Assembly (NCBI RefSeq): GCF_000021485.1
Contig: NC_011761.1
Span: 402,001-466,000 of the forward strand
Source of the DNA: Acidithiobacillus ferrooxidans ATCC 23270
Lineage (GTDB): Bacteria > Pseudomonadota > Gammaproteobacteria > Acidithiobacillales > Acidithiobacillaceae
DNA: 64,000 bases
Direction: 5' to 3'
Below the pieces are notes generated by a model that was not told where the DNA came from, ran no database searches, and saw nothing but the letters and a program-made list of their open reading frames with translations. Positions 1 to 64,000 of this stretch are shown here, one piece after another. A program made the position numbers and the translations under genes. The number at the start of each line of letters is the position of its first letter. The stretch's first letter is position 1.

Positions 1-388
1 CATCATTTTTGGCACTCCCACCCGTTTCGGTAACATGACCGGCCAGATGCGCAATTTTCTCGACCGCACCGGCAACCTCTGGCAGGAGGGCAGGTTGGTG
101 GGCAAAGTCGGGAGTGTATTCGTGAGTACGGCCACCCAGCATGGCGGTCAGGAAACCACGCTGACTTCCTTTCATACCTTTCTTTTTCATCAGGGCATGT
201 TGGTGGTAGGGGTTCCCTATAGTTGCACAGAGTTGATGAATATGGATGAGATCAGCGGCGGTACACCCTACGGTGCCAGCACCATGTCCAAAGGCGACGG
301 CAGCCGCCAGCCTTCGGCCAACGAATTGACCATCGCCCGCTTCCAGGGGCGGCATGTCGCAGAAATCACCCGGAAATTATTCGGTTAA
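1..388 (+). CDS. wrbA: WrbA-type NAD(P)H:quinone oxidoreductase, C-terminal part
   Basis: Flavodoxin-fold quinone reductase that uses FMN for two-electron reduction of quinones, a cytosolic oxidative-stress function. The gene runs in from the left edge; the visible frame starts at base 2 with an [12 protein letters not shown] segment, which matches the FMN-phosphate-side loop of WrbA proteins. The later TQHGGQETT and GGTPYGAST stretches are also typical of the family. About 128 C-terminal residues are present, so roughly the first 70 are outside the window. The YceI gene starts 16 bp downstream, so the two may be co-transcribed. The family call is firm; quinone specificity is inferred. Confidence 0.9.
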
Positions 389-404
389 CCCAGGAGGGTA
401 TTAC

Positions 405-1046
405 ATGTTTTCGCACAAAAATAAATCATGGTTTCTAGTTTGCGCGACTTTGATGCTGGGTATGGCTGGAGGCGCCAGCGCGGCGCCAGCGCACTATGCG
501 CCCCTCAATGGTAATCCGGACGGGAGCTATACCATCGATCCGCAGCATACCAATGTGCTGTTTACGATCGGTCATGTGGGGATTACCGAGTTTACCGGGC
601 ATTTCGACAAAATCTCCGGAACATACACCTTTAACAATACCGTTCCACAAAAAGACCGGGTACGCATCACCATCCCTGCCGCCAGTATCAATACCAACTT
701 TGCGCTTCGCGACCAGCACCTGCGCAGCAAGGAGTTTTTTGATGTAAAGAAATATCCGGATATCACCTTCGTCAGCACCAAATATGCGCCCAATGGGGAC
801 AAGGCTGGAAATCTGTATGGCAACCTAACCATGCACGGTGTGACAAAGCCGGTCATGTTCAAGGTGCGTGAGATCGGTGCAGGCGAAATTTCCTATTTGC
901 CGAAACCCTGGGGTGGCTATTTGTCTGGTTTTGTCGCGACCACCACCATCCGCCGCTCTGATTTCGGTATGACTGCGTACTTGCCGGAGGGGTTATCCAA
1001 TACCATCCACATCAAGGTCGAAGTGGAAGGCGTGAAACAATCTTGA
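405..1046 (+). CDS. YceI family periplasmic lipid-binding protein
   Basis: YceI proteins are lipocalin-like barrels that bind isoprenoid or amphiphilic ligands in the periplasm. The 213-residue product starts with a clear signal peptide (MFSHKNKSWFLVCATL, small-residue cleavage region around AGGASAA near residue 27). It continues with the family core YTIDPQHTNVLFTIGHVG and the LRSKEFFDVKKYPDITF stretch. The chosen ATG has a strong AGGAGG eight bases upstream; a longer in-frame extension lacks a ribosome site. It follows the WrbA gene closely, which suggests a stress-linked unit. The ligand is not predictable from sequence. Confidence 0.9.
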   Translation: MFSHKNKSWFLVCATLMLGMAGGASAAPAHYAPLNGNPDGSYTIDPQHTNVLFTIGHVGITEFTGHFDKISGTYTFNNTVPQKDRVRITIPAASINTNFALRDQHLRSKEFFDVKKYPDITFVSTKYAPNGDKAGNLYGNLTMHGVTKPVMFKVREIGAGEISYLPKPWGGYLSGFVATTTIRRSDFGMTAYLPEGLSNTIHIKVEVEGVKQS

Positions 1047-1106
1047 CGGCTCTTCGCCGGATCGGGTGGGCAGAGGGTGGCATGCGTTGGAGCGGTTCCG
1101 CCGTGG

Positions 1107-1137
1107 TTGGCCGGTCATGCGATTTTTACCATATAAT
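1107..1137 (+). promoter_or_regulatory. Possible sigma-70 promoter with perfect -10 box
   Basis: A perfect TATAAT lies at 1132-1137, preceded by TTGGCC at 1107-1112 with a long 19-base spacer. Transcription from it would begin near 1144, only about six bases before the ATG chosen for the dipeptidase gene, giving an almost leaderless message. The box may be chance. Confidence 0.35.
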
Positions 1138-1149
1138 CTGGTCAAGACG

Positions 1150-1908
1150 ATGCGCCCTGATTATCTGAACATACCCATCCGGGACTGCGGTGAGCCGCTG
1201 CAAGAGATTCCCGAAAGCGCCTTCCCACGGGTGACCCCGCATCCTTACCTCGCAGTGGGGGCGCCTTATACCGGGTCGCCCTGGCGGCTGCGTTCCGGGG
1301 CGCTTTCTGCCCTGTATCGGGCGCAATCCTTGTTGTCGGGCCGACGTCCGGGATGGCGCATTGCGCTGTTCGACGCCTATCGCCCTCTGGCGGTTCAGCA
1401 CTTCATGGTCTGGGATGCCTTCCGGCGCGAGGCGCAGGCGATGGGCTGTCTCACCAGGCTCTCGTCCTGCGCCGGGCCGGATGCGCTGGAGCGTCTGGAT
1501 CCCGAAATCCATACCCTGCTCGCCCCCAAAGTGTACCGCTTTTGGGGGATTCCCGACCCGGACCCCTGCCGTCCGCCACCGCACAGTACGGGTGCCGCCA
1601 TAGACTGCAAACTGGTGGATGGAGAAGGTCGGGATGTACCCATGGGCGGCCCTGTCGATGACTTCACTGACCGCGCCATCCCGAATTTTTACGCGTCTGC
1701 CCTGCCCGGAACGCCGGAGTATCTCCATCACCGGAATCGTGAACTGCTGGTCTCGGTCATGACCCAGGCGGGGTTTGCGCAGCATGTTGGAGAATGGTGG
1801 CACTTCTCCATCGGAGATCAGATGTGGGCGCATGCGGTGGGCGCAACGTACGCGCTGTATGGGCGGATTCCCTTCGCCGCCATTGGCGCGCCAGCGCCCA
1901 CAGGTTAG
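1150..1908 (+). CDS. D-alanyl-D-alanine dipeptidase (VanX/DdpX, peptidase M15D)
   Basis: Zinc peptidase expected to cleave D-Ala-D-Ala dipeptide, for peptidoglycan precursor turnover or D-alanine salvage. The M15D metal site is visible as HSTGAAIDCKL (His and Asp ligands) and GEWWHFS (catalytic Glu and third ligand His). The FDAYRP motif upstream holds the conserved Arg. Length is about 252 residues from the ATG at 1150, close to the family norm. Two longer in-frame starts exist (1066 and 1117), but both would lie upstream of the apparent TATAAT box. There is no signal peptide, so the protein is probably cytoplasmic. No van-type resistance genes are nearby, so a housekeeping role is more likely than glycopeptide resistance. 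Confidence 0.82.
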   Translation: MRPDYLNIPIRDCGEPLQEIPESAFPRVTPHPYLAVGAPYTGSPWRLRSGALSALYRAQSLLSGRRPGWRIALFDAYRPLAVQHFMVWDAFRREAQAMGCLTRLSSCAGPDALERLDPEIHTLLAPKVYRFWGIPDPDPCRPPPHSTGAAIDCKLVDGEGRDVPMGGPVDDFTDRAIPNFYASALPGTPEYLHHRNRELLVSVMTQAGFAQHVGEWWHFSIGDQMWAHAVGATYALYGRIPFAAIGAPAPTG

Positions 1909-1956
1909 ACTAGGGCGCTTATCACGGGTCTCAAACCTCATTGTTCCGGAGAAAAC

Positions 1957-2760
1957 ATGGCCGAGTTGCCAGAAATAGAACTGCTCAGACAAAAGCTGCG
2001 GCGCAATATCCTGCACAAGCGGGTCGGCGTCATGCAGATGCAGAATGCCAAGGGCGAGGCACTTCCGGATGGTGCCGGCATCAAAGATGCCGCACTCAAA
2101 GGCAGGGCCATCACCGACCTGCATCGCTACGGTCAATACCTTTTCCTGGAACTGGATCGCAAGGACATCCTCGCCCTGCAGTTGGGTGGTGAGCTGAGCG
2201 GCGAACTCGAACGCGGCCCTGTTCATGGGGAAGGCGGGGAAGAGCCGCGAGCGGCATTGGAGATACAGATCAACGGCCAGCAGCGCCTGCGTTTTCAGGG
2301 GACCCAGTTGGGTAACCGCCTGCGCATGCTGGACGAAAACAGCGATGTGGACTTCCTCACCAAGCTCGGCCCTGATCCACTGATGGTGCATGGGGAAGGG
2401 CTTGGTATATTGCGCGAGGCCCTGAGCCGTCGCCGCAGCGCCCTGCGCAACATCCTGCTGGATGATACCTTCGCGCCGGGCATCGGCGGTATCTGGGCGG
2501 ATGAAATCCTTTTTCAGGCCCGCCTGCGACCGGATCGCACCGCGACCAGTCTCAGCGAAGAAGAGCGCGAGCGTTTCCTGGAGCAGATCCCCAAGGTGCT
2601 GGATCGCGCCGTGCGCTGTCAGGCGAAGACCAACCTGCTGCCCAAGACCTTCCTCACCCGCCATCGGGAAGACGGGCACTGCCCGAGTTGCGGCGGCGCG
2701 CTGGAGACCCTTTCGGTGGGGGGTAAAAACGCGATGCTCTGCCCAGCCTGCCAGTCTTGA
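1957..2760 (+). CDS. Fpg/Nei-like DNA glycosylase lacking the N-terminal proline
   Basis: Homologue of formamidopyrimidine-DNA glycosylase, which excises oxidised purines in base excision repair. The 267-residue product begins MAELPEIE where active Fpg begins MPELPE. The Pro that becomes the N-terminal nucleophile is therefore Ala, while the partner Glu3 is kept. A helix-two-turn-helix region is present (RRSALRNILLDDTFAPGIGGIWADEILF). The C-terminal zinc finger keeps four cysteines (CPSCGG...CPACQS) but ends at once after the last pair. The ATG has a GGAG site. Because the catalytic residue is missing, lyase or glycosylase activity is doubtful; DNA-lesion binding or a different chemistry is possible. 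Confidence 0.85.
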   Translation: MAELPEIELLRQKLRRNILHKRVGVMQMQNAKGEALPDGAGIKDAALKGRAITDLHRYGQYLFLELDRKDILALQLGGELSGELERGPVHGEGGEEPRAALEIQINGQQRLRFQGTQLGNRLRMLDENSDVDFLTKLGPDPLMVHGEGLGILREALSRRRSALRNILLDDTFAPGIGGIWADEILFQARLRPDRTATSLSEEERERFLEQIPKVLDRAVRCQAKTNLLPKTFLTRHREDGHCPSCGGALETLSVGGKNAMLCPACQS

Positions 2761-2786
2761 CAGTCGCTATGGGCCGGGCAGATATG

Positions 2787-3236
2787 CTACTTGTTCTTCC
2801 AGGGCAGGCCGCTGGCCTTCCAGCCGTCTACCTTGCCGCGCTGGCCATGGGCGTCGTGTTTGCCCTCGAAACCACCAAGGACGTTATAGCAATGGCTGTA
2901 GCCCAGACCGGCCAGATGTTCGGCCGCAGCCAGAGAACGGCCACCTGTGCGGCAGAGCAGGAGCAGAAGATCATCAGGCTGAGCCTTCCCGCGCAGTTCT
3001 GCATCGAAATCGGGGTTGGGCGTCATGCCCGGATACAGTTGCCACGGCACATGGCAGCAACCTTCGACAAAGCCCGAAAAATCCAGCTCCGGGTGGGAAC
3101 GCACGTCAATGAGGATGGCCTTGGGATGGTCGCGCAACACGGCGTGTGCTTCCTCCGGGGTGAGGTCCCCGGCGTGGCGTTTGCCCGCCGCCTGCGCCCG
3201 TTTCTGTGCTTCCTGCAAAATCGTTTCGGTACTCAT
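2787..3236 (-). CDS. Single-domain rhodanese-like protein
   Basis: Rhodanese domains carry persulfide sulfur on an active-site cysteine, relevant to a sulfur-oxidising lifestyle. In this 149-residue protein the loop is CRTGGRS with Cys95, and the usual ILIDVRSHPE and YNVLGGFEG motifs flank it. There is no signal peptide, so it is cytoplasmic. It is convergent with the Fpg-like gene (27 bp apart) and divergent from the CDF transporter, and so probably a single-gene unit. The sulfur donor and acceptor cannot be told from sequence. A second, different rhodanese lies at 60.7 kb. Confidence 0.88.
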   Translation of the reverse strand: MSTETILQEAQKRAQAAGKRHAGDLTPEEAHAVLRDHPKAILIDVRSHPELDFSGFVEGCCHVPWQLYPGMTPNPDFDAELRGKAQPDDLLLLLCRTGGRSLAAAEHLAGLGYSHCYNVLGGFEGKHDAHGQRGKVDGWKASGLPWKNK

Positions 3237-3435
3237 CGTTCACCTTGTCCTGTAACGCCTTGTGGATGTCTGGACGATTAAACAGTACATGCGCACATGC
3301 TGTCCATCTCCGCGTCCTCCATATCCCGGCCGCCGCTCTGGGGAAGCCGGTTGCCGACTCGGGGCGGATCCGCTCATGGAGCGACCGGAGGGTGTGGTTC
3401 GTTGCCGGTATTGAGATCGTGAAAGGTCCGGGGTA

Positions 3436-4611
3436 ATGGCGGAAAGCATCAGCCGCGCCGAGCGCGGCAGGCAGAATATGCGGGTGACCCTGGCGGGCGC
3501 GGGCACCAACGTGGTGCTGTTTTTCGTCAAGCTGGCGGGGGGCATCCTGGGTCATTCCGATGCGCTGGTAGCCGACGCGGTTCACTCTCTTTCCGACCTG
3601 CTGTCGGACCTCGGACTGGTGTTTGCCATGCGCTTCAGCAGCCAGCCGCCGGATCAGGAGCACCCCTACGGTCATGAGCGTTTTGAGACGCTGGCGGCGC
3701 TGGCGACGGGTACTCTGCTGGCCATCAACGGTGCTGGCATCGGGTATGAGGCGGTCCAGCGGCTCATCATCGGCCATTACGGCATGCCGGATTTCTGGAC
3801 GCTCTATATTGCCGCCTTCGCGATCGCCACCAAAGAAACCCTCTATCAGATCACCATCCGGGTGGCGCGGCGAACCCGCTCCGCGGCGCTGCGCGTCAAT
3901 GCCTGGGACCATCGTACCGACGCCATTTCCAGCGTCATCGTCTTTATCGGCATTGGCGGCAGTTTACTGGGGGCGCCTTATCTCGACTCGGTCGTCGCCC
4001 TCATCGTCGCCCTCATGGTGTTGCGGATTGGTCTGGTCACCGGTTGGGAGGCGGTGCAGGAGCTCGCCGACCGTGGCCTCGGTGATGAGGCGCTGGCCCA
4101 TATCCGCGAAGTGATTCTCGGCTGTGAAGGGGTGCGTGATCTGCATATGCTGAAGACGCGCAAAATCGGTCATCAGGCCCTGGCGGAGGTGCATTTGCAG
4201 GTGACGCCGACCCTGAGTGTTTCCGAGGGCCACCAGATTGCCGAGCGGGTACGGACGACGTTGTTGCGGCAGGTGGATGATCTCGCCGATGCCACCATCC
4301 ATATCGACAGTGAAAATGATGCGGAAGGCGGCGTCCTCCTGTCGCCCCGTAGCGATATCGAAGTGGTGGTGCGCGAGCGCCTGCAAACGCTGGATCTGCC
4401 CGCCGCCGAGCAGATGACGCTGCATTATCTCCGGGGCGGTATGGTCATCTGCCTGCGTTATGCCTTGCCGTCATCCGCAACATTCGCTAGCCTGCAGGAG
4501 ACGGAAACACAGATCCAGGAAGCCCTGCGGGGGCATGTGCCGGGTTTGCAGGAAGTGGACGTGGTCTGGTGCCTGGCTGGATCGCGGTTCTTGTCATCCG
4601 GCGCCCCATAA
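3436..4611 (+). CDS. Cation diffusion facilitator family metal transporter
   Basis: Inner-membrane proton-driven efflux of divalent metals such as Fe, Zn, Co or Cd. The 391-residue protein has the first metal site in transmembrane helix 2 (DAVHSLSDLLSD), the HPYGHERFE loop and the second HxxxD in helix 5 (HRTDAISS). About five to six hydrophobic segments are seen up to residue 205. The cytoplasmic part is longer than in a plain CDF protein: after the usual ferredoxin-like domain (residues about 210-300) there is a further 90-residue segment of similar character. Metal specificity is not resolved; iron or zinc is plausible for an acidophile. Confidence 0.88.
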   Translation: MAESISRAERGRQNMRVTLAGAGTNVVLFFVKLAGGILGHSDALVADAVHSLSDLLSDLGLVFAMRFSSQPPDQEHPYGHERFETLAALATGTLLAINGAGIGYEAVQRLIIGHYGMPDFWTLYIAAFAIATKETLYQITIRVARRTRSAALRVNAWDHRTDAISSVIVFIGIGGSLLGAPYLDSVVALIVALMVLRIGLVTGWEAVQELADRGLGDEALAHIREVILGCEGVRDLHMLKTRKIGHQALAEVHLQVTPTLSVSEGHQIAERVRTTLLRQVDDLADATIHIDSENDAEGGVLLSPRSDIEVVVRERLQTLDLPAAEQMTLHYLRGGMVICLRYALPSSATFASLQETETQIQEALRGHVPGLQEVDVVWCLAGSRFLSSGAP

Positions 4612-4628
4612 TGGTGCGATTTTTGATG

Positions 4629-4661
4629 TTGCACCATAGTGGTGCTCGCCATTGGTGCAAC
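4629..4661 (+). promoter_or_regulatory. Probable NtrC binding sites upstream of glnA
   Basis: A perfect palindrome, GCACCATAGTGGTGC at 4631-4645, matches the TGCACC-N-GGTGCA logic of NtrC operators. A second half-site (TGGTGCAAC, 4653-4661) forms a nine-base inverted repeat with GTTGCACCA (4629-4637). The cluster lies about 40-70 bases upstream of the apparent sigma-54 promoter of glnA, a usual enhancer arrangement. Binding by NtrC is inferred. Confidence 0.65.
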
Positions 4662-4698
4662 ACATAGGAAGTTGTGCATCCCTTGCCCCGGTTTTGGT

Positions 4699-4715
4699 CT
4701 GGTATGAATTTTGTT
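4699..4715 (+). promoter_or_regulatory. Probable sigma-54 (-24/-12) promoter of glnA
   Basis: CTGGTATGAATTTTGTT has GG at 4701-4702, ten bases, then GT at 4713-4714, the spacing needed by RpoN; the -12 element is GT instead of the preferred GC. With the NtrC-like palindromes upstream and glnA downstream, nitrogen-regulated transcription is likely. Confidence 0.6.
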
Positions 4716-4765
4716 AAGAGAGTTTGTTTCGGGTCGTAAATATTTCTTGATTGGAGGAGAAGCAA

Positions 4766-6181
4766 ATGGGTTACAGCCCCAGTGATGTGGTCAAATTGAT
4801 TCAGGAAAAAGACATCAAGTTCGTTGATTTCCGCTTTACCGATACCAAGGGCAAGGAGCAGCACGTCTCCGTTCCCGGGCATGTCATCGAAGAAGACACC
4901 TTTACCGAAGGCAAGGCTTTTGACGGCTCCTCCATCGCCGGCTGGAAGGGCATCAACGAATCGGACATGATTCTTTTGCCTGACCCGGATTCTGCGGTGC
5001 TCGACCCCTTTATGGATGAAACCACCCTTCTTCTCCGCTGTGACGTCATCGAGCCCGCCACTGGTCAGGGCTATGAGCGCGATCCCCGCTCCGTGGCCAA
5101 GCGCGCCGAAATCTACCTGAAGAGCACCGGTATTGCCGACACGTCTTTCTTCGGTCCTGAAAACGAATTCTTCGTGTTCGATTCCGTGACCTGGAATATC
5201 GATATGAGCGGTTGCGCCTACAAGGTGGACGCCGAAGAAGCCGCCTGGAATTCGGGCAAGGAATATGAATCCGGCAATATGGGACATCGCCCCGGCGTGA
5301 AGGGGGGGTATTTTCCGGTTCCGCCGGTGGACTCCGCTCAGGACCTGCGCTCGGCCATGTGCCTGGCCATGGAAGAGATGGGCTTGAAAGTGGAAGTCCA
5401 TCACCATGAGGTGGCCACGGCCGGGCAGCACGAAATCGGCGTCGGCTTCAATACGCTGACCCGCAAGGCGGACGAGGTGCAGATCCTCAAGTATGTCGTC
5501 CACAACGTGGCGGCGGCCTACGGCCAGACGGCCACCTTCATGCCCAAGCCCATCGTCGGTGACAACGGCAGCGGCATGCACGTCCACCAGTCCCTCGGCA
5601 AGGACGGCAAGAACATCTTCGCGGGTGATCTGTACGGCGGATTGTCGGAAATCGCGCTGTATTACATCGGCGGCATCATTAAACACGCCAAGGCGATCAA
5701 TGCGCTAACCAACCCCAGTACCAACAGCTACAAGCGTCTGGTACCTCATTTCGAGGCCCCGGTGCTACTCGCCTATTCCGCCAAGAACCGTTCGGCATCC
5801 ATCCGCATTCCCTTCGTCAACAGCCCCAAGGCACGGCGCATCGAAGTGCGTTTCCCGGACTCTACCGCCAACCCCTACCTGGCATTCTCTGCCATGCTGA
5901 TGGCGGGCCTGGACGGTATCCAGAACAAAATCCATCCCGGCGACGCCATGGACAAGAATCTTTACGACCTGCCCGCCGAGGAACAGGCCAACATCCCCGG
6001 TGTGGCCGCCTCTCTGGAAGAAGCCCTGCGCGCCCTGGAAGCCGACCATGACTTCCTCATGAAGGGTGGTGTGTTCTCCGAGAGCTGGCTGGAAGGTTAT
6101 CTGGATGTGAAATGGGCCGAGGTGCAGGCCTTGCGCATGACCACCCATCCGGTGGAGTTCCAGATGTACTACAGCCTCTGA
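4766..6181 (+). CDS. glnA: Glutamine synthetase type I
   Basis: Makes glutamine from glutamate, ammonia and ATP; a cytosolic dodecamer that is the main ammonium assimilation enzyme. At 471 residues it has the usual GSI-beta length. Landmarks are the [16 protein letters not shown] start, [10 protein letters not shown], the [11 protein letters not shown] metal site and the [13 protein letters not shown]-site loop. NLYDLP carries the adenylylation tyrosine (about Tyr400), so GlnE control is expected. The ATG has a GGAGGA site; a TTG fifteen bases upstream overlaps that site and is rejected. The upstream NtrC/sigma-54 signals and the downstream terminator make it a monocistronic nitrogen-regulated gene. 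Confidence 0.97.
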
Positions 6182-6225
6182 GGCCGGGTACTCCCTGCCG
6201 CTGCGGTCCTTTCCCCGGCGCCATC

Positions 6226-6254
6226 AGCCCCGTGTTGTATACGGGGCTTTTTTG
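6226..6254 (+). terminator. Rho-independent terminator of glnA
   Basis: AGCCCCGT and ACGGGGCT form an eight-base-pair stem around a seven-base loop, directly followed by a run of T. It lies about 45 bases after the glnA stop. Confidence 0.85.
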
Positions 6255-6327
6255 TGGCCGCCACCTTGACAATACGGGGCTTGGCGACCATATACGGAAA
6301 TGCCGCGCCGGTCAGGAGAACAGGCTG

Positions 6328-6897
6328 ATGAAGTACAGGAAATCCCCTTTTACGTCTGGTAAAGGTGAATCAAAGCGTGCAGCAATGGCGGGAGCGTGTA
6401 TTTTCCTGTCGGCCTTTCTGATCAGCACTTCCGTGGATGCATCAACCATTTATCGCTGGGTGGGCGGCGGTGGCGTAGTCAGCTACGGTGAAGCTCCGCC
6501 ACCGGGTGCCAAAGGCGTCGAACAGATTTCCGGGGCGCCACAGGCTTCGGTCAGTACGCCGATGCCTGGGTCGGGGGTCGCCGGCGCCACATCGACGCCG
6601 GAACCACCCGTGCCCGCGCCAGCCGCCCGGCCTGCGGCCAACCCCGCATTGAAGCGCCTGCAGGGGGAATTGCTCGCGGCGCGGCTGACCCTGATCCAGG
6701 CGACAAAAAACTATGAGCAGGGCAAGGCCATCCGCACCGGAAACGAGCGTAATTATGCGCGTTACCTGGAGCGGGTAAACGGCCTGAAACAGGTGATGGA
6801 TGCGGCGCAGTTGCGGGTATTGTTGCTGCAGCGGCAGATTCAGCAGGTGCAGAATGAAAACCCGGCACCGGCGGTGTCAGCGCGCGCGGCGCATTAG
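6328..6897 (+). CDS. DUF4124-like secreted protein with C-terminal coiled coil
   Basis: Unknown function. The 189-residue product has a positively charged N-terminus and a hydrophobic stretch ([18 protein letters not shown]), read as a signal peptide or anchor. A short [24 protein letters not shown] segment follows, typical of the DUF4124 beta domain found in periplasmic proteins. Then comes a Pro/Ala-rich linker (residues about 80-110) and a helical, Gln/Arg-rich tail likely to form a coiled coil. The ATG is preceded by GGAG. Tetrapyrrole or peptidoglycan roles cannot be supported; a periplasmic location is the only firm inference. Confidence 0.7.
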
Positions 6898-6995
6898 TCT
6901 GCGGGGAGCGGTGCGTGCCCGGAGGATGGACCCGGGGGCGCTTCGTAGCTTACTATGGACGCCAAAGTAGTCACTGCCTGCCTTTTGGAGACCTG

Positions 6996-7748
6996 ATGCC
7001 GCGTTTCTTGATCAGTAACGACGATGGTTATCTGGCACCGGGACTGGCGGCACTTGCTGAAGCGATAAAGCCTTTGGGCGATCTGGAAGTACTGGCGCCG
7101 GAGCAGGACCGGAGCGGCGCCAGCAACTCCCTCACCCTGGACCGGCCTCTGCGGATGCGCACCGGACTCAACGGCTTTCATTATCTGATCGGCGGTACGC
7201 CTACCGACTGCGTTCACCTCGCGGTCACCGGGATTTTCGCGGAAACACCAGATATGGTAATCTCGGGTATCAACCGGGGAGCCAACATGGGGGACGATGT
7301 GCTCTACTCCGGCACCGTGGCTGCCGCCACCGAGGGGCGTTTCCTGGGGTTGCCCGCCATGGCGGTTTCCCTCGCCGGGCGCGATTGCACCCACTTTTCG
7401 ACTGCGGCGCGGGTCGCCGCCAAACTGGTGACCGGGGTGCTGAGTCACGCGCTGCCTGCCGATACCATCCTCAACGTGAACGTGCCGGATTTGCCCTACG
7501 ATGAAATCCGCGGATTTGAAGTGACCCGTCTGGGGCGTCGCCACAAGAGCGACATGGTGATACCGGCGGCGGATCCCCGCGGCGATCCCGTATACTGGAT
7601 TGGCCCTTCCGGGCGGGAAGCAGACGCCGGTCCGGGTACCGACTTTGACGCGGTGCGTCGCGGTTATGTTTCCATCACCCCGCTGGATCTGGATATGACC
7701 CGCTACAATTTTCTGGAGGGTTTGAGTCAATGGCTGCTTCGTTGCTAG
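6996..7748 (+). CDS. surE: 5'/3'-nucleotidase SurE
   Basis: Metal-dependent survival phosphatase that dephosphorylates nucleoside monophosphates and short polyphosphate. The product (250 residues) starts with the catalytic ISNDDG motif (Asp9, Asp10). It also has [14 protein letters not shown], the [11 protein letters not shown] loop and [19 protein letters not shown], all family hallmarks. An ATG behind TTTTGGAG is used. Its end overlaps the start of pcm by 19 bases, so translation is likely coupled. The order surE-pcm-rpoS matches the conserved stationary-phase cluster of gammaproteobacteria. Confidence 0.96.
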
Positions 7749-8455
7749 CCCTGAGTCCTGAAGTCGGCATGATTTCCCCGCGCACGCGGGGAAGAATGGT
7801 GCTCCGTCTGCGCGCGGAAGGCATCCGTGATGAGCGGGTGCTGGACGCGATGAACCGGGTTCCGCGTCATCGCTTTGTCGCCCAAGCGCTGGCGGGGCGG
7901 GCCTATGAGCCGGTATCGCTGCCCATCGGTTACGGACAGACCATCTCCCAGCCCTGGATGGTGGCGCGGATGATGGAAGCGATTCTGGAGGAGCGGGAGG
8001 TGCCCAGGCGGGTCCTGGAGATCGGTACAGGGTCCGCTTACCAGACCGCCGTGCTGGCGGAGCTAGGGGCGGAGGTCTTCAGTATCGAGCGTATCGGCCC
8101 GCTGCAGGAAAGGGCGACCGCGTTGCTGGGCAGGCTGGGCTATCGCCAGGTGCACCTGCAGCACGGCGATGGCAGCGGCGGCTGGCCGGAAAAAGCCCCC
8201 TTTGACGCAATGGTCATTACCGCTGCCGTGCCCTGCGCACTGGCGCCCCTTTACCGCCAGTTGTGCGCCGGAGGCAGTCTGGTAATGCCGGTGGAGGAGG
8301 GGGGGAGGCAGCATTTGCAGGTCAGTCATTGGGATGGCAGCACTGCGCGAGTGATTGCCCTGGGCAGTTGCCATTTTGTCCCCTTGCTAGCGGGTACCGT
8401 TTCTGTGGCCTCAGGAGAATGTGCGGATGATAAACGCGATTGGAGACGAGGATGA
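7730..8455 (+). CDS. pcm: Protein-L-isoaspartate O-methyltransferase
   Basis: Repairs isoaspartyl residues in aged proteins with S-adenosylmethionine. The 241-residue protein shows the PCMT core: [21 protein letters not shown], the SAM-binding [16 protein letters not shown] and [11 protein letters not shown]. It overlaps both surE upstream and rpoS downstream (29 bases), which points to one tightly coupled message. The C-terminal tail past residue 215 is less conserved and rich in charged residues because it shares DNA with the rpoS start. Confidence 0.95.
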
Positions 8456-9380
8456 GGACGGGGGGTTTCCCGACGCACCCCCGATCTCGGAACAGGACGA
8501 GGATGCTCCGGAAAAGATCGATGGAGCGGAGGATTTCGGCGAGGCGCCCGACTGGGATGCCACCCGCTGTTATCTTCGGGAGATCGGACACCGTCCGCTG
8601 CTGACAGCGGAGCAGGAAGTGACCCTGGGGCGCATGGTGCAGACTGGTGATCAGGCCGCGCGCTGCACCATGATAGAGAGCAATCTCCGCCTGGTAGTAA
8701 AGGTGGCGCGACACTACCTCAACCGGGGCTTGCCACTTCTGGACCTGATCGAAGAGGGCAACCTCGGGCTGATCCGAGCGGTGGAGAAATTTGATCCGGA
8801 GCGCGGCTTTCGCTTCTCTACCTATGCGACCTGGTGGATTCGTCAGAATATCGAGCGGGCGCTGATGAATCAGACCCGCACCATCCGTCTGCCCATTCAC
8901 GTGATGAAGGAACTCAGCGCGGTGCTGCGCGCCACCCGCTGCCTCGCACAAACTCTGCAGCGGGATCCGACGCCGGAGGAGGTGGCAGAAGCTTTGGATC
9001 GCTCCGTCGACGCGGTTCGCGATTGCCTGGAAATGGATGGCCGGGTGACGAGCCTGGATATGCCCTATGGCAAGGGGTCGGATCGTTCCCTGGCCGATCT
9101 GGTGGCAGACACTAACGCGCCAGGCGTGGAGCAGCGGCTGGAGAACCAGAATCTTTCCCGGCAGGTGCACCAGTGGATTGCGACCATGACCGAAAAACAT
9201 CGCCTCGTGCTGCTCTGGCGCTTCGGTCTGGACGGTACGGACGGCGCGACGTTGGAAGAGGTGGGCTCCCGCCTCGGCATCACCCGGGAGCGGGTGCGCC
9301 AGATTCAGGTGGAGGCGTTGCTGGTGTTGCGCCATCGCATCGAAGCGGAAGGGTTGGCACCCGAGGGCCTGTTCGGCTGA
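8427..9380 (+). CDS. rpoS: RNA polymerase sigma factor RpoS
   Basis: Stationary-phase/general-stress sigma factor of the sigma-70 family, group 2. The 317-residue protein has a short acidic N-terminus and region 1.2 (DATRCYLREIGHRPLLTAEQE). Region 2 contains NLRLVVKVARHYLNRG, DLIEEGNLGLIRAVEKFD and FSTYATWWIRQNIERAL. Region 3 and region 4 (LEEVGSRLGITRERVRQIQ) follow. The position directly after surE-pcm supports RpoS over RpoH or RpoD. The nlpD gene that usually sits between pcm and rpoS, and carries the main rpoS promoter in enterics, is absent. The ATG at 8427 is preferred to a GTG six bases earlier. Confidence 0.92.
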   Translation: MINAIGDEDEDGGFPDAPPISEQDEDAPEKIDGAEDFGEAPDWDATRCYLREIGHRPLLTAEQEVTLGRMVQTGDQAARCTMIESNLRLVVKVARHYLNRGLPLLDLIEEGNLGLIRAVEKFDPERGFRFSTYATWWIRQNIERALMNQTRTIRLPIHVMKELSAVLRATRCLAQTLQRDPTPEEVAEALDRSVDAVRDCLEMDGRVTSLDMPYGKGSDRSLADLVADTNAPGVEQRLENQNLSRQVHQWIATMTEKHRLVLLWRFGLDGTDGATLEEVGSRLGITRERVRQIQVEALLVLRHRIEAEGLAPEGLFG

Positions 9381-9402
9381 TGCCTGGCCGATTCCGCAGA
9401 TT

Positions 9403-9777
9403 TCAGGCCAGGGGTGGCAACAACGCAGCGATGACCATGCGATCTTCGGCCAGCAGGATGTTGTAGGTGCGGCAGGCGGCGCTGGTGTCCATCACCTCCA
9501 CCGCCAGTCCGGCGGCGCGCAGGGCGCGCAGCAACTCCAGCGGAAAATGCAGATGCTTGCCGGTGCCCAGCAGCACGATATCGGGTCGGCGTGTCACGAC
9601 TTCGTCAAAGTGCGAGAACTCAAGGGCGTCGGCATGTTCCGGCCCCCAGGGACTGTGCAGCCACTCGGCGCCGACCAGCAGCCCCTGTCCGTAATTTTCG
9701 CCGTGAATGACGATGCCCTGCGGCCCGTAGGCATGGATGACATTGCGGTGGGCGTCGCGTTGCAGATGTAATTTCAT
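9403..9777 (-). CDS. Mth938-like domain protein (DUF498)
   Basis: Small globular protein (124 residues) related to archaeal Mth938 and mitochondrial NDUFAF3-type proteins; biochemical function unknown. Visible landmarks are the MKLHLQRD start, YGPQGIVIHGENY and the central PDIVLLGTGKHLHFP loop conserved in the family. VEVMDTSAACRTYNILLAEDR follows. It is convergent with rpoS (22 bp between stops) and divergent from the aminotransferase gene. The NDUFAF3 relation suggests a role in respiratory complex assembly, but that is only analogy. Confidence 0.85.
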   Translation of the reverse strand: MKLHLQRDAHRNVIHAYGPQGIVIHGENYGQGLLVGAEWLHSPWGPEHADALEFSHFDEVVTRRPDIVLLGTGKHLHFPLELLRALRAAGLAVEVMDTSAACRTYNILLAEDRMVIAALLPPLA

Positions 9778-9871
9778 GAGATTCTTCCCCTGCGCGGATT
9801 GACAGGCCCGCGTCGCCTCTCTATTGTTCATCGGTTTCGGCATTCGCCACAACCCTGAAGGCCCACGCCAC

Positions 9872-11053
9872 ATGAACAGTGACTTTGAACGTATCCGTCG
9901 TCTGCCCCCCTACGTGTTCAACATCGTTACGGACCTCAAGAATCAGGCCCGCAAGCGGGGCGAGGATATCATCGACTTTGGTATGGGGAACCCCGACCAG
10001 CCCACGCCGCAATACATCGTCGATAAGCTCTGTGAAACGGCACAACGGGGTGACACCCATCGCTACAGCGTGTCGCGCGGCATTCCCCGCCTGCGCCGCG
10101 CCATTACGACCTGGTATGAGCACCGTTACGGTGTGCAGCTCGATCCCGAGTCCGAGGCCATCGTCACCATCGGGTCCAAGGAGGGCATCGCCCACCTGGC
10201 ACTGGCGACCATGGGTCCCGGCGATACGGTGCTGGTGCCCAGCCCGACTTATCCCATCCATCCCTACGGTTTCGTGATAGCGGGCGCCGATGTGCGCCAT
10301 GTACCGATGCTACCGGGGGTGGATTTTTTCGAAGAGCTGGAAAAAGCGGTCAGGGCGGCGTGGCCGAAGCCGAAAATGCTGGTGATCAACTTCCCCCACA
10401 ATCCGACGGCGGCGGTCGTGGATCTGGACTTTTTCGCGCGGATCGTGGCATTTGCCAAGGAGCACCGGATCTGGGTGGTGCATGATCTGGCCTATGCGGA
10501 TATCGTCTTTGATGGCTATACAGCGCCGAGCTTTCTGCAGGTGCCAGGGGCCAAGGACGTGGGCGTCGAGTTCTTCACCCTTTCCAAGAGCTATAACATG
10601 CCCGGCTGGCGGGTGGGTTTTGCGGTGGGAAACCCGAAACTGGTGGGCGCCCTGGCGCGGATGAAGAGTTATCTGGACTACGGCACCTTTACCCCGATTC
10701 AGGTGGCAGCCATCACCGCGCTGGAAGGGCCGCAGGACTGTGTCGAAGATATCCGCCTGATGTACGAGCAGCGCCGCGACGTGCTCTGCGAGGGGCTGGA
10801 CGCCGCGGGCTGGGCAGTCGACAAGCCCAAGGCGACCATGTTCGTCTGGGCGCGGATTCCTGAATCGCTGCGCAGGATGGGCTCGCTGGAATTCTCCAAG
10901 CTGGTGCTGGAGCGGGCCAGAGTGGCGGTAAGCCCGGGGATCGGTTTCGGTGACCTGGGCGACGAATATGTGCGGTTCGGGCTGGTGGAGAATGAGCACC
11001 GCACCCGTCAGGCTATCCGCGGCATTAAACACATGTTTCGTGAGGATCTGTAA
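9872..11053 (+). CDS. alaC: Class I/II PLP aminotransferase, AlaC/YfdZ type
   Basis: Alanine or related transaminase of fold type I. The 393-residue product has the start [51 protein letters not shown], the [11 protein letters not shown] loop and the PLP lysine in [14 protein letters not shown] (about Lys239). These are typical of the AlaC subgroup that precedes homoserine dehydrogenase in many proteobacteria. Its stop and the hom start share TAATG, so it is the first gene of an alaC-hom-thrC operon. Substrate preference is an inference; a glutamate-pyruvate reaction is most likely. Confidence 0.9.
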
Positions 11054-12375
11054 TGGCGGAGGATTTGGCTCCGGTACGGATCGGTATTCTCGGCATGGGC
11101 ACTGTCGGCCAGGGGACGGTGCGGGTGCTGGAGCGCAATGCGGAAGAAATCACCCGTCGGGTCGGGCGGGAGCTACGGGTGGTCCATGCGGCGGTGCGTA
11201 ATCCGGCGCGTCTGGAAGGATTGGGGCTGGATGCGCGGATCAGCAGCGATCCCTGGGCGGTGGTGCGCGATCCCGAGGTGGACGTGGTCGTCGAGGTGAT
11301 GGGTGGGCAGGAGCCTGCCCTGAGCCTGCTGATGGCCGCTATCGCGGCGGGTAAACATGTGGTGACCGCCAACAAGGCACTGCTGGCCGAGCATGGCAAC
11401 GAGATTTTCGCGGCGGCGCAGGCGCGGGGGGTGATGGTCGCCTTCGAGGCGGCGGTGGCGGGTGCCATTCCCATCATCAAGGCGATCCGCGAGGGGCTGG
11501 CGGGCAACCGGATTCAGTGGCTGGCGGGCATTATCAACGGCACCAGCAACTATATCCTCTCCCAGATGTTCCGCGAGGGCTGGGACTTTCAGCAGGCCCT
11601 GGCTGAAGCGCAGCGGCTGGGTTATGCCGAGGCCGATCCGGGGCTGGATGTGGATGGCGGCGATGCCGCGCACAAGATTACCTTGATGGCGTCCATTGCT
11701 TTCGGTATTCCGGTGGATTTCGCCCATTGCCATGTGGAAGGCATCCGTGCGCTGGAACGGACGGATGTGGTCTATGCCGCCGAGCTGGGCTATCGCATCA
11801 AGTTGCTGGGTATTGCGCGGCGCCGCGCGGATGGCGTCGAGTTGCGGGTCCATCCGACCCTGATTCCCCATAGCCACCTGCTGGCCAATGTGGAGGGACC
11901 CTTCAACGCGATTCTGGTGGAGAGCGATGCGGCGGGGCAGAGCCTTTATTATGGACGTGGCGCGGGCGGCGATCCCACGGCCAGCGCCGTGGTGGCGGAC
12001 CTGGTGGATGTGGCGCGGACCATGACCGCCGATCCCAGCAACCGGGTGCCCCATCTCGCCTTCCAGCCCGATGCCATGAGTGCCTTGCCGCTGCTGCCCA
12101 TGGCCGAGGTGGAGAGCGCTTACTATCTGCGCATCCACGCCCATAACCGTGCCGGTGTGCTGGCACAGGTGGCGACGATGCTGGCGGAATATGAGATTTC
12201 CATCGAAGCGCTGGTACAGAAAGAGACGCCGGAGGCAGACAGTGTGCCCATCGTCCTGCTGCTCCACCGCTGCCGGGAAGGCGACCTGGAGCAGGCAATC
12301 GCTCGCATGGAAGCCCTGCCAGTGGTCGTTCAGCCCGTGCTGCGCCTGCGTGTCGAGAGTTTGGCGGAAGGGTGA
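11053..12375 (+). CDS. hom: Homoserine dehydrogenase
   Basis: NAD(P)H-dependent reduction of aspartate semialdehyde to homoserine, the branch point to threonine and methionine. The 440-residue enzyme has the Rossmann start IGILGMGTVGQGTVRVL, VVTANKALLAEHG, GTSNYILSQM and the catalytic region AEADPGLDVDGGDAAHK. A C-terminal ACT domain (about residues 355-430; AHNRAGVLAQVATMLAEYEISIEALVQKE) should give threonine feedback. It is a monofunctional enzyme without an aspartokinase domain. Starts within the stop of the aminotransferase gene and is followed by thrC. Confidence 0.97.
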   Translation: MAEDLAPVRIGILGMGTVGQGTVRVLERNAEEITRRVGRELRVVHAAVRNPARLEGLGLDARISSDPWAVVRDPEVDVVVEVMGGQEPALSLLMAAIAAGKHVVTANKALLAEHGNEIFAAAQARGVMVAFEAAVAGAIPIIKAIREGLAGNRIQWLAGIINGTSNYILSQMFREGWDFQQALAEAQRLGYAEADPGLDVDGGDAAHKITLMASIAFGIPVDFAHCHVEGIRALERTDVVYAAELGYRIKLLGIARRRADGVELRVHPTLIPHSHLLANVEGPFNAILVESDAAGQSLYYGRGAGGDPTASAVVADLVDVARTMTADPSNRVPHLAFQPDAMSALPLLPMAEVESAYYLRIHAHNRAGVLAQVATMLAEYEISIEALVQKETPEADSVPIVLLLHRCREGDLEQAIARMEALPVVVQPVLRLRVESLAEG

Positions 12376-12426
12376 GCCGTCCGCCGCACGGAATTTTGGC
12401 ATTTCATCTCAAATCAGGATAACTTC

Positions 12427-13557
12427 ATGTCCCGTTATACCGGCATTATCGACCATTACCGCGCCTTCCTGCCCCTGGCTCCTGAAACCCCGGCGGTGAG
12501 CCTGGGTGAGGGCAATACGCCACTGATCGAGTGTATCAACCTGCCCCGCCAGCTTGGCCTCGATCTCCGCCTTTTCCTCAAATTTGAGGGCCTGAATCCC
12601 ACCGGCTCCTTCAAGGACCGTGGTATGGCCATGGCGGTGACCAAGGCCAAGGAAGACGGCAGCGAGATGGTGATCTGCGCCTCCACCGGCAACACTTCGG
12701 CGGCAGCGGCGGCCTATGCGGCGCGGGCGGGAATGCGCGCCTTCGTGGTGATTCCGGAAGGCAAGATTGCCCTCGGCAAGCTCTCTCAGGCGATGATGCA
12801 TGGTGCCATGGTGTTGCAGATTCGCGGCAACTTCGATGCGGGCATGCAGATCGTCCAGGAAGTGGCGGCCAATGCGCCGATTACCCTGGTGAATTCGGTT
12901 AACCCTTACCGCTTGCAGGGTCAGAAGACGGCGGCCTTCGAGATTATCGAAGCATTGGGTGAAGCGCCCGATTATCACGCCCTGCCCGTGGGGAATGCCG
13001 GCAATATCACCGCCCACTGGATGGGCTATTGTGAAGCCACCGATGGACGGACCGATAAGTCCCAGCCCTTGACCGCCTCCTGCAAGTTCTGTAATGGCAC
13101 CTGTAGCTACGGTCACGGTAAGGCCGGAAAACGACCGAAGATGCTGGGTTTTCAGGCGGCAGGCAGTGCCCCCTTCATCGTCGGCCACTACGTGAAGGAC
13201 CCCGAGACCATCGCCACGGCCATCCGTATCGGCCACCCCATGTCCTGGGATCAGGCGCATCGGGTGCAGGCGGAAAGCGGCGGCTGGTTTGGCAGTCATA
13301 GCGATGCCGAGATTCTGGAAGCGCAGCGCTGGCTGGCGCAATATGAGGGCGTTTTCTGCGAACCGGCCTCGGCGACTTCGGTGGCGGGGGTGGTTGCTGA
13401 GGCCCGCGCCGGAAAAATTGAAGCCGGTGCGACGGTAGTCTGTACTCTCACCGGGCATGGCCTGAAAGATCCCGATACCGCCATCGCTCAGGGTGGCGAA
13501 GTGCTCACCGTGGATGCCAGTCTGGAGGCGGTGCAGCGCGCCATCCTGGATCGCTGA
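12427..13557 (+). CDS. thrC: Threonine synthase with Cys-rich insertion
   Basis: PLP enzyme converting O-phosphohomoserine to threonine. The 376-residue protein has TPAVSLGEGNTPL, the PLP-lysine motif NPTGSFKDRG (Lys63), CASTGNTSAAAAAYAARAG and VGNAGNITAHWMGY. Right after the last motif, residues about 203-238 hold an insertion that the compact ThrC family lacks, with Cys219, Cys222 and Cys226 (SCKFCNGTCSYGHG). The normal sequence resumes at MLGFQAAGSAPF. The insertion resembles a small metal knuckle or redox loop. It is the last gene of the alaC-hom-thrC operon; its stop overlaps the next start. Confidence 0.95.
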   Translation: MSRYTGIIDHYRAFLPLAPETPAVSLGEGNTPLIECINLPRQLGLDLRLFLKFEGLNPTGSFKDRGMAMAVTKAKEDGSEMVICASTGNTSAAAAAYAARAGMRAFVVIPEGKIALGKLSQAMMHGAMVLQIRGNFDAGMQIVQEVAANAPITLVNSVNPYRLQGQKTAAFEIIEALGEAPDYHALPVGNAGNITAHWMGYCEATDGRTDKSQPLTASCKFCNGTCSYGHGKAGKRPKMLGFQAAGSAPFIVGHYVKDPETIATAIRIGHPMSWDQAHRVQAESGGWFGSHSDAEILEAQRWLAQYEGVFCEPASATSVAGVVAEARAGKIEAGATVVCTLTGHGLKDPDTAIAQGGEVLTVDASLEAVQRAILDR

Positions 13558-14522
13558 TGGCGGATCTCTGCCTCTGGCTGTCGGGGCTGCGTGGCCTGCC
13601 GGAGGATGACCTGGGCGCGGTGTTGCCGCGTTACTGGGGTCGTGGGCGGGCGGAGCGGTTAGCGGCTGGTTCCTCTCTGGAGGTGGCGGGGCATTTGCTG
13701 GGTTTCGGGGGCTTGTTGCCCGCCGCTGCATTGCTGGCGGAGTCCGAGGGTATAACGACCGAAGGACACTGGGTCATCGCCCTGGAGCCGGTGGCGTTTC
13801 GCGGACAGGCGGGGCGTGCGGTGTTACAGCCTCTGCCGGGTCTGGATGCGGACTCGGCAGAGGCGCTCTTTGCGGCGGCGGTGGCGCATATGGTGGATGC
13901 GCCCTGGACTCTGCGGCGCGGCGCCCGGCGCTGGTATGTGCTGGCCACCGATACGCCCGACCTGCACTGCCCCGATCCCGAACGAGTCTGGGGCCGCGAG
14001 CCCCTGGCCCTGCAAGTCACTGGTGCCGATGCCCGGCGCTGGAATGCCTTCCTCAACGAGTTGCAGATGCTCCTCGCGGCCCATCCCGTCAATCAGGATG
14101 CCGATGCCAGCGGTCAGGACTCCTGGTGTCTGTTCTGGGCCTGGGGGGAGGGGCGATTGCCTTCTGTGCGGCCCATTCCGAAGTGGAAGACCGTGGCGGC
14201 GGAGGCGGACTACCTGCAGGCCGCGGCCCGCTGGCTCGGCCTGCCGCTGTCCTACCCAAAAGCGCTGCAGACGGCGACGAAGCTCCCCGATGAACTGCTC
14301 TGGGTCTGGTCCGGGGCCTGGCTTTATCCGGATACGGCAAAATCCTTCGCGGCGCTGGTCCCCGCCTTGCGGACCTTGTGGAGGCGGGGCGGGCGCCTGG
14401 AGTGTTTGACGGGTGTGCTTGCCAGCGGCGGTATAGAGCGCCTTACGCTTCGCCGTGCGGATCGCTGGCGCTTCTGGCGCAGACCGGCCCGGCCGGGCCA
14501 TGCGCTGCCGGGAGTCTGGTAG
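13557..14522 (+). CDS. RpfE-like uncharacterised protein upstream of recJ
   Basis: The 321-residue protein has no catalytic signature that I recognise. Its position directly before recJ, its length and motifs such as WCLFWAWGEGRLPS and HWVIALEPVAF fit the family annotated as regulatory protein RpfE after the Xanthomonas rpf cluster, where rpfE is next to recJ. Parts of that family have been misannotated as phosphoglycerate mutase. No signal peptide or membrane segment is seen. It overlaps thrC by one base and recJ follows at once, so translation is probably coupled. Family assignment is moderate and function is unknown. Confidence 0.6.
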   Translation: MADLCLWLSGLRGLPEDDLGAVLPRYWGRGRAERLAAGSSLEVAGHLLGFGGLLPAAALLAESEGITTEGHWVIALEPVAFRGQAGRAVLQPLPGLDADSAEALFAAAVAHMVDAPWTLRRGARRWYVLATDTPDLHCPDPERVWGREPLALQVTGADARRWNAFLNELQMLLAAHPVNQDADASGQDSWCLFWAWGEGRLPSVRPIPKWKTVAAEADYLQAAARWLGLPLSYPKALQTATKLPDELLWVWSGAWLYPDTAKSFAALVPALRTLWRRGGRLECLTGVLASGGIERLTLRRADRWRFWRRPARPGHALPGVW

Positions 14523-16340
14523 ATGGCTGCGGAAGCCGTGCGCATTGTCGATCGTCCTGTGGCTGCGGCGATATTGCGCGCGGCTTTGGAACTCGGATAC
14601 ACCCCGCTCCAGGCTCGGATCATCGCCGGTAGATTGAGCGACGTCGATCTGGCGAATCTGCCGGAGTTGCTGAATCTGCAGTTGAGTGGCCTCACCCCGC
14701 CCGACCTGCTCCCCGATATCGACATCGCTTCTGAATGTATCGTCTCCGCCATAAAACAAGGGTTGCCCATCCTCCTGATTTCGGACTTCGATGCGGATGG
14801 CGCTTCGGCCCACGCGGTGCTGAAGTTTGCATTCCGGGATTATTTCGGCGTCCCGGAAGCACGGATTCACAGCTATATCGGACACCGTCTGCGGGATGGC
14901 TACGGCGTCACCGAAACCCTGACCGATCGCATCATCGCGGAGGCCCCCCGCCCCGCCCTGATCATTACCGCGGATCAAGGGAGCACGGATCACGAACGGA
15001 TCGCCCGGCTGCGGGATCATGGTTTTACCGTCATCGTCACGGATCATCACGGCGTGCCCGCGGATGGACCGCCGACGGCGGCCATGGCTTGTGTAAACCC
15101 GGTGCGCGAGGATTCGGCGTTTCCCGATCCGTATATCGCCGGCGTGCATGTGGCGTGGCTGCTGTGCTGCGCGGTTCGCCGGCGACTGATTCAGGACGGC
15201 GACCTTCCCGCCAGCGCGCCAAAACTCGGCGGTCTTTTGGACCTGGTTGCGCTGGGAACCATGGCCGACTGCGTCGATCTGGCGCGGTCCACCAATAACA
15301 AGGCGATCATCGCCCGCGGCCTGGCGATCATGAACTCGCCGGTGGCGCGGCCCGCCTGGCAGGCACTGTATGTCGCCACGAACTGCAAGGGCCCCATCAC
15401 CGCCGCTACCCTGGCATTCAGTTTTGCGCCGGTCATCAATGCGCGCGGGCGTCTGGATTCGGCGCTGGGCAGCGTGGATCTGCTCATGAGTGATAGTGTC
15501 CCGGTGGCGGAAGGACTGGCGCTGCATTTCGTGGAGCACAACACCGAACGGAAGGCGGTCCAGTCGAACATGCTGCAACGAAGCGCAAAACAGGCGGCAC
15601 AGCAGGTTCGGGATGGCGCGGCGGCGATTACGATATTCGACCCCGAAGGCCACGCGGGTGTCCACGGTATCTGCGCCGCAAGACTGGCGGAATCTTTCGG
15701 CAGACCGGTCGCCTATTTCTCGCCCAAAGCCGAGGGCCAACATATCACCGCCTCTCTGAGAACCGTGCACGGTTTTCATGTGCGGGATGCCCTGGCCGAG
15801 ATAGCCGGCCGTTATCCCGATGATTTTGTCGCCTGGGGTGGCCATGCGGGCGCTGGCGGGGTGACCTTGAAGCGCGATGGGCTGCAGCGCTTTGCCGAAG
15901 CGTGGGCCGCCATCGCCGCGAGCGCATTGCGTGACCAGAGGGCCGGCCCGGAGATTGTCACCGATGGTCCCCTGGAGGTGGCTCCCAGCTTCGCCGTCGT
16001 GGAAGAACTGGCGGCCCTGGAACCCTTTGGTCGCCAGTGGGAGCCCCCCGTTTTCAGAAGCCACGGCCGGATTGAACAGGTCCGGCCGGTAGGCGACGGC
16101 AGGCATCTGAAACTGGTCGTGAAAATGGATGCGATGGACTACGACGCCATCTGGTTTGGCGCTGTGGAAAATGGCGTCTGCCCGGTGGGAGTGGGGCAGA
16201 CGGTGCTCATGGCGTATGAACTGGATGTGAATACGTTCCGGGATACGACTACCCTGCAATTGCGGATTCGGCATGTGGCGTTGGTGAGCGAAGGGGGTGT
16301 ACTCAATAGTCTGCAGGGTTGGCCTCGTCACTTTCCATGA
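14523..16340 (+). CDS. recJ: Single-stranded-DNA-specific exonuclease RecJ
   Basis: 5'-3' ssDNA exonuclease of the DHH family acting in recombination and mismatch/base-excision repair. The 605-residue product has motif I SDFDADGASA (Asp88, Asp90, Asp92), TADQGSTDHE, the DHH signature VTDHHG (about 174-176), the GTMADCVDL motif and the DHHA1 glycine-rich WGGHAGAGGVTLK. A C-terminal OB-like region follows. Motif I and the second Asp motif differ somewhat from enteric RecJ, so it is a divergent member. It is slightly longer than E. coli RecJ. In many gammaproteobacteria recJ is followed directly by prfB; here a vapBC pair intervenes. Confidence 0.9.
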   Translation: MAAEAVRIVDRPVAAAILRAALELGYTPLQARIIAGRLSDVDLANLPELLNLQLSGLTPPDLLPDIDIASECIVSAIKQGLPILLISDFDADGASAHAVLKFAFRDYFGVPEARIHSYIGHRLRDGYGVTETLTDRIIAEAPRPALIITADQGSTDHERIARLRDHGFTVIVTDHHGVPADGPPTAAMACVNPVREDSAFPDPYIAGVHVAWLLCCAVRRRLIQDGDLPASAPKLGGLLDLVALGTMADCVDLARSTNNKAIIARGLAIMNSPVARPAWQALYVATNCKGPITAATLAFSFAPVINARGRLDSALGSVDLLMSDSVPVAEGLALHFVEHNTERKAVQSNMLQRSAKQAAQQVRDGAAAITIFDPEGHAGVHGICAARLAESFGRPVAYFSPKAEGQHITASLRTVHGFHVRDALAEIAGRYPDDFVAWGGHAGAGGVTLKRDGLQRFAEAWAAIAASALRDQRAGPEIVTDGPLEVAPSFAVVEELAALEPFGRQWEPPVFRSHGRIEQVRPVGDGRHLKLVVKMDAMDYDAIWFGAVENGVCPVGVGQTVLMAYELDVNTFRDTTTLQLRIRHVALVSEGGVLNSLQGWPRHFP

Positions 16341-16408
16341 CGGGATGCTCACTGAGTCGCCTGGTCAGGGTTCGGTTGCTCGAGTTGTGGCGCTGTTGCC
16401 ATGGTCAT

Positions 16409-16428
16409 GCCACCTGTCGGCAGGTGGC
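16409..16428. other. Perfect hairpin downstream of recJ
   Basis: GCCACCTG and CAGGTGGC form a perfect eight-base-pair stem with a TCGG loop about 70 bases after recJ. No T tract follows, so a Rho-independent terminator is not supported. It may be an mRNA 3' stabiliser or a scar of the insertion that brought vapBC. Confidence 0.5.
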
Positions 16429-16506
16429 GATGAGAAGATCATCGTTCAATTCAAGCCGACAAGTCACCAACGTAGGCAAAAAACCGACTTGCAGAGGAGG
16501 GTATGT

Positions 16507-16516
16507 AGTATATACT
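16507..16516. promoter_or_regulatory. Palindromic operator/promoter candidate of vapBC
   Basis: AGTATATACT is a perfect ten-base palindrome in an AT-rich stretch, followed by GATCGTATAT, about 30 bases before the antitoxin ATG. Autoregulation by the antitoxin or toxin-antitoxin complex through such a site is common; here it is inferred. Confidence 0.5.
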
Positions 16517-16548
16517 GATCGTATATCCACGCCGGCAGGAGACTAAGG

Positions 16549-16779
16549 ATGGCCATCGCACGCATCTTCCAATCAGGCAACAGTCAGGCCGTACGGTTGC
16601 CCAAAGAATTCCGCTTTGAGGTGGATCAGGTGGAAATCTTCCGCCGCGGGAATGAGATTATTCTGCGGGAGCATCCAGTGGATGGTACAGGCGTTTTTGA
16701 TGCCCTGGCCGACCTTCCCGAAGACTTCATGTCCGACGGACGCCAGGATATTCCACCCCAGGCAAGGGAAAACTTTTGA
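16549..16779 (+). CDS. vapB: VapB-type antitoxin (AbrB/MazE fold)
   Basis: Short DNA-binding antitoxin of 76 residues. The N-terminal MAIARIFQSGNSQAVRLPKEFRF is the classic swapped-hairpin AbrB/SpoVT domain of VapB. The C-terminal half (DALADLPEDFMSDGRQD) is the flexible toxin-neutralising part. GGAG precedes the ATG, and the stop overlaps the toxin start (TGATG), so synthesis is coupled. It should repress its own promoter through the palindrome just upstream. Confidence 0.92.
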   Translation: MAIARIFQSGNSQAVRLPKEFRFEVDQVEIFRRGNEIILREHPVDGTGVFDALADLPEDFMSDGRQDIPPQARENF

Positions 16780-17189
16780 TGACCTTGCGTTATCTGCTGG
16801 ATACCAATATCTGCATTTATATTGCCAAACACCATCCGCCCGCCGTGCGGGAGCGTTTTGTACAACATGGTGCCGATGATCTGGCGATGTCGGTAATCAC
16901 CTTGGGTGAATTGTGTTGGGGTGCGGAAAAAAGTCAGGCGCGTGACAAAGCGTTGGCCAGCATACAGCGCCTGCAAGAACGTATTCAGGTGGCCCCCCTC
17001 ACCCCTCAGGTCGGCATCCACTATGGCCAGATCCGCGCGGCTCTGGAAAGCGGCGGGCGGCCCATTGGCAATAATGATCTGTGGATCGCCGCACACGCCC
17101 GCGCCGAAGGCTGGATCGTAGTTACCAACAATGAACGAGAGTTCCGACGGGTGGAAGGATTGCAAGTGGAAAACTGGGTAACGGCATGA
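16779..17189 (+). CDS. vapC: VapC-type PIN-domain toxin
   Basis: Metal-dependent ribonuclease toxin; VapC family members usually cut initiator tRNA or rRNA loops. The 136-residue PIN domain has the acidic residues in YLLDTNICIYI (Asp near position 8), TLGELCWGAEKS and IGNNDLWIAAHA. The strand-end VVTNNEREF completes the fold. The set of active-site acids looks intact, so the toxin should be active. The pair sits in a recJ-prfB interval that is usually uninterrupted, which points to horizontal arrival. Confidence 0.93.
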   Translation: MTLRYLLDTNICIYIAKHHPPAVRERFVQHGADDLAMSVITLGELCWGAEKSQARDKALASIQRLQERIQVAPLTPQVGIHYGQIRAALESGGRPIGNNDLWIAAHARAEGWIVVTNNEREFRRVEGLQVENWVTA

Positions 17190-17321
17190 GCCTACCCCAA
17201 CCCTGTCGAAACACTGCTGGAGATCAGCACTGAATATGCGCATAATTACGGCCTTTGCGTGCGAGGCAACCATGTGCGCGCGGGTATGGTCCTGACGCAG
17301 CCGGATGGAAAAGGAAGAATC

Positions 17322-18420
17322 ATGAGAGAAGTGAATGAGATGCGTGCGCTGCACGACGATCTCCAGGTCCGTGTCGCGGGCCTGAGGGGGTATCTTTGAC
17401 CTCGAAGAAAAGCGCGGTCGCCTAGAAGAAGTTCAACGGGAGCTGGAAGACCCGACCATCTGGAACAACGCCGAAAAGGCCCAGGAACTGGGTCGCGAGC
17501 GGTCTGCTCTGGAAGCTGTCATTACGCCCATGGACAAGCTCACTGCGAGTCTCGCCGATGGCGGCGAGATGCTGGAGTTGGCGCTGAGCGAGCAGGACGC
17601 AGAACTCCTCGCCGCTGTCGATGCGGATCTCGATACCGCGCTGTCTTTGGTCGAGAAGCTGGAATTCCAGCGCATGTTCTCCGGCGCGCAGGATGCGGCA
17701 AACTGCTTTGTGGATATTCAGGCCGGCGCAGGCGGCACCGAGGCGCAGGACTGGGCGGAAATGATTCTGCGCATGTATCTGCATTGGGCGGAGTCCCATG
17801 GCTTTGCGGCGGAACTGGTGGAGGTCTCCGAGGGGGAAGTGGCGGGCATCAAGTCGGCCAGCATCCACGTGCGCGGTGACCACGCCTTCGGCTGGCTGCG
17901 TACCGAAACCGGCGTCCATCGTCTGGTGCGCAAATCGCCTTTCGACTCCGGCAATCGTCGTCATACCAGCTTCGCCAGCGTCTTTGTTTATCCCGAAATT
18001 GACGATAGTTTCGAGGTGGATATCAATCCGGCGGACCTCAAGGTGGATACCTACCGGGCCAGCGGGGCGGGTGGTCAGCATGTCAACAAGACCGACTCGG
18101 CCATTCGTATCACCCATGTGCCCTCGGGCATTGTCGTGGCCTGCCAGACCGACCGCTCGCAGCATAAGAACAGGGCCGAGGCCATGCGCATGTTGCGCTC
18201 CAAGCTCTATGAGATGGAGATGCAGAAACGTGCCGTCGAAAAGCAGGCGCTGGAAGACAGCAAAAGCGATATCGGCTGGGGGCATCAGATCCGTTCCTAT
18301 GTGCTGGACCAGTCGCGGATCAAAGACCTGCGCACCGGAGTCGAAGTGGGCGATACCCAGAAGGTGCTCGATGGGGCGCTGGATATGTTCATTGAAGCGG
18401 CGTTGAAGGCTGGATTGTAA
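17322..18420 (+). CDS. prfB: Peptide chain release factor 2 (programmed +1 frameshift)
   Basis: Class I release factor recognising UGA and UAA. The zero frame runs 25 codons from ATG 17322 to an in-frame TGA at 17397-17399. Translation continues in the +1 frame from GAC at 17398, giving about 365 residues. Later landmarks are the stop-codon-reading SPF tripeptide (RKSPFDSG) and the peptidyl-transferase GGQ loop ([13 protein letters not shown]). Frameshifting is autoregulated: low RF2 slows termination at UGA and favours the shift. A naive single-frame call would miss the first 69 or so residues. lysS follows 36 bases later, the same order as in E. coli. Confidence 0.96.
17385..17400 (+). promoter_or_regulatory. 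RF2 programmed frameshift signal
   Basis: AGGGGG-TAT-CTT-TGA-C: a Shine-Dalgarno-like AGGGGG placed three bases before the slippery CTT, then TGA with C as the fourth base. This is the canonical prfB frameshift cassette, essentially identical to the well-studied one. Confidence 0.95.
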
Positions 18421-18456
18421 GCGGTAGTCACTCGGTATTTCGCAGGAAGGGGACGG

Positions 18457-19947
18457 ATGGTGGATCAGGAACTCAATGACCAGATGCAGGTGCGGCGCGA
18501 CAAGCTGGGACAGTGGCGCAGCGAAGGCCATGCCTATCCCAACGGCTTCCGCCGCGATGCCCTGGCGGGCGACCTGCAAGAGCGTTATGGCGATATGGAC
18601 GCCACGGCGCTGGAGCAGGAGCCCATCGAGGCACGGCTCGGCGGGCGGCTGATGAGCCGCCGGGTCATGGGCAAGGCCAGTTTCGCCGACATTCAGGATC
18701 AGTCCGGGCGTATTCAACTCTTTGTCAGCCGCGATAATCTGGGCGAAGAGGTCTACGCGCGCTTCAAGGGCCTGGATTTGGGCGACATCATCGGTGTGGA
18801 TGGTATCCTGTTCCGCACCAAGACCGGTGAATTGTCCCTGAAGGTGCATAGCCTCCAACTGCTGAGCAAGGCCCTGCGTCCGCTGCCGGAAAAATGGCAC
18901 GGGCTCGCCGACCCGGAAACCCGCTTCCGCCAGCGCTATGTCGATCTGATCGTCACCGAGGCCACCCGCCGCACCTTCCAGATTCGTGCGGAAACGGTGG
19001 CGGCCCTGCGCGATGGTCTGCGCCAGCGCGGCTTTTATGAAGCGGAGACGCCCATGATGCAGCCCGTCCCCGGTGGTGCCACGGCGCGGCCCTTTGTCAC
19101 CCACCACCATGCCCTCGACATGACCCTTTACCTGCGTATCGCCCCGGAGCTGTACCTCAAGCGGTTGGTGGTGGGCGGCATTGAGCAGGTCTTCGAGATC
19201 AACCGCAACTTCCGCAATGAAGGTATTTCCACCCGCCACAATCCCGAGTTCACCATGCTCGAATGGTACGAGGCCTACGCCGACCACGTGCGCGCCATGG
19301 ACCTCACCGAGACCCTGATCCGCGCCGCGGCACAGGCGGCCCTGGGCACCACGGCGATAAGCTATCAAGGGCTGGAGATCGACCTCGGCAAACCCTTCCA
19401 CCGCCTGACGGTGACGGAATCGGTGCGTGCCCATAACCCCGATCTGGCGGATGCCGATCTGCGGGACCCCGCAGTGCTGGCCGCCAAGCTCGCGCAGTTG
19501 CACCTGCCCTGTCAGCCCGCCTGGGGCTGGGGCAAACGTCTCATCGAAATCTTCGAGAAGACGGTGGAAGGCCATCTCCAGCAGCCCACCTTCATCACCG
19601 AGTATCCCCTGGAGGTCAGCCCGCTGGCGCGCCGCAATGATCTCGACCCCGAGGTCACGGATCGTTTCGAGCTGATGATCGCCGGCCGCGAGTTGGCCAA
19701 CGGCTTCTCCGAGTTGAATGATCCCGAAGACCAGTCCGCCCGCTTCCGGGCGCAGGTCGAGGCTAAGGATGCCGGGGACGAGGAGGCGATGTTCTTCGAC
19801 GCCGACTATATCCGTGCCCTGGAATATGGCATGCCGCCGACCGCAGGGGTGGGGCTGGGCATTGACCGTCTGGTCATGCTGCTTGCTGACCAGCCCAGCA
19901 TTCGCGAGGTGATTCTCTTCCCCCATCTGCGGCCGGAACAGTCATGA
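18457..19947 (+). CDS. lysS: Lysyl-tRNA synthetase, class II
   Basis: Charges tRNA-Lys. The 496-residue enzyme has the N-terminal OB-fold anticodon domain (around 60-150; [22 protein letters not shown]). The class II core follows with motif 1 RQRYVDLI, motif 2 [27 protein letters not shown] and motif 3 [20 protein letters not shown] precedes the ATG. The stop overlaps the lolC start by four bases (ATGA), so a lysS-lolC-lolD transcript is likely. Confidence 0.97.
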
Positions 19948-21188
19948 GGTTTTACGAGCTCTGGATCGGGCTGCGTTACACCCGCGCCAAGCGCCGCAAT
20001 CACTTCATTTCCTTCATTACCGGCACGGCGATCATGGGCATGGTCATCGGGGTGGCCGCGCTCATCGCGGTCATGGCGGTGATGAATGGTTTTGACCATA
20101 CCCTGCGTTCGCGGATTCTGGCGGTGACCTCCGATGTCATCATTCAGGGCAACGGGGTACCGGTACTGGACTGGCCGACGGCGGTGAAGCGCCTTTCTAC
20201 GGTTCCCGGTGTGACCGGAGTGGCACCCTATGTTCAGGCGCAGGCCATGCTCTCCCACGAAGGGCTGGTCAGTGGCGCGGTGATCGAGGGCATCGATCCG
20301 GCGTTGGAGAACCGCGTCAACAAGCTCAACCAAGACATGAAAATGGGCGAGTTGCAGTCCCTGCAGACTCACCCCTGGAGTATCGTCCTCGGACGAGCCC
20401 TCGCGCGGCAACTGGGCGTGACCGTAGGCGACAAGATTACCCTGATCTCGCCGCAGGGGGGCGTGACCCCACTGGGGGTAACCCCCGCCCTGCGCCAGTT
20501 CACGGTGGTGGGGCTCTTTTCCGTTGGCATTTACGCCTACGACAGCGGCATGGCCTATATCAATCTGGGCGATGCGCAGCGGCTCTACGGGCTGAACCAG
20601 GGCGTGACGGGCCTGCGCATGCAGATCAAGGATCCCTTTACCGCCCCGGCCTTCGCTGCCCATCTGCAACAACAGCTTGGCGCCGCCTTTTATATCCAGG
20701 ACTGGACCCAGACCCACGAGAACTTCTTCAAGGCCCTGAGCATGGAGAAACTGGTGATGTTCGTGATCCTGTCGCTGATCATCGCCGTCGCCGCCTTCAA
20801 TATCGTGGCGACGCTGGTGATGGTGGTCACCGATAAGGAAACGGATATCGCCATCCTTCGCACCATCGGCGTGACGCCACGCAGTATCATGCTGATTTTT
20901 ATGGTTCAGGGCGGGATCATCGGACTCTTTGGCACGCTGCTCGGTGTCTTCTTCGGGGTGTTGCTGGCGTTGAATATTCCGACCCTGGTACCGGCCATCG
21001 AGCACTTGTTTCACGTCCAATTCATCTCGCCGGAGGTTTATTCCATCAGCCAGTTGCCCTCCAAGCTGGAGCCCTGGGATGTGATCCATGTGGCCATTGC
21101 CGCGCTCATCATGAGCTGGATAGCGACGTTGTATCCCTCCTGGCGCGCCTCCCGCGTCGCCCCTGCCGAGGCCCTGCGTTATGAGTGA
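19944..21188 (+). CDS. lolC: Lipoprotein-releasing ABC transporter permease LolC/E
   Basis: Inner-membrane subunit that extracts outer-membrane lipoproteins for LolA. The 414-residue protein has the family start [23 protein letters not shown], one N-terminal transmembrane helix, a large periplasmic domain (about 50-260) and three C-terminal helices. [34 protein letters not shown] is the typical FtsX-like core. Only one permease gene is present next to lolD, so the complex may be a homodimer of this LolC/E hybrid, the arrangement called LolF in other bacteria. Overlaps lolD by eight bases. Confidence 0.94.
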
Positions 21189-21876
21189 GCAGATCATTCT
21201 TTCCGTCGAGCATCTGCGGCAGAGCTTTGCCATTGGCCGCGAGCGTCTGGAGGTCATCCGTGACGTCAATCTGCAGGTGCGTCCCGGCGAACGCCTGGCG
21301 ATTGTCGGCGCCTCCGGGCAGGGCAAAAGCACTCTGATGCACCTCATGGGTGGTCTGGAGCGCCCGTCGGGGGGAGTAGTGCGGATCCTCGGGCAGGAGG
21401 TTTACAAACTCAGCGAATCGGCGCGCAGTCGTTTGCGCAATCAGAGTGTCGGTTTCGTCTATCAGTTACACCGTTTGCTGCCCGAGTTCACGGCACTGGA
21501 GAATGTCCTGCTCCCTCTCCTGATACGCCGGGTGCCGCGTCGCTCCGTAGAACCCTGGGGCAAGGAAATCCTGACCCGTGTCGGTCTGAGTGAGCGCCTG
21601 GATCACAAACCCGGCATGCTCTCCGGTGGCGAACGGCAACGGGTTGCGCTGGCGCGTGCGCTGGTCACCCGTCCGGCACTGCTTCTCGCCGACGAACCCA
21701 CCGGCAATCTCGACAGCGAGTCGGCGGAGAGCGTCCACCAACTGATGCTCGACCTCAATCAGGAACTGGGTACCGCACTGGTTATCGTCACCCATGAGCC
21801 GGCGCTGGCGGCACACATGGAGCACGTACTCCGGCTGCAGGATGGCGTCCTGCAGCCCCTGGACGCTGTGCACTAA
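21181..21876 (+). CDS. lolD: Lipoprotein-releasing ABC transporter ATPase LolD
   Basis: ATPase that powers lipoprotein release with the LolC/E permease. In 231 residues it shows Walker [10 protein letters not shown] (Gln replaces the usual Ser/Gly at the variable position, key Lys intact), the Q-loop [21 protein letters not shown], signature LSGGERQR, Walker [14 protein letters not shown] and the H-loop VTHEP. All catalytic residues are present. It converges with the DUF2062 gene, with the two stops overlapping by four bases. Confidence 0.95.
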
Positions 21877-22433
21877 AACCGGCTGCGCTGCAGGCGACGG
21901 CGCCGCAGCCGCCACAGTATCCAGAGTCGCCAGCCACCGAGTACTCCAAAGTACAGTATCAGGGCAAGCGCCCCGCCAAGAATGATGCTGCCCAGCCAGG
22001 TGAGGAGGTAGGCATGCCAGAGGCGGTCCCCCATGGCCATTACGCTGATCTGTCCATGGACCATGGCGTGGATATCCGCATAATGAATAGTGATGGGCGG
22101 GGCCAGCCCCAACTGGTCGAGCAGCCAGAACCCCAGTTCATAGGATGCGAAGAAAAAGGGCACGATGGTAAAGGGTCCCGTCACGATGAAAGGCATGACG
22201 ACGCCGACGGGGATATAGGCGCGACGCCAGAGACTGATGAGCAGGATGCTCAGAACATGGCCAAAAAAGGGCAGGCTACCGATAAAAGTGCCGATCGCGG
22301 CGGCACGGGCGACGTTATGGCGATGGGGGTGCCAGAGTACCGGGCGGGCCAGGTAATGGGTAAAGCGCCCCAGCGGTCGTTTGCTGAGGATGTCCTCGCG
22401 GGTGGGAAGGCGACAGAATGCAGGTAGGCGCAA
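21873..22433 (-). CDS. DUF2062 membrane protein
   Basis: Protein of 186 residues with three to four hydrophobic segments and a strongly basic tail ([13 protein letters not shown]). The core HPHRHNVARAAAIGTFIGSLPFFG, followed by a glycine/proline-rich membrane loop, is the DUF2062 signature; function is unknown. The 5' end is unsettled. The longest reading starts at a TTG inside the divergent comEC start, so an internal start may be the real one. Head-to-head overlap with comEC implies promoters inside each other's 5' regions. Confidence 0.8.
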   Translation of the reverse strand: MRLPAFCRLPTREDILSKRPLGRFTHYLARPVLWHPHRHNVARAAAIGTFIGSLPFFGHVLSILLISLWRRAYIPVGVVMPFIVTGPFTIVPFFFASYELGFWLLDQLGLAPPITIHYADIHAMVHGQISVMAMGDRLWHAYLLTWLGSIILGGALALILYFGVLGGWRLWILWRLRRRRLQRSRF

Positions 22434-24628
22434 TGCGATATTTCCTGGATCGTAAGGGGGCTAGTGTAGCCAAGCCGCTGCCCTGGGCCAAATCCTGGCC
22501 GCCCTTGCCGCTTCTGGTCATCGCGATGGGGCTGGGGCTGGGGTTTTTTCACAGCTTCCGGCAACTGCCAGCTTTGTGGATTCCGCTTTCCGTAGCGCTT
22601 CCCGGACTGCTCCTGGTTTGGAAATGGCGGCCTGCGCTGCTGTTGACCGTCGCAGCGGGGGCCTTTGCCTGGGGCATCTGGCAGGCCGATCTGCGCCTCG
22701 CCGTACAGTGGCCGGTGGGCCAGGACTTCAGTGTCCGGGGGCGCATCGTTTCCATACCCCAATTGGGGGGCCGGGAATATCGCTTTCTGGTGGCGCCCGA
22801 GCACTGGCCGGCAGAAGCCCCTGCGGGTGCCCGGCCTGACACCATTCTCGTTCACGGTAATCTTCCGGAAGTCCCCGTAGTCGGGCAACGCTGGCAGTTG
22901 CGGTTGCACAGTGAGTCTCTTGCCAGCCTGCCCGGCAGCCCCTTTGCCGACCTCGCCCGGCAGCGTTTCTGGGCCGGGGAGGGTGGGGTGGCACGGCTGC
23001 AGGATGCCCGGCTGTTGCCGGTTTCCCGCATGAATCTCCAGGACGACATCGCAGTGGCCCGTGAGGCGGTGCTCCATGCCAGCAATATGGCCCTGGACCG
23101 CGAAGCGGCAGGTTTTGTGCAGGCACTGAGTATTGGTGTCGGTAACCAGCTCCCGCCGGAGATCTGGCAGGTCTACCGGGATACGGGCACCGCCCACTTG
23201 TTGGTGATCTCCGGTTCCCACGTGGCCGCGGTCGCCGGGCTGGCCCTGTGGCTCGGTCAGTGGCTGTGGCGGCGTATCCCCTGGCTGGTCGCTCGCTGGC
23301 CGGCGCAGACGGCAGGAGTCCTCTGCAGCATCCCGGCGGCTTGGGGCTATGCCAGTTTTGCCGGCATGCAGATTCCGGGTGAGCGCGCCGCCTGGATGAT
23401 CACGGCAGCGGCACTCGCCCATCTGCTGGGACGCCCAAACAACGCCTGGCAAGGGCTGTCCCTGGCCGCCCTGCTCATTGCCTTCGGAAACCCCGGCGCG
23501 CTGGTGGATGTGGGATTCTGGCTTTCTCTGGGCGCCGTGGCCGTGTTGGTGGCCATCGGCTATGGGGAAGGCGGCTGGCGCACCTTGCTGCGCAGCCAGT
23601 GGATGGTTTCCATTGCCCTGATGCCTTTACTGGCGGGACTCTTCGGACAAGTTTCCCTGATTTCCCCGATTGCAAACGTGTTGGTGATCCCGCTGGTCGA
23701 GATGCTTGCGGTGCCCCTGGCCCTGCTAGGCGCTTTTTTTGCACTGCTGGATCTGGAACTGCTCAGCCGCCTGCTCTTTCATCTGGTGGCGCTGGAAATG
23801 GATGCAGTGACCGCATTGCTGCGCATTCTGCTGCATATCCCATTTGCGCGGGTCAGCACGGGTATGGGTCGCACCTGGGCCTTGCTGGCGGCGGTGCTGG
23901 GGCTCGGCATCTTTTTTCTGCCGCCGGGCTGGCCAGGGCGCCTCCTGGCTTTGCTGGGCATGGTACCGCTCCTGATCCCCGCCGGGGGTACCGCTGATCT
24001 GGAATTGCGTGCCCTGGATGCAGGATCCGGCATGCTGCTGTTCTGGCAGAAGGGGTCACAGAGCGGTATTTTCTCGGCAAATCTCTGGAAGGCGGCCAGC
24101 CGCCGCAGCGGCAGCCTCGCGCTTACGGCGGCGCTGCGCCAGCAGGGCGTGACACGGGTGGATGCATGGTTACGCAGCGACATTTCCGCACCCCAGCCAC
24201 TGCCTGTTGCTGCCCGTCAGTGGTGGCCTGCCGGAGCCCGCGATTATCCCGGAGGGCCGCCGACATCGGCCTTCTGTCGAACCGACGGTGGTACACCGGC
24301 AGAGATGCATTTCCTGACCTTGAATGCACCTGTCCAGCCCTGCATAGTGACCTGGGGAGCCGGACCCGATGTGCTGATTCTGGGTGACGCCGATGCCGCG
24401 ACGGTCCATCGTCTTGTCGCGGAGCACGGTGCCGCGTTGCATCGAGCGCAGGCCATCTTTGCCCCTGCCAGTCTGGGCAACACGGAAAGAGCGGCGTTAG
24501 GGGCTGCCGCAGCACAGGCACGGGTCTTTTATCTGGGCGAGGGCAAGCCGGGCACATGGACCTGGCAGGCCGGGCGCTTACGTCACGTCCTGCCGCCATC
24601 GCCCGCCTACTGGCAACCCGGCGCCTGA
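22433..24628 (+). CDS. comEC: DNA internalisation protein ComEC/Rec2
   Basis: Inner-membrane channel for single-stranded DNA during natural transformation. The product of about 731 residues has an N-terminal DUF4131-type hydrophobic pair and soluble OB-like part (40-200). The Competence domain follows with the conserved DTGTAHLLVISGSHVAAVAGLALWLG and SFAGMQIPGERAAWM stretches, with several transmembrane helices to about residue 520. The C-terminal 200 residues occupy the place of the metallo-beta-lactamase domain but lack its HxHxDH cluster; the matching region reads WLRSDISAPQPLP. ATG 22433 is chosen; an ATG 15 bases upstream is also possible. Natural competence would be consistent with the foreign DNA in this window. 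Confidence 0.9.
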   Translation: MRYFLDRKGASVAKPLPWAKSWPPLPLLVIAMGLGLGFFHSFRQLPALWIPLSVALPGLLLVWKWRPALLLTVAAGAFAWGIWQADLRLAVQWPVGQDFSVRGRIVSIPQLGGREYRFLVAPEHWPAEAPAGARPDTILVHGNLPEVPVVGQRWQLRLHSESLASLPGSPFADLARQRFWAGEGGVARLQDARLLPVSRMNLQDDIAVAREAVLHASNMALDREAAGFVQALSIGVGNQLPPEIWQVYRDTGTAHLLVISGSHVAAVAGLALWLGQWLWRRIPWLVARWPAQTAGVLCSIPAAWGYASFAGMQIPGERAAWMITAAALAHLLGRPNNAWQGLSLAALLIAFGNPGALVDVGFWLSLGAVAVLVAIGYGEGGWRTLLRSQWMVSIALMPLLAGLFGQVSLISPIANVLVIPLVEMLAVPLALLGAFFALLDLELLSRLLFHLVALEMDAVTALLRILLHIPFARVSTGMGRTWALLAAVLGLGIFFLPPGWPGRLLALLGMVPLLIPAGGTADLELRALDAGSGMLLFWQKGSQSGIFSANLWKAASRRSGSLALTAALRQQGVTRVDAWLRSDISAPQPLPVAARQWWPAGARDYPGGPPTSAFCRTDGGTPAEMHFLTLNAPVQPCIVTWGAGPDVLILGDADAATVHRLVAEHGAALHRAQAIFAPASLGNTERAALGAAAAQARVFYLGEGKPGTWTWQAGRLRHVLPPSPAYWQPGA

Positions 24629-24720
24629 ACGCGGACGCCTGCACGGGCCGGTCGCTGCTGTTTCCTGGGTGATATGCTATATTCCGGCTTCGTCACAATC
24701 GAACGGGTTCTGGAGGCGAT

Positions 24721-25341
24721 GTGCAAGAGTTGCTGGGATTGTTCAAGTTAGGCGGATTTGTTCTGCCGATTCTCATTTTGGCGGCAATCGTCGCTTTGGC
24801 CATCGCCGGTAATCGTCTCTGGGTCTTGCGGCGGGGACGTATTGCACCGCGTGATCTCGCGCCCCGGGTCGGGGAACTGGTGGACGCGGGCAAGGTGCAG
24901 CAGGCCGTCAAGGTGCTGTATGAAAACGACACGCCCCTGGCCAGGATGATGTTGGTGGCGCTCCAGAGCGCGGGACAACCGCGCGACGTGATCAAGGAGT
25001 CGGTGGAAGAGACCGGCCGTCATGAAGTGGCGCATCTCGATCGATACCTCAACTTTCTGGGTAGTATCGCCGGTGTGGCGCCCTTGCTGGGTCTGCTTGG
25101 AACCGTATTCGGCATCATGCATGCTTTTGCGGCTATCGGCATGGTGGGCGCGGGCGATCCCAAGGCGTTGGCGAGCGGCATCGCCGAGGCGCTCATCACC
25201 ACCGCCAGCGGTCTTATCGTCGCTATCCCCAGCCTGATGTTCTATCGCTATTTCAAAGGGCGGGTCGATGCGCTGGTGTTGTCCCTCGAAAAAGAGGCGC
25301 TGAAGCTGGTGAATCAGATAGCCGCGGGGACGGAAAAATGA
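24721..25341 (+). CDS. exbB: MotA/TolQ/ExbB proton channel family protein
   Basis: Inner-membrane component of an ExbBD/TolQR energy transducer that couples proton flow to outer-membrane work. The 206-residue protein has three transmembrane helices: LGGFVLPILILAAIVALAIAG, the LNFLGSIAGVAPLLGLLGTVFGIMHAF pore helix and ALITTASGLIVAIPSLMFYRYF. The start is GTG. It overlaps exbD by four bases and precedes LPS genes, an order common in betaproteobacteria and Acidithiobacillia. Whether it serves TonB or LPS-related transport is open. Confidence 0.92.
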   Translation: MQELLGLFKLGGFVLPILILAAIVALAIAGNRLWVLRRGRIAPRDLAPRVGELVDAGKVQQAVKVLYENDTPLARMMLVALQSAGQPRDVIKESVEETGRHEVAHLDRYLNFLGSIAGVAPLLGLLGTVFGIMHAFAAIGMVGAGDPKALASGIAEALITTASGLIVAIPSLMFYRYFKGRVDALVLSLEKEALKLVNQIAAGTEK

Positions 25342-25742
25342 ATCTGCGGCAGCGGGTGAGCGAAGAACCGGAGATCAATGTGATCTCCATGGTCGATATC
25401 GTGCTGGTGCTGCTGCTGTTCTTCATGGTCACCAGCAGCTTTGTGCACCAGTCCCATCTTTCCATGGAACTGCCCAAAGCCCAGCAGGCCACCGCCGGTG
25501 AGCCGAAAACCCCTATCACCATCGACCTCAGCGCGGCCGGGCAGGTGCGTATGAACAAGCAGGTGGTGCCCATGTCCGATCTGGCCGGACAACTCAAAGC
25601 GCTTGCCGCCAAAGATCCGGAACGGGTGATCGTCCTGCGCGCGGACAAAAATACGACGCAGCAGTACGTCATCGATGTACTGGACGCGGCGCAGGAAGCG
25701 GGCCTGACCCGGATCAGTTTCGCAACCCTGAGCAATCACTGA
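25338..25742 (+). CDS. exbD: ExbD/TolR biopolymer transport protein
   Basis: Partner of the preceding channel protein. The 134 residues comprise a short cytoplasmic start, one transmembrane helix with the essential aspartate (NVISMVDIVLVLLLFFMVTSSF) and a periplasmic domain ending ERVIVLRADKNTTQQYVIDVLDAAQEAG. The start overlaps the exbB stop. The acyltransferase gene begins three bases after its stop, so the operon continues. Confidence 0.93.
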   Translation: MNLRQRVSEEPEINVISMVDIVLVLLLFFMVTSSFVHQSHLSMELPKAQQATAGEPKTPITIDLSAAGQVRMNKQVVPMSDLAGQLKALAAKDPERVIVLRADKNTTQQYVIDVLDAAQEAGLTRISFATLSNH

Positions 25743-25745
25743 CCC

Positions 25746-26432
25746 GTGCGGCTGGAAGGGCGTTCCTTACGCGTGGTGGCCGCACTCGCGGCTTATATCA
25801 TCAAAGGTATGGCCCTCAGTGTGCGCTGGCACGAGGAGGGGGATGCCAGCGTGCGCGCCCTGATCGAGGCCGGACAGCCTTTCCTGCTGGCCTTCTGGCA
25901 CGGGCGGGGTGTTATGGTCGCCCAGGCCTACCGGCGAGTGGGCGGCCGTAGGATAAAAATCCTTGTCAGCGAACATCGGGATGGCGAGCTGATTGCTGCC
26001 ACCATGGCACACTGGGGTTATGGTGCGGTGCGCGGGTCGACCCGGCGCGGGGCGGTCAGGGGCGCACGAGGGATGCTGCGGGCCGCCCATGCGGGGTACG
26101 ACCTCGCCATCTCCCCCGACGGTCCGCGCGGTCCCCGCGAAGTGCTGCAAGAGGGCGTTATCGAATTGGCGCGCATTTCCGGTCTGCCCATCGTGCCGGT
26201 CACCTATTCGGCCCGCTGGGCGAAACGCTTTGCCAGTTGGGATGGTTTTCTGCTGCCCCTGCCGGGCGCGCGTGGGGTGATCCTCTGGGGCGAACCGCTG
26301 CGGATCCCGCGCGACGCCGATACGGATACCCTGATCGCTTTGCAGCAGGCGCTGGAGGCTGAGATGATTGCACTGCGGCAACGCGCTGATGCTATGGTTG
26401 GCCGGACAGAACCGACAGGCGGGAGATCATGA
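25746..26432 (+). CDS. DUF374 lysophospholipid acyltransferase-like protein
   Basis: Member of the LPLAT superfamily (DUF374), 228 residues. The HX4D-like start LLAFWHGRGVMVAQAYRR keeps the His but the downstream pattern follows DUF374 rather than PlsC. SEHRDGELIAATMAHWGYGAVRGSTRRG and AISPDGPRGPREVLQEGVIELARISGLPIVPVTYSA are the strongest family blocks. GTG start, overlap of four bases with the following KdtA-like gene. It sits among Kdo/lipid A genes, so acylation or remodelling of LPS precursor is a reasonable but unproven role. Confidence 0.88.
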   Translation: MRLEGRSLRVVAALAAYIIKGMALSVRWHEEGDASVRALIEAGQPFLLAFWHGRGVMVAQAYRRVGGRRIKILVSEHRDGELIAATMAHWGYGAVRGSTRRGAVRGARGMLRAAHAGYDLAISPDGPRGPREVLQEGVIELARISGLPIVPVTYSARWAKRFASWDGFLLPLPGARGVILWGEPLRIPRDADTDTLIALQQALEAEMIALRQRADAMVGRTEPTGGRS

Positions 26433-27574
26433 CGTATTATGAAAGCGGTCTGCTGCGCGCGCGCTGGGCAAGCTGGCAGGATGCGCGCGCCGGGCGAACG
26501 GCGCAGGCCAACGCCCGCTGGGGCTGGATCAAGGCCCCGGGCGAGCGCGGTCCGATCCTGTGGATGCAGAGCTTCAGCGACGCTGATCAGCAAAGACTGG
26601 GTATCGAGCTGGCGAAAGCCATGGCCGAAAAGCGCCGCGACCTGCGCATGGTGATGACCTTCGAGACCGAGTACCCGGCCCTTCTGGAGCAACACACCGA
26701 AGGTGCCGAGCGGCTCGGCTACGGTTTCGGACCCTGCGACCATCCCCAGGCGGTGGGGCGGATGCTGGAACGGCTGACGCCCCTGCGTTATCTGGCACTG
26801 GGCCGGGCGCCCAGACCACGGCTTGCCGCCGCCCTGGGCCGGCGAAAGATACCCGCCGTGCTGATGGCGGCTGATCCCGGTCTGCAGATTCCGGCGCCGC
26901 TGGAGGCCGTCTACCCGCGGGATGCGCGCCAGGCCGGGGCCTGGGCGGGGCGGGGGGTCACCGAAGCCGTTCAGGAACCCGTGGACTTCGCCACCCTGTT
27001 CACCATCGCCCAGGTAGACCCCAATTTCCGGGCGATGATCAGCGGTACCGACGAGGGCCTGCTGTGGTGGGCGCAAGGGCTGAGCGCCGCCCAATGGGCC
27101 GGATGGCGGCGGGCCTGGGCCGCTTCGCCCCTGTCCCGGCACGGCTTGCTGTTTCTTGGTGGTACCGGCGCGCCGACAGATCTGCCCAGGCTGTCCGCTT
27201 GGCAACGTGCGCCCTTGCCCGCCGGGGCGGTGGTTGTCGCCGATGATGATCGCTGGTATCCGGCCTTGTCCGCCGGAGCGCAGGCGGTGCATCTGCAGAA
27301 AGCCTCCCCGATGTTGCAGTGGCAGGTTTATGCGGGCTCCCGGCCCATCAGCGTCAGCCCCGGCGTGACCCTGAACGCCGCCGAACCATTGGATGCCGAT
27401 ACCATCCTCACCCTGGAGGAGCCCGCGCAAATCCTCGACCATTGGCAAGCCCTGCGTGGGGATGCCATGGCCGCCCGCCAGCGCGGTGACGCCACCCGGC
27501 GCATTTTCTGGCAGGAACGCCGCCATGCGGGCGAACGTCTGCCGGAATTTTTACAGCGGGTTTTTGACTGGTGA
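26429..27574 (+). CDS. Divergent Kdo transferase (KdtA/WaaA)-like glycosyltransferase
   Basis: Positioned between the acyltransferase and lpxK, where waaA is expected. The 381-residue protein has a short N-terminal [27 protein letters not shown] that aligns in layout with the WaaA block that precedes its first Rossmann domain. Similarity is distant: the WaaA catalytic E-x-E-x-W-P motif is not seen, and the N-terminal membrane anchor is missing. The C-terminal half ([35 protein letters not shown]) looks like a GT-B nucleotide-binding domain. Either a fast-evolving Kdo transferase or a paralogue with another sugar or control role. No other waaA is visible in the window. Confidence 0.55.
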
Positions 27575-28569
27575 CCCTCCGCCAGACCCTGGAGCAGCAA
27601 TGGCAGGATGGTGGCGCACTGGCCACCGCCTTGCGGCCTCTGGGGGCGCTGACCGGCAAGGTGGCGCGGTGGCGGCGGCGGCACATACAGGGCAGGGCGG
27701 CAAGCATCCCCACCATTGTCGTCGGCAACCTGGGCGTAGGGGGCAGCGGCAAAACGCCGCTGGTGGCGGCGCTGGCACGGCAACTCACGGTAGCTGGCTG
27801 GCGGGTGGCCATCGTCAGCCGCGGCTATGGTGCCCGGCCCCCGCACTGGCCCTATCGGGTGCAACGCGACGACAGCCCCCAACAGGCCGGGGATGAGCCC
27901 TTGTTGCTGGCGCAGGAACAGGGACAGACCCAAGCGGTCTATCTTTGCCCCGACCGCCATCGCGCCATCGCCGCAGCGGCGGCGGATGGTTACAATCTCG
28001 CGCTACTGGATGATGGTTTCCAGCACCTCGCCCTGCAACCCAGCCTGCGTCTGCTGGTGCTCTCCGGCCCACGCCCTTTGGGTAATGGCCACTGCCTGCC
28101 TGCCGGCCCTCTGCGCGAGTGCCCGGACGCCATGCTCCATGCCGACGCTTTGCTCATGGATGCCGCCGCCGCCGCAGCCATCCCGGAGCGCAACGGGCCA
28201 CCCCGTTTTCTTTTCCGCATCCAGCCCAAGGATCTCGTCGCCGTCAACGATCCATGCCGCTCCCGCAGCCTCGACAGTCTGCAAGGACAGCACGTAACGG
28301 CGGTCACCGGCATCGCCCGCCCGCAGCGTTTTGTCGCCAGCCTGGAGGGCCTGGGCGCCATTCCTGACCCCCGATTTTTCCCAGACCACCACTCCTTTTG
28401 CGCCAGCGACATTGCCCATTTGCCTCGCCCCCTCGTCATGACCGCCAAGGATGCCGTAAAATGCCGGGAGTTCGCGCAGGCAGACGACTGGACCCTGCGC
28501 ATCGAAGCGGAGCTGGAGGCCTCCTCTCAGCCCTGGCTGGAGCAATCATTGCTGCCCTGGAGAAGCTGA
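27571..28569 (+). CDS. lpxK: Tetraacyldisaccharide 4'-kinase LpxK
   Basis: Phosphorylates the 4' position of the lipid A disaccharide. The 332-residue protein has the N-terminal membrane-associated region, the unusual P-loop [39 protein letters not shown] and [11 protein letters not shown], all LpxK hallmarks. The [13 protein letters not shown] block lies near the end. Overlaps the KdtA-like gene by four bases and ycaR by one base. Confidence 0.95.
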
Positions 28570-28751
28570 TGAGTATCGACCACCGCCTGCTGGACCTGCT
28601 CGCCTGCCCGCAATGCAAGGGCAGTCTGCAACCCTGTGCCCAGCGTCAGGCCCTCTGCTGTCCGCGTTGCCATCTGCAATATCCCATCCGCGACGACATC
28701 CCGGTGCTGCTCATCGACGAGGCCAAGCCCTACGAGGACAAGCCCGCGTGA
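28569..28751 (+). CDS. ycaR: Trm112/YcaR family zinc-ribbon protein
   Basis: Small 60-residue protein with [21 protein letters not shown] and a second pair LCCPRC, giving a Cys4 zinc ribbon, then QYPIRDDIPVLLIDEA. YcaR lies between lpxK and kdsB in E. coli as well. Trm112 relatives activate methyltransferases; the bacterial role is unknown. The start ATG lies in the lpxK stop (TGATG) and its stop overlaps the kdsB GTG. Confidence 0.93.
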   Translation: MSIDHRLLDLLACPQCKGSLQPCAQRQALCCPRCHLQYPIRDDIPVLLIDEAKPYEDKPA

Positions 28752-29509
28752 GCTTCTGCGTCCTGATCCCCGCCCGGCTGGCCTCTACCCGCCTGCCGCG
28801 CAAGGTGTTGCTGGACGTGGGCGGCATCCCCATGATCGAGCAGGTGCGGCGGCGTGCGCTGGAAAGCGGCGCAGCGCAGGTGGTGGTGGCCGCGGATCAC
28901 CCCGAAGTGGTGGACTGCATCCGCAGCTATGGCGGTGAAGCCCTGCTGACCGCCGCGGAACATGTCTGCGGCACCGAGCGCCTGGCGGAAGCCGCGCGCC
29001 TGCTGGGACTGGCCGACGACGCCATCATCGTCAATCTGCAGGGTGACGAACCGGGCATGACGCCCGCCCTGTTGCACGCCACCGCCCAACTGCTGCTGGA
29101 TCATCCGCAGCGGCAGATGGCCACCGCCGCCGTCCCCATCACCCACTGGGATGAGCTGGCCGATCCCCACGCGGTCAAGCTGGTGCTCGATGCCGAAGGC
29201 TGCGCCCGGTACTTTTCCCGCGCCCCCATTCCCTGGGATCGCAGCCATTTCCCCCTGAGCAGCGGGCAGACTTTGCCGCAAACCCCAGGTATCTGGTGGC
29301 GGCATCTCGGCCTCTACGCCTACCGCAATGCCTTTTTGCAGGACTATGCCGCCTGGTCCGCCAGCCCGCTGGAAGTCATCGAATCGCTGGAGCAGATGCG
29401 GGCGTTGGAGCGCGGCGTGCAGATTGCGGTATATTGCGCGGCAGAAGCGCCCGCCGCAGGTGTGGACACCGCCGCGGACCTTGACCGCGTGCGCGACCTT
29501 TTTCCCTGA
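28748..29509 (+). CDS. kdsB: CMP-Kdo synthetase (3-deoxy-manno-octulosonate cytidylyltransferase)
   Basis: Activates Kdo as CMP-Kdo for LPS inner core synthesis. The 253-residue protein opens with the nucleotide-binding IPARLASTRLPRKVL, then MIEQVRRRALES, VNLQGDEPGM (metal-binding Asp), YFSRAPIPWDR and HLGLYAYRNAFL. GTG start overlapping the ycaR stop by four bases. It completes the exbB-exbD-acyltransferase-KdtA-like-lpxK-ycaR-kdsB envelope operon. ppa follows after 21 bases. Confidence 0.96.
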   Translation: MSFCVLIPARLASTRLPRKVLLDVGGIPMIEQVRRRALESGAAQVVVAADHPEVVDCIRSYGGEALLTAAEHVCGTERLAEAARLLGLADDAIIVNLQGDEPGMTPALLHATAQLLLDHPQRQMATAAVPITHWDELADPHAVKLVLDAEGCARYFSRAPIPWDRSHFPLSSGQTLPQTPGIWWRHLGLYAYRNAFLQDYAAWSASPLEVIESLEQMRALERGVQIAVYCAAEAPAAGVDTAADLDRVRDLFP

Positions 29510-29530
29510 TCATCCACAAGGAGTTTTTGC

Positions 29531-30052
29531 ATGGACCTGAAAAAAATCCCGGCCGGCCAGTCACTGCCGGATGACATCAATGTCGTGATCGAGGTACCCC
29601 AGGGTTCCTCCGTCAAATATGAACTGGACAAAGAATCCGGCGCCATCGTGGTCGATCGTTTCCTTTTCACCGCCATGCACTACCCGCTCAATTACGGATT
29701 CATCCCCAACACCTTGTCCGACGATGGTGACCCCACCGATTGTCTGGTTCTGGCACCCCAGCCCGTCGCTCCCGGCGCCGTGATCCGCGCCCGGCCGGTC
29801 GGCGTACTGATGATGGAAGACGAGAAGGGCATCGATGCCAAGATCGTCGCCGTCCCCCACGACAAGGTCGCCGCCGGTTACTCCGCTATCCGGGATGTCA
29901 GCGATCTGCCCGAGCCACTGCGCAACCAGATCCGCCACTTCTTCGAGCACTACAAGGACCTGGAGCCCGGCAAGTGGGTCAAACTCAAGGACTGGGCCAG
30001 CGTGGCCGAGGCTCGCAGGATCATCGAAGCGGACGCCGCGCGCTACGTCTGA
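29531..30052 (+). CDS. ppa: Inorganic pyrophosphatase, family I
   Basis: Hydrolyses pyrophosphate to drive biosynthesis. The 173-residue enzyme shows [20 protein letters not shown], the metal motif [13 protein letters not shown] and [15 protein letters not shown], the complete family I set. AAGGAG precedes the ATG. It is the last recognisable backbone gene before the unknown 30.1-kb gene and the integron. Confidence 0.96.
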
Positions 30053-30116
30053 AGTTCTTGTCGCCCTGCGGTGAAGCAGGCAGACTGAGGGTGACTCACT
30101 TATGCAGGAGAGCCCC

Positions 30117-30497
30117 ATGTCTGCATCACCGCTGGCGCCCAAGCCTCCCCCATCGACAGCCCTCAAACCGTCTGCCTTTGCCGGCCTGCAACCCGACGAG
30201 CCCCTCTGGAAAAGGGTCCCCAGCCGCGACGATGCCGGCCATCTCCTCTCCGATTTCCGTATGATCTTCCCCGGACTCCGCCAGAAAAACGGTATCCGCC
30301 AGCAACACACCCTGCGTATCATCAATGCCGTATTGCACCATTACGGCTCCTGGGTGGTATTTGCCGATCTCAATATGCGCACGAATTTGCTCTGGGTGAG
30401 TATTCGCCCACGTCCTGGTTTAACGCTGGAAATTCCCGCAGCGATTAAAACGCTGGTGCCGGAAGCGTTATTATTGGCGCCCTATTGGCGGCGGTAA
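30117..30497 (+). CDS. Unrecognised protein next to the integron
   Basis: Protein of 126 residues that I cannot assign. The first 40 residues are Pro/Ser/Ala-rich and low in complexity. The rest is globular, with HTLRIINAVLHHYGSWVVFADLNMRTNLLWVSIRPRPG, then IKTLVPEALLLAPYWRR. There is no signal peptide, membrane segment or cysteine pattern. The ATG lies behind AGGAG, which supports a real gene. The second half becomes less GC-rich and codon-biased towards the integron border. It could be a genuine host gene that marks the left attachment context. Confidence 0.6.
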   Translation: MSASPLAPKPPPSTALKPSAFAGLQPDEPLWKRVPSRDDAGHLLSDFRMIFPGLRQKNGIRQQHTLRIINAVLHHYGSWVVFADLNMRTNLLWVSIRPRPGLTLEIPAAIKTLVPEALLLAPYWRR

Positions 30498-30518
30498 TGG
30501 GCGGCAGTTATGGATGAT

Positions 30519-31092
30519 TTACATATCCAGAGGGCTGATAATACCACGACCGCCTTTGTTCAGGACATGGGTATAAATCATGGTGGTATTTACGTCGTTA
30601 TCTGTGTCATGCAGTAATTTTGCCTTTTCCATTTGCTTTTTGAGGGGTAACAGAATGTTTTCTGGTAAGACGGTCACCCGGTCTTTAGCCCCCTTACCAT
30701 CCCGGATGATGATTTCGCGGCGTTCGAACTCCACGTCTTTTATCCGGAGGCGCAAATCCTCCAACAGACGCATACCCGTACCATAGAGCATGCCCGCGAT
30801 GAGCCACATCGTTCCTGAGGGCTCGTATAGTAAGGCTCGTGCTTCGCTGGGCGTCAGGACTACCGGCAGATGTTGCGAAGTAAAGAATAAAGCGCCGCGC
30901 CTAGTCCGTATAGGCCTCTTCATTGCGAATACTGTAATGCATCACCCTGATCCGGGCGCGAACCTGGTCCAGGAGCTTGGGCGGGGTGCTGGGAGTTGCT
31001 TGGCTATTTTCCATCCTAAAAATTTTAGGCTGTCCTAAATTTTTAGGCAAGAGTTGGCGTTGTGTAGATACAGTATGTTGATTATTTTTCAT
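30519..31092 (-). pseudogene. intI: Integron integrase IntI, decayed
   Basis: Site-specific tyrosine recombinase of integrons, here a relic on the strand opposite to the cassettes, as is normal for intI. The N-terminal fragment (30901-31092) ends LLDQVRARIRVMHYSIRNEE then AYTD and stop, matching the start of IntI. The C-terminal fragment (30519-30923) resumes at HLPVVLTPSEARALL and keeps the box I arginine in YGTGMRLLEDLRLR. It then jumps from KAKLLHDTDN straight to DVNTTMIYTHVLNKGG, which holds the catalytic Tyr. Two segments are missing: about 70 residues of the N-terminal core and about 90 residues containing the HxLRH box II. A frame change joins the fragments. No activity is expected. 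Confidence 0.88.
31015..31047. repeat. Paired AT-rich palindromes at the intI 5' end
   Basis: CCTAAAAATTTTAGG (31015-31029) and CCTAAATTTTTAGG (31034-31047) are two palindromes four bases apart, abutting an ATG (31014, minus strand) that could itself start intI. They could be an operator for intI, or a small duplication inside an N-terminal extension of the integrase. Confidence 0.5.
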
Positions 31093-31097
31093 ATTGC

Positions 31098-31147
31098 GTT
31101 AGACGATATATGTGTGGTAGCGTTGCGGAATCTAAATTATGTTGGGC
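31098..31147 (+). other. attI candidate of the integron
   Basis: The interval between the intI 5' end and the first cassette holds GTTAGAC (31098-31104) and GTTGGGC (31141-31147), both matching GTTRRRY. The second is the likely crossover junction with cassette 1. There is no attC-type inverted arm, as expected for an attI. Exact borders are uncertain. Confidence 0.55.
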
Positions 31148-31299
31148 GTCTTTAAAGGAGGTGTGCGAGCCAGCTTTGGCAGATGGGTAGAGAGTGCTGT
31201 TCGATTCCGCAGGTATCAGTGTCAGGGGACGTCGTTGTGTCATCTCAAATTAAGCTTTCCGGTTCATCTGGGTCTTCACATGCAGCAAAGGGGGTTGAA

Positions 31300-31446
31300 A
31301 TGAATACACACACGTCTCGCAGTTCTGATAAAGCAAAGGCAATCAGCAATACCGTTCGTCGGCAGTTGGCAGCATCACTCGTCGCAGCGGCGTCCTTTGC
31401 ACTGGTATTCGGCCAAGGTGGTCCCTCTGCCAAAGCTGGTTTGTAG
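31300..31446 (+). CDS. Cassette 1: small hydrophobic peptide
   Basis: A 48-residue product, MNTHTSRSSDKAKAISNTVR, then a hydrophobic stretch (LAASLVAAASFALVFG) and a short tail. It resembles a secreted peptide or a single-span membrane peptide; no family is recognised. A GGGGGTT stretch lies about seven bases upstream. The cassette has a long 150-base 5' region without a convincing gene. A longer in-frame start at 31183 exists but lacks support. Confidence 0.45.
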   Translation: MNTHTSRSSDKAKAISNTVRRQLAASLVAAASFALVFGQGGPSAKAGL

Positions 31447-31458
31447 CAACTCAATGCC

Positions 31459-31489
31459 ACCCAACCCATCATTCCAGTGGACGTTGGGC
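31459..31489 (+). other. attC-like site 1 (very short)
   Basis: ACCCAAC and GTTGGGC core sites lie only 17 bases apart, so the site is 31 bases long, shorter than functional attC sites (usually 55 or more). It is probably a deletion derivative; CCAGTGGACG inside resembles the left inner arm of longer sites. Confidence 0.55.
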
Positions 31490-31512
31490 GCCATGAGTAA
31501 AAGGAGAAGGAA

Positions 31513-31781
31513 ATGGACTTTGGGTTTGGCTTCGCAATAATCGTTGTAGGTATTTGGGGTGTTATTACAATCTGGCTATTCAAACATTTCTCTGGTCCGT
31601 CACTATCCGCAACCGCGTGCCGGGTGTTGGTTTCACCGCCATTGCGCTGGGCGTGATTGGCGCGGCACTCATGCAACTAGTTCAGGGCGAGCCCGTAGCG
31701 GCGAATCTGCTGGCAAATCTGATGCTGTCCTTCGGCTCCGCCGCTGGTGGCGTGTATGTGGCCAAGGGCTACCTGGTGTAG
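31513..31781 (+). pseudogene. Cassette 2: small membrane protein with frameshift
   Basis: ATG 31513, behind AAGGAGAAGG, opens MDFGFGFAIIVVGIWGVITIWLFKHF, a transmembrane helix, but this frame stops at 31654. In the next frame, from about 31595, the sequence continues VTIRNRVPGVGFTAIALGVIGAAL and NLMLSFGSAAGGVYVAKGYLV, two further hydrophobic segments ending just before attC 2. The simplest reading is one small two- or three-span protein broken by a single-base indel between 31590 and 31620. Alternatively two tiny overlapping genes exist. Family unknown. Confidence 0.5.
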
Positions 31782-31791
31782 TCGCCTTGCC

Positions 31792-31872
31792 GCCCAACAA
31801 ACGCTTCGAGAGGGACGCTCAGCCAGCAAGCGAAGCTTGCTGGCTGAGCGTCCCTCAAGCTGCACGTTCGGT
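31792..31872 (+). other. attC site 2
   Basis: GCCCAAC (31792-31798) to GTTCGGT (31866-31872), with one mismatch to GTTRRRY. The centre is an extended perfect hairpin, AGGGACGCTCAGCCAGCAAGC paired around GAA with its complement, a 21-base-pair stem. Confidence 0.85.
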
Positions 31873-31900
31873 GCCTTTCAGCTCAACCCCGGAGAACCAC

Positions 31901-32497
31901 TTGCTTATCAAACACGACGGCGTCTCACCGCGGATCGATCCGACGGCTTGGGTCGCTCCGAATGCCGTGCTATGCGGCAACGTCACGGTAGGGCCGGACT
32001 GCCGAATCATGTATGGAGCTCAGGTCATAGCCGAGAGCGGCTCTATCTCTATCGGGCGCGAGTGCATCATCATGGAGAACGCAGTCCTCCGGAGTTCGGT
32101 GCATCACCCTCTGAGCATCGGGAACAATTGCCTCGTTGGCCCGAATGCGCATGTCGTGGGCTGCACGGTCGAGGACGAAGTGTTCATTGCCACGGGCGCA
32201 GCCGTCTTTCACTCTGCACGCCTCGGCAAAGGCAGCGAAGTGCGCATAAACGCAGTCGTACACCTTAAGACTCATCTTGCACCGGGCGAAACCGTGCCCA
32301 TCGGCTGGGTCGCGGTCGGAAGTCCTGCTCAAGTGTTTCCCCCGAGCGAGCACGAACGCATCTGGGAGATCCAAAAGACCCTGAACTTTCCGCTCACGGT
32401 CTACGGGTTTGAGCGCGCCGAAGCTACGATGGAGAAAATCACACGCCGTCTCTCCGAAGCGCTGCGTTCGCATGCTTCCGATGAAACAGGCACCTAA
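31901..32497 (+). CDS. Cassette 3: gamma-carbonic-anhydrase-like hexapeptide protein
   Basis: Left-handed beta-helix protein of 198 residues related to gamma carbonic anhydrases (CaiE/YrdA/PaaY type). Repeats run through VAPNAVLCGNVTVGPDCRI, IAESGSISIGRECIIMENAVLRSS and the following turns. HHPLSIGNNCLVGPNAHVVGC supplies histidines in the metal-site region, and a C-terminal helix ends the fold. The start is a TTG behind CCGGAG; a much longer frame upstream overlaps attC 2 and is rejected. Metal-dependent hydration or acyl transfer is not predictable. As a cassette it was captured horizontally. Confidence 0.82.
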   Translation: MLIKHDGVSPRIDPTAWVAPNAVLCGNVTVGPDCRIMYGAQVIAESGSISIGRECIIMENAVLRSSVHHPLSIGNNCLVGPNAHVVGCTVEDEVFIATGAAVFHSARLGKGSEVRINAVVHLKTHLAPGETVPIGWVAVGSPAQVFPPSEHERIWEIQKTLNFPLTVYGFERAEATMEKITRRLSEALRSHASDETGT

Positions 32498-32570
32498 CCC
32501 CGGCGTGCGGCCGACGCTCGCAAGCGGCGCTTCGCTTGCTTGCTCGCGCGGCCGACGCCGCACGTTGGAC
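32492..32570 (+). other. attC site 3
   Basis: ACCTAAC to GTTGGAC, 79 bases, with GCGTGCGGCCGACGC and GCGGCCGACGCCGCAC arms around a GC-rich hairpin. Its first core overlaps the stop of the cassette 3 gene. Confidence 0.85.
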
Positions 32571-32594
32571 GGCAAGATCAACGGAGGTGAGATC

Positions 32595-33577
32595 GTGATT
32601 GAGAAGAGAAGACTTGGAAACAACGGTCCCAGCGTCGGCTGCCTCGGCTACGGCGCGATGGTTCTGGAGGGTTATTACGGGGTGTCCGACGACGAGCAAG
32701 CCGTCAGGACAATCCATCGCGCGCTTGATGTTGGCATGAATATGATTGATACGGCCGATGCCTATGGCAACGGCCATAACGAAACGCTGGTTGGGCGCGC
32801 CATTGCCGGAAGGCGCCAGCAGGCTTTCGTAGCCACCAAGTTCGGGATTGTCTTCGATCAGAGCGAGACCGGGACCGACCTGCCCACTGGCTGGGGATTC
32901 TCGCTCAAGATCAGTGGCAAGCCGTCCTACGTGCGCAAGGTGCTCAACGCCAGTCTCAAGCGTCTGGCCGAGGATGTCATTGACCTGTGGTATGCGCACT
33001 ACGCCGACCCCGCTACGCCGATTGAAGAAACGGTTGGAGCGATGGCCGAGACAGTGCGGGCGGGCAGGGTTCGTTATCTCGGCTTGAGCACGTGACCGCC
33101 GAGCAGGTCAGACGCGCCCACAAAGTTCATCCGATCACTGCCGTGCAGTTCGAGTATTCGCTATGGCGGCGTGAAGTGGAAGCCGATCTGCTGCGAACGC
33201 TCCGGGAACTCGGCATTGCCCTGGTCGGCTGGTCGCCTCTAGGCAGCGGATTCCTTACCGGTACGGTCACCAGCCTGAACAAGGACGACTTTCGCCAGAA
33301 CAACCCTCGCTATGCTGGTGAAAACCTCGCCTTAAACAGGGACCGCTTCATGCCCTTCATGGCGATCGCAAAGGAACTTGGCGTAACGCCTGCACAACTT
33401 GCGCTGGCATGGCTGCTGCACCAGGGGCAGGATATCTTTCCCATTCCAGGAACCCGTCGCGCAGAGCGGGTTGAAGAGAATGCGAAAGCCACGGATATCC
33501 GCCTGACCCCGGAGCTGCTAAAGCGCATCAATGAACTGGCACGGCATGGGCTCGCTGAAGGCGCCACACTGGTTTAA
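32595..33577 (+). pseudogene. Cassette 4: aldo/keto reductase, frameshifted
   Basis: AKR-type NADPH oxidoreductase. From GTG 32595 (GGAGG upstream) it reads IEKRRLGNNGPSVGCLGYGAMVLEG, then IDTADAYGNGHNETLVGRAI with the catalytic Asp and Tyr, VATKFGIVFD and DVIDLWYAHYADP. It stops at TGA 33093 after RYLGLST. The next frame continues at once with VTAEQVRRAHKVHPITAVQFEYSLW, the WSPLGSGFLTG motif and FPIPGTRRAERVEENA to 33577. A single missing base at about 33090 explains it. Catalytic residues lie in both halves, so a natural frameshift would inactivate the protein; a sequencing error cannot be excluded. Confidence 0.87.
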
Positions 33578-33586
33578 CCACATGCC

Positions 33587-33646
33587 GTCCAACAACCGGT
33601 TGCAGCGGACGGCGCTGCGCGCTGCCGCTGAACCGGAGCGTTGGGC
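33587..33646 (+). other. attC site 4
   Basis: GTCCAAC to GTTGGGC, 60 bases. CAACCGGTTGCAGCGGACGGCG pairs with CGCTGCCGCTGAACCGGAG in a typical imperfect attC stem. Confidence 0.88.
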
Positions 33647-33705
33647 GTCATAGTCGCATCCATTTTTACGTGCCACATAAGAGCGCAGAGCAAGGAGCAT
33701 CAAAC

Positions 33706-34143
33706 GTGTCCATCAGTAGCAAGGCAAAGGAAATACTCACGCAATTCACCCGCGAGGTATGGAGTGAAGGCAATATTGAAGCGTCGGATAAATATATCGC
33801 CCCAAAGTACACGGTGCTTCACGACCCTGGTGACCCATGGGAAGGTCGCGAACTTGACGTCGCTGGCTACAAGGAGCGGGTCAAGACGTTGCGGGCTGCG
33901 TTTCCCGATCAGTGCTTCGACATACAGGGCCTCTTTGCCGACGGTGATGCAGTTGTGATGACTTGGCTTTGGACAGCTACGCACAAAGAGGACATTCCCG
34001 GTTTCCCCTCGACCGGCAAGCAAATCAAGATGTCGGGGGCTACGGTCTACTATTTCGACGGTAACCGACTCACTGGGCATTGGCAGATCACCGACCGTCT
34101 AGGCGTGTATCAGCAGTTACGCCAAGCGGCCGCAGGTGCCTGA
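33706..34143 (+). CDS. Cassette 5: SnoaL/NTF2-like protein
   Basis: NTF2-fold protein of 145 residues similar to SnoaL-type ester cyclases. SKAKEILTQFTREVWSEGNIEASDKYIAPKY is the opening helix pair, DVAGYKERVKTLRAAFPDQCFDIQGLFADGD the middle, and DGNRLTGHWQITDRLGVYQQL the typical C-terminal SnoaL block. GTG start behind AAGGAG; an upstream GTG at 33670 lacks a site. The substrate is unknown: the family includes polyketide cyclases, isomerases and many proteins without known function. Cassette-borne members are common in environmental integrons. Confidence 0.85.
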   Translation: MSISSKAKEILTQFTREVWSEGNIEASDKYIAPKYTVLHDPGDPWEGRELDVAGYKERVKTLRAAFPDQCFDIQGLFADGDAVVMTWLWTATHKEDIPGFPSTGKQIKMSGATVYYFDGNRLTGHWQITDRLGVYQQLRQAAAGA

Positions 34144-34151
34144 CAAATGCC

Positions 34152-34217
34152 GCCCAACCCGGCAGTCGAGCGGACCTGCGCGAAAAGCCGCGCAGGCCTC
34201 TCACTTCCACGTTAGGC
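34152..34217 (+). other. attC site 5
   Basis: GCCCAAC to GTTAGGC, 66 bases. CCTGCGCG and CGCGCAGG form the central stem around AAAAGC. Confidence 0.88.
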
Positions 34218-34229
34218 GTCTCAAGAACA

Positions 34230-35363
34230 ATGTCCTCGCAAAAGTTCAGCTCGGCAGAGCGAGAAGCGATTTGGTTGGCGCATGAGAAGAAATGCGCATA
34301 CACCAGGGAATTGCTGGACGTCAGCAATTTTCATATTGATCACGTTGTTCCAGAATCATTAGCCGACGATGCCGCGGAGTTCAAGCGGATAAAGGAGGAA
34401 CTGGGGCTGCCGGATGCTTTCGATCTTTTCGGCTATGGAAATCTCTTGCCGTGCCGGCCAGGAGCAAATCTACTGAAAGGATCCCTCGTCCTCGACAAAG
34501 CGCATGTACATTTCTTCCTTGGGATTGCGTCAAGCAAAACGAGCGAGATTGAAGCAAATCTGCTTCGGATCGAACGCCGCAAGAATCGTGGTCGAGCAAT
34601 CATCCTTCTTCAACAGTGCCTAGAGCGAGGCGAACTGTCCGCCAAAGAGGTATCCGACATTCTGGTGAAGTACGGCGAGCAGCCTGAGGATATTTTTGAA
34701 CTTCTGGAAGGTATGCAGTTTGCCAATTCAGCAGAGGTTCGCTTTGTGGCCAAGGCGGAAATTGAAACGCTTCGCGATCAGCCGATCCGGCTGGGCCAGA
34801 ACGATCACATCGACGGTGTCACCCTTACGAACACAAACCACGAGACTCGACTCGTTCGAACATGCCGCGAGTACGACGAGGCGCTCAAACAGGGGTACTT
34901 CGCTTACTCGAACTTCGATATAAAGATGTCCACATGGTTTGAACATCAATGTGGCCTACTTAATTCCCTTCAGGCGGCTGCCGCTCCAAGCGTCAGCTAC
35001 GTCTCCGATCCTAGAGTCGGGGTTCTTGACCTCTCCCTCTTACCTTTCTCGCTCTTTCCCTGCATTGGTGAGGCTGCCGAAGAAGCAGACCTCAATGCGA
35101 GTTATCAAAGCAAGGTCGATGAAGGAGTCCTTGTTGTTAAGCGCATACGTCAGAATCTTCTTCAAGTCGAGGAACCGGAGGGAATGGGTCAGCAGCTTAT
35201 CGAGGTCGCGCGTGCCGACTTTAATGGCGACGGTATCGAGGACATTCTATTGTTCGAGTACTGTTACGCCACACACGGAACACTAGGGTTCGGCGGCATC
35301 CGCATAATTACGAGGAAATCCAACGATGGCATGTTTGAGACTTTGGCGCCCAGAGACGCCTAA
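34230..35363 (+). CDS. Cassette 6: HNH endonuclease with novel C-terminal domain
   Basis: Protein of 377 residues. The first 110 form an HNH nuclease: an AREKKC-like KKCAYTRELLDVSNFHIDHVVPES supplies the HIDH metal and catalytic His. GYGNLLPCRPGANLLKGS gives the Asn-centred part. Residues 110-200 are helical (EIEANLLRIERRKNRGRAIILLQQ). The last 170 residues are unlike known nuclease partners and contain ARADFNGDGIEDILLFEY, a D-x-N-x-D-G-x-x-D calcium-loop-like motif near residue 340. ATG lies 13 bases after the attC junction. A defence or anti-plasmid role is possible; only the nuclease domain is supported. Confidence 0.78.
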   Translation: MSSQKFSSAEREAIWLAHEKKCAYTRELLDVSNFHIDHVVPESLADDAAEFKRIKEELGLPDAFDLFGYGNLLPCRPGANLLKGSLVLDKAHVHFFLGIASSKTSEIEANLLRIERRKNRGRAIILLQQCLERGELSAKEVSDILVKYGEQPEDIFELLEGMQFANSAEVRFVAKAEIETLRDQPIRLGQNDHIDGVTLTNTNHETRLVRTCREYDEALKQGYFAYSNFDIKMSTWFEHQCGLLNSLQAAAAPSVSYVSDPRVGVLDLSLLPFSLFPCIGEAAEEADLNASYQSKVDEGVLVVKRIRQNLLQVEEPEGMGQQLIEVARADFNGDGIEDILLFEYCYATHGTLGFGGIRIITRKSNDGMFETLAPRDA

Positions 35364-35424
35364 CATTGCGTTGCAGGGGACGCTCCGCCTATCGGCGGCG
35401 CGCCCCTGAACTTGAACGTTAGGC
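35358..35424 (+). other. attC site 6
   Basis: GCCTAAC to GTTAGGC, perfectly complementary cores 67 bases end to end. GCAGGGGACGC pairs with the downstream GCGCCCCTG arm. The first core overlaps the stop of the HNH gene. Confidence 0.9.
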
Positions 35425-35449
35425 ATCAACTATCAGATAGGAGCACTTT

Positions 35450-35863
35450 ATGAATGTAAAGTATTCTGGACAGTGTCTTTGTGGGGAAATAAGCTATTCA
35501 GTTGATATTGAGCCAATGTTTACTGGAAATTGTCATTGCAAAGACTGTCAAAGATCATCAGGCAGCGCATTCATTCCGGCGATGATTTTCCCTGAAAAAA
35601 ATGTTGCTGTTTCAGGCGAAGTAAAATATTTCGAGTCTCAGGCAGACAGCGGACATATGCACAAAAGAGGTTTCTGCCCGAATTGTGGTTCTCAATTGTT
35701 CGCACGGTTCAGCAATATGCCAGGAGTGTTGGGTATAAAGGCTGGAACTTTAGATGACTCATCGAATTATGTTCCGAAGTTAGATTTTCATGTAGGTAGT
35801 GCTGCACCTTGGGACTTTATGAACCCAGATCTGCCTAAAAAGAAAGGGTCAGCACAAAGCTAA
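35450..35863 (+). CDS. Cassette 7: GFA/CENP-V family zinc protein
   Basis: Glutathione-dependent formaldehyde-activating enzyme fold (137 residues). Zinc ligands are in CLCGEISYS, GNCHCKDCQRSSGSAF and FCPNCGSQLF, the complete family pattern. TATCAGATAGGAGCAC gives a good ribosome site. The gene is clearly richer in A/T than the host, a sign of recent capture. The family has many members of unknown substrate, so glutathione chemistry is only a possibility. Confidence 0.92.
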   Translation: MNVKYSGQCLCGEISYSVDIEPMFTGNCHCKDCQRSSGSAFIPAMIFPEKNVAVSGEVKYFESQADSGHMHKRGFCPNCGSQLFARFSNMPGVLGIKAGTLDDSSNYVPKLDFHVGSAAPWDFMNPDLPKKKGSAQS

Positions 35864-35870
35864 CGATAGT

Positions 35871-35933
35871 GCATAACCTGTCGTTCGAGCGGGACGCCGC
35901 AAAAGCCCGGCGCCCCTCAACTTTACGTTAGAG
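35871..35933 (+). other. attC site 7
   Basis: GCATAAC to GTTAGAG, 63 bases. GAGCGGGACGCCG pairs with CGGCGCCCCTC in the usual attC layout. The last core base departs from the pyrimidine consensus. Confidence 0.85.
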
Positions 35934-35939
35934 GTAATC

Positions 35940-36293
35940 ATGATCGACAAGGTATTCGCTGACCATTTTGCGGCTGATTGGATAGATTCCTGGAACAAAC
36001 ATGACCTTGTTCGTGTTCTATCGCATTACACCGACGATTTTGAAATGTCGTCACCTGTAATCATCAAGGTGGCTGGCGAACCGTCAGGAACATTAAAGGG
36101 CAAGAAAGCAGTAGGTTCCTATTGGGCTAAAGCTCTTCAATTGGTTCCGAATCTTCATTTTGAGTTGGTTGCCACGCTTGTCGGCGTTAACAGTATCACC
36201 CTCTACTACAATGGTGTCCGTGGCTCATCCGCAGAGGTGTTTCATTTTAACCAAGATGGCAAGGTTACAAGGGCATATGCACATTACCTCTAA
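35940..36293 (+). CDS. Cassette 8: NTF2-like (nuclear transport factor 2 type) protein
   Basis: NTF2-fold protein of 117 residues. FAADWIDSWNKHDLVRVLSHYTDDFEMSSP is the typical cone-forming start, followed by GTLKGKKAVGSYWAKALQLVPNLHFELVAT and a strand pair ending GKVTRAYAHYL. It starts only about seven bases after the attC 7 junction, with GAGGT as a weak ribosome site. It is not closely similar to the cassette 5 protein, so the two were acquired separately. Function unknown. Confidence 0.88.
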   Translation: MIDKVFADHFAADWIDSWNKHDLVRVLSHYTDDFEMSSPVIIKVAGEPSGTLKGKKAVGSYWAKALQLVPNLHFELVATLVGVNSITLYYNGVRGSSAEVFHFNQDGKVTRAYAHYL

Positions 36294-36350
36294 CCCTGCG
36301 CTCACGCGGGACGCGCCAAAAGCGGCGCGCCCCTTAGCTACACGTTAGGC
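36288..36350 (+). other. attC site 8
   Basis: CTCTAAC to GTTAGGC, 63 bases. Arms GCGGGACGCGCC and GGCGCGCCCCTTAGC form the hairpin. The first core includes the stop of cassette 8. Confidence 0.88.
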
Positions 36351-36368
36351 AGAGACAAAGGAACGTAA

Positions 36369-36794
36369 ATGACAGCCCCCGCAATAACCCCCAAACCGCC
36401 TTACTACGCCGTTATCTTTATCTCCGTCCGACACGACCGCGACAACGGGTATGGTGAAGCGGCAAAACAAATGTTGGAGATTGCTTCAAAACAACCGGGC
36501 TTTCTGAACGGTGGGCCCGCGTTCAAGCACAATGAAGCGTTCTCGTTCCAAGTTGCCACGGAAGATCAGGCCGAGACCGATCGGTATTGGAATGCAATCG
36601 TCGGCAACGGCGGCCAAGAGAGCGAGTGCGGTTGGTGCAAAGACAAGTGGGGCGTCTCCTGGCAAATCACGCCAATCGCGTTGATCAATGCGTATACCAG
36701 CCCCGATCTCTCCGCCGCCAAGCGGGCGTTCGATGCAATGATGACGATGAAAAAAATAGACGTCGCCGTGATCGATGCGGCGGTTCGTGGCTAG
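36369..36794 (+). CDS. Cassette 9: apparent ABM-PhnB chimera
   Basis: The 141-residue product looks composite. Residues 10-47 (PYYAVIFISVRHDRDNGYGEAAKQMLEIASKQPGFL) resemble the first half of an antibiotic-biosynthesis-monooxygenase-like ferredoxin fold. From NGGPAFKHNEAFSFQVATEDQAETDRYWN to the end (GWCKDKWGVSWQITPIAL, AFDAMMTMKKIDVAVIDAA) it matches the C-terminal half of PhnB/3-demethylubiquinone-methyltransferase-like VOC proteins. The switch lies at about residue 47, within GFLNGGP. The frame is open throughout and starts behind AAAGGAAC. Either a fusion gene or a little-known hybrid family; activity cannot be predicted. Confidence 0.72.
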   Translation: MTAPAITPKPPYYAVIFISVRHDRDNGYGEAAKQMLEIASKQPGFLNGGPAFKHNEAFSFQVATEDQAETDRYWNAIVGNGGQESECGWCKDKWGVSWQITPIALINAYTSPDLSAAKRAFDAMMTMKKIDVAVIDAAVRG

Positions 36795-36803
36795 AAGCCG
36801 GCG

Positions 36804-36917
36804 GTCTAACAACAGCATGCAGCGGACACCGCTACGCGGCTTCGCCCGCGTGGGCCTCCGTGCACTTCGTGCCCTCCGGCCTCACGCGGGTGCCGCACAA
36901 CTCGCGCCCCGTTGGAC
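36804..36917 (+). other. attC site 9 (long)
   Basis: GTCTAAC to GTTGGAC, 114 bases, the longest site in the array. GTGCACTTCGTGCCC and CGCGGCTTCGCCCGCG give an extended multi-branch hairpin typical of long attC sites. Confidence 0.82.
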
Positions 36918-37304
36918 GTCTAAATTGGAGTTCTAGCAATGCGATTTCCTCCTTCGTGGCTTGTCCGACGCCTGCCCGAGGAGCCCAGCAGAACCAGCCG
37001 CAGGGTGGGCAGGCATCAGACAACCCTTTACTTAAGCAGTCGCCCAGCGGCTTGGCCATCAGGTTCTCAAAACTCGTCACCATGGCTGGAAGCCGTGGCT
37101 GCCTACTGAGAATGGTTTTCGATAATTGCAACCCGTTGATTTACTGTGCGAAAACGACCACCAATTGAAGCCTCTCGAAAACGGTCGCTTGTGAGAGTTT
37201 CCATGGCGCCCAGGATGTCACAGTGACGCCCTGGGGGGGGGTGGCTTGATGGTGAAAAAGCCGCGATGATGTGCAATCGCCTGTGGTCATGATGGATTTT
37301 TCGC
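36918..37304. other. Cassette 10 leader without a convincing gene
   Basis: 387 bases between attC 9 and the DUF4160 gene. No plus-strand frame looks real. A minus-strand frame (36832-37131) contains CGWFCWAPRAGVGQATKEEI, and a similar minus-strand string (MAWFCWVRSPRSWCFLATKDNI) occurs at 44.75 kb at the far end of the same cassette. CGAAAACGACC and CGAAAACGGTC repeats lie at 37149-37186, and a run of nine G follows at 37232. Gene content is not supported. Confidence 0.4.
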
Positions 37305-37389
37305 ATGCCTATCATTAGCATGTTTTACGGTATCTTGATTCAGATGTTCTGGCAGGACCATGCACCGCCACACTTTCATGCCCTGTACG
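37305..37389 (+). pseudogene. DUF4160 protein, N-terminal part (split by transposon)
   Basis: MPIISMFYGILIQMFWQDHAPPHFHALY is the characteristic N-terminus of DUF4160 proteins, with the conserved APPHFH motif. It is interrupted at codon 28 by the left end of the 6.87-kb transposon. The rest of the gene resumes in frame at 44257. Rejoining the two parts at the TACG duplication restores an 86-residue protein of normal family length. DUF4160-DUF2442 pairs behave like small toxin-antitoxin modules in genomic context; activity is not proven. Confidence 0.9.
37386..37389. repeat. TACG target-site duplication, left copy
   Basis: TACG directly before the transposon terminus; the second copy is at 44257-44260. 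One copy completes the DUF4160 codons TAC-GGA, which proves the original target sequence. Confidence 0.85.
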
Positions 37390-37436
37390 TGAGTACGGTC
37401 AAAGATATTGAAGGTTTTGTCTACGCTGACGGTCAC
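37390..37436 (+). repeat. Transposon left terminal repeat region
   Basis: Outer TGAGTACGGTCA and inner GACGGTCAC copies, about 35 bases apart; probable transposase binding sites. Confidence 0.75.
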
Positions 37437-37533
37437 GTAGCGTGAGGGGCTGGGGGTAAACCCCCTCGAAGAACTTGAACAAACGCGCCTGTTGGGGGAG
37501 TGTCACTTTTCGACCAAGAAAAGGACCCCGTCA

Positions 37534-38082
37534 GTGTGCCATAACCTTCTGCAGGATCCCAAAATATTTCAGTGGTTGTACCGCGTGGATGAAGCCCTTG
37601 CCGAAGAAACCAGGACCACCCGGTGTGCCTGTGGTGGGAGGTGGCATCGGGCAGACTACCCGCGCAAGCCCAGAGGCGGTTTACGGGATTTCAGAATGCA
37701 GTATGCCTCGCGCTTCAGCTTCTGCTGCAGTCACTGCCGCAAGCGCAGAACATCCCCCTCTGTGCGGTTTTTCGGGCGCCGGGTCTATCTGGCCCTGGTG
37801 ATTCTGCTGATGGCGGGTCGGCTGACCGCCAGAACACCGGGTGCCCAGGCGGTTTGCGCTCTGCTCGACGTGCCCGGACGCACCCTGCGACGCTGGCGGG
37901 ACTGGTGGCGGCAGGACTTTCCCATGACAGCTCTCTGGAAGGCGGAAGTCGCCTGCTATCTGCCGCCGGTCCACCGGGAAGATCTGCCACTCAGCCTGCT
38001 GACCCGGTTTGCGGATCCACCCGTTGCTGCCGTGCTGGATGGCTTGGCGCTGCTCACGCCGCTGACGATCCGCCAGAGGTAA
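37534..38082 (+). CDS. Transposon zinc-ribbon protein with helix-turn-helix
   Basis: About 182 residues from GTG 37534; the start is uncertain (a TTG at 37492 gives a longer version). Cysteine pairs CACGGRWH and FCCSHCRKRRTSPSVRFFGRRVYLA form a zinc ribbon like the DNA-recognition ribbons of IS1595-type transposases. LTARTPGAQAVCALLDVPGRTLRRWRDWWR looks like a helix-turn-helix. It lies 130 bases before the DDE transposase and so is probably an accessory DNA-binding or target-choice subunit. It is not similar to TnsA or TniQ as far as can be seen. Confidence 0.65.
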   Translation: MCHNLLQDPKIFQWLYRVDEALAEETRTTRCACGGRWHRADYPRKPRGGLRDFRMQYASRFSFCCSHCRKRRTSPSVRFFGRRVYLALVILLMAGRLTARTPGAQAVCALLDVPGRTLRRWRDWWRQDFPMTALWKAEVACYLPPVHREDLPLSLLTRFADPPVAAVLDGLALLTPLTIRQR

Positions 38083-38215
38083 ACCAGGGGTAAAAATCCA
38101 GCGGAATGAGGGGTGCAGATTTCCCGCAGAACTTGGCACGTGTCACCCTGACTGAGGGTTTGTAAGCTGGGTCTTCCGTACTGCCCTGGGCAGCACCACT
38201 TCTGGAGACCGGACT

Positions 38216-39060
38216 ATGAAGACCCGTATCGACTCCCCCCAACGGGATCGCTGGGCGCTGTTGCGCTTTGCGATCATCGGCCCCTTGCTGGCGGCGCCAC
38301 CGGCCCCGGGGGAACTGGCCTTGGCATTGAAGGCGCTGTCCGCCCGGTCGTGGCGTCATCCGCGCACCGGGGAACCGGTCCGGTTTGGATTCTCTACCCT
38401 GGAGCGCTGGTATTACCGGGTACGCGCTGCAGAGAATCCGGTCCTCCCCCTGCGCAACCGGTTACGCAGTAACATCGGCCAGTTTCCGAGTCTGACGCCA
38501 CTGGTGATCACCACGCTGACTACCCAATACCGGGAGCATCCGGGCTGGACAGCAAAGTTGCACTACGACAATCTGCAGGCCGTCCTGCAGGGGCAGGGCG
38601 TGACGCTTCCGTCCTACCCGACGATCCGTCGCTATCTCCAGGCGCAGGGCCTGTTCCGTCAGGCGCGACCGAAGCGCGCCACCGCCGGTGCGATCGCCGC
38701 CCGTGATCATCTGGAACGGCTGGAAGTGCGCAGCTATGAGGTAGAACAGACCGCCGCCCTCTGGCATCTGGATTTCCATCATGGCTCCCGCCAGGTGTTG
38801 ACCCGTGCGGGCACCTGGGAGACGCCCATGCTGCTGGGGATCATCGACGATCACTCGCGGCTGCTCTGCCACCTGCAATGGTATCTGGACGAAACCGCCG
38901 AGAGTCTCATCCACGGCCTCTGCCAGGCCTTCATGAAGCGCGGCCTGCCACGGGCGCTGATGACGGACAATGGTGCCGCCATGGTGGCCGAGGAAACCAC
39001 CAACGGGCTGGCCCTGCTGGGGGTGCTGCATCAGGCGACACTGCCTTATAGTCCGTACCA
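38216..39060 (+). pseudogene. DDE transposase, N-terminal part (split by RIT element)
   Basis: Integrase-core (rve) transposase like those of Mu/Tn7 TnsB/TniA and IS481 types. The N-terminal half has a helix-turn-helix (LPSYPTIRRYLQAQGLFRQ). The first catalytic Asp is in WHLDFHHGSRQV and the second in LMTDNGAAMVAEE. The frame runs into the RIT element after LPYSPY and stops a few codons inside. Joining 39060 to 42495 restores an uninterrupted 474-residue protein, so the split was caused by clean insertion. ATG start behind a GGAG site. Confidence 0.9.
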
Positions 39061-39086
39061 TTATGTGGCGCTTTAAAATATGTGGC
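39055..39086. repeat. RIT element left inverted repeat
   Basis: A 32-base sequence starting GTACCATTATGTGGCGC and ending AATATGTGGC, perfectly inverted at 42437-42468. The motif TTATGTGGCG occurs again inverted at 39132-39142. Confidence 0.9.
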
Positions 39087-39131
39087 GACCAATGAAAGTC
39101 CCCATATAGGTCAAGGCCTCATGTCAAATCT

Positions 39132-39142
39132 ACGCCACATAA
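39132..39142. repeat. RIT inner inverted repeat, left
   Basis: ACGCCACATAA, the perfect inverse of TTATGTGGCGT at 42381-42391; forms an inner pair of probable recombinase sites. Confidence 0.75.
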
Positions 39143-39198
39143 TTTTGTCGACTTCATGGGATGATGACCGTCCATTTTGTTGAAAAAGGCGGTCGATC

Positions 39199-40443
39199 AT
39201 GATGGAAGTACTTATCAAGCGCCCCACTACGTTGGCGCGTTATCTGGGGGCTCCGCTCGCAGAAGAGAGGGATAATTTTCTCAAACACTGTGCGCAGGTA
39301 GGTTACTCGCCCTCCATGCTCAAGAAGATTTCTTGGGTGATCTGGGCTGTCGCAGAGTACATTGGCATTGATCATGGCAAGGTGACTATGCAAGACATTA
39401 GGATTGCTGTAGATCACCGGACGCGCTTTAAACGCCAATCAACCCAGACCAAGGAATCGAAGAGCACTCGCCAGATGTTTATCCATTTCGCGACGGAATG
39501 GGCGCGACATATGGGTTGTCTTGGACAAGCTGCGAAACCTCAGGATAGTTTCGCGGTACAAATAGGGATTTTTGCTCGCCACATGCGCGAAGAACGGGGA
39601 CTATCTCCCGTGACTATTGCAACCCGTTGTGAACGGCTTGGCTGGTTTTTCGCCGGATTAAATCCGCCACGAGGCACGCTGGATGCAATCACCATTTGCG
39701 ATCTCGATGCCTTCGTCGAACTGAAGGGCCAACAAGGCTGGACGCGCGCCTCACTGGGCTCATTGGCCAGCTCCTTACGCAGCTTTTTTGCTTTTGCTGA
39801 AGCTCGCGGCTGGTGTGCCAAAGGGTTAACGGCGACCATTGAATCGCCGCGACTATATACCCGCGAGGGAATCCCGGAGGGCCCGGGTTGGGAAGATGTA
39901 CAGCGTCTCTTGGTCAGTACTGCTGGCGATCATCCTGTAGATATTCGCGATCGCGCCATTTTGATGTTGCTGGCATTGTACGGATTGCGCCGTGGCGAGG
40001 TCGCAGCACTTCAACTCGAGCATTTGGATTGGGACGGGGATAAAATTTGCGTGGTACGACCTAAACAGCGCATCGCTCAGCGTTATCCCTTACTGCCCAG
40101 TGTGGGCGAAGCCATTGTGCGCTATCTGCGCGATGTACGTCCTCAGTGTGAACATCGGGCGTTATTCCTCACGATCGGTGCCCCCATGCGCCCACTTTCG
40201 GCGGAGAGTATCTCGCATGTCGCCCGCGCACGCTTAAACCAGCTTGGTCTCACGCTCTCTCCTCGCGGGGCGCACTGCCTGCGTCACGCCTGTGCCAGTC
40301 ATCTCCTCTCTTCGGGTTTTTCACTAAAGCAAATTGGTGATCACCTTGGTCATCGCAACGCCAATTCGGCGCTGAGCTATACCAAGGTTGATCTGACGGG
40401 GTTGCGACAGGTCGCCGAATTCGACTTGGGGGGTTTACTGTGA
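39199..40443 (+). CDS. RIT tyrosine recombinase A
   Basis: First of the trio, 414 residues. N-terminal SAM-like core-binding domain around 110-210 (ARHMREERGLSPVTIATRCERLGWFFAGL). The catalytic domain has box I LYGLRRGEVAALQLEHLDWD, box II HCLRHACASHLLSSGFSLKQIGDHLGHRN and nucleophile Tyr in ALSYTKVDLTGL, all intact. The first 100 residues are an extra N-terminal domain usual for RIT A proteins. Stop overlaps the start of recombinase B (GTGA). Confidence 0.93.
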   Translation: MMEVLIKRPTTLARYLGAPLAEERDNFLKHCAQVGYSPSMLKKISWVIWAVAEYIGIDHGKVTMQDIRIAVDHRTRFKRQSTQTKESKSTRQMFIHFATEWARHMGCLGQAAKPQDSFAVQIGIFARHMREERGLSPVTIATRCERLGWFFAGLNPPRGTLDAITICDLDAFVELKGQQGWTRASLGSLASSLRSFFAFAEARGWCAKGLTATIESPRLYTREGIPEGPGWEDVQRLLVSTAGDHPVDIRDRAILMLLALYGLRRGEVAALQLEHLDWDGDKICVVRPKQRIAQRYPLLPSVGEAIVRYLRDVRPQCEHRALFLTIGAPMRPLSAESISHVARARLNQLGLTLSPRGAHCLRHACASHLLSSGFSLKQIGDHLGHRNANSALSYTKVDLTGLRQVAEFDLGGLL

Positions 40444-41381
40444 ACCTCTCAGAACTGATTTCTCTCTACATCGCCCATAAACGTGCGCTCGGATATCGGT
40501 TTCTAACAGAGGACCACTTGTTGAGATCTTTTTGCCGGGCAGTCGGTGATAGGCCAATAGAAACTATCGGTGCAGACGCCGTATCTATTTTTTTAAATGG
40601 CAAGGGGTCCGTTACGGCCTACTGGTACAAGAAATATCATGTGTTAACCGGATGTTACCGATTCGCATTGGCACGCGGGATGGTCACTGCAATCCCGCTG
40701 CCTCGCAGTGTACCAAAGCAGGACGGGCCCATATTTGTGCCTTATATTTATTCCCACGCAGAGTTGAAAAGACTGATTGATGTCCTTCCCGCTCTTTGCG
40801 CCGGACGCTCCAGAATCGACGATTACGTCTTCAAAGCCCTTCTGTTACTGATGTATGGTGCAGGACTTAGAATCAGTGAAGCGCTATCGCTCCATATCCA
40901 TGACGTCGACCTGCAACAGACCATTCTATATGTTCGCGAGACGAAGTTTTACAAGACCCGCATAGTCCCATTAGGCAAGGATTTAACCCAAATTCTGAAT
41001 GAATATATCGCCAAACGGAATAACCGCTACTCAGCAGCTACAGATGCGCCGTTCTTCTGCTTCCGTGACGGCACACCACTGAGTAGATCCGCCGCCCATG
41101 GTCTGTTTCGGCGCGTACGCGCTAAAGCTGACGTCCTCAAAGAGGGTGGCCCGAGGCATCAGCCACGCCTTCACGATCTTCGCCACTCAGCCGCTGTGCA
41201 TCGCCTTATTGCCTGGTATCGCTGCGGTGCAGATTTGCGCGATTTGTTGCCCAAGTTGGCAACCTATCTTGGGCACGTCGATCTTTCGGCAACACAACGT
41301 TATTTGACCATGACACCAGAGTTACTTCACGAGGCGAGCCTGCGCTTCGCACACTATGCATTGGAGAAAGACCATGACTGA
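40440..41381 (+). CDS. RIT tyrosine recombinase B
   Basis: Second of the trio, 313 residues, GTG start in the stop of A. Catalytic domain: MYGAGLRISEALSLHIHDVD (Arg I), HDLRHSAAVHRLIAWYRCG (box II with a longer helix than usual), TYLGHVDLSATQRYL (His/Tyr nucleophile). N-terminal IAHKRALGYRFLTEDHLLRSFCRAVGD is the core-binding domain. All catalytic residues are present. Its end overlaps recombinase C by eight bases. Confidence 0.93.
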   Translation: MNLSELISLYIAHKRALGYRFLTEDHLLRSFCRAVGDRPIETIGADAVSIFLNGKGSVTAYWYKKYHVLTGCYRFALARGMVTAIPLPRSVPKQDGPIFVPYIYSHAELKRLIDVLPALCAGRSRIDDYVFKALLLLMYGAGLRISEALSLHIHDVDLQQTILYVRETKFYKTRIVPLGKDLTQILNEYIAKRNNRYSAATDAPFFCFRDGTPLSRSAAHGLFRRVRAKADVLKEGGPRHQPRLHDLRHSAAVHRLIAWYRCGADLRDLLPKLATYLGHVDLSATQRYLTMTPELLHEASLRFAHYALEKDHD

Positions 41382-42372
41382 CGTGACCCTGCTTGGCCCC
41401 TGGATACGGCGATTTCTACTGGAGTATCTGGTACGAGAGCGCAATCTTTCGATAAATACCCAGCGCAGCTATCGAGATATGCTGTCCCTTTTTCTGCCCC
41501 ACGTGAGTAAACAACTCAACAAATCCGTGGACCGATTAACGGTATCTGATCTGTCGGCAGACCTTATCCGTCAATTCCTTAGTGATATTGAGGAAAGCCG
41601 CCACTGTCTCGCCGCCACCCGCAATCAGCGCCTCGGCGGCCTGCACGCGTTGGCTCGATTCATTGGTGAAAATAGTCCTGAGCATATCGAGTGGTGTTCA
41701 CAAATCCGGCTGATTCCTTTTAAAAAAACGGCATATCCAGGCATTACCTATCTCGAAAAGCCAGAAATGGACGCCCTTTTAGAATCTCCAGATCGCCAGA
41801 CCCCTCAAGGCCAACGTGATTACGCCTTATTACTGTTTCTCTACAACACTGGGGCGCGTGCCAGTGAAGCTGCCGATCTCAGGATCGTTGATGTGGATTG
41901 GCATGCTCAATGCGCCCACATTATCGGCAAAGGTAACAAGCGGCGTACCTGTCCATTGTGGCCGACCACTCTGGATCAATTGCGTGCGCTAGCAACGCAA
42001 CGTGGGTTGGATCAACGAGTTTTTTTAAATCGCAACGGCCAACCCATCACACGCTTTGGTATCCATACGATGGTCGAACGACATGCTGCTAGGGCTTGTG
42101 TGCAAGTGCCATCAATGAGTACGAAGCAGGTCAGTCCACATGTGATCCGCCACAGCACGGCAACCCACCTTTTACGTGCTGGCGTGGACATCAATACCGT
42201 CCGAGCCTGGCTGGGACACGTTTCGCTCACTACGACCAACATCTACGCTGAGACTGACCTCGAGACTAAAACTCGTGCGTTGGCGACATGTGCTCCGCCC
42301 ACAGCAGAGGGGATGGCAACGAAACATTGGCGTCAGCAGCCGGACCTGATGGCCTTCCTCCACGGCTTATAG
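41374..42372 (+). CDS. RIT tyrosine recombinase C
   Basis: Third of the trio, 332 residues from the ATG that overlaps the end of B. XerC/D-like: LSINTQRSYRDMLSLFLPHVSK (core binding), YNTGARASEAADLRIVDVDW (Arg I), HVIRHSTATHLLRAGVDINTVRAWLGH (box II, His), TTNIYAETDLETKTRAL (Tyr). Catalytic residues intact, so the whole trio appears potentially active. Only about 70 bases separate its stop from the right inverted repeat. Confidence 0.93.
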   Translation: MTDVTLLGPWIRRFLLEYLVRERNLSINTQRSYRDMLSLFLPHVSKQLNKSVDRLTVSDLSADLIRQFLSDIEESRHCLAATRNQRLGGLHALARFIGENSPEHIEWCSQIRLIPFKKTAYPGITYLEKPEMDALLESPDRQTPQGQRDYALLLFLYNTGARASEAADLRIVDVDWHAQCAHIIGKGNKRRTCPLWPTTLDQLRALATQRGLDQRVFLNRNGQPITRFGIHTMVERHAARACVQVPSMSTKQVSPHVIRHSTATHLLRAGVDINTVRAWLGHVSLTTTNIYAETDLETKTRALATCAPPTAEGMATKHWRQQPDLMAFLHGL

Positions 42373-42380
42373 CTGAATAC

Positions 42381-42391
42381 TTATGTGGCGT
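42381..42391. repeat. RIT inner inverted repeat, right
   Basis: TTATGTGGCGT, the partner of 39132-39142, nine bases after the recombinase C stop. Confidence 0.75.
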
Positions 42392-42436
42392 TAATTTGAT
42401 CCTCAGGCAGGTGGTATGCGGGTTTTAAATCCAATA

Positions 42437-42468
42437 GCCACATATTTTAAAGCGCCACATAATGGTAC
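42437..42468. repeat. RIT element right inverted repeat
   Basis: Perfect 32-base inverse of 39055-39086, ending TAATGGTAC. It is followed by the TTATGTGG-TCGG-CCACATAA palindrome and the TACCA flank. Confidence 0.9.
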
Positions 42469-42494
42469 TTATGTGGTCGGCCACATAAATACCA

Positions 42495-43074
42495 GAATGG
42501 GAAGCAGGAGTGCTTCTGGGGCCAGATCGAAGGTCGCCTGCTGCCCATGCTGGAGGGCGAAGAGGGGTTGACCCTGGGTGCCCTGAACCGGGCGACGCAG
42601 GCCTGGGTAGAGCGGGAGTATCATCGTGCCCGCCATAGCGAGATCGGCACTACCCCGCTGGCCTGCTATCTGGAGGGTCACAGTGTCGCCCGGGAATGCC
42701 CTTCCGTCACCGAGTTGTCCCGTGCCTTCCGCATCGAAGTCCGGCGGCGGCAACGGCGCTCGGACGGCACGGTGAGTCTGGAGGGCAAGCGCTTCGAGAT
42801 TCCTGCCCGCTACCGCACCCTCCCGGAGGTCACCCTGCGCTATGCCCGCTGGGATCTGACCCAGGTCGATCTGGTGGAACCGCGCACGGGTACGGTCCTC
42901 TGCCCGATCCACCCGCTGGATAAAACCGCCCATGCCGACGGGGCGCGCCGAACCCTGAACCCGACACCGGACCTCAGCCCCTTGCCGGCCACCGGTATGG
43001 CCCCGCTGATGCGTCAACTACTCGCCGAATATGCCGCCACCGGCGTTCCCGCCCGCTATCTGCCCAAGGAGTAA
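42495..43074 (+). pseudogene. DDE transposase, C-terminal part
   Basis: Continues the split transposase: after the junction it reads NGKQECFWGQIEGRLLPML with the third catalytic Glu in the expected KQECFW helix. LNRATQAWVEREYHRARHSEIGTTPLACY and the Mu-type C-terminal domain (VSLEGKRFEIPARYRTLPEVTLRYARWDL) follow. Nothing suggests it is translated alone, apart from possible restarts. The AAA ATPase gene begins three bases after its stop, so the original operon was transposase-ATPase. Confidence 0.9.
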
Positions 43075-43077
43075 ACC

Positions 43078-43917
43078 ATGAGTCAAACGTTACTGGCCCT
43101 CTACGGGCTCAAGTGGAATCCCTTCTCCGCCGATCTGCCCATTGCGGCGGTCAGTGTCCCGCCCAAAGTCGAGGATTTCTGCTGGCGGATAGAACATGCT
43201 CTGGTCCGGGAGGGGGGCTTCGCTCTGATCCAGGGCGATCCCGGCACCGGCAAGAGCGTGATCCTGCGCTTGCTGGCGGAGCGCCTGTCCCGGTTGCCGG
43301 ATCTGACCGTCGGCGCCATCCATCACCCGCAGAGCAATCTCGCGGACTTTTACCGGGAACTGGGAGATATCTTTGCCGTCTCCCTCAAACCCAGTAACCG
43401 CTGGGGCGGCTTCAAGGCCCTGCGCGAGCGCTGGCTCGCCCATCTGGAGGCCACCCGCCGTCGCCCGGTGTTGCTCATTGACGAGGCCCAGGAGATGAAT
43501 GCCCCGGTGCTCTGCGAACTGCGCCTGCTGTCCAGTGCCCGCTTCGATTCCCAGAGCTTGCTCAGTGTCCTCCTCGCCGGGGATGCCCGACTCACCGAAA
43601 AACTGCGCCGGGAAGAACTGGTCCCGCTGGGCAGTCGCATCCGGGTCCGTCTGCACACCGAGTCTGCCAGCCGTAATGAACTGCTCGGCTGCCTGGAACA
43701 CCTGATGACCGAAGCCGGTAACGCCGGACTGATGACGGCAGGTCTCTGCCAGACCCTCTGTGATCATGCCATGGGTAATTACCGGGTGCTCACCCAAATG
43801 GCGGCCGAACTCCTGGCGGCCGCCACCCAACGCCAACTGGATCAACTGGACGAGAAGCTGTTCCTCGAACTCTACGGCCCCGCCCAGCAACCCGCCCGGC
43901 GCAAAGCCGCACACTGA
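43078..43917 (+). CDS. Transposition AAA ATPase (ExeA/TniB/TnsC-like)
   Basis: Protein of 279 residues starting MSQTLLALYGLKWNPFSADLP, which is typical of ExeA-like AAA ATPases that work with DDE transposases. Walker A is GDPGTGKS (about residues 57-64) and Walker B is VLLIDEAQEM. Sensor I is in SVLLAGDARL and the arginine-rich IRVRLHTESASRNELLGCLEHLM forms the lid. All motifs are intact, so the ATPase could serve a related transposon in trans. Expected role: target selection and transposase activation. Confidence 0.87.
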   Translation: MSQTLLALYGLKWNPFSADLPIAAVSVPPKVEDFCWRIEHALVREGGFALIQGDPGTGKSVILRLLAERLSRLPDLTVGAIHHPQSNLADFYRELGDIFAVSLKPSNRWGGFKALRERWLAHLEATRRRPVLLIDEAQEMNAPVLCELRLLSSARFDSQSLLSVLLAGDARLTEKLRREELVPLGSRIRVRLHTESASRNELLGCLEHLMTEAGNAGLMTAGLCQTLCDHAMGNYRVLTQMAAELLAAATQRQLDQLDEKLFLELYGPAQQPARRKAAH

Positions 43918-43928
43918 GGAGCCCGTCA

Positions 43929-44131
43929 TGATCTCTTACCCCTGCAACGACCAGACGCCCCTGCCGCCGCTCTCCGACGAGGCCGCCGTCACGGTCCTGG
44001 AGTTCCTGCACCACTTCACCGAATGCTTCGAGAGTCAGTACTACGGGGAGATCCACCGGTATTACGAAGAACGATCACAGGCCAATACTCAGGCTGCTGA
44101 GCTGCCACCTGCCGACGATCCGCTGTTCTGA
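43929..44131 (+). CDS. Small acidic transposon protein
   Basis: 67 residues (MISYPCNDQTPLPPLSDEAAVTVLEFLHHFTECFES...), acidic, with one amphipathic helix around residues 18-40. It lies 11 bases after the ATPase gene behind GAGGAGCC and before the terminator. Unrecognised, but its position and good ribosome site make it a probable accessory transposon gene. Confidence 0.6.
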
Positions 44132-44149
44132 AAAACTGACCAATCCAAG

Positions 44150-44193
44150 AGCCATGCCGCCCCGTTCACAAAATCGGGCTGCGTGGCTTTTTT
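44150..44193 (+). terminator. Terminator of the transposon operon
   Basis: AGCCATGCCGCCCCG and CGGGCTGCGTGGCT form a long imperfect stem around a ten-base loop followed by TTTTTT, 19 bases after the small acidic gene. Confidence 0.8.
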
Positions 44194-44218
44194 ATGCCGC
44201 CGTCTGCCCCTCAAATAT

Positions 44219-44256
44219 GTTGACCAGTGAACCATCGATTTGGGTGACCACACTCA
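44219..44256 (-). repeat. Transposon right terminal repeat region
   Basis: Inner GTTGACCAGTG and outer TGACCACACTCA; the inverse of the outer copy (TGAGTGTGGTCA) matches the left end at ten of twelve positions. Confidence 0.75.
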
Positions 44257-44436
44257 TACGGAGAATATGAGGTGCTCATAAACATCCGTACGCTGGAGGT
44301 TATCCAGGGCGATATGCCTAGACGGGCGCTGGCGTTGGTGTTGGAATGGGCACAGGAGCATCGGGCTGAACTCATGGAGAATTGGGAGCTATGCACACAC
44401 AACCAGTCACTCAAAAAGATCCATCCACTAACTTAG
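44257..44436 (+). pseudogene. DUF4160 protein, C-terminal part
   Basis: Resumes with YGEYEVLINIRTLEVIQGDMPRRALALVLEWAQEHRAELMENWELC, the conserved C-terminal two thirds of DUF4160. The right copy of TACG begins it. It is in frame with the N-terminal part at 37305. No start codon or ribosome site serves it, so DUF4160 is inactivated while its DUF2442 partner downstream remains intact. Confidence 0.9.
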
Positions 44437-44723
44437 TGCCGCCCATCTCCCCGAAAGCACCGTGGCGCGTGACTTCCGTGCGCGCGCTCGACGGATACCG
44501 ACTGCATGTCCGCTTTGTGGATGGAACAGAGGGCGAGGTCTGGATGGATGCCCTGATTCATAGTCCTGGTGCGGGCGTTTTTGGGTGCCTCTCAGAGTCC
44601 ACGGTGTTCAGCGCGGTGGGTCTGGAGCATGGGGTGGTGACGTGGCCAGAGGAAATAGACCTGGCACCAGACGCTATGTATGACGCCATTAAAGCGCATG
44701 GAAAGTGGGTATTGAGTGGCTGA
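44391..44723 (+). CDS. DUF2442 protein, partner of DUF4160
   Basis: 110-residue protein with APWRVTSVRALDGYRLHVRFVDGTEGEVWMD and the C-terminal GVVTWPEEIDLAPDAMYDAIKAHG, the DUF2442 hallmarks (SPbeta-type two-domain fold). The start ATG lies inside the end of DUF4160 in another frame, the coupled arrangement common for this pair. With the DUF4160 promoter now 6.9 kb away, expression would depend on the transposon or on an internal promoter. If DUF4160 is toxic, this is an orphan antidote. Confidence 0.87.
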   Translation: MHTQPVTQKDPSTNLVPPISPKAPWRVTSVRALDGYRLHVRFVDGTEGEVWMDALIHSPGAGVFGCLSESTVFSAVGLEHGVVTWPEEIDLAPDAMYDAIKAHGKWVLSG

Positions 44724-44871
44724 TGTTATCTTTTGTCGCAAGAAAGCACCATGACCGCGGGGAACGAACCCAGCAAAACCAGGCCATCCGTCCCGGCCCG
44801 CCGGGCGCCCACCAGACAAATTGATCCCTTCTGTCTGGTAAACCCGCAGGAAGATCATCCATTGTTGTGCG

Positions 44872-44923
44872 GCATAACCCCTTGTTACACTGCACAGACA
44901 GTACCGTCGAACTTACGTTATGC
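44872..44923 (+). other. attC site 10
   Basis: GCATAAC and GTTATGC are perfectly complementary cores 52 bases end to end. TGTTACACTGCACAGACAGTACCGTCGAAC lies between them, a short AT-richer site of a different subtype from the GC-rich sites 2-9. Confidence 0.82.
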
Positions 44924-44946
44924 AAGTGCTTAAGTGAGGGAGTTCC

Positions 44947-45279
44947 ATGAGTAATAATGAATTTGATTGGGATAAATACTTTGCGGAATCAAATTGGAAT
45001 GACATTCGAGAAAACTCACCGTTCCTCAATATGCAAAGCCTTCCTTCTTTGGTTAATTAAAAGGCCGGGTTAGTCTATCTATCATCTATAGATTCGTGTT
45101 TTTCGATGCTTGATGCAGGCAGCTCTGATAATGCTATTCCATGTGTGAAATCGGTGTTCCAAAGTGCACTAGAATCAAATAACTATTACAAGGCAGCTAT
45201 CGCGAGCTCTGACTTCTACACAATGAAAAATATGTTATCCGATATTGGTATTCATAACACAGATATAATTGACGATTAG
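44947..45279 (+). pseudogene. Cassette 11: AT-rich gene with in-frame stop
   Basis: ATG 44947 behind GAGGGAG opens SNNEFDWDKYFAESNWNDI and stops at TAA 45058 after 37 residues. The same frame continues without a break: KAGLVYLSSIDSCFSMLDAGSSDN, ALESNNYYKAAIASSDFYTMKNM, to TAG at 45277. A single point mutation therefore split a 110-codon gene. The sequence is far more AT-rich than its surroundings, which suggests a distant donor. Acidic N-terminus and length would suit an immunity-type protein, but no family is recognised. Confidence 0.65.
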
Positions 45280-45283
45280 TAGT

Positions 45284-45343
45284 GCATAATAAGTCGTTCA
45301 AGACGACCGCGCTACGCGCGTCGCCTTAACTCCAGCGTTAGGT
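45284..45343 (+). other. attC site 11
   Basis: GCATAAT to GTTAGGT, 60 bases, with CAAGACGACCGCGC and GCGCGTCGCCTT arms. The first core has T in place of the final C. Confidence 0.83.
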
Positions 45344-45350
45344 ATCAACA

Positions 45351-45692
45351 ATGAACGAATCGCGGTATCGCGAAGTGTGGCTTGAAAGTCCAGACGGGCA
45401 ATCTCTTTGTGCCCTTATAAACGGCAATCTAGGGTGGCTAATGTATCTTCGAGAAAACGGGGATGCCGGATTCAGTTCACGAAATCCCAACTACAGTGGG
45501 CCTGCTGACGCCACAATCGAGTATCGGTTAAGCAATGGACAACAGGATGAATATCCTGCGTCGTGGGCGCTTTCCGTTGCTGAAATTGAGCGCGCACTTA
45601 ATTTCTTTCAGAAGGAGCACAAACCGCCGACATTCATCCATTGGCATAACGACTCTGGAGATGGAACTATTCTTGAACACCAAGATGCCTAA
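45351..45692 (+). CDS. Cassette 12: Imm1-type immunity protein
   Basis: 113-residue protein with GQSLCALINGNLGWLMYLRENGDAGFSS, then IEYRLSNGQQDEYPASWALSVAEIERALNFFQKEHKPPTFIHWHND, the Imm1 family core. Imm1 proteins neutralise toxin domains of contact-dependent or polymorphic toxin systems. No cognate toxin is in the window, so it is an orphan immunity gene captured as a cassette, a protective arrangement seen in integrons. The start lies about seven bases after the attC 11 core. Confidence 0.85.
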   Translation: MNESRYREVWLESPDGQSLCALINGNLGWLMYLRENGDAGFSSRNPNYSGPADATIEYRLSNGQQDEYPASWALSVAEIERALNFFQKEHKPPTFIHWHNDSGDGTILEHQDA

Positions 45693-45707
45693 CGAATAAG
45701 GTTAGAT
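45687..45707 (+). other. attC remnant 12
   Basis: GCCTAAC and GTTAGAT cores only seven bases apart; the internal arms are gone. The group II intron remnant begins directly after it, so this is probably an attC damaged by the intron or by later deletion. Confidence 0.6.
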
Positions 45708-45711
45708 CCCG

Positions 45712-46163
45712 GTGGACAGGCCCAAGAACCGCAAGTTTCTGGGCTTCACGGTCAGCCGCAACGGAGCTAGGCTGAAGGTGGCCGACAAGGCCCTCGACAA
45801 GCTGAAAGATCGGGTGCGGGAACTGACCCGTCGTACACGAGGCAACAACATTGGCGTTATCGTGGCAGAGCTGAGGAAAGCCCGCTTGGTTGGAAAGCGT
45901 ATTTCGGCATTGCCGAGGTACTGAGCCCTCTGCGCGACATCGACAAGTGGGTACGACGCAAGTTACGCTGCTGCGTCTGGAAACAATGGGGGCCGGCGGG
46001 CTACAGGGAACTACGCAAGCGCGGGGTAACGGTGCGCGAAGCGTGGAACATCAGCAAGTCGGCGCATGGGCCGTGGCGGCTGTCGAAGACAGCGGCGCTG
46101 ACCATTGCATTACCATTGGCCTTCTTCAAGAACCTGGGAGTGCCGAGCCTTGCGGCCCGGTAA
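45712..46163 (+). pseudogene. Group II intron reverse transcriptase, C-terminal fragment
   Basis: VDRPKNRKFLGFTVSRNGARLKVADKALDKLKDRVREL is the end of the RT palm/thumb of bacterial group II intron proteins, without the YADD-bearing palm. One base is missing near 45887. The next frame then continues LGWKAYFGIAEVLSPLRDIDKWVRRKLRCCVWKQWG, GYRELRKRGVTVREAWN and KSAHGPWRLSKT (maturase domain), and FFKNLGVPSLAAR to TAA at 46161. No endonuclease domain follows, as in class C introns. It is dead by truncation and frameshift. Confidence 0.88.
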
Positions 46164-46254
46164 GCATTCAATTCATCGAACCGCCGGATACGTGGTGACC
46201 CGTTCGTCCGGTGGTGTGGGAGGGAGGGGCCGTGAGGCTTCTTCCTATCCCGAT
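46164..46254 (+). ncRNA. Group II intron 3' domains (DV/DVI)
   Basis: GAACCGCCGGATACG...CGTTCGTCCGGTGGTG forms the domain V-like hairpin right after the maturase stop, followed by TGTGGGAGGG and a domain VI-like segment. It ends CTATCCCGAT at 46254, a usual class C 3' terminus. Confidence 0.7.
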
Positions 46255-46620
46255 GTGCGCCGGGCATGGCGCGTTACTTCGCAGGTGCGAGTCCTGTGGC
46301 CAGGTTTTCGCAGAGCCGAAGGCGAGGAGAAGGGCAAGGGCGTCGTCGCGAGGCGGGGTCTGGAGGAAGCCCAATCCGAGGCTGCGGGGCGATGAACAAA
46401 AACCGGATATGAGGCGTGATGCATCCGGGACGAGCGGGCACGTGACCGCGAAGCCCTCCATCCATCTGCGGTTGTTGGGATGCACTTTGTAAATCCGGCG
46501 GCAGCGCAGAAAGTGACGTGTCTTGGCCCGGGAGGTCTCCACGACAATGGGCCGGCGACATGCCACAAAATGACGGGCAACCGGCATTGAAAGTCATGGA
46601 GAAGTCAGCAATCAGAGGAC
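46255..46620 (+). ncRNA. Group II intron 5' domains, truncated
   Basis: Begins GTGCGCCGGGCATGGCGCG, a class C-like 5' terminus, and continues with GGTGCGAGTCCTGTG, GAGCCGAAGGCGAGGAG and GGTCTGGAGGAAGCCCAA (domain I elements). GTCTTGGCCCGGGAGGTCT and GAAGTCAGCAATCAGAGG follow, the usual stretch just before the intron protein gene. It breaks off there and chromosomal sequence resumes. Short open frames over this RNA are not genes. Confidence 0.65.
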
Positions 46621-46642
46621 CATCAATTTGCTTGATCCCACA

Positions 46643-47236
46643 ATGTATGGTGATCCCCTCGCCATGCTACTTACCCGTGTTCGCGAATGCGAACTTTGCG
46701 CCGGACACCTGCCGCTTGGTGCGCGTCCGGTGCTGCAGATGGATTCGCGCGCCCGTATTTTGATCGCTGCGCAGGCACCGGGCAGGAAGGTGCATGAAAC
46801 AGGTATTCCCTTCAACGATGCCAGCGGCGATAGGCTTCGTGCCTGGCTGGGTATCTCCCGAGAAGTATTCTACGACGCCCGACAGGTGGCGCTCGTACCC
46901 ATGGGATTCTGCTACCCAGGCACAGGAACATCCGGAGACTTGCCGCCGCGGCCAGAGTGCGCTCGTGCCTGGCATGGGGAATTACTGCCGCATTTGCAGC
47001 ATCTGCAACTCACCCTGGTCATCGGCCAGTATGCCCGGGCTTATCACCTTCCCGCCGAGGCCGGAACGCTGACGGAGGTGGTTCATGCATGGCGCGAAAA
47101 CTGGCCCAACCGGATACCGCTGCCGCATCCCAGCCCGCGTAATAATCTGTGGCTGAAGCGCAATCCGTGGTTCGAGGAAGATCTCATTCCGATGCTTCAG
47201 GCGCGCGTGGCCGAGGTGCTTGCGCAGGACCGTTGA
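46643..47236 (+). CDS. Uracil-DNA glycosylase superfamily protein
   Basis: Protein of about 197 residues with RVRECELCAGHLPLGARPVLQ, ILIAAQAPGRKVHETGIPFNDASGDRLRAWLG (the GxAPG and D-x-S-G motifs of the UDG fold) and LPHPSPRNNLW (the HPS loop). It fits the COG1573-type group. Only the CELC pair of a possible iron-sulfur site is present near the N-terminus, so cluster binding like that of family 4 enzymes is doubtful. The start is ATG 46643; a TTG at 46628 would add five residues. It is the first intact backbone gene after the integron, so its promoter region may have been replaced by intron sequence. Confidence 0.8.
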   Translation: MYGDPLAMLLTRVRECELCAGHLPLGARPVLQMDSRARILIAAQAPGRKVHETGIPFNDASGDRLRAWLGISREVFYDARQVALVPMGFCYPGTGTSGDLPPRPECARAWHGELLPHLQHLQLTLVIGQYARAYHLPAEAGTLTEVVHAWRENWPNRIPLPHPSPRNNLWLKRNPWFEEDLIPMLQARVAEVLAQDR

Positions 47237-47302
47237 CGTGGCGTTCAGGAGCGCATTGTCCTTGAATGTGCATGGTAACCTGCGGCCGCGCCCCAGCGAG
47301 CG

Positions 47303-48778
47303 CTACGTCCCGCAAAAGGTTTTGAATGGCCCGAAATCCTCGGGGGCAGGCTGGGTATAGCTCTCCAGCCCCGGACGCTCCGCGAAGGGCCGTTCCAGCA
47401 CGGCGAGCAGCGCTTTGAATGGGGTGAGGTCCTGGTTCAGCGTAGCGGCGGCCAAGGCTTCCTCGACTTTGTGGTTGCGGGGTATGTAGAGCGGATTGAC
47501 CTGATCCATAGCCTCGGCGCGCGCCTCCGCGGTGGCGCTTTCGTGCGCCAGCCGGGCTTGCCATTGCGCCAACCAAAGATCAAACGGCGCCTGGTTGACA
47601 AAGTGGGCGCGGACCTGCGCCGGATCACCGCGCACTGCCGCTGATAAACCGCGGAAGACCTGGGTGAAGTCGGCATTCTGGCCTTCCATGGCGGATAAAA
47701 GGGCTTGCGCCAGCGCTAGATCGCCGTCCTCCGCCGTGGCCAGGCCCATCTTGGCGCGCATGCCATCGAGCCAGTGGCGGGTGTAGAGCTTGGGAAATTC
47801 GTTGAGCTGTTCGGTCAGCAGGCGCGCGGCCTCATCGGGGTCGGGGTGAACCAGATCAATCAGGGTTTCGGCGAAGCGCGTGAGATTCCACTGTGCAATC
47901 AATGGTTGGTGGGCGTAGGCATAGCGGCCATGGGCGTCGATGGAGCTGAAAACAGTCTCCGGATCGTAGTTATCCATGAAGGCGCAGGGGCCGTAATCGA
48001 TGGTCTCGCCGGCGATGCTCATGTTGTCCGTGTTCATCACACCGTGAATGAAACCGACCAGCATCCAGCGCGCGATCAGGGCTGCCTGTGCGGCGGATAC
48101 CGCCGCAAACAGCTCCAGATAGGGATTGTCCGCACCTTTCAGGGGGGGGTAGTGGCGGGCGATGGTGTAATCAGCCAGTTGTTTGACCCGGACGTTTTCG
48201 TTGCGTGCGGCAAAGAACTGAAAGGTGCCGACGCGAATATGGCTGGCGGCGATGCGGGTGAGGATGGCGCCGGGGAGCCATGTTTCCCGACGGACGGTTT
48301 CCCCGGTCGTGACGGCGGCCAGCGCGCGCGTCGTGGGTATGCCCAGCGCATGCATGGCTTCGCCGATGACATATTCGCGCAGCACCGGCCCCAGTGCCGC
48401 TTTGCCATCGCCGCCCCGGGAAAAGGGCGTGCGACCAGAGCCTTTCAGTTGCATATCCCGGCGCCGACCATGGCGATCGATCAACTCGCCGAGCAAGAGG
48501 GCGCGGCCGTCCCCCAGTTGCGGAGAGAAGTGGCCGAACTGATGGCCGGCATAGGCCTGAGCCAAGGGCAGCGCGCCTTCCGGGACCTGATTCCCGGAAA
48601 AAATGGCGGCACCCAGTTCATCGTCCAGCGTGGCACTGTCGAGTCCCAGCTCCTCCGCCAGTGCCTGGTTCAACAGCAGCAGTCGGGGCGCTGGTGCCGT
48701 GGCCGCCTGCCAGGGAGCGTAAAAGCCCTCCAGATCGCGCGCATAGCTATTGTCAAAATGTAATAATGCCTTATCCAT
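47303..48778 (-). CDS. selO: Protein adenylyltransferase SelO (YdiU)
   Basis: Pseudokinase-fold enzyme that transfers AMP from ATP to protein hydroxyls and helps redox homeostasis. The 491-residue product shows [40 protein letters not shown] (nucleotide loop), [22 protein letters not shown]-type [26 protein letters not shown] and [25 protein letters not shown] (metal Asn/Asp). It ends [12 protein letters not shown], where the penultimate residues follow the conserved Cys-containing tail. It is three bases upstream of clpA in the opposite sense of order and probably shares its message. Confidence 0.94.
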   Translation of the reverse strand: [491 protein letters not shown]

Positions 48779-48781
48779 CCG

Positions 48782-51040
48782 TCAGTCTTGATGCACGGGC
48801 ACCGGTATTTCCAGTTTCACCTCACCGTTCTCGAGGCGCGCAGTGATTCGCGTGCCCTTGGGTAGGTCGCCAAAGAGGATATGCTCCGCCAGCGGCTTCT
48901 TCAGGTGCTCCTGAATCATCCGCGTCATCGGCCGGGCGCCCATCTGCGGGTCGTAGCCCTTGTCCGCCAGCCATTGCCGTAGTTCAGCGCTGATTTCCAG
49001 GCTATAGCCCTTTTGCAGCAACTGCTCGTCCAGTTCCATGACGAACTTATCCACCACGTGTAGCACCGTCTCCTTAGAAAGCGGTGTGAAGGGTACGACG
49101 GCATCCAGGCGGTTGCGAAATTCCGGTGCGAAGACCCGGCGGATGGTCTCCATTTCCTGTCCGCCATCACTCTGGGGGGCGTTCATGAAACCAATATTCG
49201 CTTTGCCGCGCGCCTCAGCCCCCGCATTGGTGGTCATAATGAGCACCACATTGCGGAAGTCCACCGTGCGGCCGCCGGCATCTGTCAGCTTGCCGTGATC
49301 CATCACTTGCAGGAGCACATTGAAGATATCCGGGTGTGCCTTCTCAATTTCATCCAACAACAGCACCGCATGTGGATTACGGCTCACCGCCTCCGTCAGT
49401 TGTCCAGCCTGATCATGCCCGACATATCCTGGCGGTGCACCGATGAGTCGTGACACCGTATGCCGTTCCATGTATTCACTCATGTCGAAACGCAGTAGCG
49501 GAATGCCGAGCAGGCTGGCCAACTGCCGGCTGAGCTCGGTCTTACCCACGCCGGTCGGGCCGGAGAAGAGAAAACTCCCCACCGGCTTTTCATGGTGGCG
49601 CAGGCCTGCCCGTGCCATTTTGATGGCCGCGGAGAGTTCGTGGATGGCCTTTTCCTGACCAAAGATGACGAATCCCAGATCCCGCTCCAGATTCTTCAGG
49701 GCCTGACGATCATCGGTAGAGACGCTCTTACCCGGAATACGGGCCACCCGGGCGACCATTTCCTCGATGTCGTGCACACCGATGCTCTTCTTGCGTCGGG
49801 AGACTGGCAAAAGCGCTTGCGCGGCGCCCACCTCGTCGATGAGATCAATGGCCTTGTCGGGTAGATGGCGATCGTGGATGTGCTTGACGGACAGCTCCAC
49901 CGCCGCGCGCAACGCCGTGTCGGTATAACGCAGGCCATGATGCTGCTCAAATTGTCCCTTCAGTCCGCGCAAAATCTGTACGGACTCTTCCTGAGAGGGC
50001 TCCGGCACGTCAATTTTCTGGAAGCGACGAGTCAGCGCGCGATCCTTCTCAAAATACTGGCGGAACTCCTGATAAGTGGTCGCCCCGATACATTTCAGTT
50101 CACCGGAGGCGAGAGCCGGCTTCAGCAGATTGGAGGCATCCATGGCGCCACCCGAAGCGGCTCCGGCGCCGATCAGGGTGTGAATCTCGTCGATGAACAG
50201 GATGCTGTTGGGTTTTTTGCGCAGCGCCTTCAGCACCCCTTTCAGGCGTTCTTCAAAGTCACCCCGGTAGCGGGATCCGGCGATCAACGCCCCCAAATCC
50301 AGAGCATAAATCGTCGCGTTTTCCAGCATCTCCGGCACTTTGCCGGCGACAACAGCACGCGCAAGGCCCTCGACGATGGCGGTTTTCCCGACACCTGGTT
50401 CACCGACGAAGAGGGGGTTGTTTTTCCGGCGCCGTGCCAGCACCTGCAGGGCCCGGATCAACTCCTCCTGGCGTCCTATCAGCGGGTCCAGCCGTCCTGC
50501 CCGTGCCATGGCGTTGAGGTTGCGCGCATAAGCTGTGAGCGGGTCCTTGCTGTCTCCCTTCTTTTCCGTGGTACCCTCGACTTCCTCTTCTTCCTCATCC
50601 ATGACTTCATCCTTGCGCACGCCGTGCGCCAGAAAATTGACCACATCGAGTCTTGTCACATGTTCTTTCTGTAGGAAATAAACAGCGTGGGATTCCCTTT
50701 CGGCGAAGATGGCGACAATGACGTTAGCCCCCGAAACCGCATCCTTACCCGCCGACTGCACATGGTAGAGAGCGCGCTGAATGACCCGCTGAAAACCTAT
50801 GGACGGCTGGGTATTGACGGTGCCCGCCGGACCCATGGCGGGCACTTTGCGTTCCAGAAACTGCCGTAGTTCCACAGACAGATGGGTGCGGTCGGCGCCA
50901 CAGGCGCTGAGCACATCCATACCGTCGGGGTTGTCCAGCAGGGCCAGTAAGAGATGTTCCACGGAGGCGTATTCATGTCCGTACTGGCGGGCAATCTGGA
51001 AGGCCTGATTGATGGACTGTTCCAGGGGTTTGTCGATCAT
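48782..51040 (-). CDS. clpA: ATP-dependent Clp protease ATPase ClpA
   Basis: AAA+ unfoldase that feeds ClpP. The 752-residue protein has an N-domain ([28 protein letters not shown]) and D1 with Walker [16 protein letters not shown] and [16 protein letters not shown]2 follows with [16 protein letters not shown] and [22 protein letters not shown]. The [13 protein letters not shown] segment carries the IGF tripeptide that docks to ClpP. A short acidic linker ([16 protein letters not shown], about 145-165) replaces the ClpB middle domain, which confirms ClpA. clpS lies three bases upstream in the same operon; clpP is not in the window. Confidence 0.96.
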
Positions 51041-51043
51041 GGC

Positions 51044-51388
51044 TTACTCCTTTTCCATGATACAGCGCAGTGGGTGCTGGTGTTGCCGTGCGTCGGCGGT
51101 GACCAGGGCCACTTTGGTTTCTGCGAGGTCATAAGGAAAAATTCCGCACAATCCCCTACCCTGCTGATGGACGGCCATCATCACTGCCACTGCCTCGTCA
51201 TGGGGCTTATGAAAATACGCTTCAAGAATATGCACGACATAGTCCATGGGAGTGAAATCATCATTTACCAGTAGTACCCGGTACATGCGGGGCTCCTGTG
51301 CCTGAGGTTCGCGCTCCAGGATGGTACTGCGACGATGTTGCGTTCTACCCATGACCTGCACTCCATAATGTTTACTCTTCGCTGTCAT
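51044..51388 (-). CDS. clpS: ClpS adaptor protein
   Basis: Delivers N-degron substrates to ClpAP. About 114 residues from ATG 51388. The core EPRMYRVLLVNDDFTPMDYVVHILEAYFHKPHDEAVAVMMAVHQQGRGLCGIFPYDLAETKV includes the N-end pocket residues of the NDDFTPMDYV block. An unusually long N-terminal extension (about 35 residues) precedes the core. A start further upstream (51415) or downstream (MGRTQ) is possible. Directly upstream of clpA. Confidence 0.93.
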   Translation of the reverse strand: MTAKSKHYGVQVMGRTQHRRSTILEREPQAQEPRMYRVLLVNDDFTPMDYVVHILEAYFHKPHDEAVAVMMAVHQQGRGLCGIFPYDLAETKVALVTADARQHQHPLRCIMEKE

Positions 51389-51475
51389 TGTGGCGCCTGC
51401 CTTCTGCGCTGGCAAGGTGTCCCATGAGCCCGTTCCGCATCAGCCGGTCCTTCGAAGGTGGGGGCGCGGGCGGTG

Positions 51476-51511
51476 AAAAAAAAGCGCCGGGGAGATTCCC
51501 GACGCTTTTTG
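51476..51511. terminator. Bidirectional terminator between clpS and the parvulin gene
   Basis: AAAAAGCG-C-CGGG and CCCG-A-CGCTTTTT form a stem flanked by A and T tracts, so it can work on both strands. It lies just after the stop of the minus-strand parvulin gene at 51529. Confidence 0.8.
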
Positions 51512-51528
51512 TTTGGGCGATACCAGAA

Positions 51529-52305
51529 TTACTTGGTGATATTGATCTTCGCCTGGCTGCGCAGGTTGGAGACGAACTTGGCGGCCTCCTGCTGCTGCAG
51601 TTGCGTCTTGATGCGATCCTTCATGGCACTCAGTGGCGGGGGGGTCAGGGCGCGCGTCGCCTGCACCTCGATCACATGGTAGCCGAACTGGGTCTGCACC
51701 GGGCCAACGGGCTTGTCGATAGGAGCTGTCTCAATGGCCTGAGCGAAGGGCGGAACGACCATACCAGGGACAATCCAGCCCAGTTCGCCACCATGAGCGG
51801 CGCTGGCCTTGTCGATGGAGTATTTTTCCGCCAGGGCGGAGAACTTCTGACCGGCCTTGAGATCGCCCATGATCTTGTCAGCCTCCGTCTTCGTCTTCAC
51901 CAGGATGTGCCGCACTTCAAATTCCTTCTTGCCCATGGCCTGAACGAATTTGTTGTAGGCGTTCTGAATGTCCGTTTCCGGGATGGGGTGCTCTTTCACG
52001 TACTGTTCGACCGCCGCATCGGCTAGAATCTGACGTTTGGCCATAGCCAGGCGCTCTTTTACGTCGGCGGTCTGGCCCAGCTTGTGATTGACGGCGTACT
52101 GCGAAAGCACTTCCATGTTGACCAGATTCTGCACCACCTGCTCGCGGGCATTGGGCTCCTTGGCGAGCGCCGGGCTCATGGACATGATGGCCTGCACCTC
52201 GCTGTTATCAATGGCGGCGCCATTGACGGTGGCGACGGGGGCAGCAAAAGCAGGTATAGCAAAAGCGCTGACAGTGGCAGCAAGAATGACCGCGCGAAGT
52301 TTCAT
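51529..52305 (-). CDS. Periplasmic peptidyl-prolyl cis-trans isomerase (parvulin/SurA-like)
   Basis: Folding helper for exported proteins. The 258-residue product has a signal peptide (MKLRAVILAATVSAFAIPAFA, cut near residue 22), a SurA-N-like helical chaperone part (30-125) and one parvulin domain. The parvulin domain includes EVRHILVKTKTEADKIMGDLKAGQKFSALAEKYS, GGELGWIVPGMVVPPFAQAI and VQTQFGYHVIEV. A C-terminal helix closes the protein. With one PPIase domain it resembles PpiC/PrsA-type proteins of betaproteobacteria rather than full SurA. It ends at the hairpin terminator. Confidence 0.92.
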   Translation of the reverse strand: MKLRAVILAATVSAFAIPAFAAPVATVNGAAIDNSEVQAIMSMSPALAKEPNAREQVVQNLVNMEVLSQYAVNHKLGQTADVKERLAMAKRQILADAAVEQYVKEHPIPETDIQNAYNKFVQAMGKKEFEVRHILVKTKTEADKIMGDLKAGQKFSALAEKYSIDKASAAHGGELGWIVPGMVVPPFAQAIETAPIDKPVGPVQTQFGYHVIEVQATRALTPPPLSAMKDRIKTQLQQQEAAKFVSNLRSQAKINITK

Positions 52306-52320
52306 AAATTTTCCTTCAGG

Positions 52321-52932
52321 TTAAGTGATGCTGGCCCTATTATCCATAGTGGCGGACAAAGGGGAAGTCTCAGGGGTGCTACGATGCAGTGGTGCCTCCG
52401 TTTCCTGACGTTTTTCAGGGCCGAGGAGGAGTTCCACCAGGGTAAGGGCAAAATCCATGGCTGTACCCGGTCCGCGGGATGTGATCAGGGGACCGTCGAC
52501 CACTACGGCATTTTCCTGGTAGGTATAATCCCGGCTCTGCGGATCGAGGGTGCCGGGATAAGCGGTGACCTGACGGCCATCGAGCAGGTGATGGGCTGCC
52601 AGCATGCCAGGTGCGGCACAGATGGCGGCTATGATCTGCCCCTGCCGGGTTCGTTCCTGCAGGAGCCCGATGAGCGGCTGATGCTTTGCCATGCGCTCTA
52701 CACCCCCGATCCCGCCGGGAAGCAGAATCACATCGATATCAGCGTCGGCCACATCGGCGAACAACGCGTCTGGTTGCAGGCGCAGTCCCCGTCCACCGGT
52801 GACCAAGCCGTTTTCCAGTCCGGCAAGGACCACTTGCAAACCCGCCCGCCGCAGAATATCGCAGGAGATCACTACCTCCATGTCCTCAAAACCATCCGCT
52901 ACGGCGATCAGCACCTGTATCGCAGAAGTCAC
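52321..52932 (-). CDS. DJ-1/PfpI (YajL/ThiJ) family protein
   Basis: Class I glutamine-amidotransferase-like fold, 203 residues from GTG 52932, which has AGGAG upstream; a longer ATG frame lacks this. Hallmarks are VADGFEDMEVV with the conserved Glu, VILLPGGIGGVERM and the nucleophile elbow AAICAAPGMLAAH with the reactive Cys. DJ-1 proteins protect against carbonyl and oxidative stress (glyoxalase or deglycase activity is debated). It lies 15 bases upstream of the parvulin gene and is probably co-transcribed. The last 30 residues are an unusual hydrophilic tail. Confidence 0.9.
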   Translation of the reverse strand: MTSAIQVLIAVADGFEDMEVVISCDILRRAGLQVVLAGLENGLVTGGRGLRLQPDALFADVADADIDVILLPGGIGGVERMAKHQPLIGLLQERTRQGQIIAAICAAPGMLAAHHLLDGRQVTAYPGTLDPQSRDYTYQENAVVVDGPLITSRGPGTAMDFALTLVELLLGPEKRQETEAPLHRSTPETSPLSATMDNRASIT

Positions 52933-53069
52933 TGGCGCCTTGCTCCTCTCGAGAAAAAACACACGACCGCCTCTCCGTCGACCAATCGGGAAATCACGTG
53001 GAGTTGGACCATGTTGGTGCAGAATTTATCCATGCTCAACGCATATCAGACAAAATAGTCCTGGCCGGA

Positions 53070-54518
53070 TCATTGTCCCACTGCCTTCGGGAGGGGGATC
53101 ACCATGGTGACGCTACGCCCCTTTTCCTGCACCGGAACCGCTTGGTTCTGCAGAATGGCGAGTGCTTCGCGCAAGGGGTAATCCTTCACCAGATTCGGTT
53201 TCAGGGTGCTGCTGGCGGCTATGGCCTCGTCTGCCGCCGTGGATTCGGTAGCGGCGGTCGGTGTCGCCACCGTGGCGGAAGCCGGCGGGGCGATGGTGTA
53301 CCGGGGTGTGGCCTTGCGGCACTCGTCCGGCGCTTTCAGCACACCATGTAGTTCCGACTCCTTCAGGAGATCCGCATCCAGTGCGCGCAGCCGCGCATTG
53401 GATGGCTGCACCTCGATGTTGGGGACGATGCCCTCGCTCTGGATGGAGCAGCCTGCCGGGGTGTAATAAAGTGCCGTCGTCAGTTTGAGGGCGCCGCCGT
53501 TGCTCAGCGGTATCACCGTCTGTACCGATCCTTTGCCAAAGGTACGCTGACCCATGATCAGGGCGCGGTGGTCATCCTTGAGCGCGCCGGTAACGATTTC
53601 CGCTGCCGAAGCCGAGCCGCCATTGACGAGTACGATCATGGGGGCGCCGTGGAGGTAATCGGGTCCGTGGGCGGAGAAACGCATGTCGCTGTCGTCAGTG
53701 CGCCCTTTGGTATAGACGATCAGCCCTTTGTTGAGGAAGGTGTCCGCTGTCTCGACCCCTGCTCCGAGCACTCCCCCCGGATTGTTGCGGAGGTCGAGGA
53801 TCAGACCTTTGAGGTGCCCGTTGGCTTCCTGCTCCAGATGCTCCACCGCCTTGCGGGTTGCGCTGCCGGTGTTTTCCTGGAACTGACTGATGCGGATGTA
53901 GCCATAACCGGGCGCCAACATGGCTGAGCGCACGCTCTGCACCTTGATGATGGCGCGGGTCAGGGTCAGGGTCAGGGGTTGCGTCTGATGCGGCCGCAAA
54001 ATAGTCAGGGTTACCTGTGTTCCGGGCTTGCCACGCATCATGTCCACGGTTTTCTGTAGGGCGATGCCCTGCAGGGCCTTGTGATCAATTTTGATAATGA
54101 TATCGCCTGGTTCGATGCCAGCCTTGGCGGCTGGCGTACCGTCAATGGCGCTGATGACCTTGAGTACGCCATGCTCGCCGGTCACTTCAATGCCCAGTCC
54201 GCCAAATTTGCCGTTGGTGAACACTTGCATTTCTTTGAGTTCTTTAGGCGTCAGATAGGCAGAGTGGGGGTCCAGGGCGCTGACCATGCCGTTGATGGCG
54301 CCATCCATCAGTTTTTTGTCGGAAGTGGGGTCGACGTAGTGAGATTTGACGATCCCGAAGACCTGACTGAAAGTCTGGATCTGTTCCAAAGGGATGCCAT
54401 TTTGATCCTTTGCCGCGTGAACGGTGACGGCAAAACTGGCGCTGACACCCAGAACGAGCCCGACGCTGACGCCCAGCAGGGTACCGGAGCGCGGCTTGGG
54501 GGAGCGGGGAACGGACAT
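53070..54518 (-). CDS. ctpA: C-terminal processing peptidase (S41, CtpA/Prc-like)
   Basis: Periplasmic tail-specific serine protease, 482 residues. N-terminal anchor or signal (LLGVSVGLVLGVSASFAVTVHA), PDZ domain (about 95-180; GGLGIEVTGEHGVLKVISAIDGTPAAKAGIEPGDII). The protease domain has LRNNPGGVLGAGVETAD, VLVNGGSASAAEIVTGALKDDHRALIMGQRTFGKGSVQT: catalytic Ser in GSASA and Lys in TFGKGS. A Pro/Ala/Thr-rich low-complexity linker (around 420-445) precedes the tail. The ATG at 54518 has GGAG nine bases upstream. It is downstream of envC, an order seen in many proteobacteria (gpmI-envC-ctpA). Confidence 0.95.
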   Translation of the reverse strand: MSVPRSPKPRSGTLLGVSVGLVLGVSASFAVTVHAAKDQNGIPLEQIQTFSQVFGIVKSHYVDPTSDKKLMDGAINGMVSALDPHSAYLTPKELKEMQVFTNGKFGGLGIEVTGEHGVLKVISAIDGTPAAKAGIEPGDIIIKIDHKALQGIALQKTVDMMRGKPGTQVTLTILRPHQTQPLTLTLTRAIIKVQSVRSAMLAPGYGYIRISQFQENTGSATRKAVEHLEQEANGHLKGLILDLRNNPGGVLGAGVETADTFLNKGLIVYTKGRTDDSDMRFSAHGPDYLHGAPMIVLVNGGSASAAEIVTGALKDDHRALIMGQRTFGKGSVQTVIPLSNGGALKLTTALYYTPAGCSIQSEGIVPNIEVQPSNARLRALDADLLKESELHGVLKAPDECRKATPRYTIAPPASATVATPTAATESTAADEAIAASSTLKPNLVKDYPLREALAILQNQAVPVQEKGRSVTMVIPLPKAVGQ

Positions 54519-54581
54519 AGATAAAATCTCCAAAAGTGTGGATCCAGGGCAGGGCGCTTGGCAGAACCGGCAGCGTGATTC

Positions 54582-56000
54582 TCAGTTGTGGATGTAATCC
54601 AGCGGATTGACCGGGTGGCCAGCATTCCGCATCTCGAAATAGAGACCATCGTTCCCCAGTTCGCCGCCGCTGCCCACACTGCCGACTTGGCGTCCGGTGG
54701 AAACCTGTTCTCCAACGTGGACATCGGTAGCGCCCAGGTGCCCGTATATGGACAACAAACTATGTGCGATCTGCACGATGACAATCTGTCCATAGCCGCG
54801 CAAAGGCCCCGCATAAAGTACCATGCCCGGCGCGATGGCGCGAACCTTCGTCCCTACCGGAGCCTGAAAGGTGATACCCTGCCAGTCGAGTCCGCCAGTC
54901 ACCCGGGGCGCGCCGAAACGCGCGGTAACCGGACCGGTTACCGGCGCGGGGTAGCTGCCGCGCCCGACGATGGGGGTTGCGGGTAATGCGGGAGCGGGGG
55001 TGGCGACTATCACCGGCGGACGAACTACGGTGGTGGGTGGCTGCTTTTGTGCATTCGCCGCACGTTGAACCTGTCGTGCCCGCTCTGTTTCCTGCACCCG
55101 CTGCGCCTGCTGTTCCGCCTGCCTTTCCTGGGCCAGATGATGTTGCGCGACAGCGGCCCGCTGCGCGGAGATTGCCGCCGCGCGACGGGCCGCAGCAGCG
55201 GCCTTGCGTCGTGCTTCGGCGGCAGCTTTGGCGCGGGCGACTTCTTCCTGATGACGGAACTGAACGGTCAGACGGCTCACCAATCCGTTGAGAATATTGG
55301 CATTCGCTTGTAATTCTGCGATCTTGGTCTTGTCGGCGGCAATACGGGCTGCAAGCTGGTTTTCCAGCGCGGCGTGAGCCTCACGCTGTTGCCGGAGCGT
55401 TTGTTCCTGCGCGCTGACCTGTTGCGCCAACTGAGCGAGATGGGTTTCGTGGATTTGCACCTCGTGCCGAGTCTTCCGTATCTGTTGCGCGGTGCCTTGG
55501 GTTTTGACGATCAGTGCGCTGCGCGCCCTGGCCAGGGACTCGTAAAAGACGCTCATGCGCCCCAGTTCTCCGGGGCGTTCCGTTTGCAGCCAGACGGCCA
55601 GTGGGGTAACTCCGCCGAGCATGTATGCGCCGCGAAGCTGCCGGGCGAGGATGCCTTTCTGTTGACTCAGTTCCGCTTGCAGTGCATTGATTTTTACCCG
55701 CAGTTCGGCCAATTGTGCCTGTGCCGAGTGTTGCTGCTGCTGGATTCCGGCCAGCTTCTTTTGCGTCGCAACAACCCGCTGATCGAGTGCGCTGATTTCT
55801 ACGCGCAGTTGCGCCTGGGTTTTCTGCCCCGCCGCGAGATGCGCCTGTACCTGCCCTAGATTCTCGTGTATATGCTCCAGTTTTTTCTGACTATTTTGTA
55901 TTTTTTCCTGAAGCGTTGCCGCTCCCGCTCCCGCACCAGCCGGAAGGAGCAAGATCAAGGCAAGCAGTGCGCCGACGCGGGGACGGGACAGAAGGGGCAT
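54582..56000 (-). CDS. envC: Murein hydrolase activator EnvC
   Basis: Periplasmic division factor that activates amidases at the septum. The 472-residue product has a signal peptide (LLALILLLPAGAGAGA) and a long coiled coil (about 30-270; TLQEKIQNSQKKLEHIHENLG onward). A basic Ala/Arg/Gln-rich linker and a C-terminal LytM/M23 domain (GGLDWQGITFQAPVGTKVRAIAPGMVLYAG, SIYGHLG, VGSGG) follow. The LytM zinc ligands are largely replaced (Trp-Gln where H-x-G-x-D is expected), as in E. coli EnvC, which activates but does not cut. Four bases separate it from gpmI upstream. Confidence 0.93.
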   Translation of the reverse strand: MPLLSRPRVGALLALILLLPAGAGAGAATLQEKIQNSQKKLEHIHENLGQVQAHLAAGQKTQAQLRVEISALDQRVVATQKKLAGIQQQQHSAQAQLAELRVKINALQAELSQQKGILARQLRGAYMLGGVTPLAVWLQTERPGELGRMSVFYESLARARSALIVKTQGTAQQIRKTRHEVQIHETHLAQLAQQVSAQEQTLRQQREAHAALENQLAARIAADKTKIAELQANANILNGLVSRLTVQFRHQEEVARAKAAAEARRKAAAAARRAAAISAQRAAVAQHHLAQERQAEQQAQRVQETERARQVQRAANAQKQPPTTVVRPPVIVATPAPALPATPIVGRGSYPAPVTGPVTARFGAPRVTGGLDWQGITFQAPVGTKVRAIAPGMVLYAGPLRGYGQIVIVQIAHSLLSIYGHLGATDVHVGEQVSTGRQVGSVGSGGELGNDGLYFEMRNAGHPVNPLDYIHN

Positions 56001-56003
56001 GGG

Positions 56004-57533
56004 TCAGAGGAACTGCACCAGGTTTTTGCCGCCCATTTCAGGAGGCACCGGCAAGCCCATGAGCCGGAGCAGGGTGGGCGCGAGATCCTCCAGTGCCCCC
56101 CCGGATATAATCTTTGCAGGGCGTCCGATGTAGAGCAGAGGCACCGGGTTACAGGTGTGAGAGGTGTGCGCCTGGCCGCTCCCGACATCCAGCATCTGCT
56201 CGACATTGCCATGATCCGCTGTGATCAGCGCTTCGCCGCCGACGGCGCGCACGGCGCTGACAATACGCCCGAGGCTGCGGTCTACCGCCTCGACCGCGGC
56301 AATGGCCGCAGCCAGTTTACCACTGTGGCCGACCATATCGGGATTGGCGATATTGCAGATGATGGTATCGTACTGGCGACTTTCAACGCGGGCGACCAGG
56401 GCATCGGTCAGTTCATTCACGCTCATTTCCGGTTGCAGATCGTAGGTGGTGACCTTGGGAGACGGAATCAATACGCGATCTTCGCCGGGGAATATCCGTT
56501 CGTCACCGCCACTCAGGAAAAAGGTGACATGGGCGTACTTTTCGGTTTCGGCAATGCGCAACTGATGCAGGCCGAATTGGGATACCCATTCGCCAAAGGT
56601 ATTTTTCAGACGAGTGGGGGGGTATGCGACCAGTGCATCAAAATGCTCACTGTATTCCGTGAGGGTGACGAAGCCTGCGAGTTGGGGTTTGACCTGTCGG
56701 GCGAAGCCGTCGAAGTCTGCCTCGACAAACGGCCGGGTGATCTGGCGGGCGCGATCGGAGCGAAAGTTCATGAATAACACTGCATCGTGATCGCCGATGC
56801 AGGCGGGGTTGGCACCAATCCACGATGGGGCGACAAACTCGTCGCTTTCGCCACGGAGGTAGGCGGCACCAAGCGCCTCTAAACCCGTGGCATAGTGCTC
56901 TCCCTTGCCGAGGGTAAGCAGATCATAGGCCTGCTGGACCCGATCCCAGCGGTGGTCACGATCCATGGCGTAAAAGCGGCCGATCACCGAGGCCAGAGCG
57001 CCACCGTAGGTGTTTATCTCGGCATCCAGTCGTTTCAGAGATGACTCCGCGCAGCGCGGCAGGGTATCGCGACCGTCCAGAAAGGCATGCACATAGACCC
57101 GTTCAGCGCCCCGGCCCCGCGCCAGACGTAGCGCGGCGAGGATATGTTCTTCGTGAGAATGCACCCCACCCGCTGAAAGCAGACCCAGGATATGGACGGC
57201 ACCGCCCTGTGCCTCGGCGGCATCCACCGCTGCACAGAGGGCGCTGTTGGAGTAGAAACTGCCGTCGGCGATGGCGAGATTCACGCGCTCGTACTCCTGG
57301 TACACCACGCGGCCTGCTCCGATATTGATATGCCCGACTTCGCTGTTGCCCATCTGTCCGCCGGGAAGCCCCACAGAAGCCCCGGAAGCGTTGATGAGAC
57401 CATGGGGACAATTTTGCCACCAGCCATCCCAGTTTGGCGTGCGCGCCTGGGCAATGGCGTTATCTTCGGAATCCTCCCGGTAGCCCCATCCATCGAGGAT
57501 CAGGAGCAACACCGGACGTGGTTTTTGAATCAT
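56004..57533 (-). CDS. gpmI: 2,3-bisphosphoglycerate-independent phosphoglycerate mutase
   Basis: Manganese-dependent glycolytic/gluconeogenic enzyme interconverting 2- and 3-phosphoglycerate. The 509-residue protein has [15 protein letters not shown], the phosphoserine site [18 protein letters not shown] (about Ser64), [21 protein letters not shown] and, at the C-terminus, NPDMVGHSG and [12 protein letters not shown] with metal-binding Asp/His. ATG 57533 has AGAGGA upstream and is preferred to a GTG fifteen bases earlier. First gene of the gpmI-envC-ctpA group. Confidence 0.96.
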
Positions 57534-57600
57534 CAGTTTCCTCTGCACAGCGAACGCACCCCGTTGATGATGCGCATTAGAACAGATCAGGCGAATGCTG

Positions 57601-60087
57601 TCATGGGGTCATGACCAGAGGTGTCAGGTGCCAGATGTCCGTGTTGTACTGAGCAATGGTCCGGTCGCTGGAAAAAATCCCGCTGGCCGCAGTGTTGAGA
57701 ATGCTCAGCCGTTGCCATTCGGTCTGATCATGCCAGACATCCGCCGCCTCCCGTTGCTTGATTTTATAGCTGGTGAAATCGGCGAGCACCATCCACGGGT
57801 CATGGGGATGGGTGACGGCGTGGACGATGGGGTCGAAAATGCCCGGTTCGAACGCGTTGAAATAGCCGCTCTGCAACAGGTCCATGACCCGTGCCAAATC
57901 GTGGTCCGCCTGGATATAGAGCTCCGGATTGTAATGCCCGCGCAATTGGCTGACCTCTTCGGCATTCAACCCGAAAAGGAAAAAATGCTCGGCGCCTACC
58001 GCGTCGCGGATCTCGATGTTGGCGCCGTCCAGGGTGCCGATGGTCAGGGCCCCGTTCATCATAAACTTCATGTTGCCGGTGCCGGAGGCCTCCTTGCCTG
58101 CCGTGGATATCTGCTCGGAGAGGTCAGTTGCCGCGCAAATCTGCTCCATGAGGGAGACCCGGTAATCCGGTAGAAAGCTCACGCGCAACAAGCCTTCCGT
58201 ATCCGGATCATGATTGATGACATTGGCGATATTGTTGATGAATTTGATGGTGCGCTTGGCCATGAAGTAGCCGGGCGCCGCCTTGCCCGCAAACAGGACG
58301 TTGCGGGGGGTCACCTGGTTCGCTTCGCCGCGCTTGATGCGGTCGTAGAGATGAATGACGTGCAGGGCATTGAGCAGTTGCCTTTTGTATTCATGGATGC
58401 GCTTTACCTGCACGTCCACCAGGGCATCGCGGATGAAAGTGACGCCGGTATGCTGATGCACCAGCGCCGCCAGCCGTTCCTTGTTGGCGCGACGTACCTC
58501 CGCCCAGCGCTTGCGGAACTTCGCATCGTCCGCTGCCGGCTCCAGATCCCGCAGCCGTTCCAGGTCGTGCTTCCAGTCCGGGCCGATGCGCTCGGTAACA
58601 AGGTCGCGCAGCCCGGGGTTGGCCCACTGCAACCATCGTCGCGGTGTCACTCCATTGGTTTTGTTGTTGAATTTTTTCGGCCAGAGGTGGTGGAAGTCGG
58701 CAAAAAGATCCTCACAGAGGAGCCTGGTGTGCAGTGCCGCGACCCCGTTTACCGAGAAGCTGCCCACCACGGCGAGGTGTGCCATGCGCACCATCTGCTC
58801 GTCGCCTTCCTCGATGATGGACAATCGTTGCAGCAGGCCGGTGTTGCCCGGTGCACGCCATGCCACTTCCTGCAAAAAACGTGCGTTGATTTCCATGATG
58901 ATTTCCAGCAGGCGCGGGAGGAGCTGCCGGAATAAACGCACCGACCACCGTTCCAGTGCCTCGGGCAGCAGGGTGTGGTTGGTGTAGGCCATGGTATGGC
59001 TAGTGATGTCCCAGGCTTCCTCCCAGTTCAGGCCGTGTTCATCCATCAGCAGGCGCATCAGTTCCGGTACGGCACAACTGGGATGGGTATCATTGAGTTG
59101 GAAGCAGTGATGTTTGGCAAAATTGCGGAAATCTTCACCGTGGATGGCAACCCAATCCGCGACCACATCCTGAAGGCTCGCGGAAGCCAGGAAGTACTGC
59201 TGGCGCAGGCGCAGTTCCTTACCGTTTTCACTGCTGTCATTAGGATAGAGCACCATGCTGATGTGCTCGGCGTTGTTTTTGGCTGCGACGGCTTCGGGGT
59301 AGGCGCCGGCGTTGAATTCACCGAGATCAAAGATGTCGGTGGCCGTCGCCCGCCAGAGACGCAGGGTATTGACCACCTCGTTGCGATAACCGGGGATGGG
59401 AATGTCGTAAGGTACGGCAAGCACGTCGTGGGTGTCGACCCAACGCTGATGGAACCTTCCCTGGGCATCGTGATATCCGTCGCTGCGTCCGAAAAAGTGA
59501 ACACGCCGTACCCGTTCCGGTCGTTTCAGTTCCCAGGGGCAACCATTCCTCAGCCAGTGGTCAGGTTCCTCCACCTGCTCGCCTCCGCGAATTTCCTGAC
59601 GAAACATGCCGTAGCTGTAGCGAATGCCATAACCCGTGACCGGCAGTCCGAGAGAGGCGCAGCTATCGAGAAAGCAGGCTGCAAGACGGCCCAGCCCGCC
59701 GTTACCCAGGCCAGCGTCGGGTTCAAGTTCCATGATGTCCACCAGTTCGCGGTGCTCCCTGGTCAACGCCTCGCGCGCCGCGTCTTCCAGACCCAGGTTC
59801 AGCAGGGCGTTGCCCATGGCCCGCCCGAGCAGGAACTCCAGAGAAAGATAAAAGGTGCGCCTGCCGCTTTCGGCGGCCACCTTTTTCTGGGTGTTTTTCC
59901 AGCGTTCGACCAGGCGGTCACGCAGGCTCATGGCCAGCGCCGTATAAACGCTGTTGGCAGGCTCCGCTGTTTCTTCGGCACCCAAGGTGCGCAGCAGATA
60001 ATGACAGGTGTCCATGCGTAGACTGAGGGCGTCCATGCCCAAGGGCGGTAGGGGGCAGGCGGTTTTGCTGAGGGGTTGGGAGGACAC
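57601..60087 (-). CDS. glgP: Glycogen/starch phosphorylase
   Basis: Releases glucose-1-phosphate from alpha-glucans. The 828-residue enzyme has the family start [23 protein letters not shown] and [42 protein letters not shown] and NGVTPRRWL follow. The PLP site is [25 protein letters not shown] with the cofactor Lys in NMKF. All are intact. It implies storage polysaccharide use; no other glg gene is visible. A 67-base gap separates it from gpmI downstream, so co-transcription is possible. Confidence 0.96.
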
Positions 60088-60231
60088 TGTTAGAGATTCC
60101 TCAAGGACAGGTAGCAGGCGAGACCATCATAGATTGATTCTACAAATCAGGGAAGGAAAAAACCGTTGCTTGTTTTTTGTCATTGCCGTATCCATCTATG
60201 TCAGGGATCAGGCGAAAAAGGAGGATGTGAG

Positions 60232-60681
60232 ATGGCTACAGTGACTTGGGTACTGGTGAGTAACGCCGCAGAGGCGCGCCTCTTTAAAAATGAGGGCTGC
60301 AATACCGGGCTGCATCTGGTACAGGATTGGCAGCATCCCGACAGCCGCAAGCACCAGGACGAACTGGTGACGGATGCGGGAGGGCGCGTTCAGCAGAGCT
60401 TCGCTGCGGGAGCACGGCCTGGTATCGAATGGCAAACCAGTCCTAAGGAGGCGGAAATGCTGCAATTCGCCAATGAGCTGGCGACCTATTTGGGCACGGC
60501 GCGAAAGCAGAATGCTTTCCAACACCTGGTGCTCGTCGCTTCTCCGCATATTCTGGGTTTGCTGCGCGAAAAACTGGATGCACCTACCAGCGCAATGATT
60601 TCCGGCACTTTGAGCAAGGATTATACCTATGTCGGTATCGAGGAGCTCCGTAAGCATCTCGCCGAGGTCATGTGTCCATGA
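60232..60681 (+). CDS. Host attachment protein family (eRF1-like, baeRF-type)
   Basis: 149-residue protein starting MATVTWVLVSNAAEARLFKNEG, with DWQHPDSRKHQDELVTDAGGRVQQSF and FANELATYLGTARKQNAFQHLVLVASPHILGLLREKL. These match proteins annotated as required for attachment to host cells, now seen as members of a bacterial family related to archaeal/eukaryotic release factor domain 2 (baeRF). The true function is unknown; ribosome-associated stress control is a suggestion from the fold. A strong AAGGAGG lies eight bases upstream. Divergent from glgP with a 144-base AT-rich intergenic region. Confidence 0.85.
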   Translation: MATVTWVLVSNAAEARLFKNEGCNTGLHLVQDWQHPDSRKHQDELVTDAGGRVQQSFAAGARPGIEWQTSPKEAEMLQFANELATYLGTARKQNAFQHLVLVASPHILGLLREKLDAPTSAMISGTLSKDYTYVGIEELRKHLAEVMCP

Positions 60682-60702
60682 GGACGGACCGTTTTTAGTG
60701 CG

Positions 60703-61101
60703 ATGGGGAAGGTCATGGGGAAATCTCTTGCGGATTTCATACGGGCGGCGCGCCGTCAGATTCGCGAAATAGACTGCGATACGTTGGAGGATTGGCTGCG
60801 GAGCCGGGACGATGTGCTGGTGGTGGACGTTCGGGAGGCCAGTGCCTTTCTGGATGGGCATCTGCCGGGCGCCATCCATGTGCCTCGCGGTTATCTGGAG
60901 GCACTGGCGGACCCTGATTACGGCCATTGCCACCCGGAGTTGGCCGTTGCGCGCGATCGGGTCGTTGTCCTTTACTGTGACAGCGGAACACGTTCGGCGC
61001 TGGCAGCGGTGACCTTGCAGGAGATGGGCTTCACCGAAGTCTATAACCTTGGTGGCGGTATCAATGTCTGGGATGCCGAGGACAAGCCGGTCGTTTCCTG
61101 A
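60703..61101 (+). CDS. Rhodanese domain protein
   Basis: 132-residue cytoplasmic single-domain sulfurtransferase. Short N-terminal helix pair, then LVVDVREASAFLDGHLPGAIHVPRGYLE and the active loop VVLYCDSGTRSALAA with Cys92, and EVYNLGGGINVWDAE. It is distinct from the 2.8-kb rhodanese in loop sequence and length. It follows the host-attachment-type gene by 21 bases and is probably in its operon. A second in-frame ATG lies 12 bases downstream of the chosen one. Confidence 0.9.
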   Translation: MGKVMGKSLADFIRAARRQIREIDCDTLEDWLRSRDDVLVVDVREASAFLDGHLPGAIHVPRGYLEALADPDYGHCHPELAVARDRVVVLYCDSGTRSALAAVTLQEMGFTEVYNLGGGINVWDAEDKPVVS

Positions 61102-61113
61102 GCCAGCCGGAGC

Positions 61114-62055
61114 CTAGCCGATCGTCTCGCCGAAGTTCTCGCGATAGCGGGCCTGGAATTCCGGCCAGGTAAAGCGGTGATTCTGGGTGCCTGCCTGTTC
61201 AATTTTATAGGCGCCCATCAATGAGGCGACCCTGCCGCTGGTTTCCCAGCCAAGTTCGTGTTCCAAGCCGTACAGCAGCCCCGCGCGATAGGCGTCTCCG
61301 CATCCGGTGGGGTCTGTAACCGCTTTGGGCCTGGCCGCTGGAATGGTCGTCTCCCGGCCGTCATGATAGATCACCGAGCCATGCTCGCCGCGAGTGACGA
61401 TCAGGGCCTTTAGGCGCTGGCGAAGTTCGTTGAGGCCGAGGCCGGTGCGCGCCTGTACCATCTGGCATTCATAATCGTTGACCGTAAGGTAATCTGCCCG
61501 GTCAATCAGGCGGGTCAGGGTTTCCGCATCGAAGAGCGGCAGACCCTGACCAGGGTCAAACAGTGTGGGAATGCCAGCATTCGTAAGGTCTTCCAGATGC
61601 TGCACCATGGCGCCGAGTCCATCCGGTGCGACAATGGCCCAACGCACATTCTCGGGGATACGTCCGGCCAGGCGGTTCTCCTGGGCCTGAAACATCGCGC
61701 CAGGGTGAAAGGCGGTGATCTGGTTGTCGTCCAGATCGGTAGTGATGAAGGCTTGTGCGGTGTAGTGGTCCGGGAGAATCCGCAGCAGGCCGGTGTCCAA
61801 TCCCTGTGCCTTCAGGTGATCGAGATAGGGCGTGAAGTCCTGACCTGCGGTGCCGACGATCACCGGATTGGCGCCCAGCAATTTGAGGTTGTATGCGATG
61901 TTGCCCGCACAGCCGCCGAAGTCGCGCCGCATTTGCGGGACAGTAAAGGACACGTTCAGCATGTGTACCTGATCAGGCAGAATGTGCGCCTTGAAGTGGT
62001 CCTGAAAGACCATGATGGTATCAAAGGCCAGAGAACCGCAGACGAGAGTGGACAT
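61114..62055 (-). CDS. PfkB family kinase, adenosine/ribokinase-like
   Basis: Sugar or nucleoside kinase of 313 residues. N-terminal signature RRDFGGCAGNIAYNLKLLGANPVIVGTAGQD and the C-terminal PfkB motif DPTGCGDAYRAGLLYGL with the catalytic Asp are intact. The YLTVNDYECQMVQ and ALIVTRGEHGSVIYHDG blocks are also standard. The overall layout fits the adenosine-kinase-like PfkB proteins that are often close to metK/ahcY in methyl-cycle bacteria, and metK is 0.9 kb away. Adenosine from SAH turnover is therefore a plausible substrate. The ATG at 62055 has GGAG upstream. Confidence 0.88.
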   Translation of the reverse strand: MSTLVCGSLAFDTIMVFQDHFKAHILPDQVHMLNVSFTVPQMRRDFGGCAGNIAYNLKLLGANPVIVGTAGQDFTPYLDHLKAQGLDTGLLRILPDHYTAQAFITTDLDDNQITAFHPGAMFQAQENRLAGRIPENVRWAIVAPDGLGAMVQHLEDLTNAGIPTLFDPGQGLPLFDAETLTRLIDRADYLTVNDYECQMVQARTGLGLNELRQRLKALIVTRGEHGSVIYHDGRETTIPAARPKAVTDPTGCGDAYRAGLLYGLEHELGWETSGRVASLMGAYKIEQAGTQNHRFTWPEFQARYRENFGETIG

Positions 62056-62175
62056 GAAAGCTCCTTGTTGGTTTTTCGGCAAAACGGACAGAGACTTGTG
62101 GTAAATGTATCTAAACCGGGCTATGATCATAACAGGTTTTATTGGGCAGTGCTGCCATATACGAGGTGCAAGGTC

Positions 62176-62781
62176 ATGGAGTGGGGGTTGCGCGCGGTGC
62201 TGGTGTTCATCGGTCTTGTCCTCGCCGTTCCGGCGTGGGCGGCCGAGCGGCCCGCGCATGATGAGACCTACATCAACCTCTTTGGTGGGAATACCTTTTT
62301 TGATGCCTCAAGCGGTCTGGACAACGGTGGCAATGCCGGAGTCGTCGGCTTGCGCATGGGGCGTCGGATAGATGCCCACGTGGGAGTGGAGGCGCAGGTG
62401 GCAGCAGCCTTTGCCCATCTGCAGGGTCCTGCACATACCGTCGGTGCCAATCAGTACAGTGGCGCGATCCTCGGTAATCTTTACGCGCTCGGCAGCCCTG
62501 ACACCCCCTATCTCTCCCTGGGTTTGGGGGCGTCCAGCGACCTGTTTAACAGCCGGATCGGCCGGGGAACCTCGTTGATGGGCGTCTTCGGTGTAGGCTA
62601 TCAGTATCTCGTAAATGATCACCTGGGGCTGCGCCTGGATGTGCGGGATCAACTGCTCTTCAATACCCCCACGCCGAATGCTTCCAACCTCAACGATGTC
62701 CAGGTGACCGGTGGTATTTCCTATTTTTGGGGTGGCAGCAAGAAGTCCTCCTTTCCGGTAGTTGGCCCGGCGCGCTCTTGA
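62176..62781 (+). CDS. Outer-membrane beta-barrel protein (OmpA-like porin fold)
   Basis: 201-residue exported protein. Signal peptide LRAVLVFIGLVLAVPAWAAE, then an eight-strand barrel pattern with alternating residues (VGLRMGRRIDAHVGVEAQVAAAF, LSLGLGASSDLFNSRIG, VGYQYLVNDHLGLRLDVRDQLLF, VQVTGGISYFWGG). No peptidoglycan-binding OmpA C-domain is present. It lies between the divergent kinase gene and metK. Function unknown; short surface loops argue against a large pore. Confidence 0.8.
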   Translation: MEWGLRAVLVFIGLVLAVPAWAAERPAHDETYINLFGGNTFFDASSGLDNGGNAGVVGLRMGRRIDAHVGVEAQVAAAFAHLQGPAHTVGANQYSGAILGNLYALGSPDTPYLSLGLGASSDLFNSRIGRGTSLMGVFGVGYQYLVNDHLGLRLDVRDQLLFNTPTPNASNLNDVQVTGGISYFWGGSKKSSFPVVGPARS

Positions 62782-62877
62782 GGCCGCACATCCGCCCCGC
62801 TTGAGCCAATTTTGCCTTTGCGGTGAGCGGGTTTCACTTCGCTTGTGGCGCTTTCCTTTGATATAGTGCGCGCTGTC

Positions 62878-62896
62878 CCTGTCGCGCTGCGACAGG
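62878..62896 (+). promoter_or_regulatory. Perfect hairpin in the metK leader
   Basis: CCTGTCGC and GCGACAGG form an eight-base-pair stem with a GCT loop, 28 bases before the metK ATG. There is no T tract. It does not match the layouts of SAM riboswitches that I know; it may shape leader RNA or bind a protein. Confidence 0.5.
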
Positions 62897-62924
62897 TCGG
62901 CCTAGCTATTGAGGAGCCCAGTGC

Positions 62925-64000
62925 ATGTCCAAAAGTCATCTTTTCACCTCTGAATCCGTTTCCGAAGGTCACCCCGATAAAGTCGCGGATCAGATTTCCG
63001 ATGCCATCCTCGACGCGATTCTGGCTCAGGACCCCCGTGGTCGGGTGGCGGCCGAGACGCTGATCACCACCGGCCTGATCGTGCTCGCGGGTGAGATTAC
63101 CACCACAGCGGTGGTGGATTATGCGGATGTGGCGCGCCAGACCGTGCGCCGGATCGGTTATAACTCCTCGGACATGGGTTTTGACTGGGCCTCCTGCGCA
63201 GTGGTGCAGACCTTGGACAAGCAATCCCCTGACATCGCTCAAGGCGTGGACGAAGGCGCCGGGCTCGACCTCGATCAGGGCGCTGGTGACCAAGGCTTGA
63301 TGTTCGGCTTTGCCTGTGACGAGACGGACGTGCTGATGCCGACGCCCATCTATTTTGCCCACCGTCTGACCGAGCGGCAGGCGATGGTGCGCAAAGATGG
63401 TCGTCTGCCTTGGCTGCGTCCTGACGCCAAGAGTCAGGTGACGGTACGCTATGAGGATGACCGCCCAGTCGCCATCGATACCGTGGTGCTTTCCACCCAG
63501 CATGCCCCGGATATCAGCCACGCGGATCTCGTCGAAGCCGTGCGCGAGGAAATCATCAAGCCCGTCCTGCCTCCTGAGATGATCCATAAGGATACCAAGT
63601 ACCTCATCAATCCCACCGGCCGTTTCGTGATCGGCGGGCCCGTAGGGGACTGTGGTTTGACCGGGCGCAAAATCATTGTGGACACTTACGGCGGTCAGGG
63701 CAGTCACGGCGGCGGCGCGTTCTCCGGCAAGGACCCCTCCAAGGTGGACCGTTCTTCCTCCTACGCCGGACGCTATGTGGCGAAGAACATCGTGGCCGCA
63801 GGACTCGCCAGACGTTGCGAAGTGCAGGTGGCCTACGCCATCGGTGTCTCGCAGCCGGTGAGTCTGATGGTGGATACTTTTGGTACCGGCGTGATCGATG
63901 ACGACCGGATTGCCGCTCTGGTGCAGGAGCACTTTGACCTGCGCCCCAAAGGCATCATCCAGATGCTCGACCTGTTGCGGCCTATCTATGCCAAAACGGC
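62925..64000 (+). CDS. metK: S-adenosylmethionine synthetase, 3'-truncated by window
   Basis: Makes SAM from methionine and ATP. About 358 of roughly 390 residues are visible before the right edge. Motifs: [28 protein letters not shown] (ATP site), [24 protein letters not shown] with the flexible loop, [29 protein letters not shown] and [16 protein letters not shown] (P-loop-like). It ends [22 protein letters not shown] at the edge. ATG follows GAGGAG. Everything visible is intact. Confidence 0.97.

Follow-up and report, generated by a model that had tools for sequence, protein, structure and literature searches.

The window analysed here is a stretch of 64,000 nucleotides that corresponds to positions 402001-466000 of the single-contig genome (2,982,397 bases) of Acidithiobacillus ferrooxidans ATCC 23270. 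On its reverse strand, at 30597-30878 (G000:C1:432597-432878), lies a probable remnant of an integron integrase that aligns with positions 95-188 of the 315 positions of profile TIGR02249 and scores 108.9 bits, which is below the curated cut-off of 265 bits. Note that all 14 control genomes also have weak matches of TIGR02249 to other tyrosine recombinases, none of them above the cut-off, and that matches above the cut-off are found in 7 of the 17 genus genomes. In genome G003 such an integrase (C1:1662405-1663343) is located approximately 13 kb from the intron relic at 1676201 that is orthologous to the one described below. On the forward strand of the window, an attC-like site read by eye (45284-45343) lies upstream of the last cassette gene (45351-45692), which encodes an Imm1-like immunity protein of 113 amino acids (PF14430, E 1e-4, 23.5 bits, just above the cut-off of 22.4). 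On the far side, also on the forward strand, is a gene for a uracil-DNA glycosylase-like protein (UDG; 46640-47236 within an ORF at 46628-47236; PF03167, E 4.6e-22). This flank is conserved, with DNA matches to 46600-47320 in nine of the 16 other genus genomes, and we read it as the end of the cassette array and the locus as the distal end of an integron array that has decayed in the window's genome. (Weak tyrosine-recombinase matches elsewhere in the window, at 40680-42249, probably mark a three-copy mobile element, because the same arrangement recurs at G000:C1:758287-759856 and 2145638-2147207.)

Between the cassette gene and the UDG gene, the 3' part of a class C group II intron, made up of the end of its reverse transcriptase (RT) frame and domains V-VI and running to 46254, adjoins the 5' part of a class C intron that starts at 46255, with 0 bases between them. 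Both parts are on the forward strand. In an Rfam model search, RF00029 matched domains V and VI of the left-hand intron, including its 3' terminus, at 46179-46254 over the full length of the model (1-77 of 77, E 1.8e-5), and RF02001 matched the class C D1-D4 region of the right-hand part at 46342-46521, again over the full model (1-170 of 170, 98 bits, E 1e-18). The termini were set by these models together with homologous copies from the genus, namely 18 other 5' ends and 11 other 3' ends. The base that matches 46254 is the exact end in nine of the 11 other aligned 3' ends (those of L036 and L034, at 3160, fall one or two bases short of it), and the DNA beyond it varies among these sister copies, the first base of the 3' exon being T in 10 of 11 (two of the 11 positions extrapolated). 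The 18 other 5' ends all start with GTGYG immediately after exon sequence, and that exon sequence ends in ACGT in 13 of them. These results confirm the original prediction that the two intron ends abut at 46254/46255 without an exon base, since the class C models and the sister-copy termini place both ends at exactly these positions.

The junction pattern (a 3' end, 0-12 bases and then a 5' end) was present in one of the 17 genus genomes, which is that of the window. The scan of these 17 genomes for the pattern turned up no intact tandem, and the intermediate was thus not seen. Chance abutment of the termini was rejected, given that both are exact and that the junction recurs in other genera (see below). 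(Genus DNA matches at G007:C264, query 53-164, and at G010:C48, query 1-80, were considered as candidates that span the junction and were rejected, their flanks being an ordinary hairpin 5' exon and an ordinary 3' exon. As separate observations, the first 26 bases only of a class C intron occur right after ACGT, followed by unrelated DNA, at L005:1502-1527 (G000:C1:110080-110105), a short 5' end only is likewise seen in L084, and L034:3935-4301 and L042:2144-2285 are very short class C deletion derivatives that keep both ends.)

The left-hand intron retains a decayed C-terminal RT part at 45711-46163, with 87.9-89.2% DNA identity to L035, L041 and L002 as computed over the RT end plus domains V-VI. 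The RT end had originally been placed from 45708; an RT remnant is present, but the homology starts at approximately 45711, and the reading frame does not stay open across the fragment. To its left, at 45687-45708 on the forward strand, is what appears to be the first half of an attC-like hairpin that has been cut near its apex. In particular, the 21-mer at 45687-45707 is followed, exactly or with one mismatch in the 21-mer, by the complementary half in L118, L119, L120 and L126, and the whole hairpin with both halves folds at -23.4 kcal/mol. The left edge of the intron thus looks, from these comparisons, as if it lies inside an attC-like hairpin, the kind of target that these introns use. This is not the sole possible reading of the edge, because in L117 the 21-mer runs into other DNA and not into the complementary half. 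(The 21-mer is common to unrelated loci in several genus genomes.)

The right-hand part is, on the alignments, a chimera in which an intron of one lineage (B) is joined to an older relic (A). Its 5' part (46255-46454), of lineage B or L041 type, is 97.0% identical to L041 and L045 and 83.8% identical to L043, and carries the EBS1 sequence ACGTG (46440-46444) in the loop of its stem. The change to relic A falls between 46454 and 46471, where the alignment reveals a four-base repeat (CATC CATC) at 46455-46470, and because of this repeat the join is not the outcome of clean homologous recombination. The older resident intron, which has lost its RT and domains V-VI, is represented at 46463-46633 and is recognised by its identity to relics of G003 and G007 and by its orthologous position before the UDG gene: 46463-46516 is identical at 54 of 54 bases to the orthologous relic in G003 (L043), and 46572-46633 is 95% identical to the relic in G007 (L039). 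The right half had originally been drawn as 46255-46620; its identification as an intron 5' part stands, but the relic runs on to approximately 46633 and the part is itself chimeric.

The DNA upstream of the UDG gene was compared in G002, G003, G004, G005, G007 and G013 (G008, G009 and G011 were left out). G003 and G007 carry an RT-less class C relic immediately ahead of the gene, G013 and G005 have a relic of domains V-VI there, and no intron was seen in the 420 bases upstream of the gene in G004 and G002. Approximately 40 bases that G007 retains immediately before the UDG gene, among them the last bases of the 3' end of the relic, are absent from the window. Because the relics at the orthologous position in G003 and G007 have lost the RT as well, the loss on the right side probably predates the junction, and with it the tandem that we propose below.

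Whether the two sides derive from a single intron can be judged from their nearest relatives. Over shared columns, the left (3') part differs from L034c at 7 of 200 positions and from L041 at 32 of 200, whereas the counts for the right (5') part are 18 of 140 against L034c and 5 of 140 against L041 (Fisher test of 5' versus 3' differences, p 0.0014 for L034c and 0.0002 for L041). With the first eight columns dropped, the 5' part differs at 12 of 132 and 5 of 132 positions, respectively (p 0.051 and 0.0005). Because the nearest relatives differ (L034c on the left, L041 on the right), the two sides probably come from different introns, a reading that these counts support and do not prove. Note that 3' parts generally diverge faster than 5' parts (0.237 versus 0.130 between L041 and L048), which inflates the test with L041; the comparison with L034c runs counter to this trend and is only borderline once trimmed. 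Moreover, since intron copies recombine, as is seen at the window's own locus, mosaicism of L041 or of L034c, which is a deletion derivative, could mimic differing nearest relatives, so that mosaic copies and unequal rates together could account for part of the signal. (When the whole halves were compared with L041 alone, the result also pointed to different sources and was too weak, and the crossed test that includes L034c is the better one.)

True tandems of class C introns were found in other genera. We scanned 84,980 genomes, one per species, for places where a class C 3' end has a 5' end within the next 0-30 bases, using patterns that cover one type of 5' end (GTGYGCCNRGC), other class C types being outside the survey. 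Seven matches were obtained in six loci, three with a gap of 0, two with a gap of 2, and one each with gaps of 3 and 6; of these, two matches at L087 and the one at L088 were accepted as tandems. At L087, in a Zoogloea metagenome-assembled genome (MAG), three class C introns lie at 2553-5701 behind one terminator-like hairpin that folds at -18.9 kcal/mol. The order is the hairpin and TTTTTCGT, a 653-nt intron, an identical 653-nt copy, the bases TG and an 1841-nt intron, such that a gap of 0 separates the two identical introns, both without RT, and a gap of 2 precedes the third, whose reading frame has RT motifs recognised by eye. At L088, on a beta-proteobacterial MAG contig, a partial intron is flush (gap 0) against a complete intron that is 70.0% identical to it, and both have RT frames. 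RF02001 matched all of the D1-D4 parts seen at these loci (three in L087 and one in L088). RF00029 gave no match that reached E 0.1 in either of them, and domain V was called there from a 44-base domain V core (at most one mismatch) that occurs three times in L087 and twice in L088.

The remaining matches are weaker. In L084 and L089 a domain V (RF00029, 40.2 and 40.3 bits versus a cut-off of 40) is followed only by a short downstream 5' end, without a match to RF02001, and these two loci are thus weaker tandem candidates. L085 was dropped despite its gap-0 match, as no group II match to E 0.1 was found in its first 2500 bases, and the shared domain V core is absent from both L085 and L086, the latter of which was dropped as well. 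A looser pattern, applied to 369 genomes of the class, returned three matches, namely the window, L129 and L130; the last two are without group II features and were taken as chance. Exact head-to-tail stacks therefore occur, also between unlike introns, and because the introns of L088 are only 70% identical, such a stack is not the product of a single circle. (The best tandems, those of L087 and L088, come from MAGs. No description of exact end-to-start class C tandems was found in the part of the literature surveyed, which did not include four primary IIC papers.) Full tandems, which the original prediction had named as a possible source of the junction, are thus real in other genera and were found in none of the genus genomes; nor did any relative in the genus have two complete introns parted by exon bases, and in L087 a gap of 2 is found beside a gap-0 junction.

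We consider it probable that class C group II introns once stood here in a precise tandem, since eroded, where a now decayed chromosomal integron ends. A head-to-tail tandem followed by two outer deletions was one of the origins originally suggested. The tandem is supported by the true tandems in other genomes and by the relic of the resident intron common to other species, but the loss of the RT on the right side, as noted above, probably came before it. Class C introns are described, in the available text of three reports (PMC7161350, PMC3522654 and PMC4424553), as recognising a target made up of a stem-loop and short pairings. Sister introns in the genus sit after hairpins, many of them attC-like (as read by eye, with two 5' exons folded as hairpins), and the EBS1 of the right-hand part fits the ACGT that ends most sister 5' exons. 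The class C target consists of a hairpin, here attC-like, and a short IBS1 directly before the insertion site. Lying almost wholly 5' of that site, it outlasts the insertion of a resident intron and remains usable, so that a second intron can enter by reverse splicing immediately ahead of the first base of the resident, with the hairpin on its other side, and come to lie flush against it. The resident here would be the lineage B intron fused to relic A, the older sequence next to the UDG gene, and the newcomer would be the left-hand copy, of the L034c type, joining on the 5' side of the resident. The left copy is taken as the newcomer because the CGAT that precedes the right-hand intron at the present junction is not a fit for the EBS1 of that intron (two of five positions). 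That the left copy is without its 5' part and has its edge in an attC-like hairpin could reflect either a reverse transcript that was joined to the target before it was complete or a deletion at a later time. The arrangement at L087 is most simply read in the same manner, as a further intron landing between the hairpin and a resident.

Some of the observations run against this reading. The base after the target would be the first G of the resident, where the sister 3' exons nearly all have T, and the IBS3 contact would therefore be lost. Moreover, the order at L088 looks opposite, the downstream copy seemingly being the newer, since its EBS1 (ATCGA) fits the CGAT that forms the end of the upstream intron. 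L088, a single case, suggests insertion behind another intron. In the window, domain VI forms a hairpin that folds at -23.1 kcal/mol. It is conceivable, if rather doubtful, that some class C introns use the 3' ends of other class C introns as a landing site, with the domain VI hairpin taking the place of the terminator or attC hairpin and the terminal CGAT serving as IBS1, and L088 fits such a reading.

The original prediction had also raised the possibility that the junction is a DNA copy of an intron circle. In this scenario, which extends to an RNA concatemer, cDNA that crosses the circle junction would have been joined to the resident relic on the right, within D1-D4, and to an attC-like hairpin on the left. 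Such an origin would account for the exact joining of the last base to the first and would need fewer events. It would also place the B-to-A change within the 5' half, where recombination of a B-type cDNA with A would be expected to leave it, and the two identical 653-nt units that abut in L087 might be viewed in the same light. However, the halves of the junction have different nearest relatives (with the limits that mosaicism and unequal rates set on this argument), the gap-0 tandem of L088 joins introns too unlike to have come from one circle, and L087 has a 2-base gap beside its gap-0 junction. In addition, circles of the Ll.LtrB intron are described in the available text of PMC7444581 as dead-end products that are unable to reverse splice. 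A circle is thus not needed to explain the junction and fits it less well, and we regard this origin as distinctly unlikely.

Two introns at neighbouring attC sites could instead have been joined by a deletion that removed exactly the cassette and exons between them. Closely spaced introns behind separate hairpins do exist in G002 (L034, L035), G013 (L042) and G007 (L121), and the A/B chimera may itself be such an event, but both ends of the deletion would have to hit terminal bases by chance, and this exact junction is seen again in other genera (L087 and L088). We therefore think a deletion of this kind unlikely. That the locus encodes a functional circularly permuted (CP) group II ribozyme is very improbable. 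The order D5-D6-D1-D4 is that of CP group II RNAs as presented in the available text of PMC8637638. In that text, however, CP RNAs have a stretch of sequence between their reversed splice sites, where the window has 0 bases, and are reported never to have an IEP gene within or near them, whereas an RT remnant is directly upstream here; the form is also not conserved, being present in 1 of 17 genus genomes. An eroded precise tandem remains the reading that we prefer.

The introns of the window resemble known group IIC introns, including group IIC-attC introns, in their class C D1-D4 region (full RF02001 model) and their domains V-VI up to the 3' end (RF00029), in their location in a cassette array, and in a target that combines a hairpin with IBS1/EBS1 pairing (PMC7923331 and PMC4424553, as far as their available text goes). 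This pairing is found in the sister copies and is not found with the CGAT at the present junction. The IIC-attC introns that have been described lie antisense to the cassettes and are inserted at TTGT/T, on the bottom strand of attC. In contrast, the family studied here is found mostly at ACGT/T, and the window copy has the same sense as the cassette gene at 45351-45692; one same-sense IIC intron, in Enterobacter cloacae, is reported in the available text of PMC7923331. What further sets the introns of the window apart from known group IIC introns is that two intron parts abut. In twintrons and nested group II arrays (Thermosynechococcus, and Methanosarcina as cited there; available text of PMC2882425), one intron lands in another, so that an inner intron lies inside an outer one, whereas the introns of the window lie end to start and neither is interrupted. 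(Parts of a different group II intron lie inside a class C RT gene at L041:4798-6617 in G013, where RF01999 matches D1-D4 and RF00029 matches domain V, and at L035:841-916 in G002, where RF00029 matches; both arrangements are probably twintrons.) With the CP group II RNAs of Roth et al. 2021 (PMC8637638, available text) the intron pair in the window shares the placement of domains 5-6 before domains 1-4. It differs from them in being without sequence between the splice sites, in its RT remnant, in being a dead relic and in not being conserved in the genus, and its membership in the published CP class is not supported. As in the group II intron circles described in the available text of PMC6248898 and PMC7444581 (Ll.LtrB), the last base is joined to the first, but those circles are RNA, and the two halves of the junction look like different introns.

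These findings take one candidate off the list of cases in which an intron circle might have integrated as DNA. The object in the window is itself a relic of modest interest, and it illustrates how introns, by inserting and then decaying, remodel the end of an integron array. The wider point is that class C introns can stack precisely: with a target that lies almost wholly 5' of the insertion site and thus remains usable, exact head-to-tail stacks can form. Such stacks present domains V-VI followed by domains I-IV, the order of CP group II RNAs, and may be plausible raw material for these RNAs. If some class C introns do land on the 3' ends of others, then stacking would have evolved as a strategy of self-targeting and would not be accidental.
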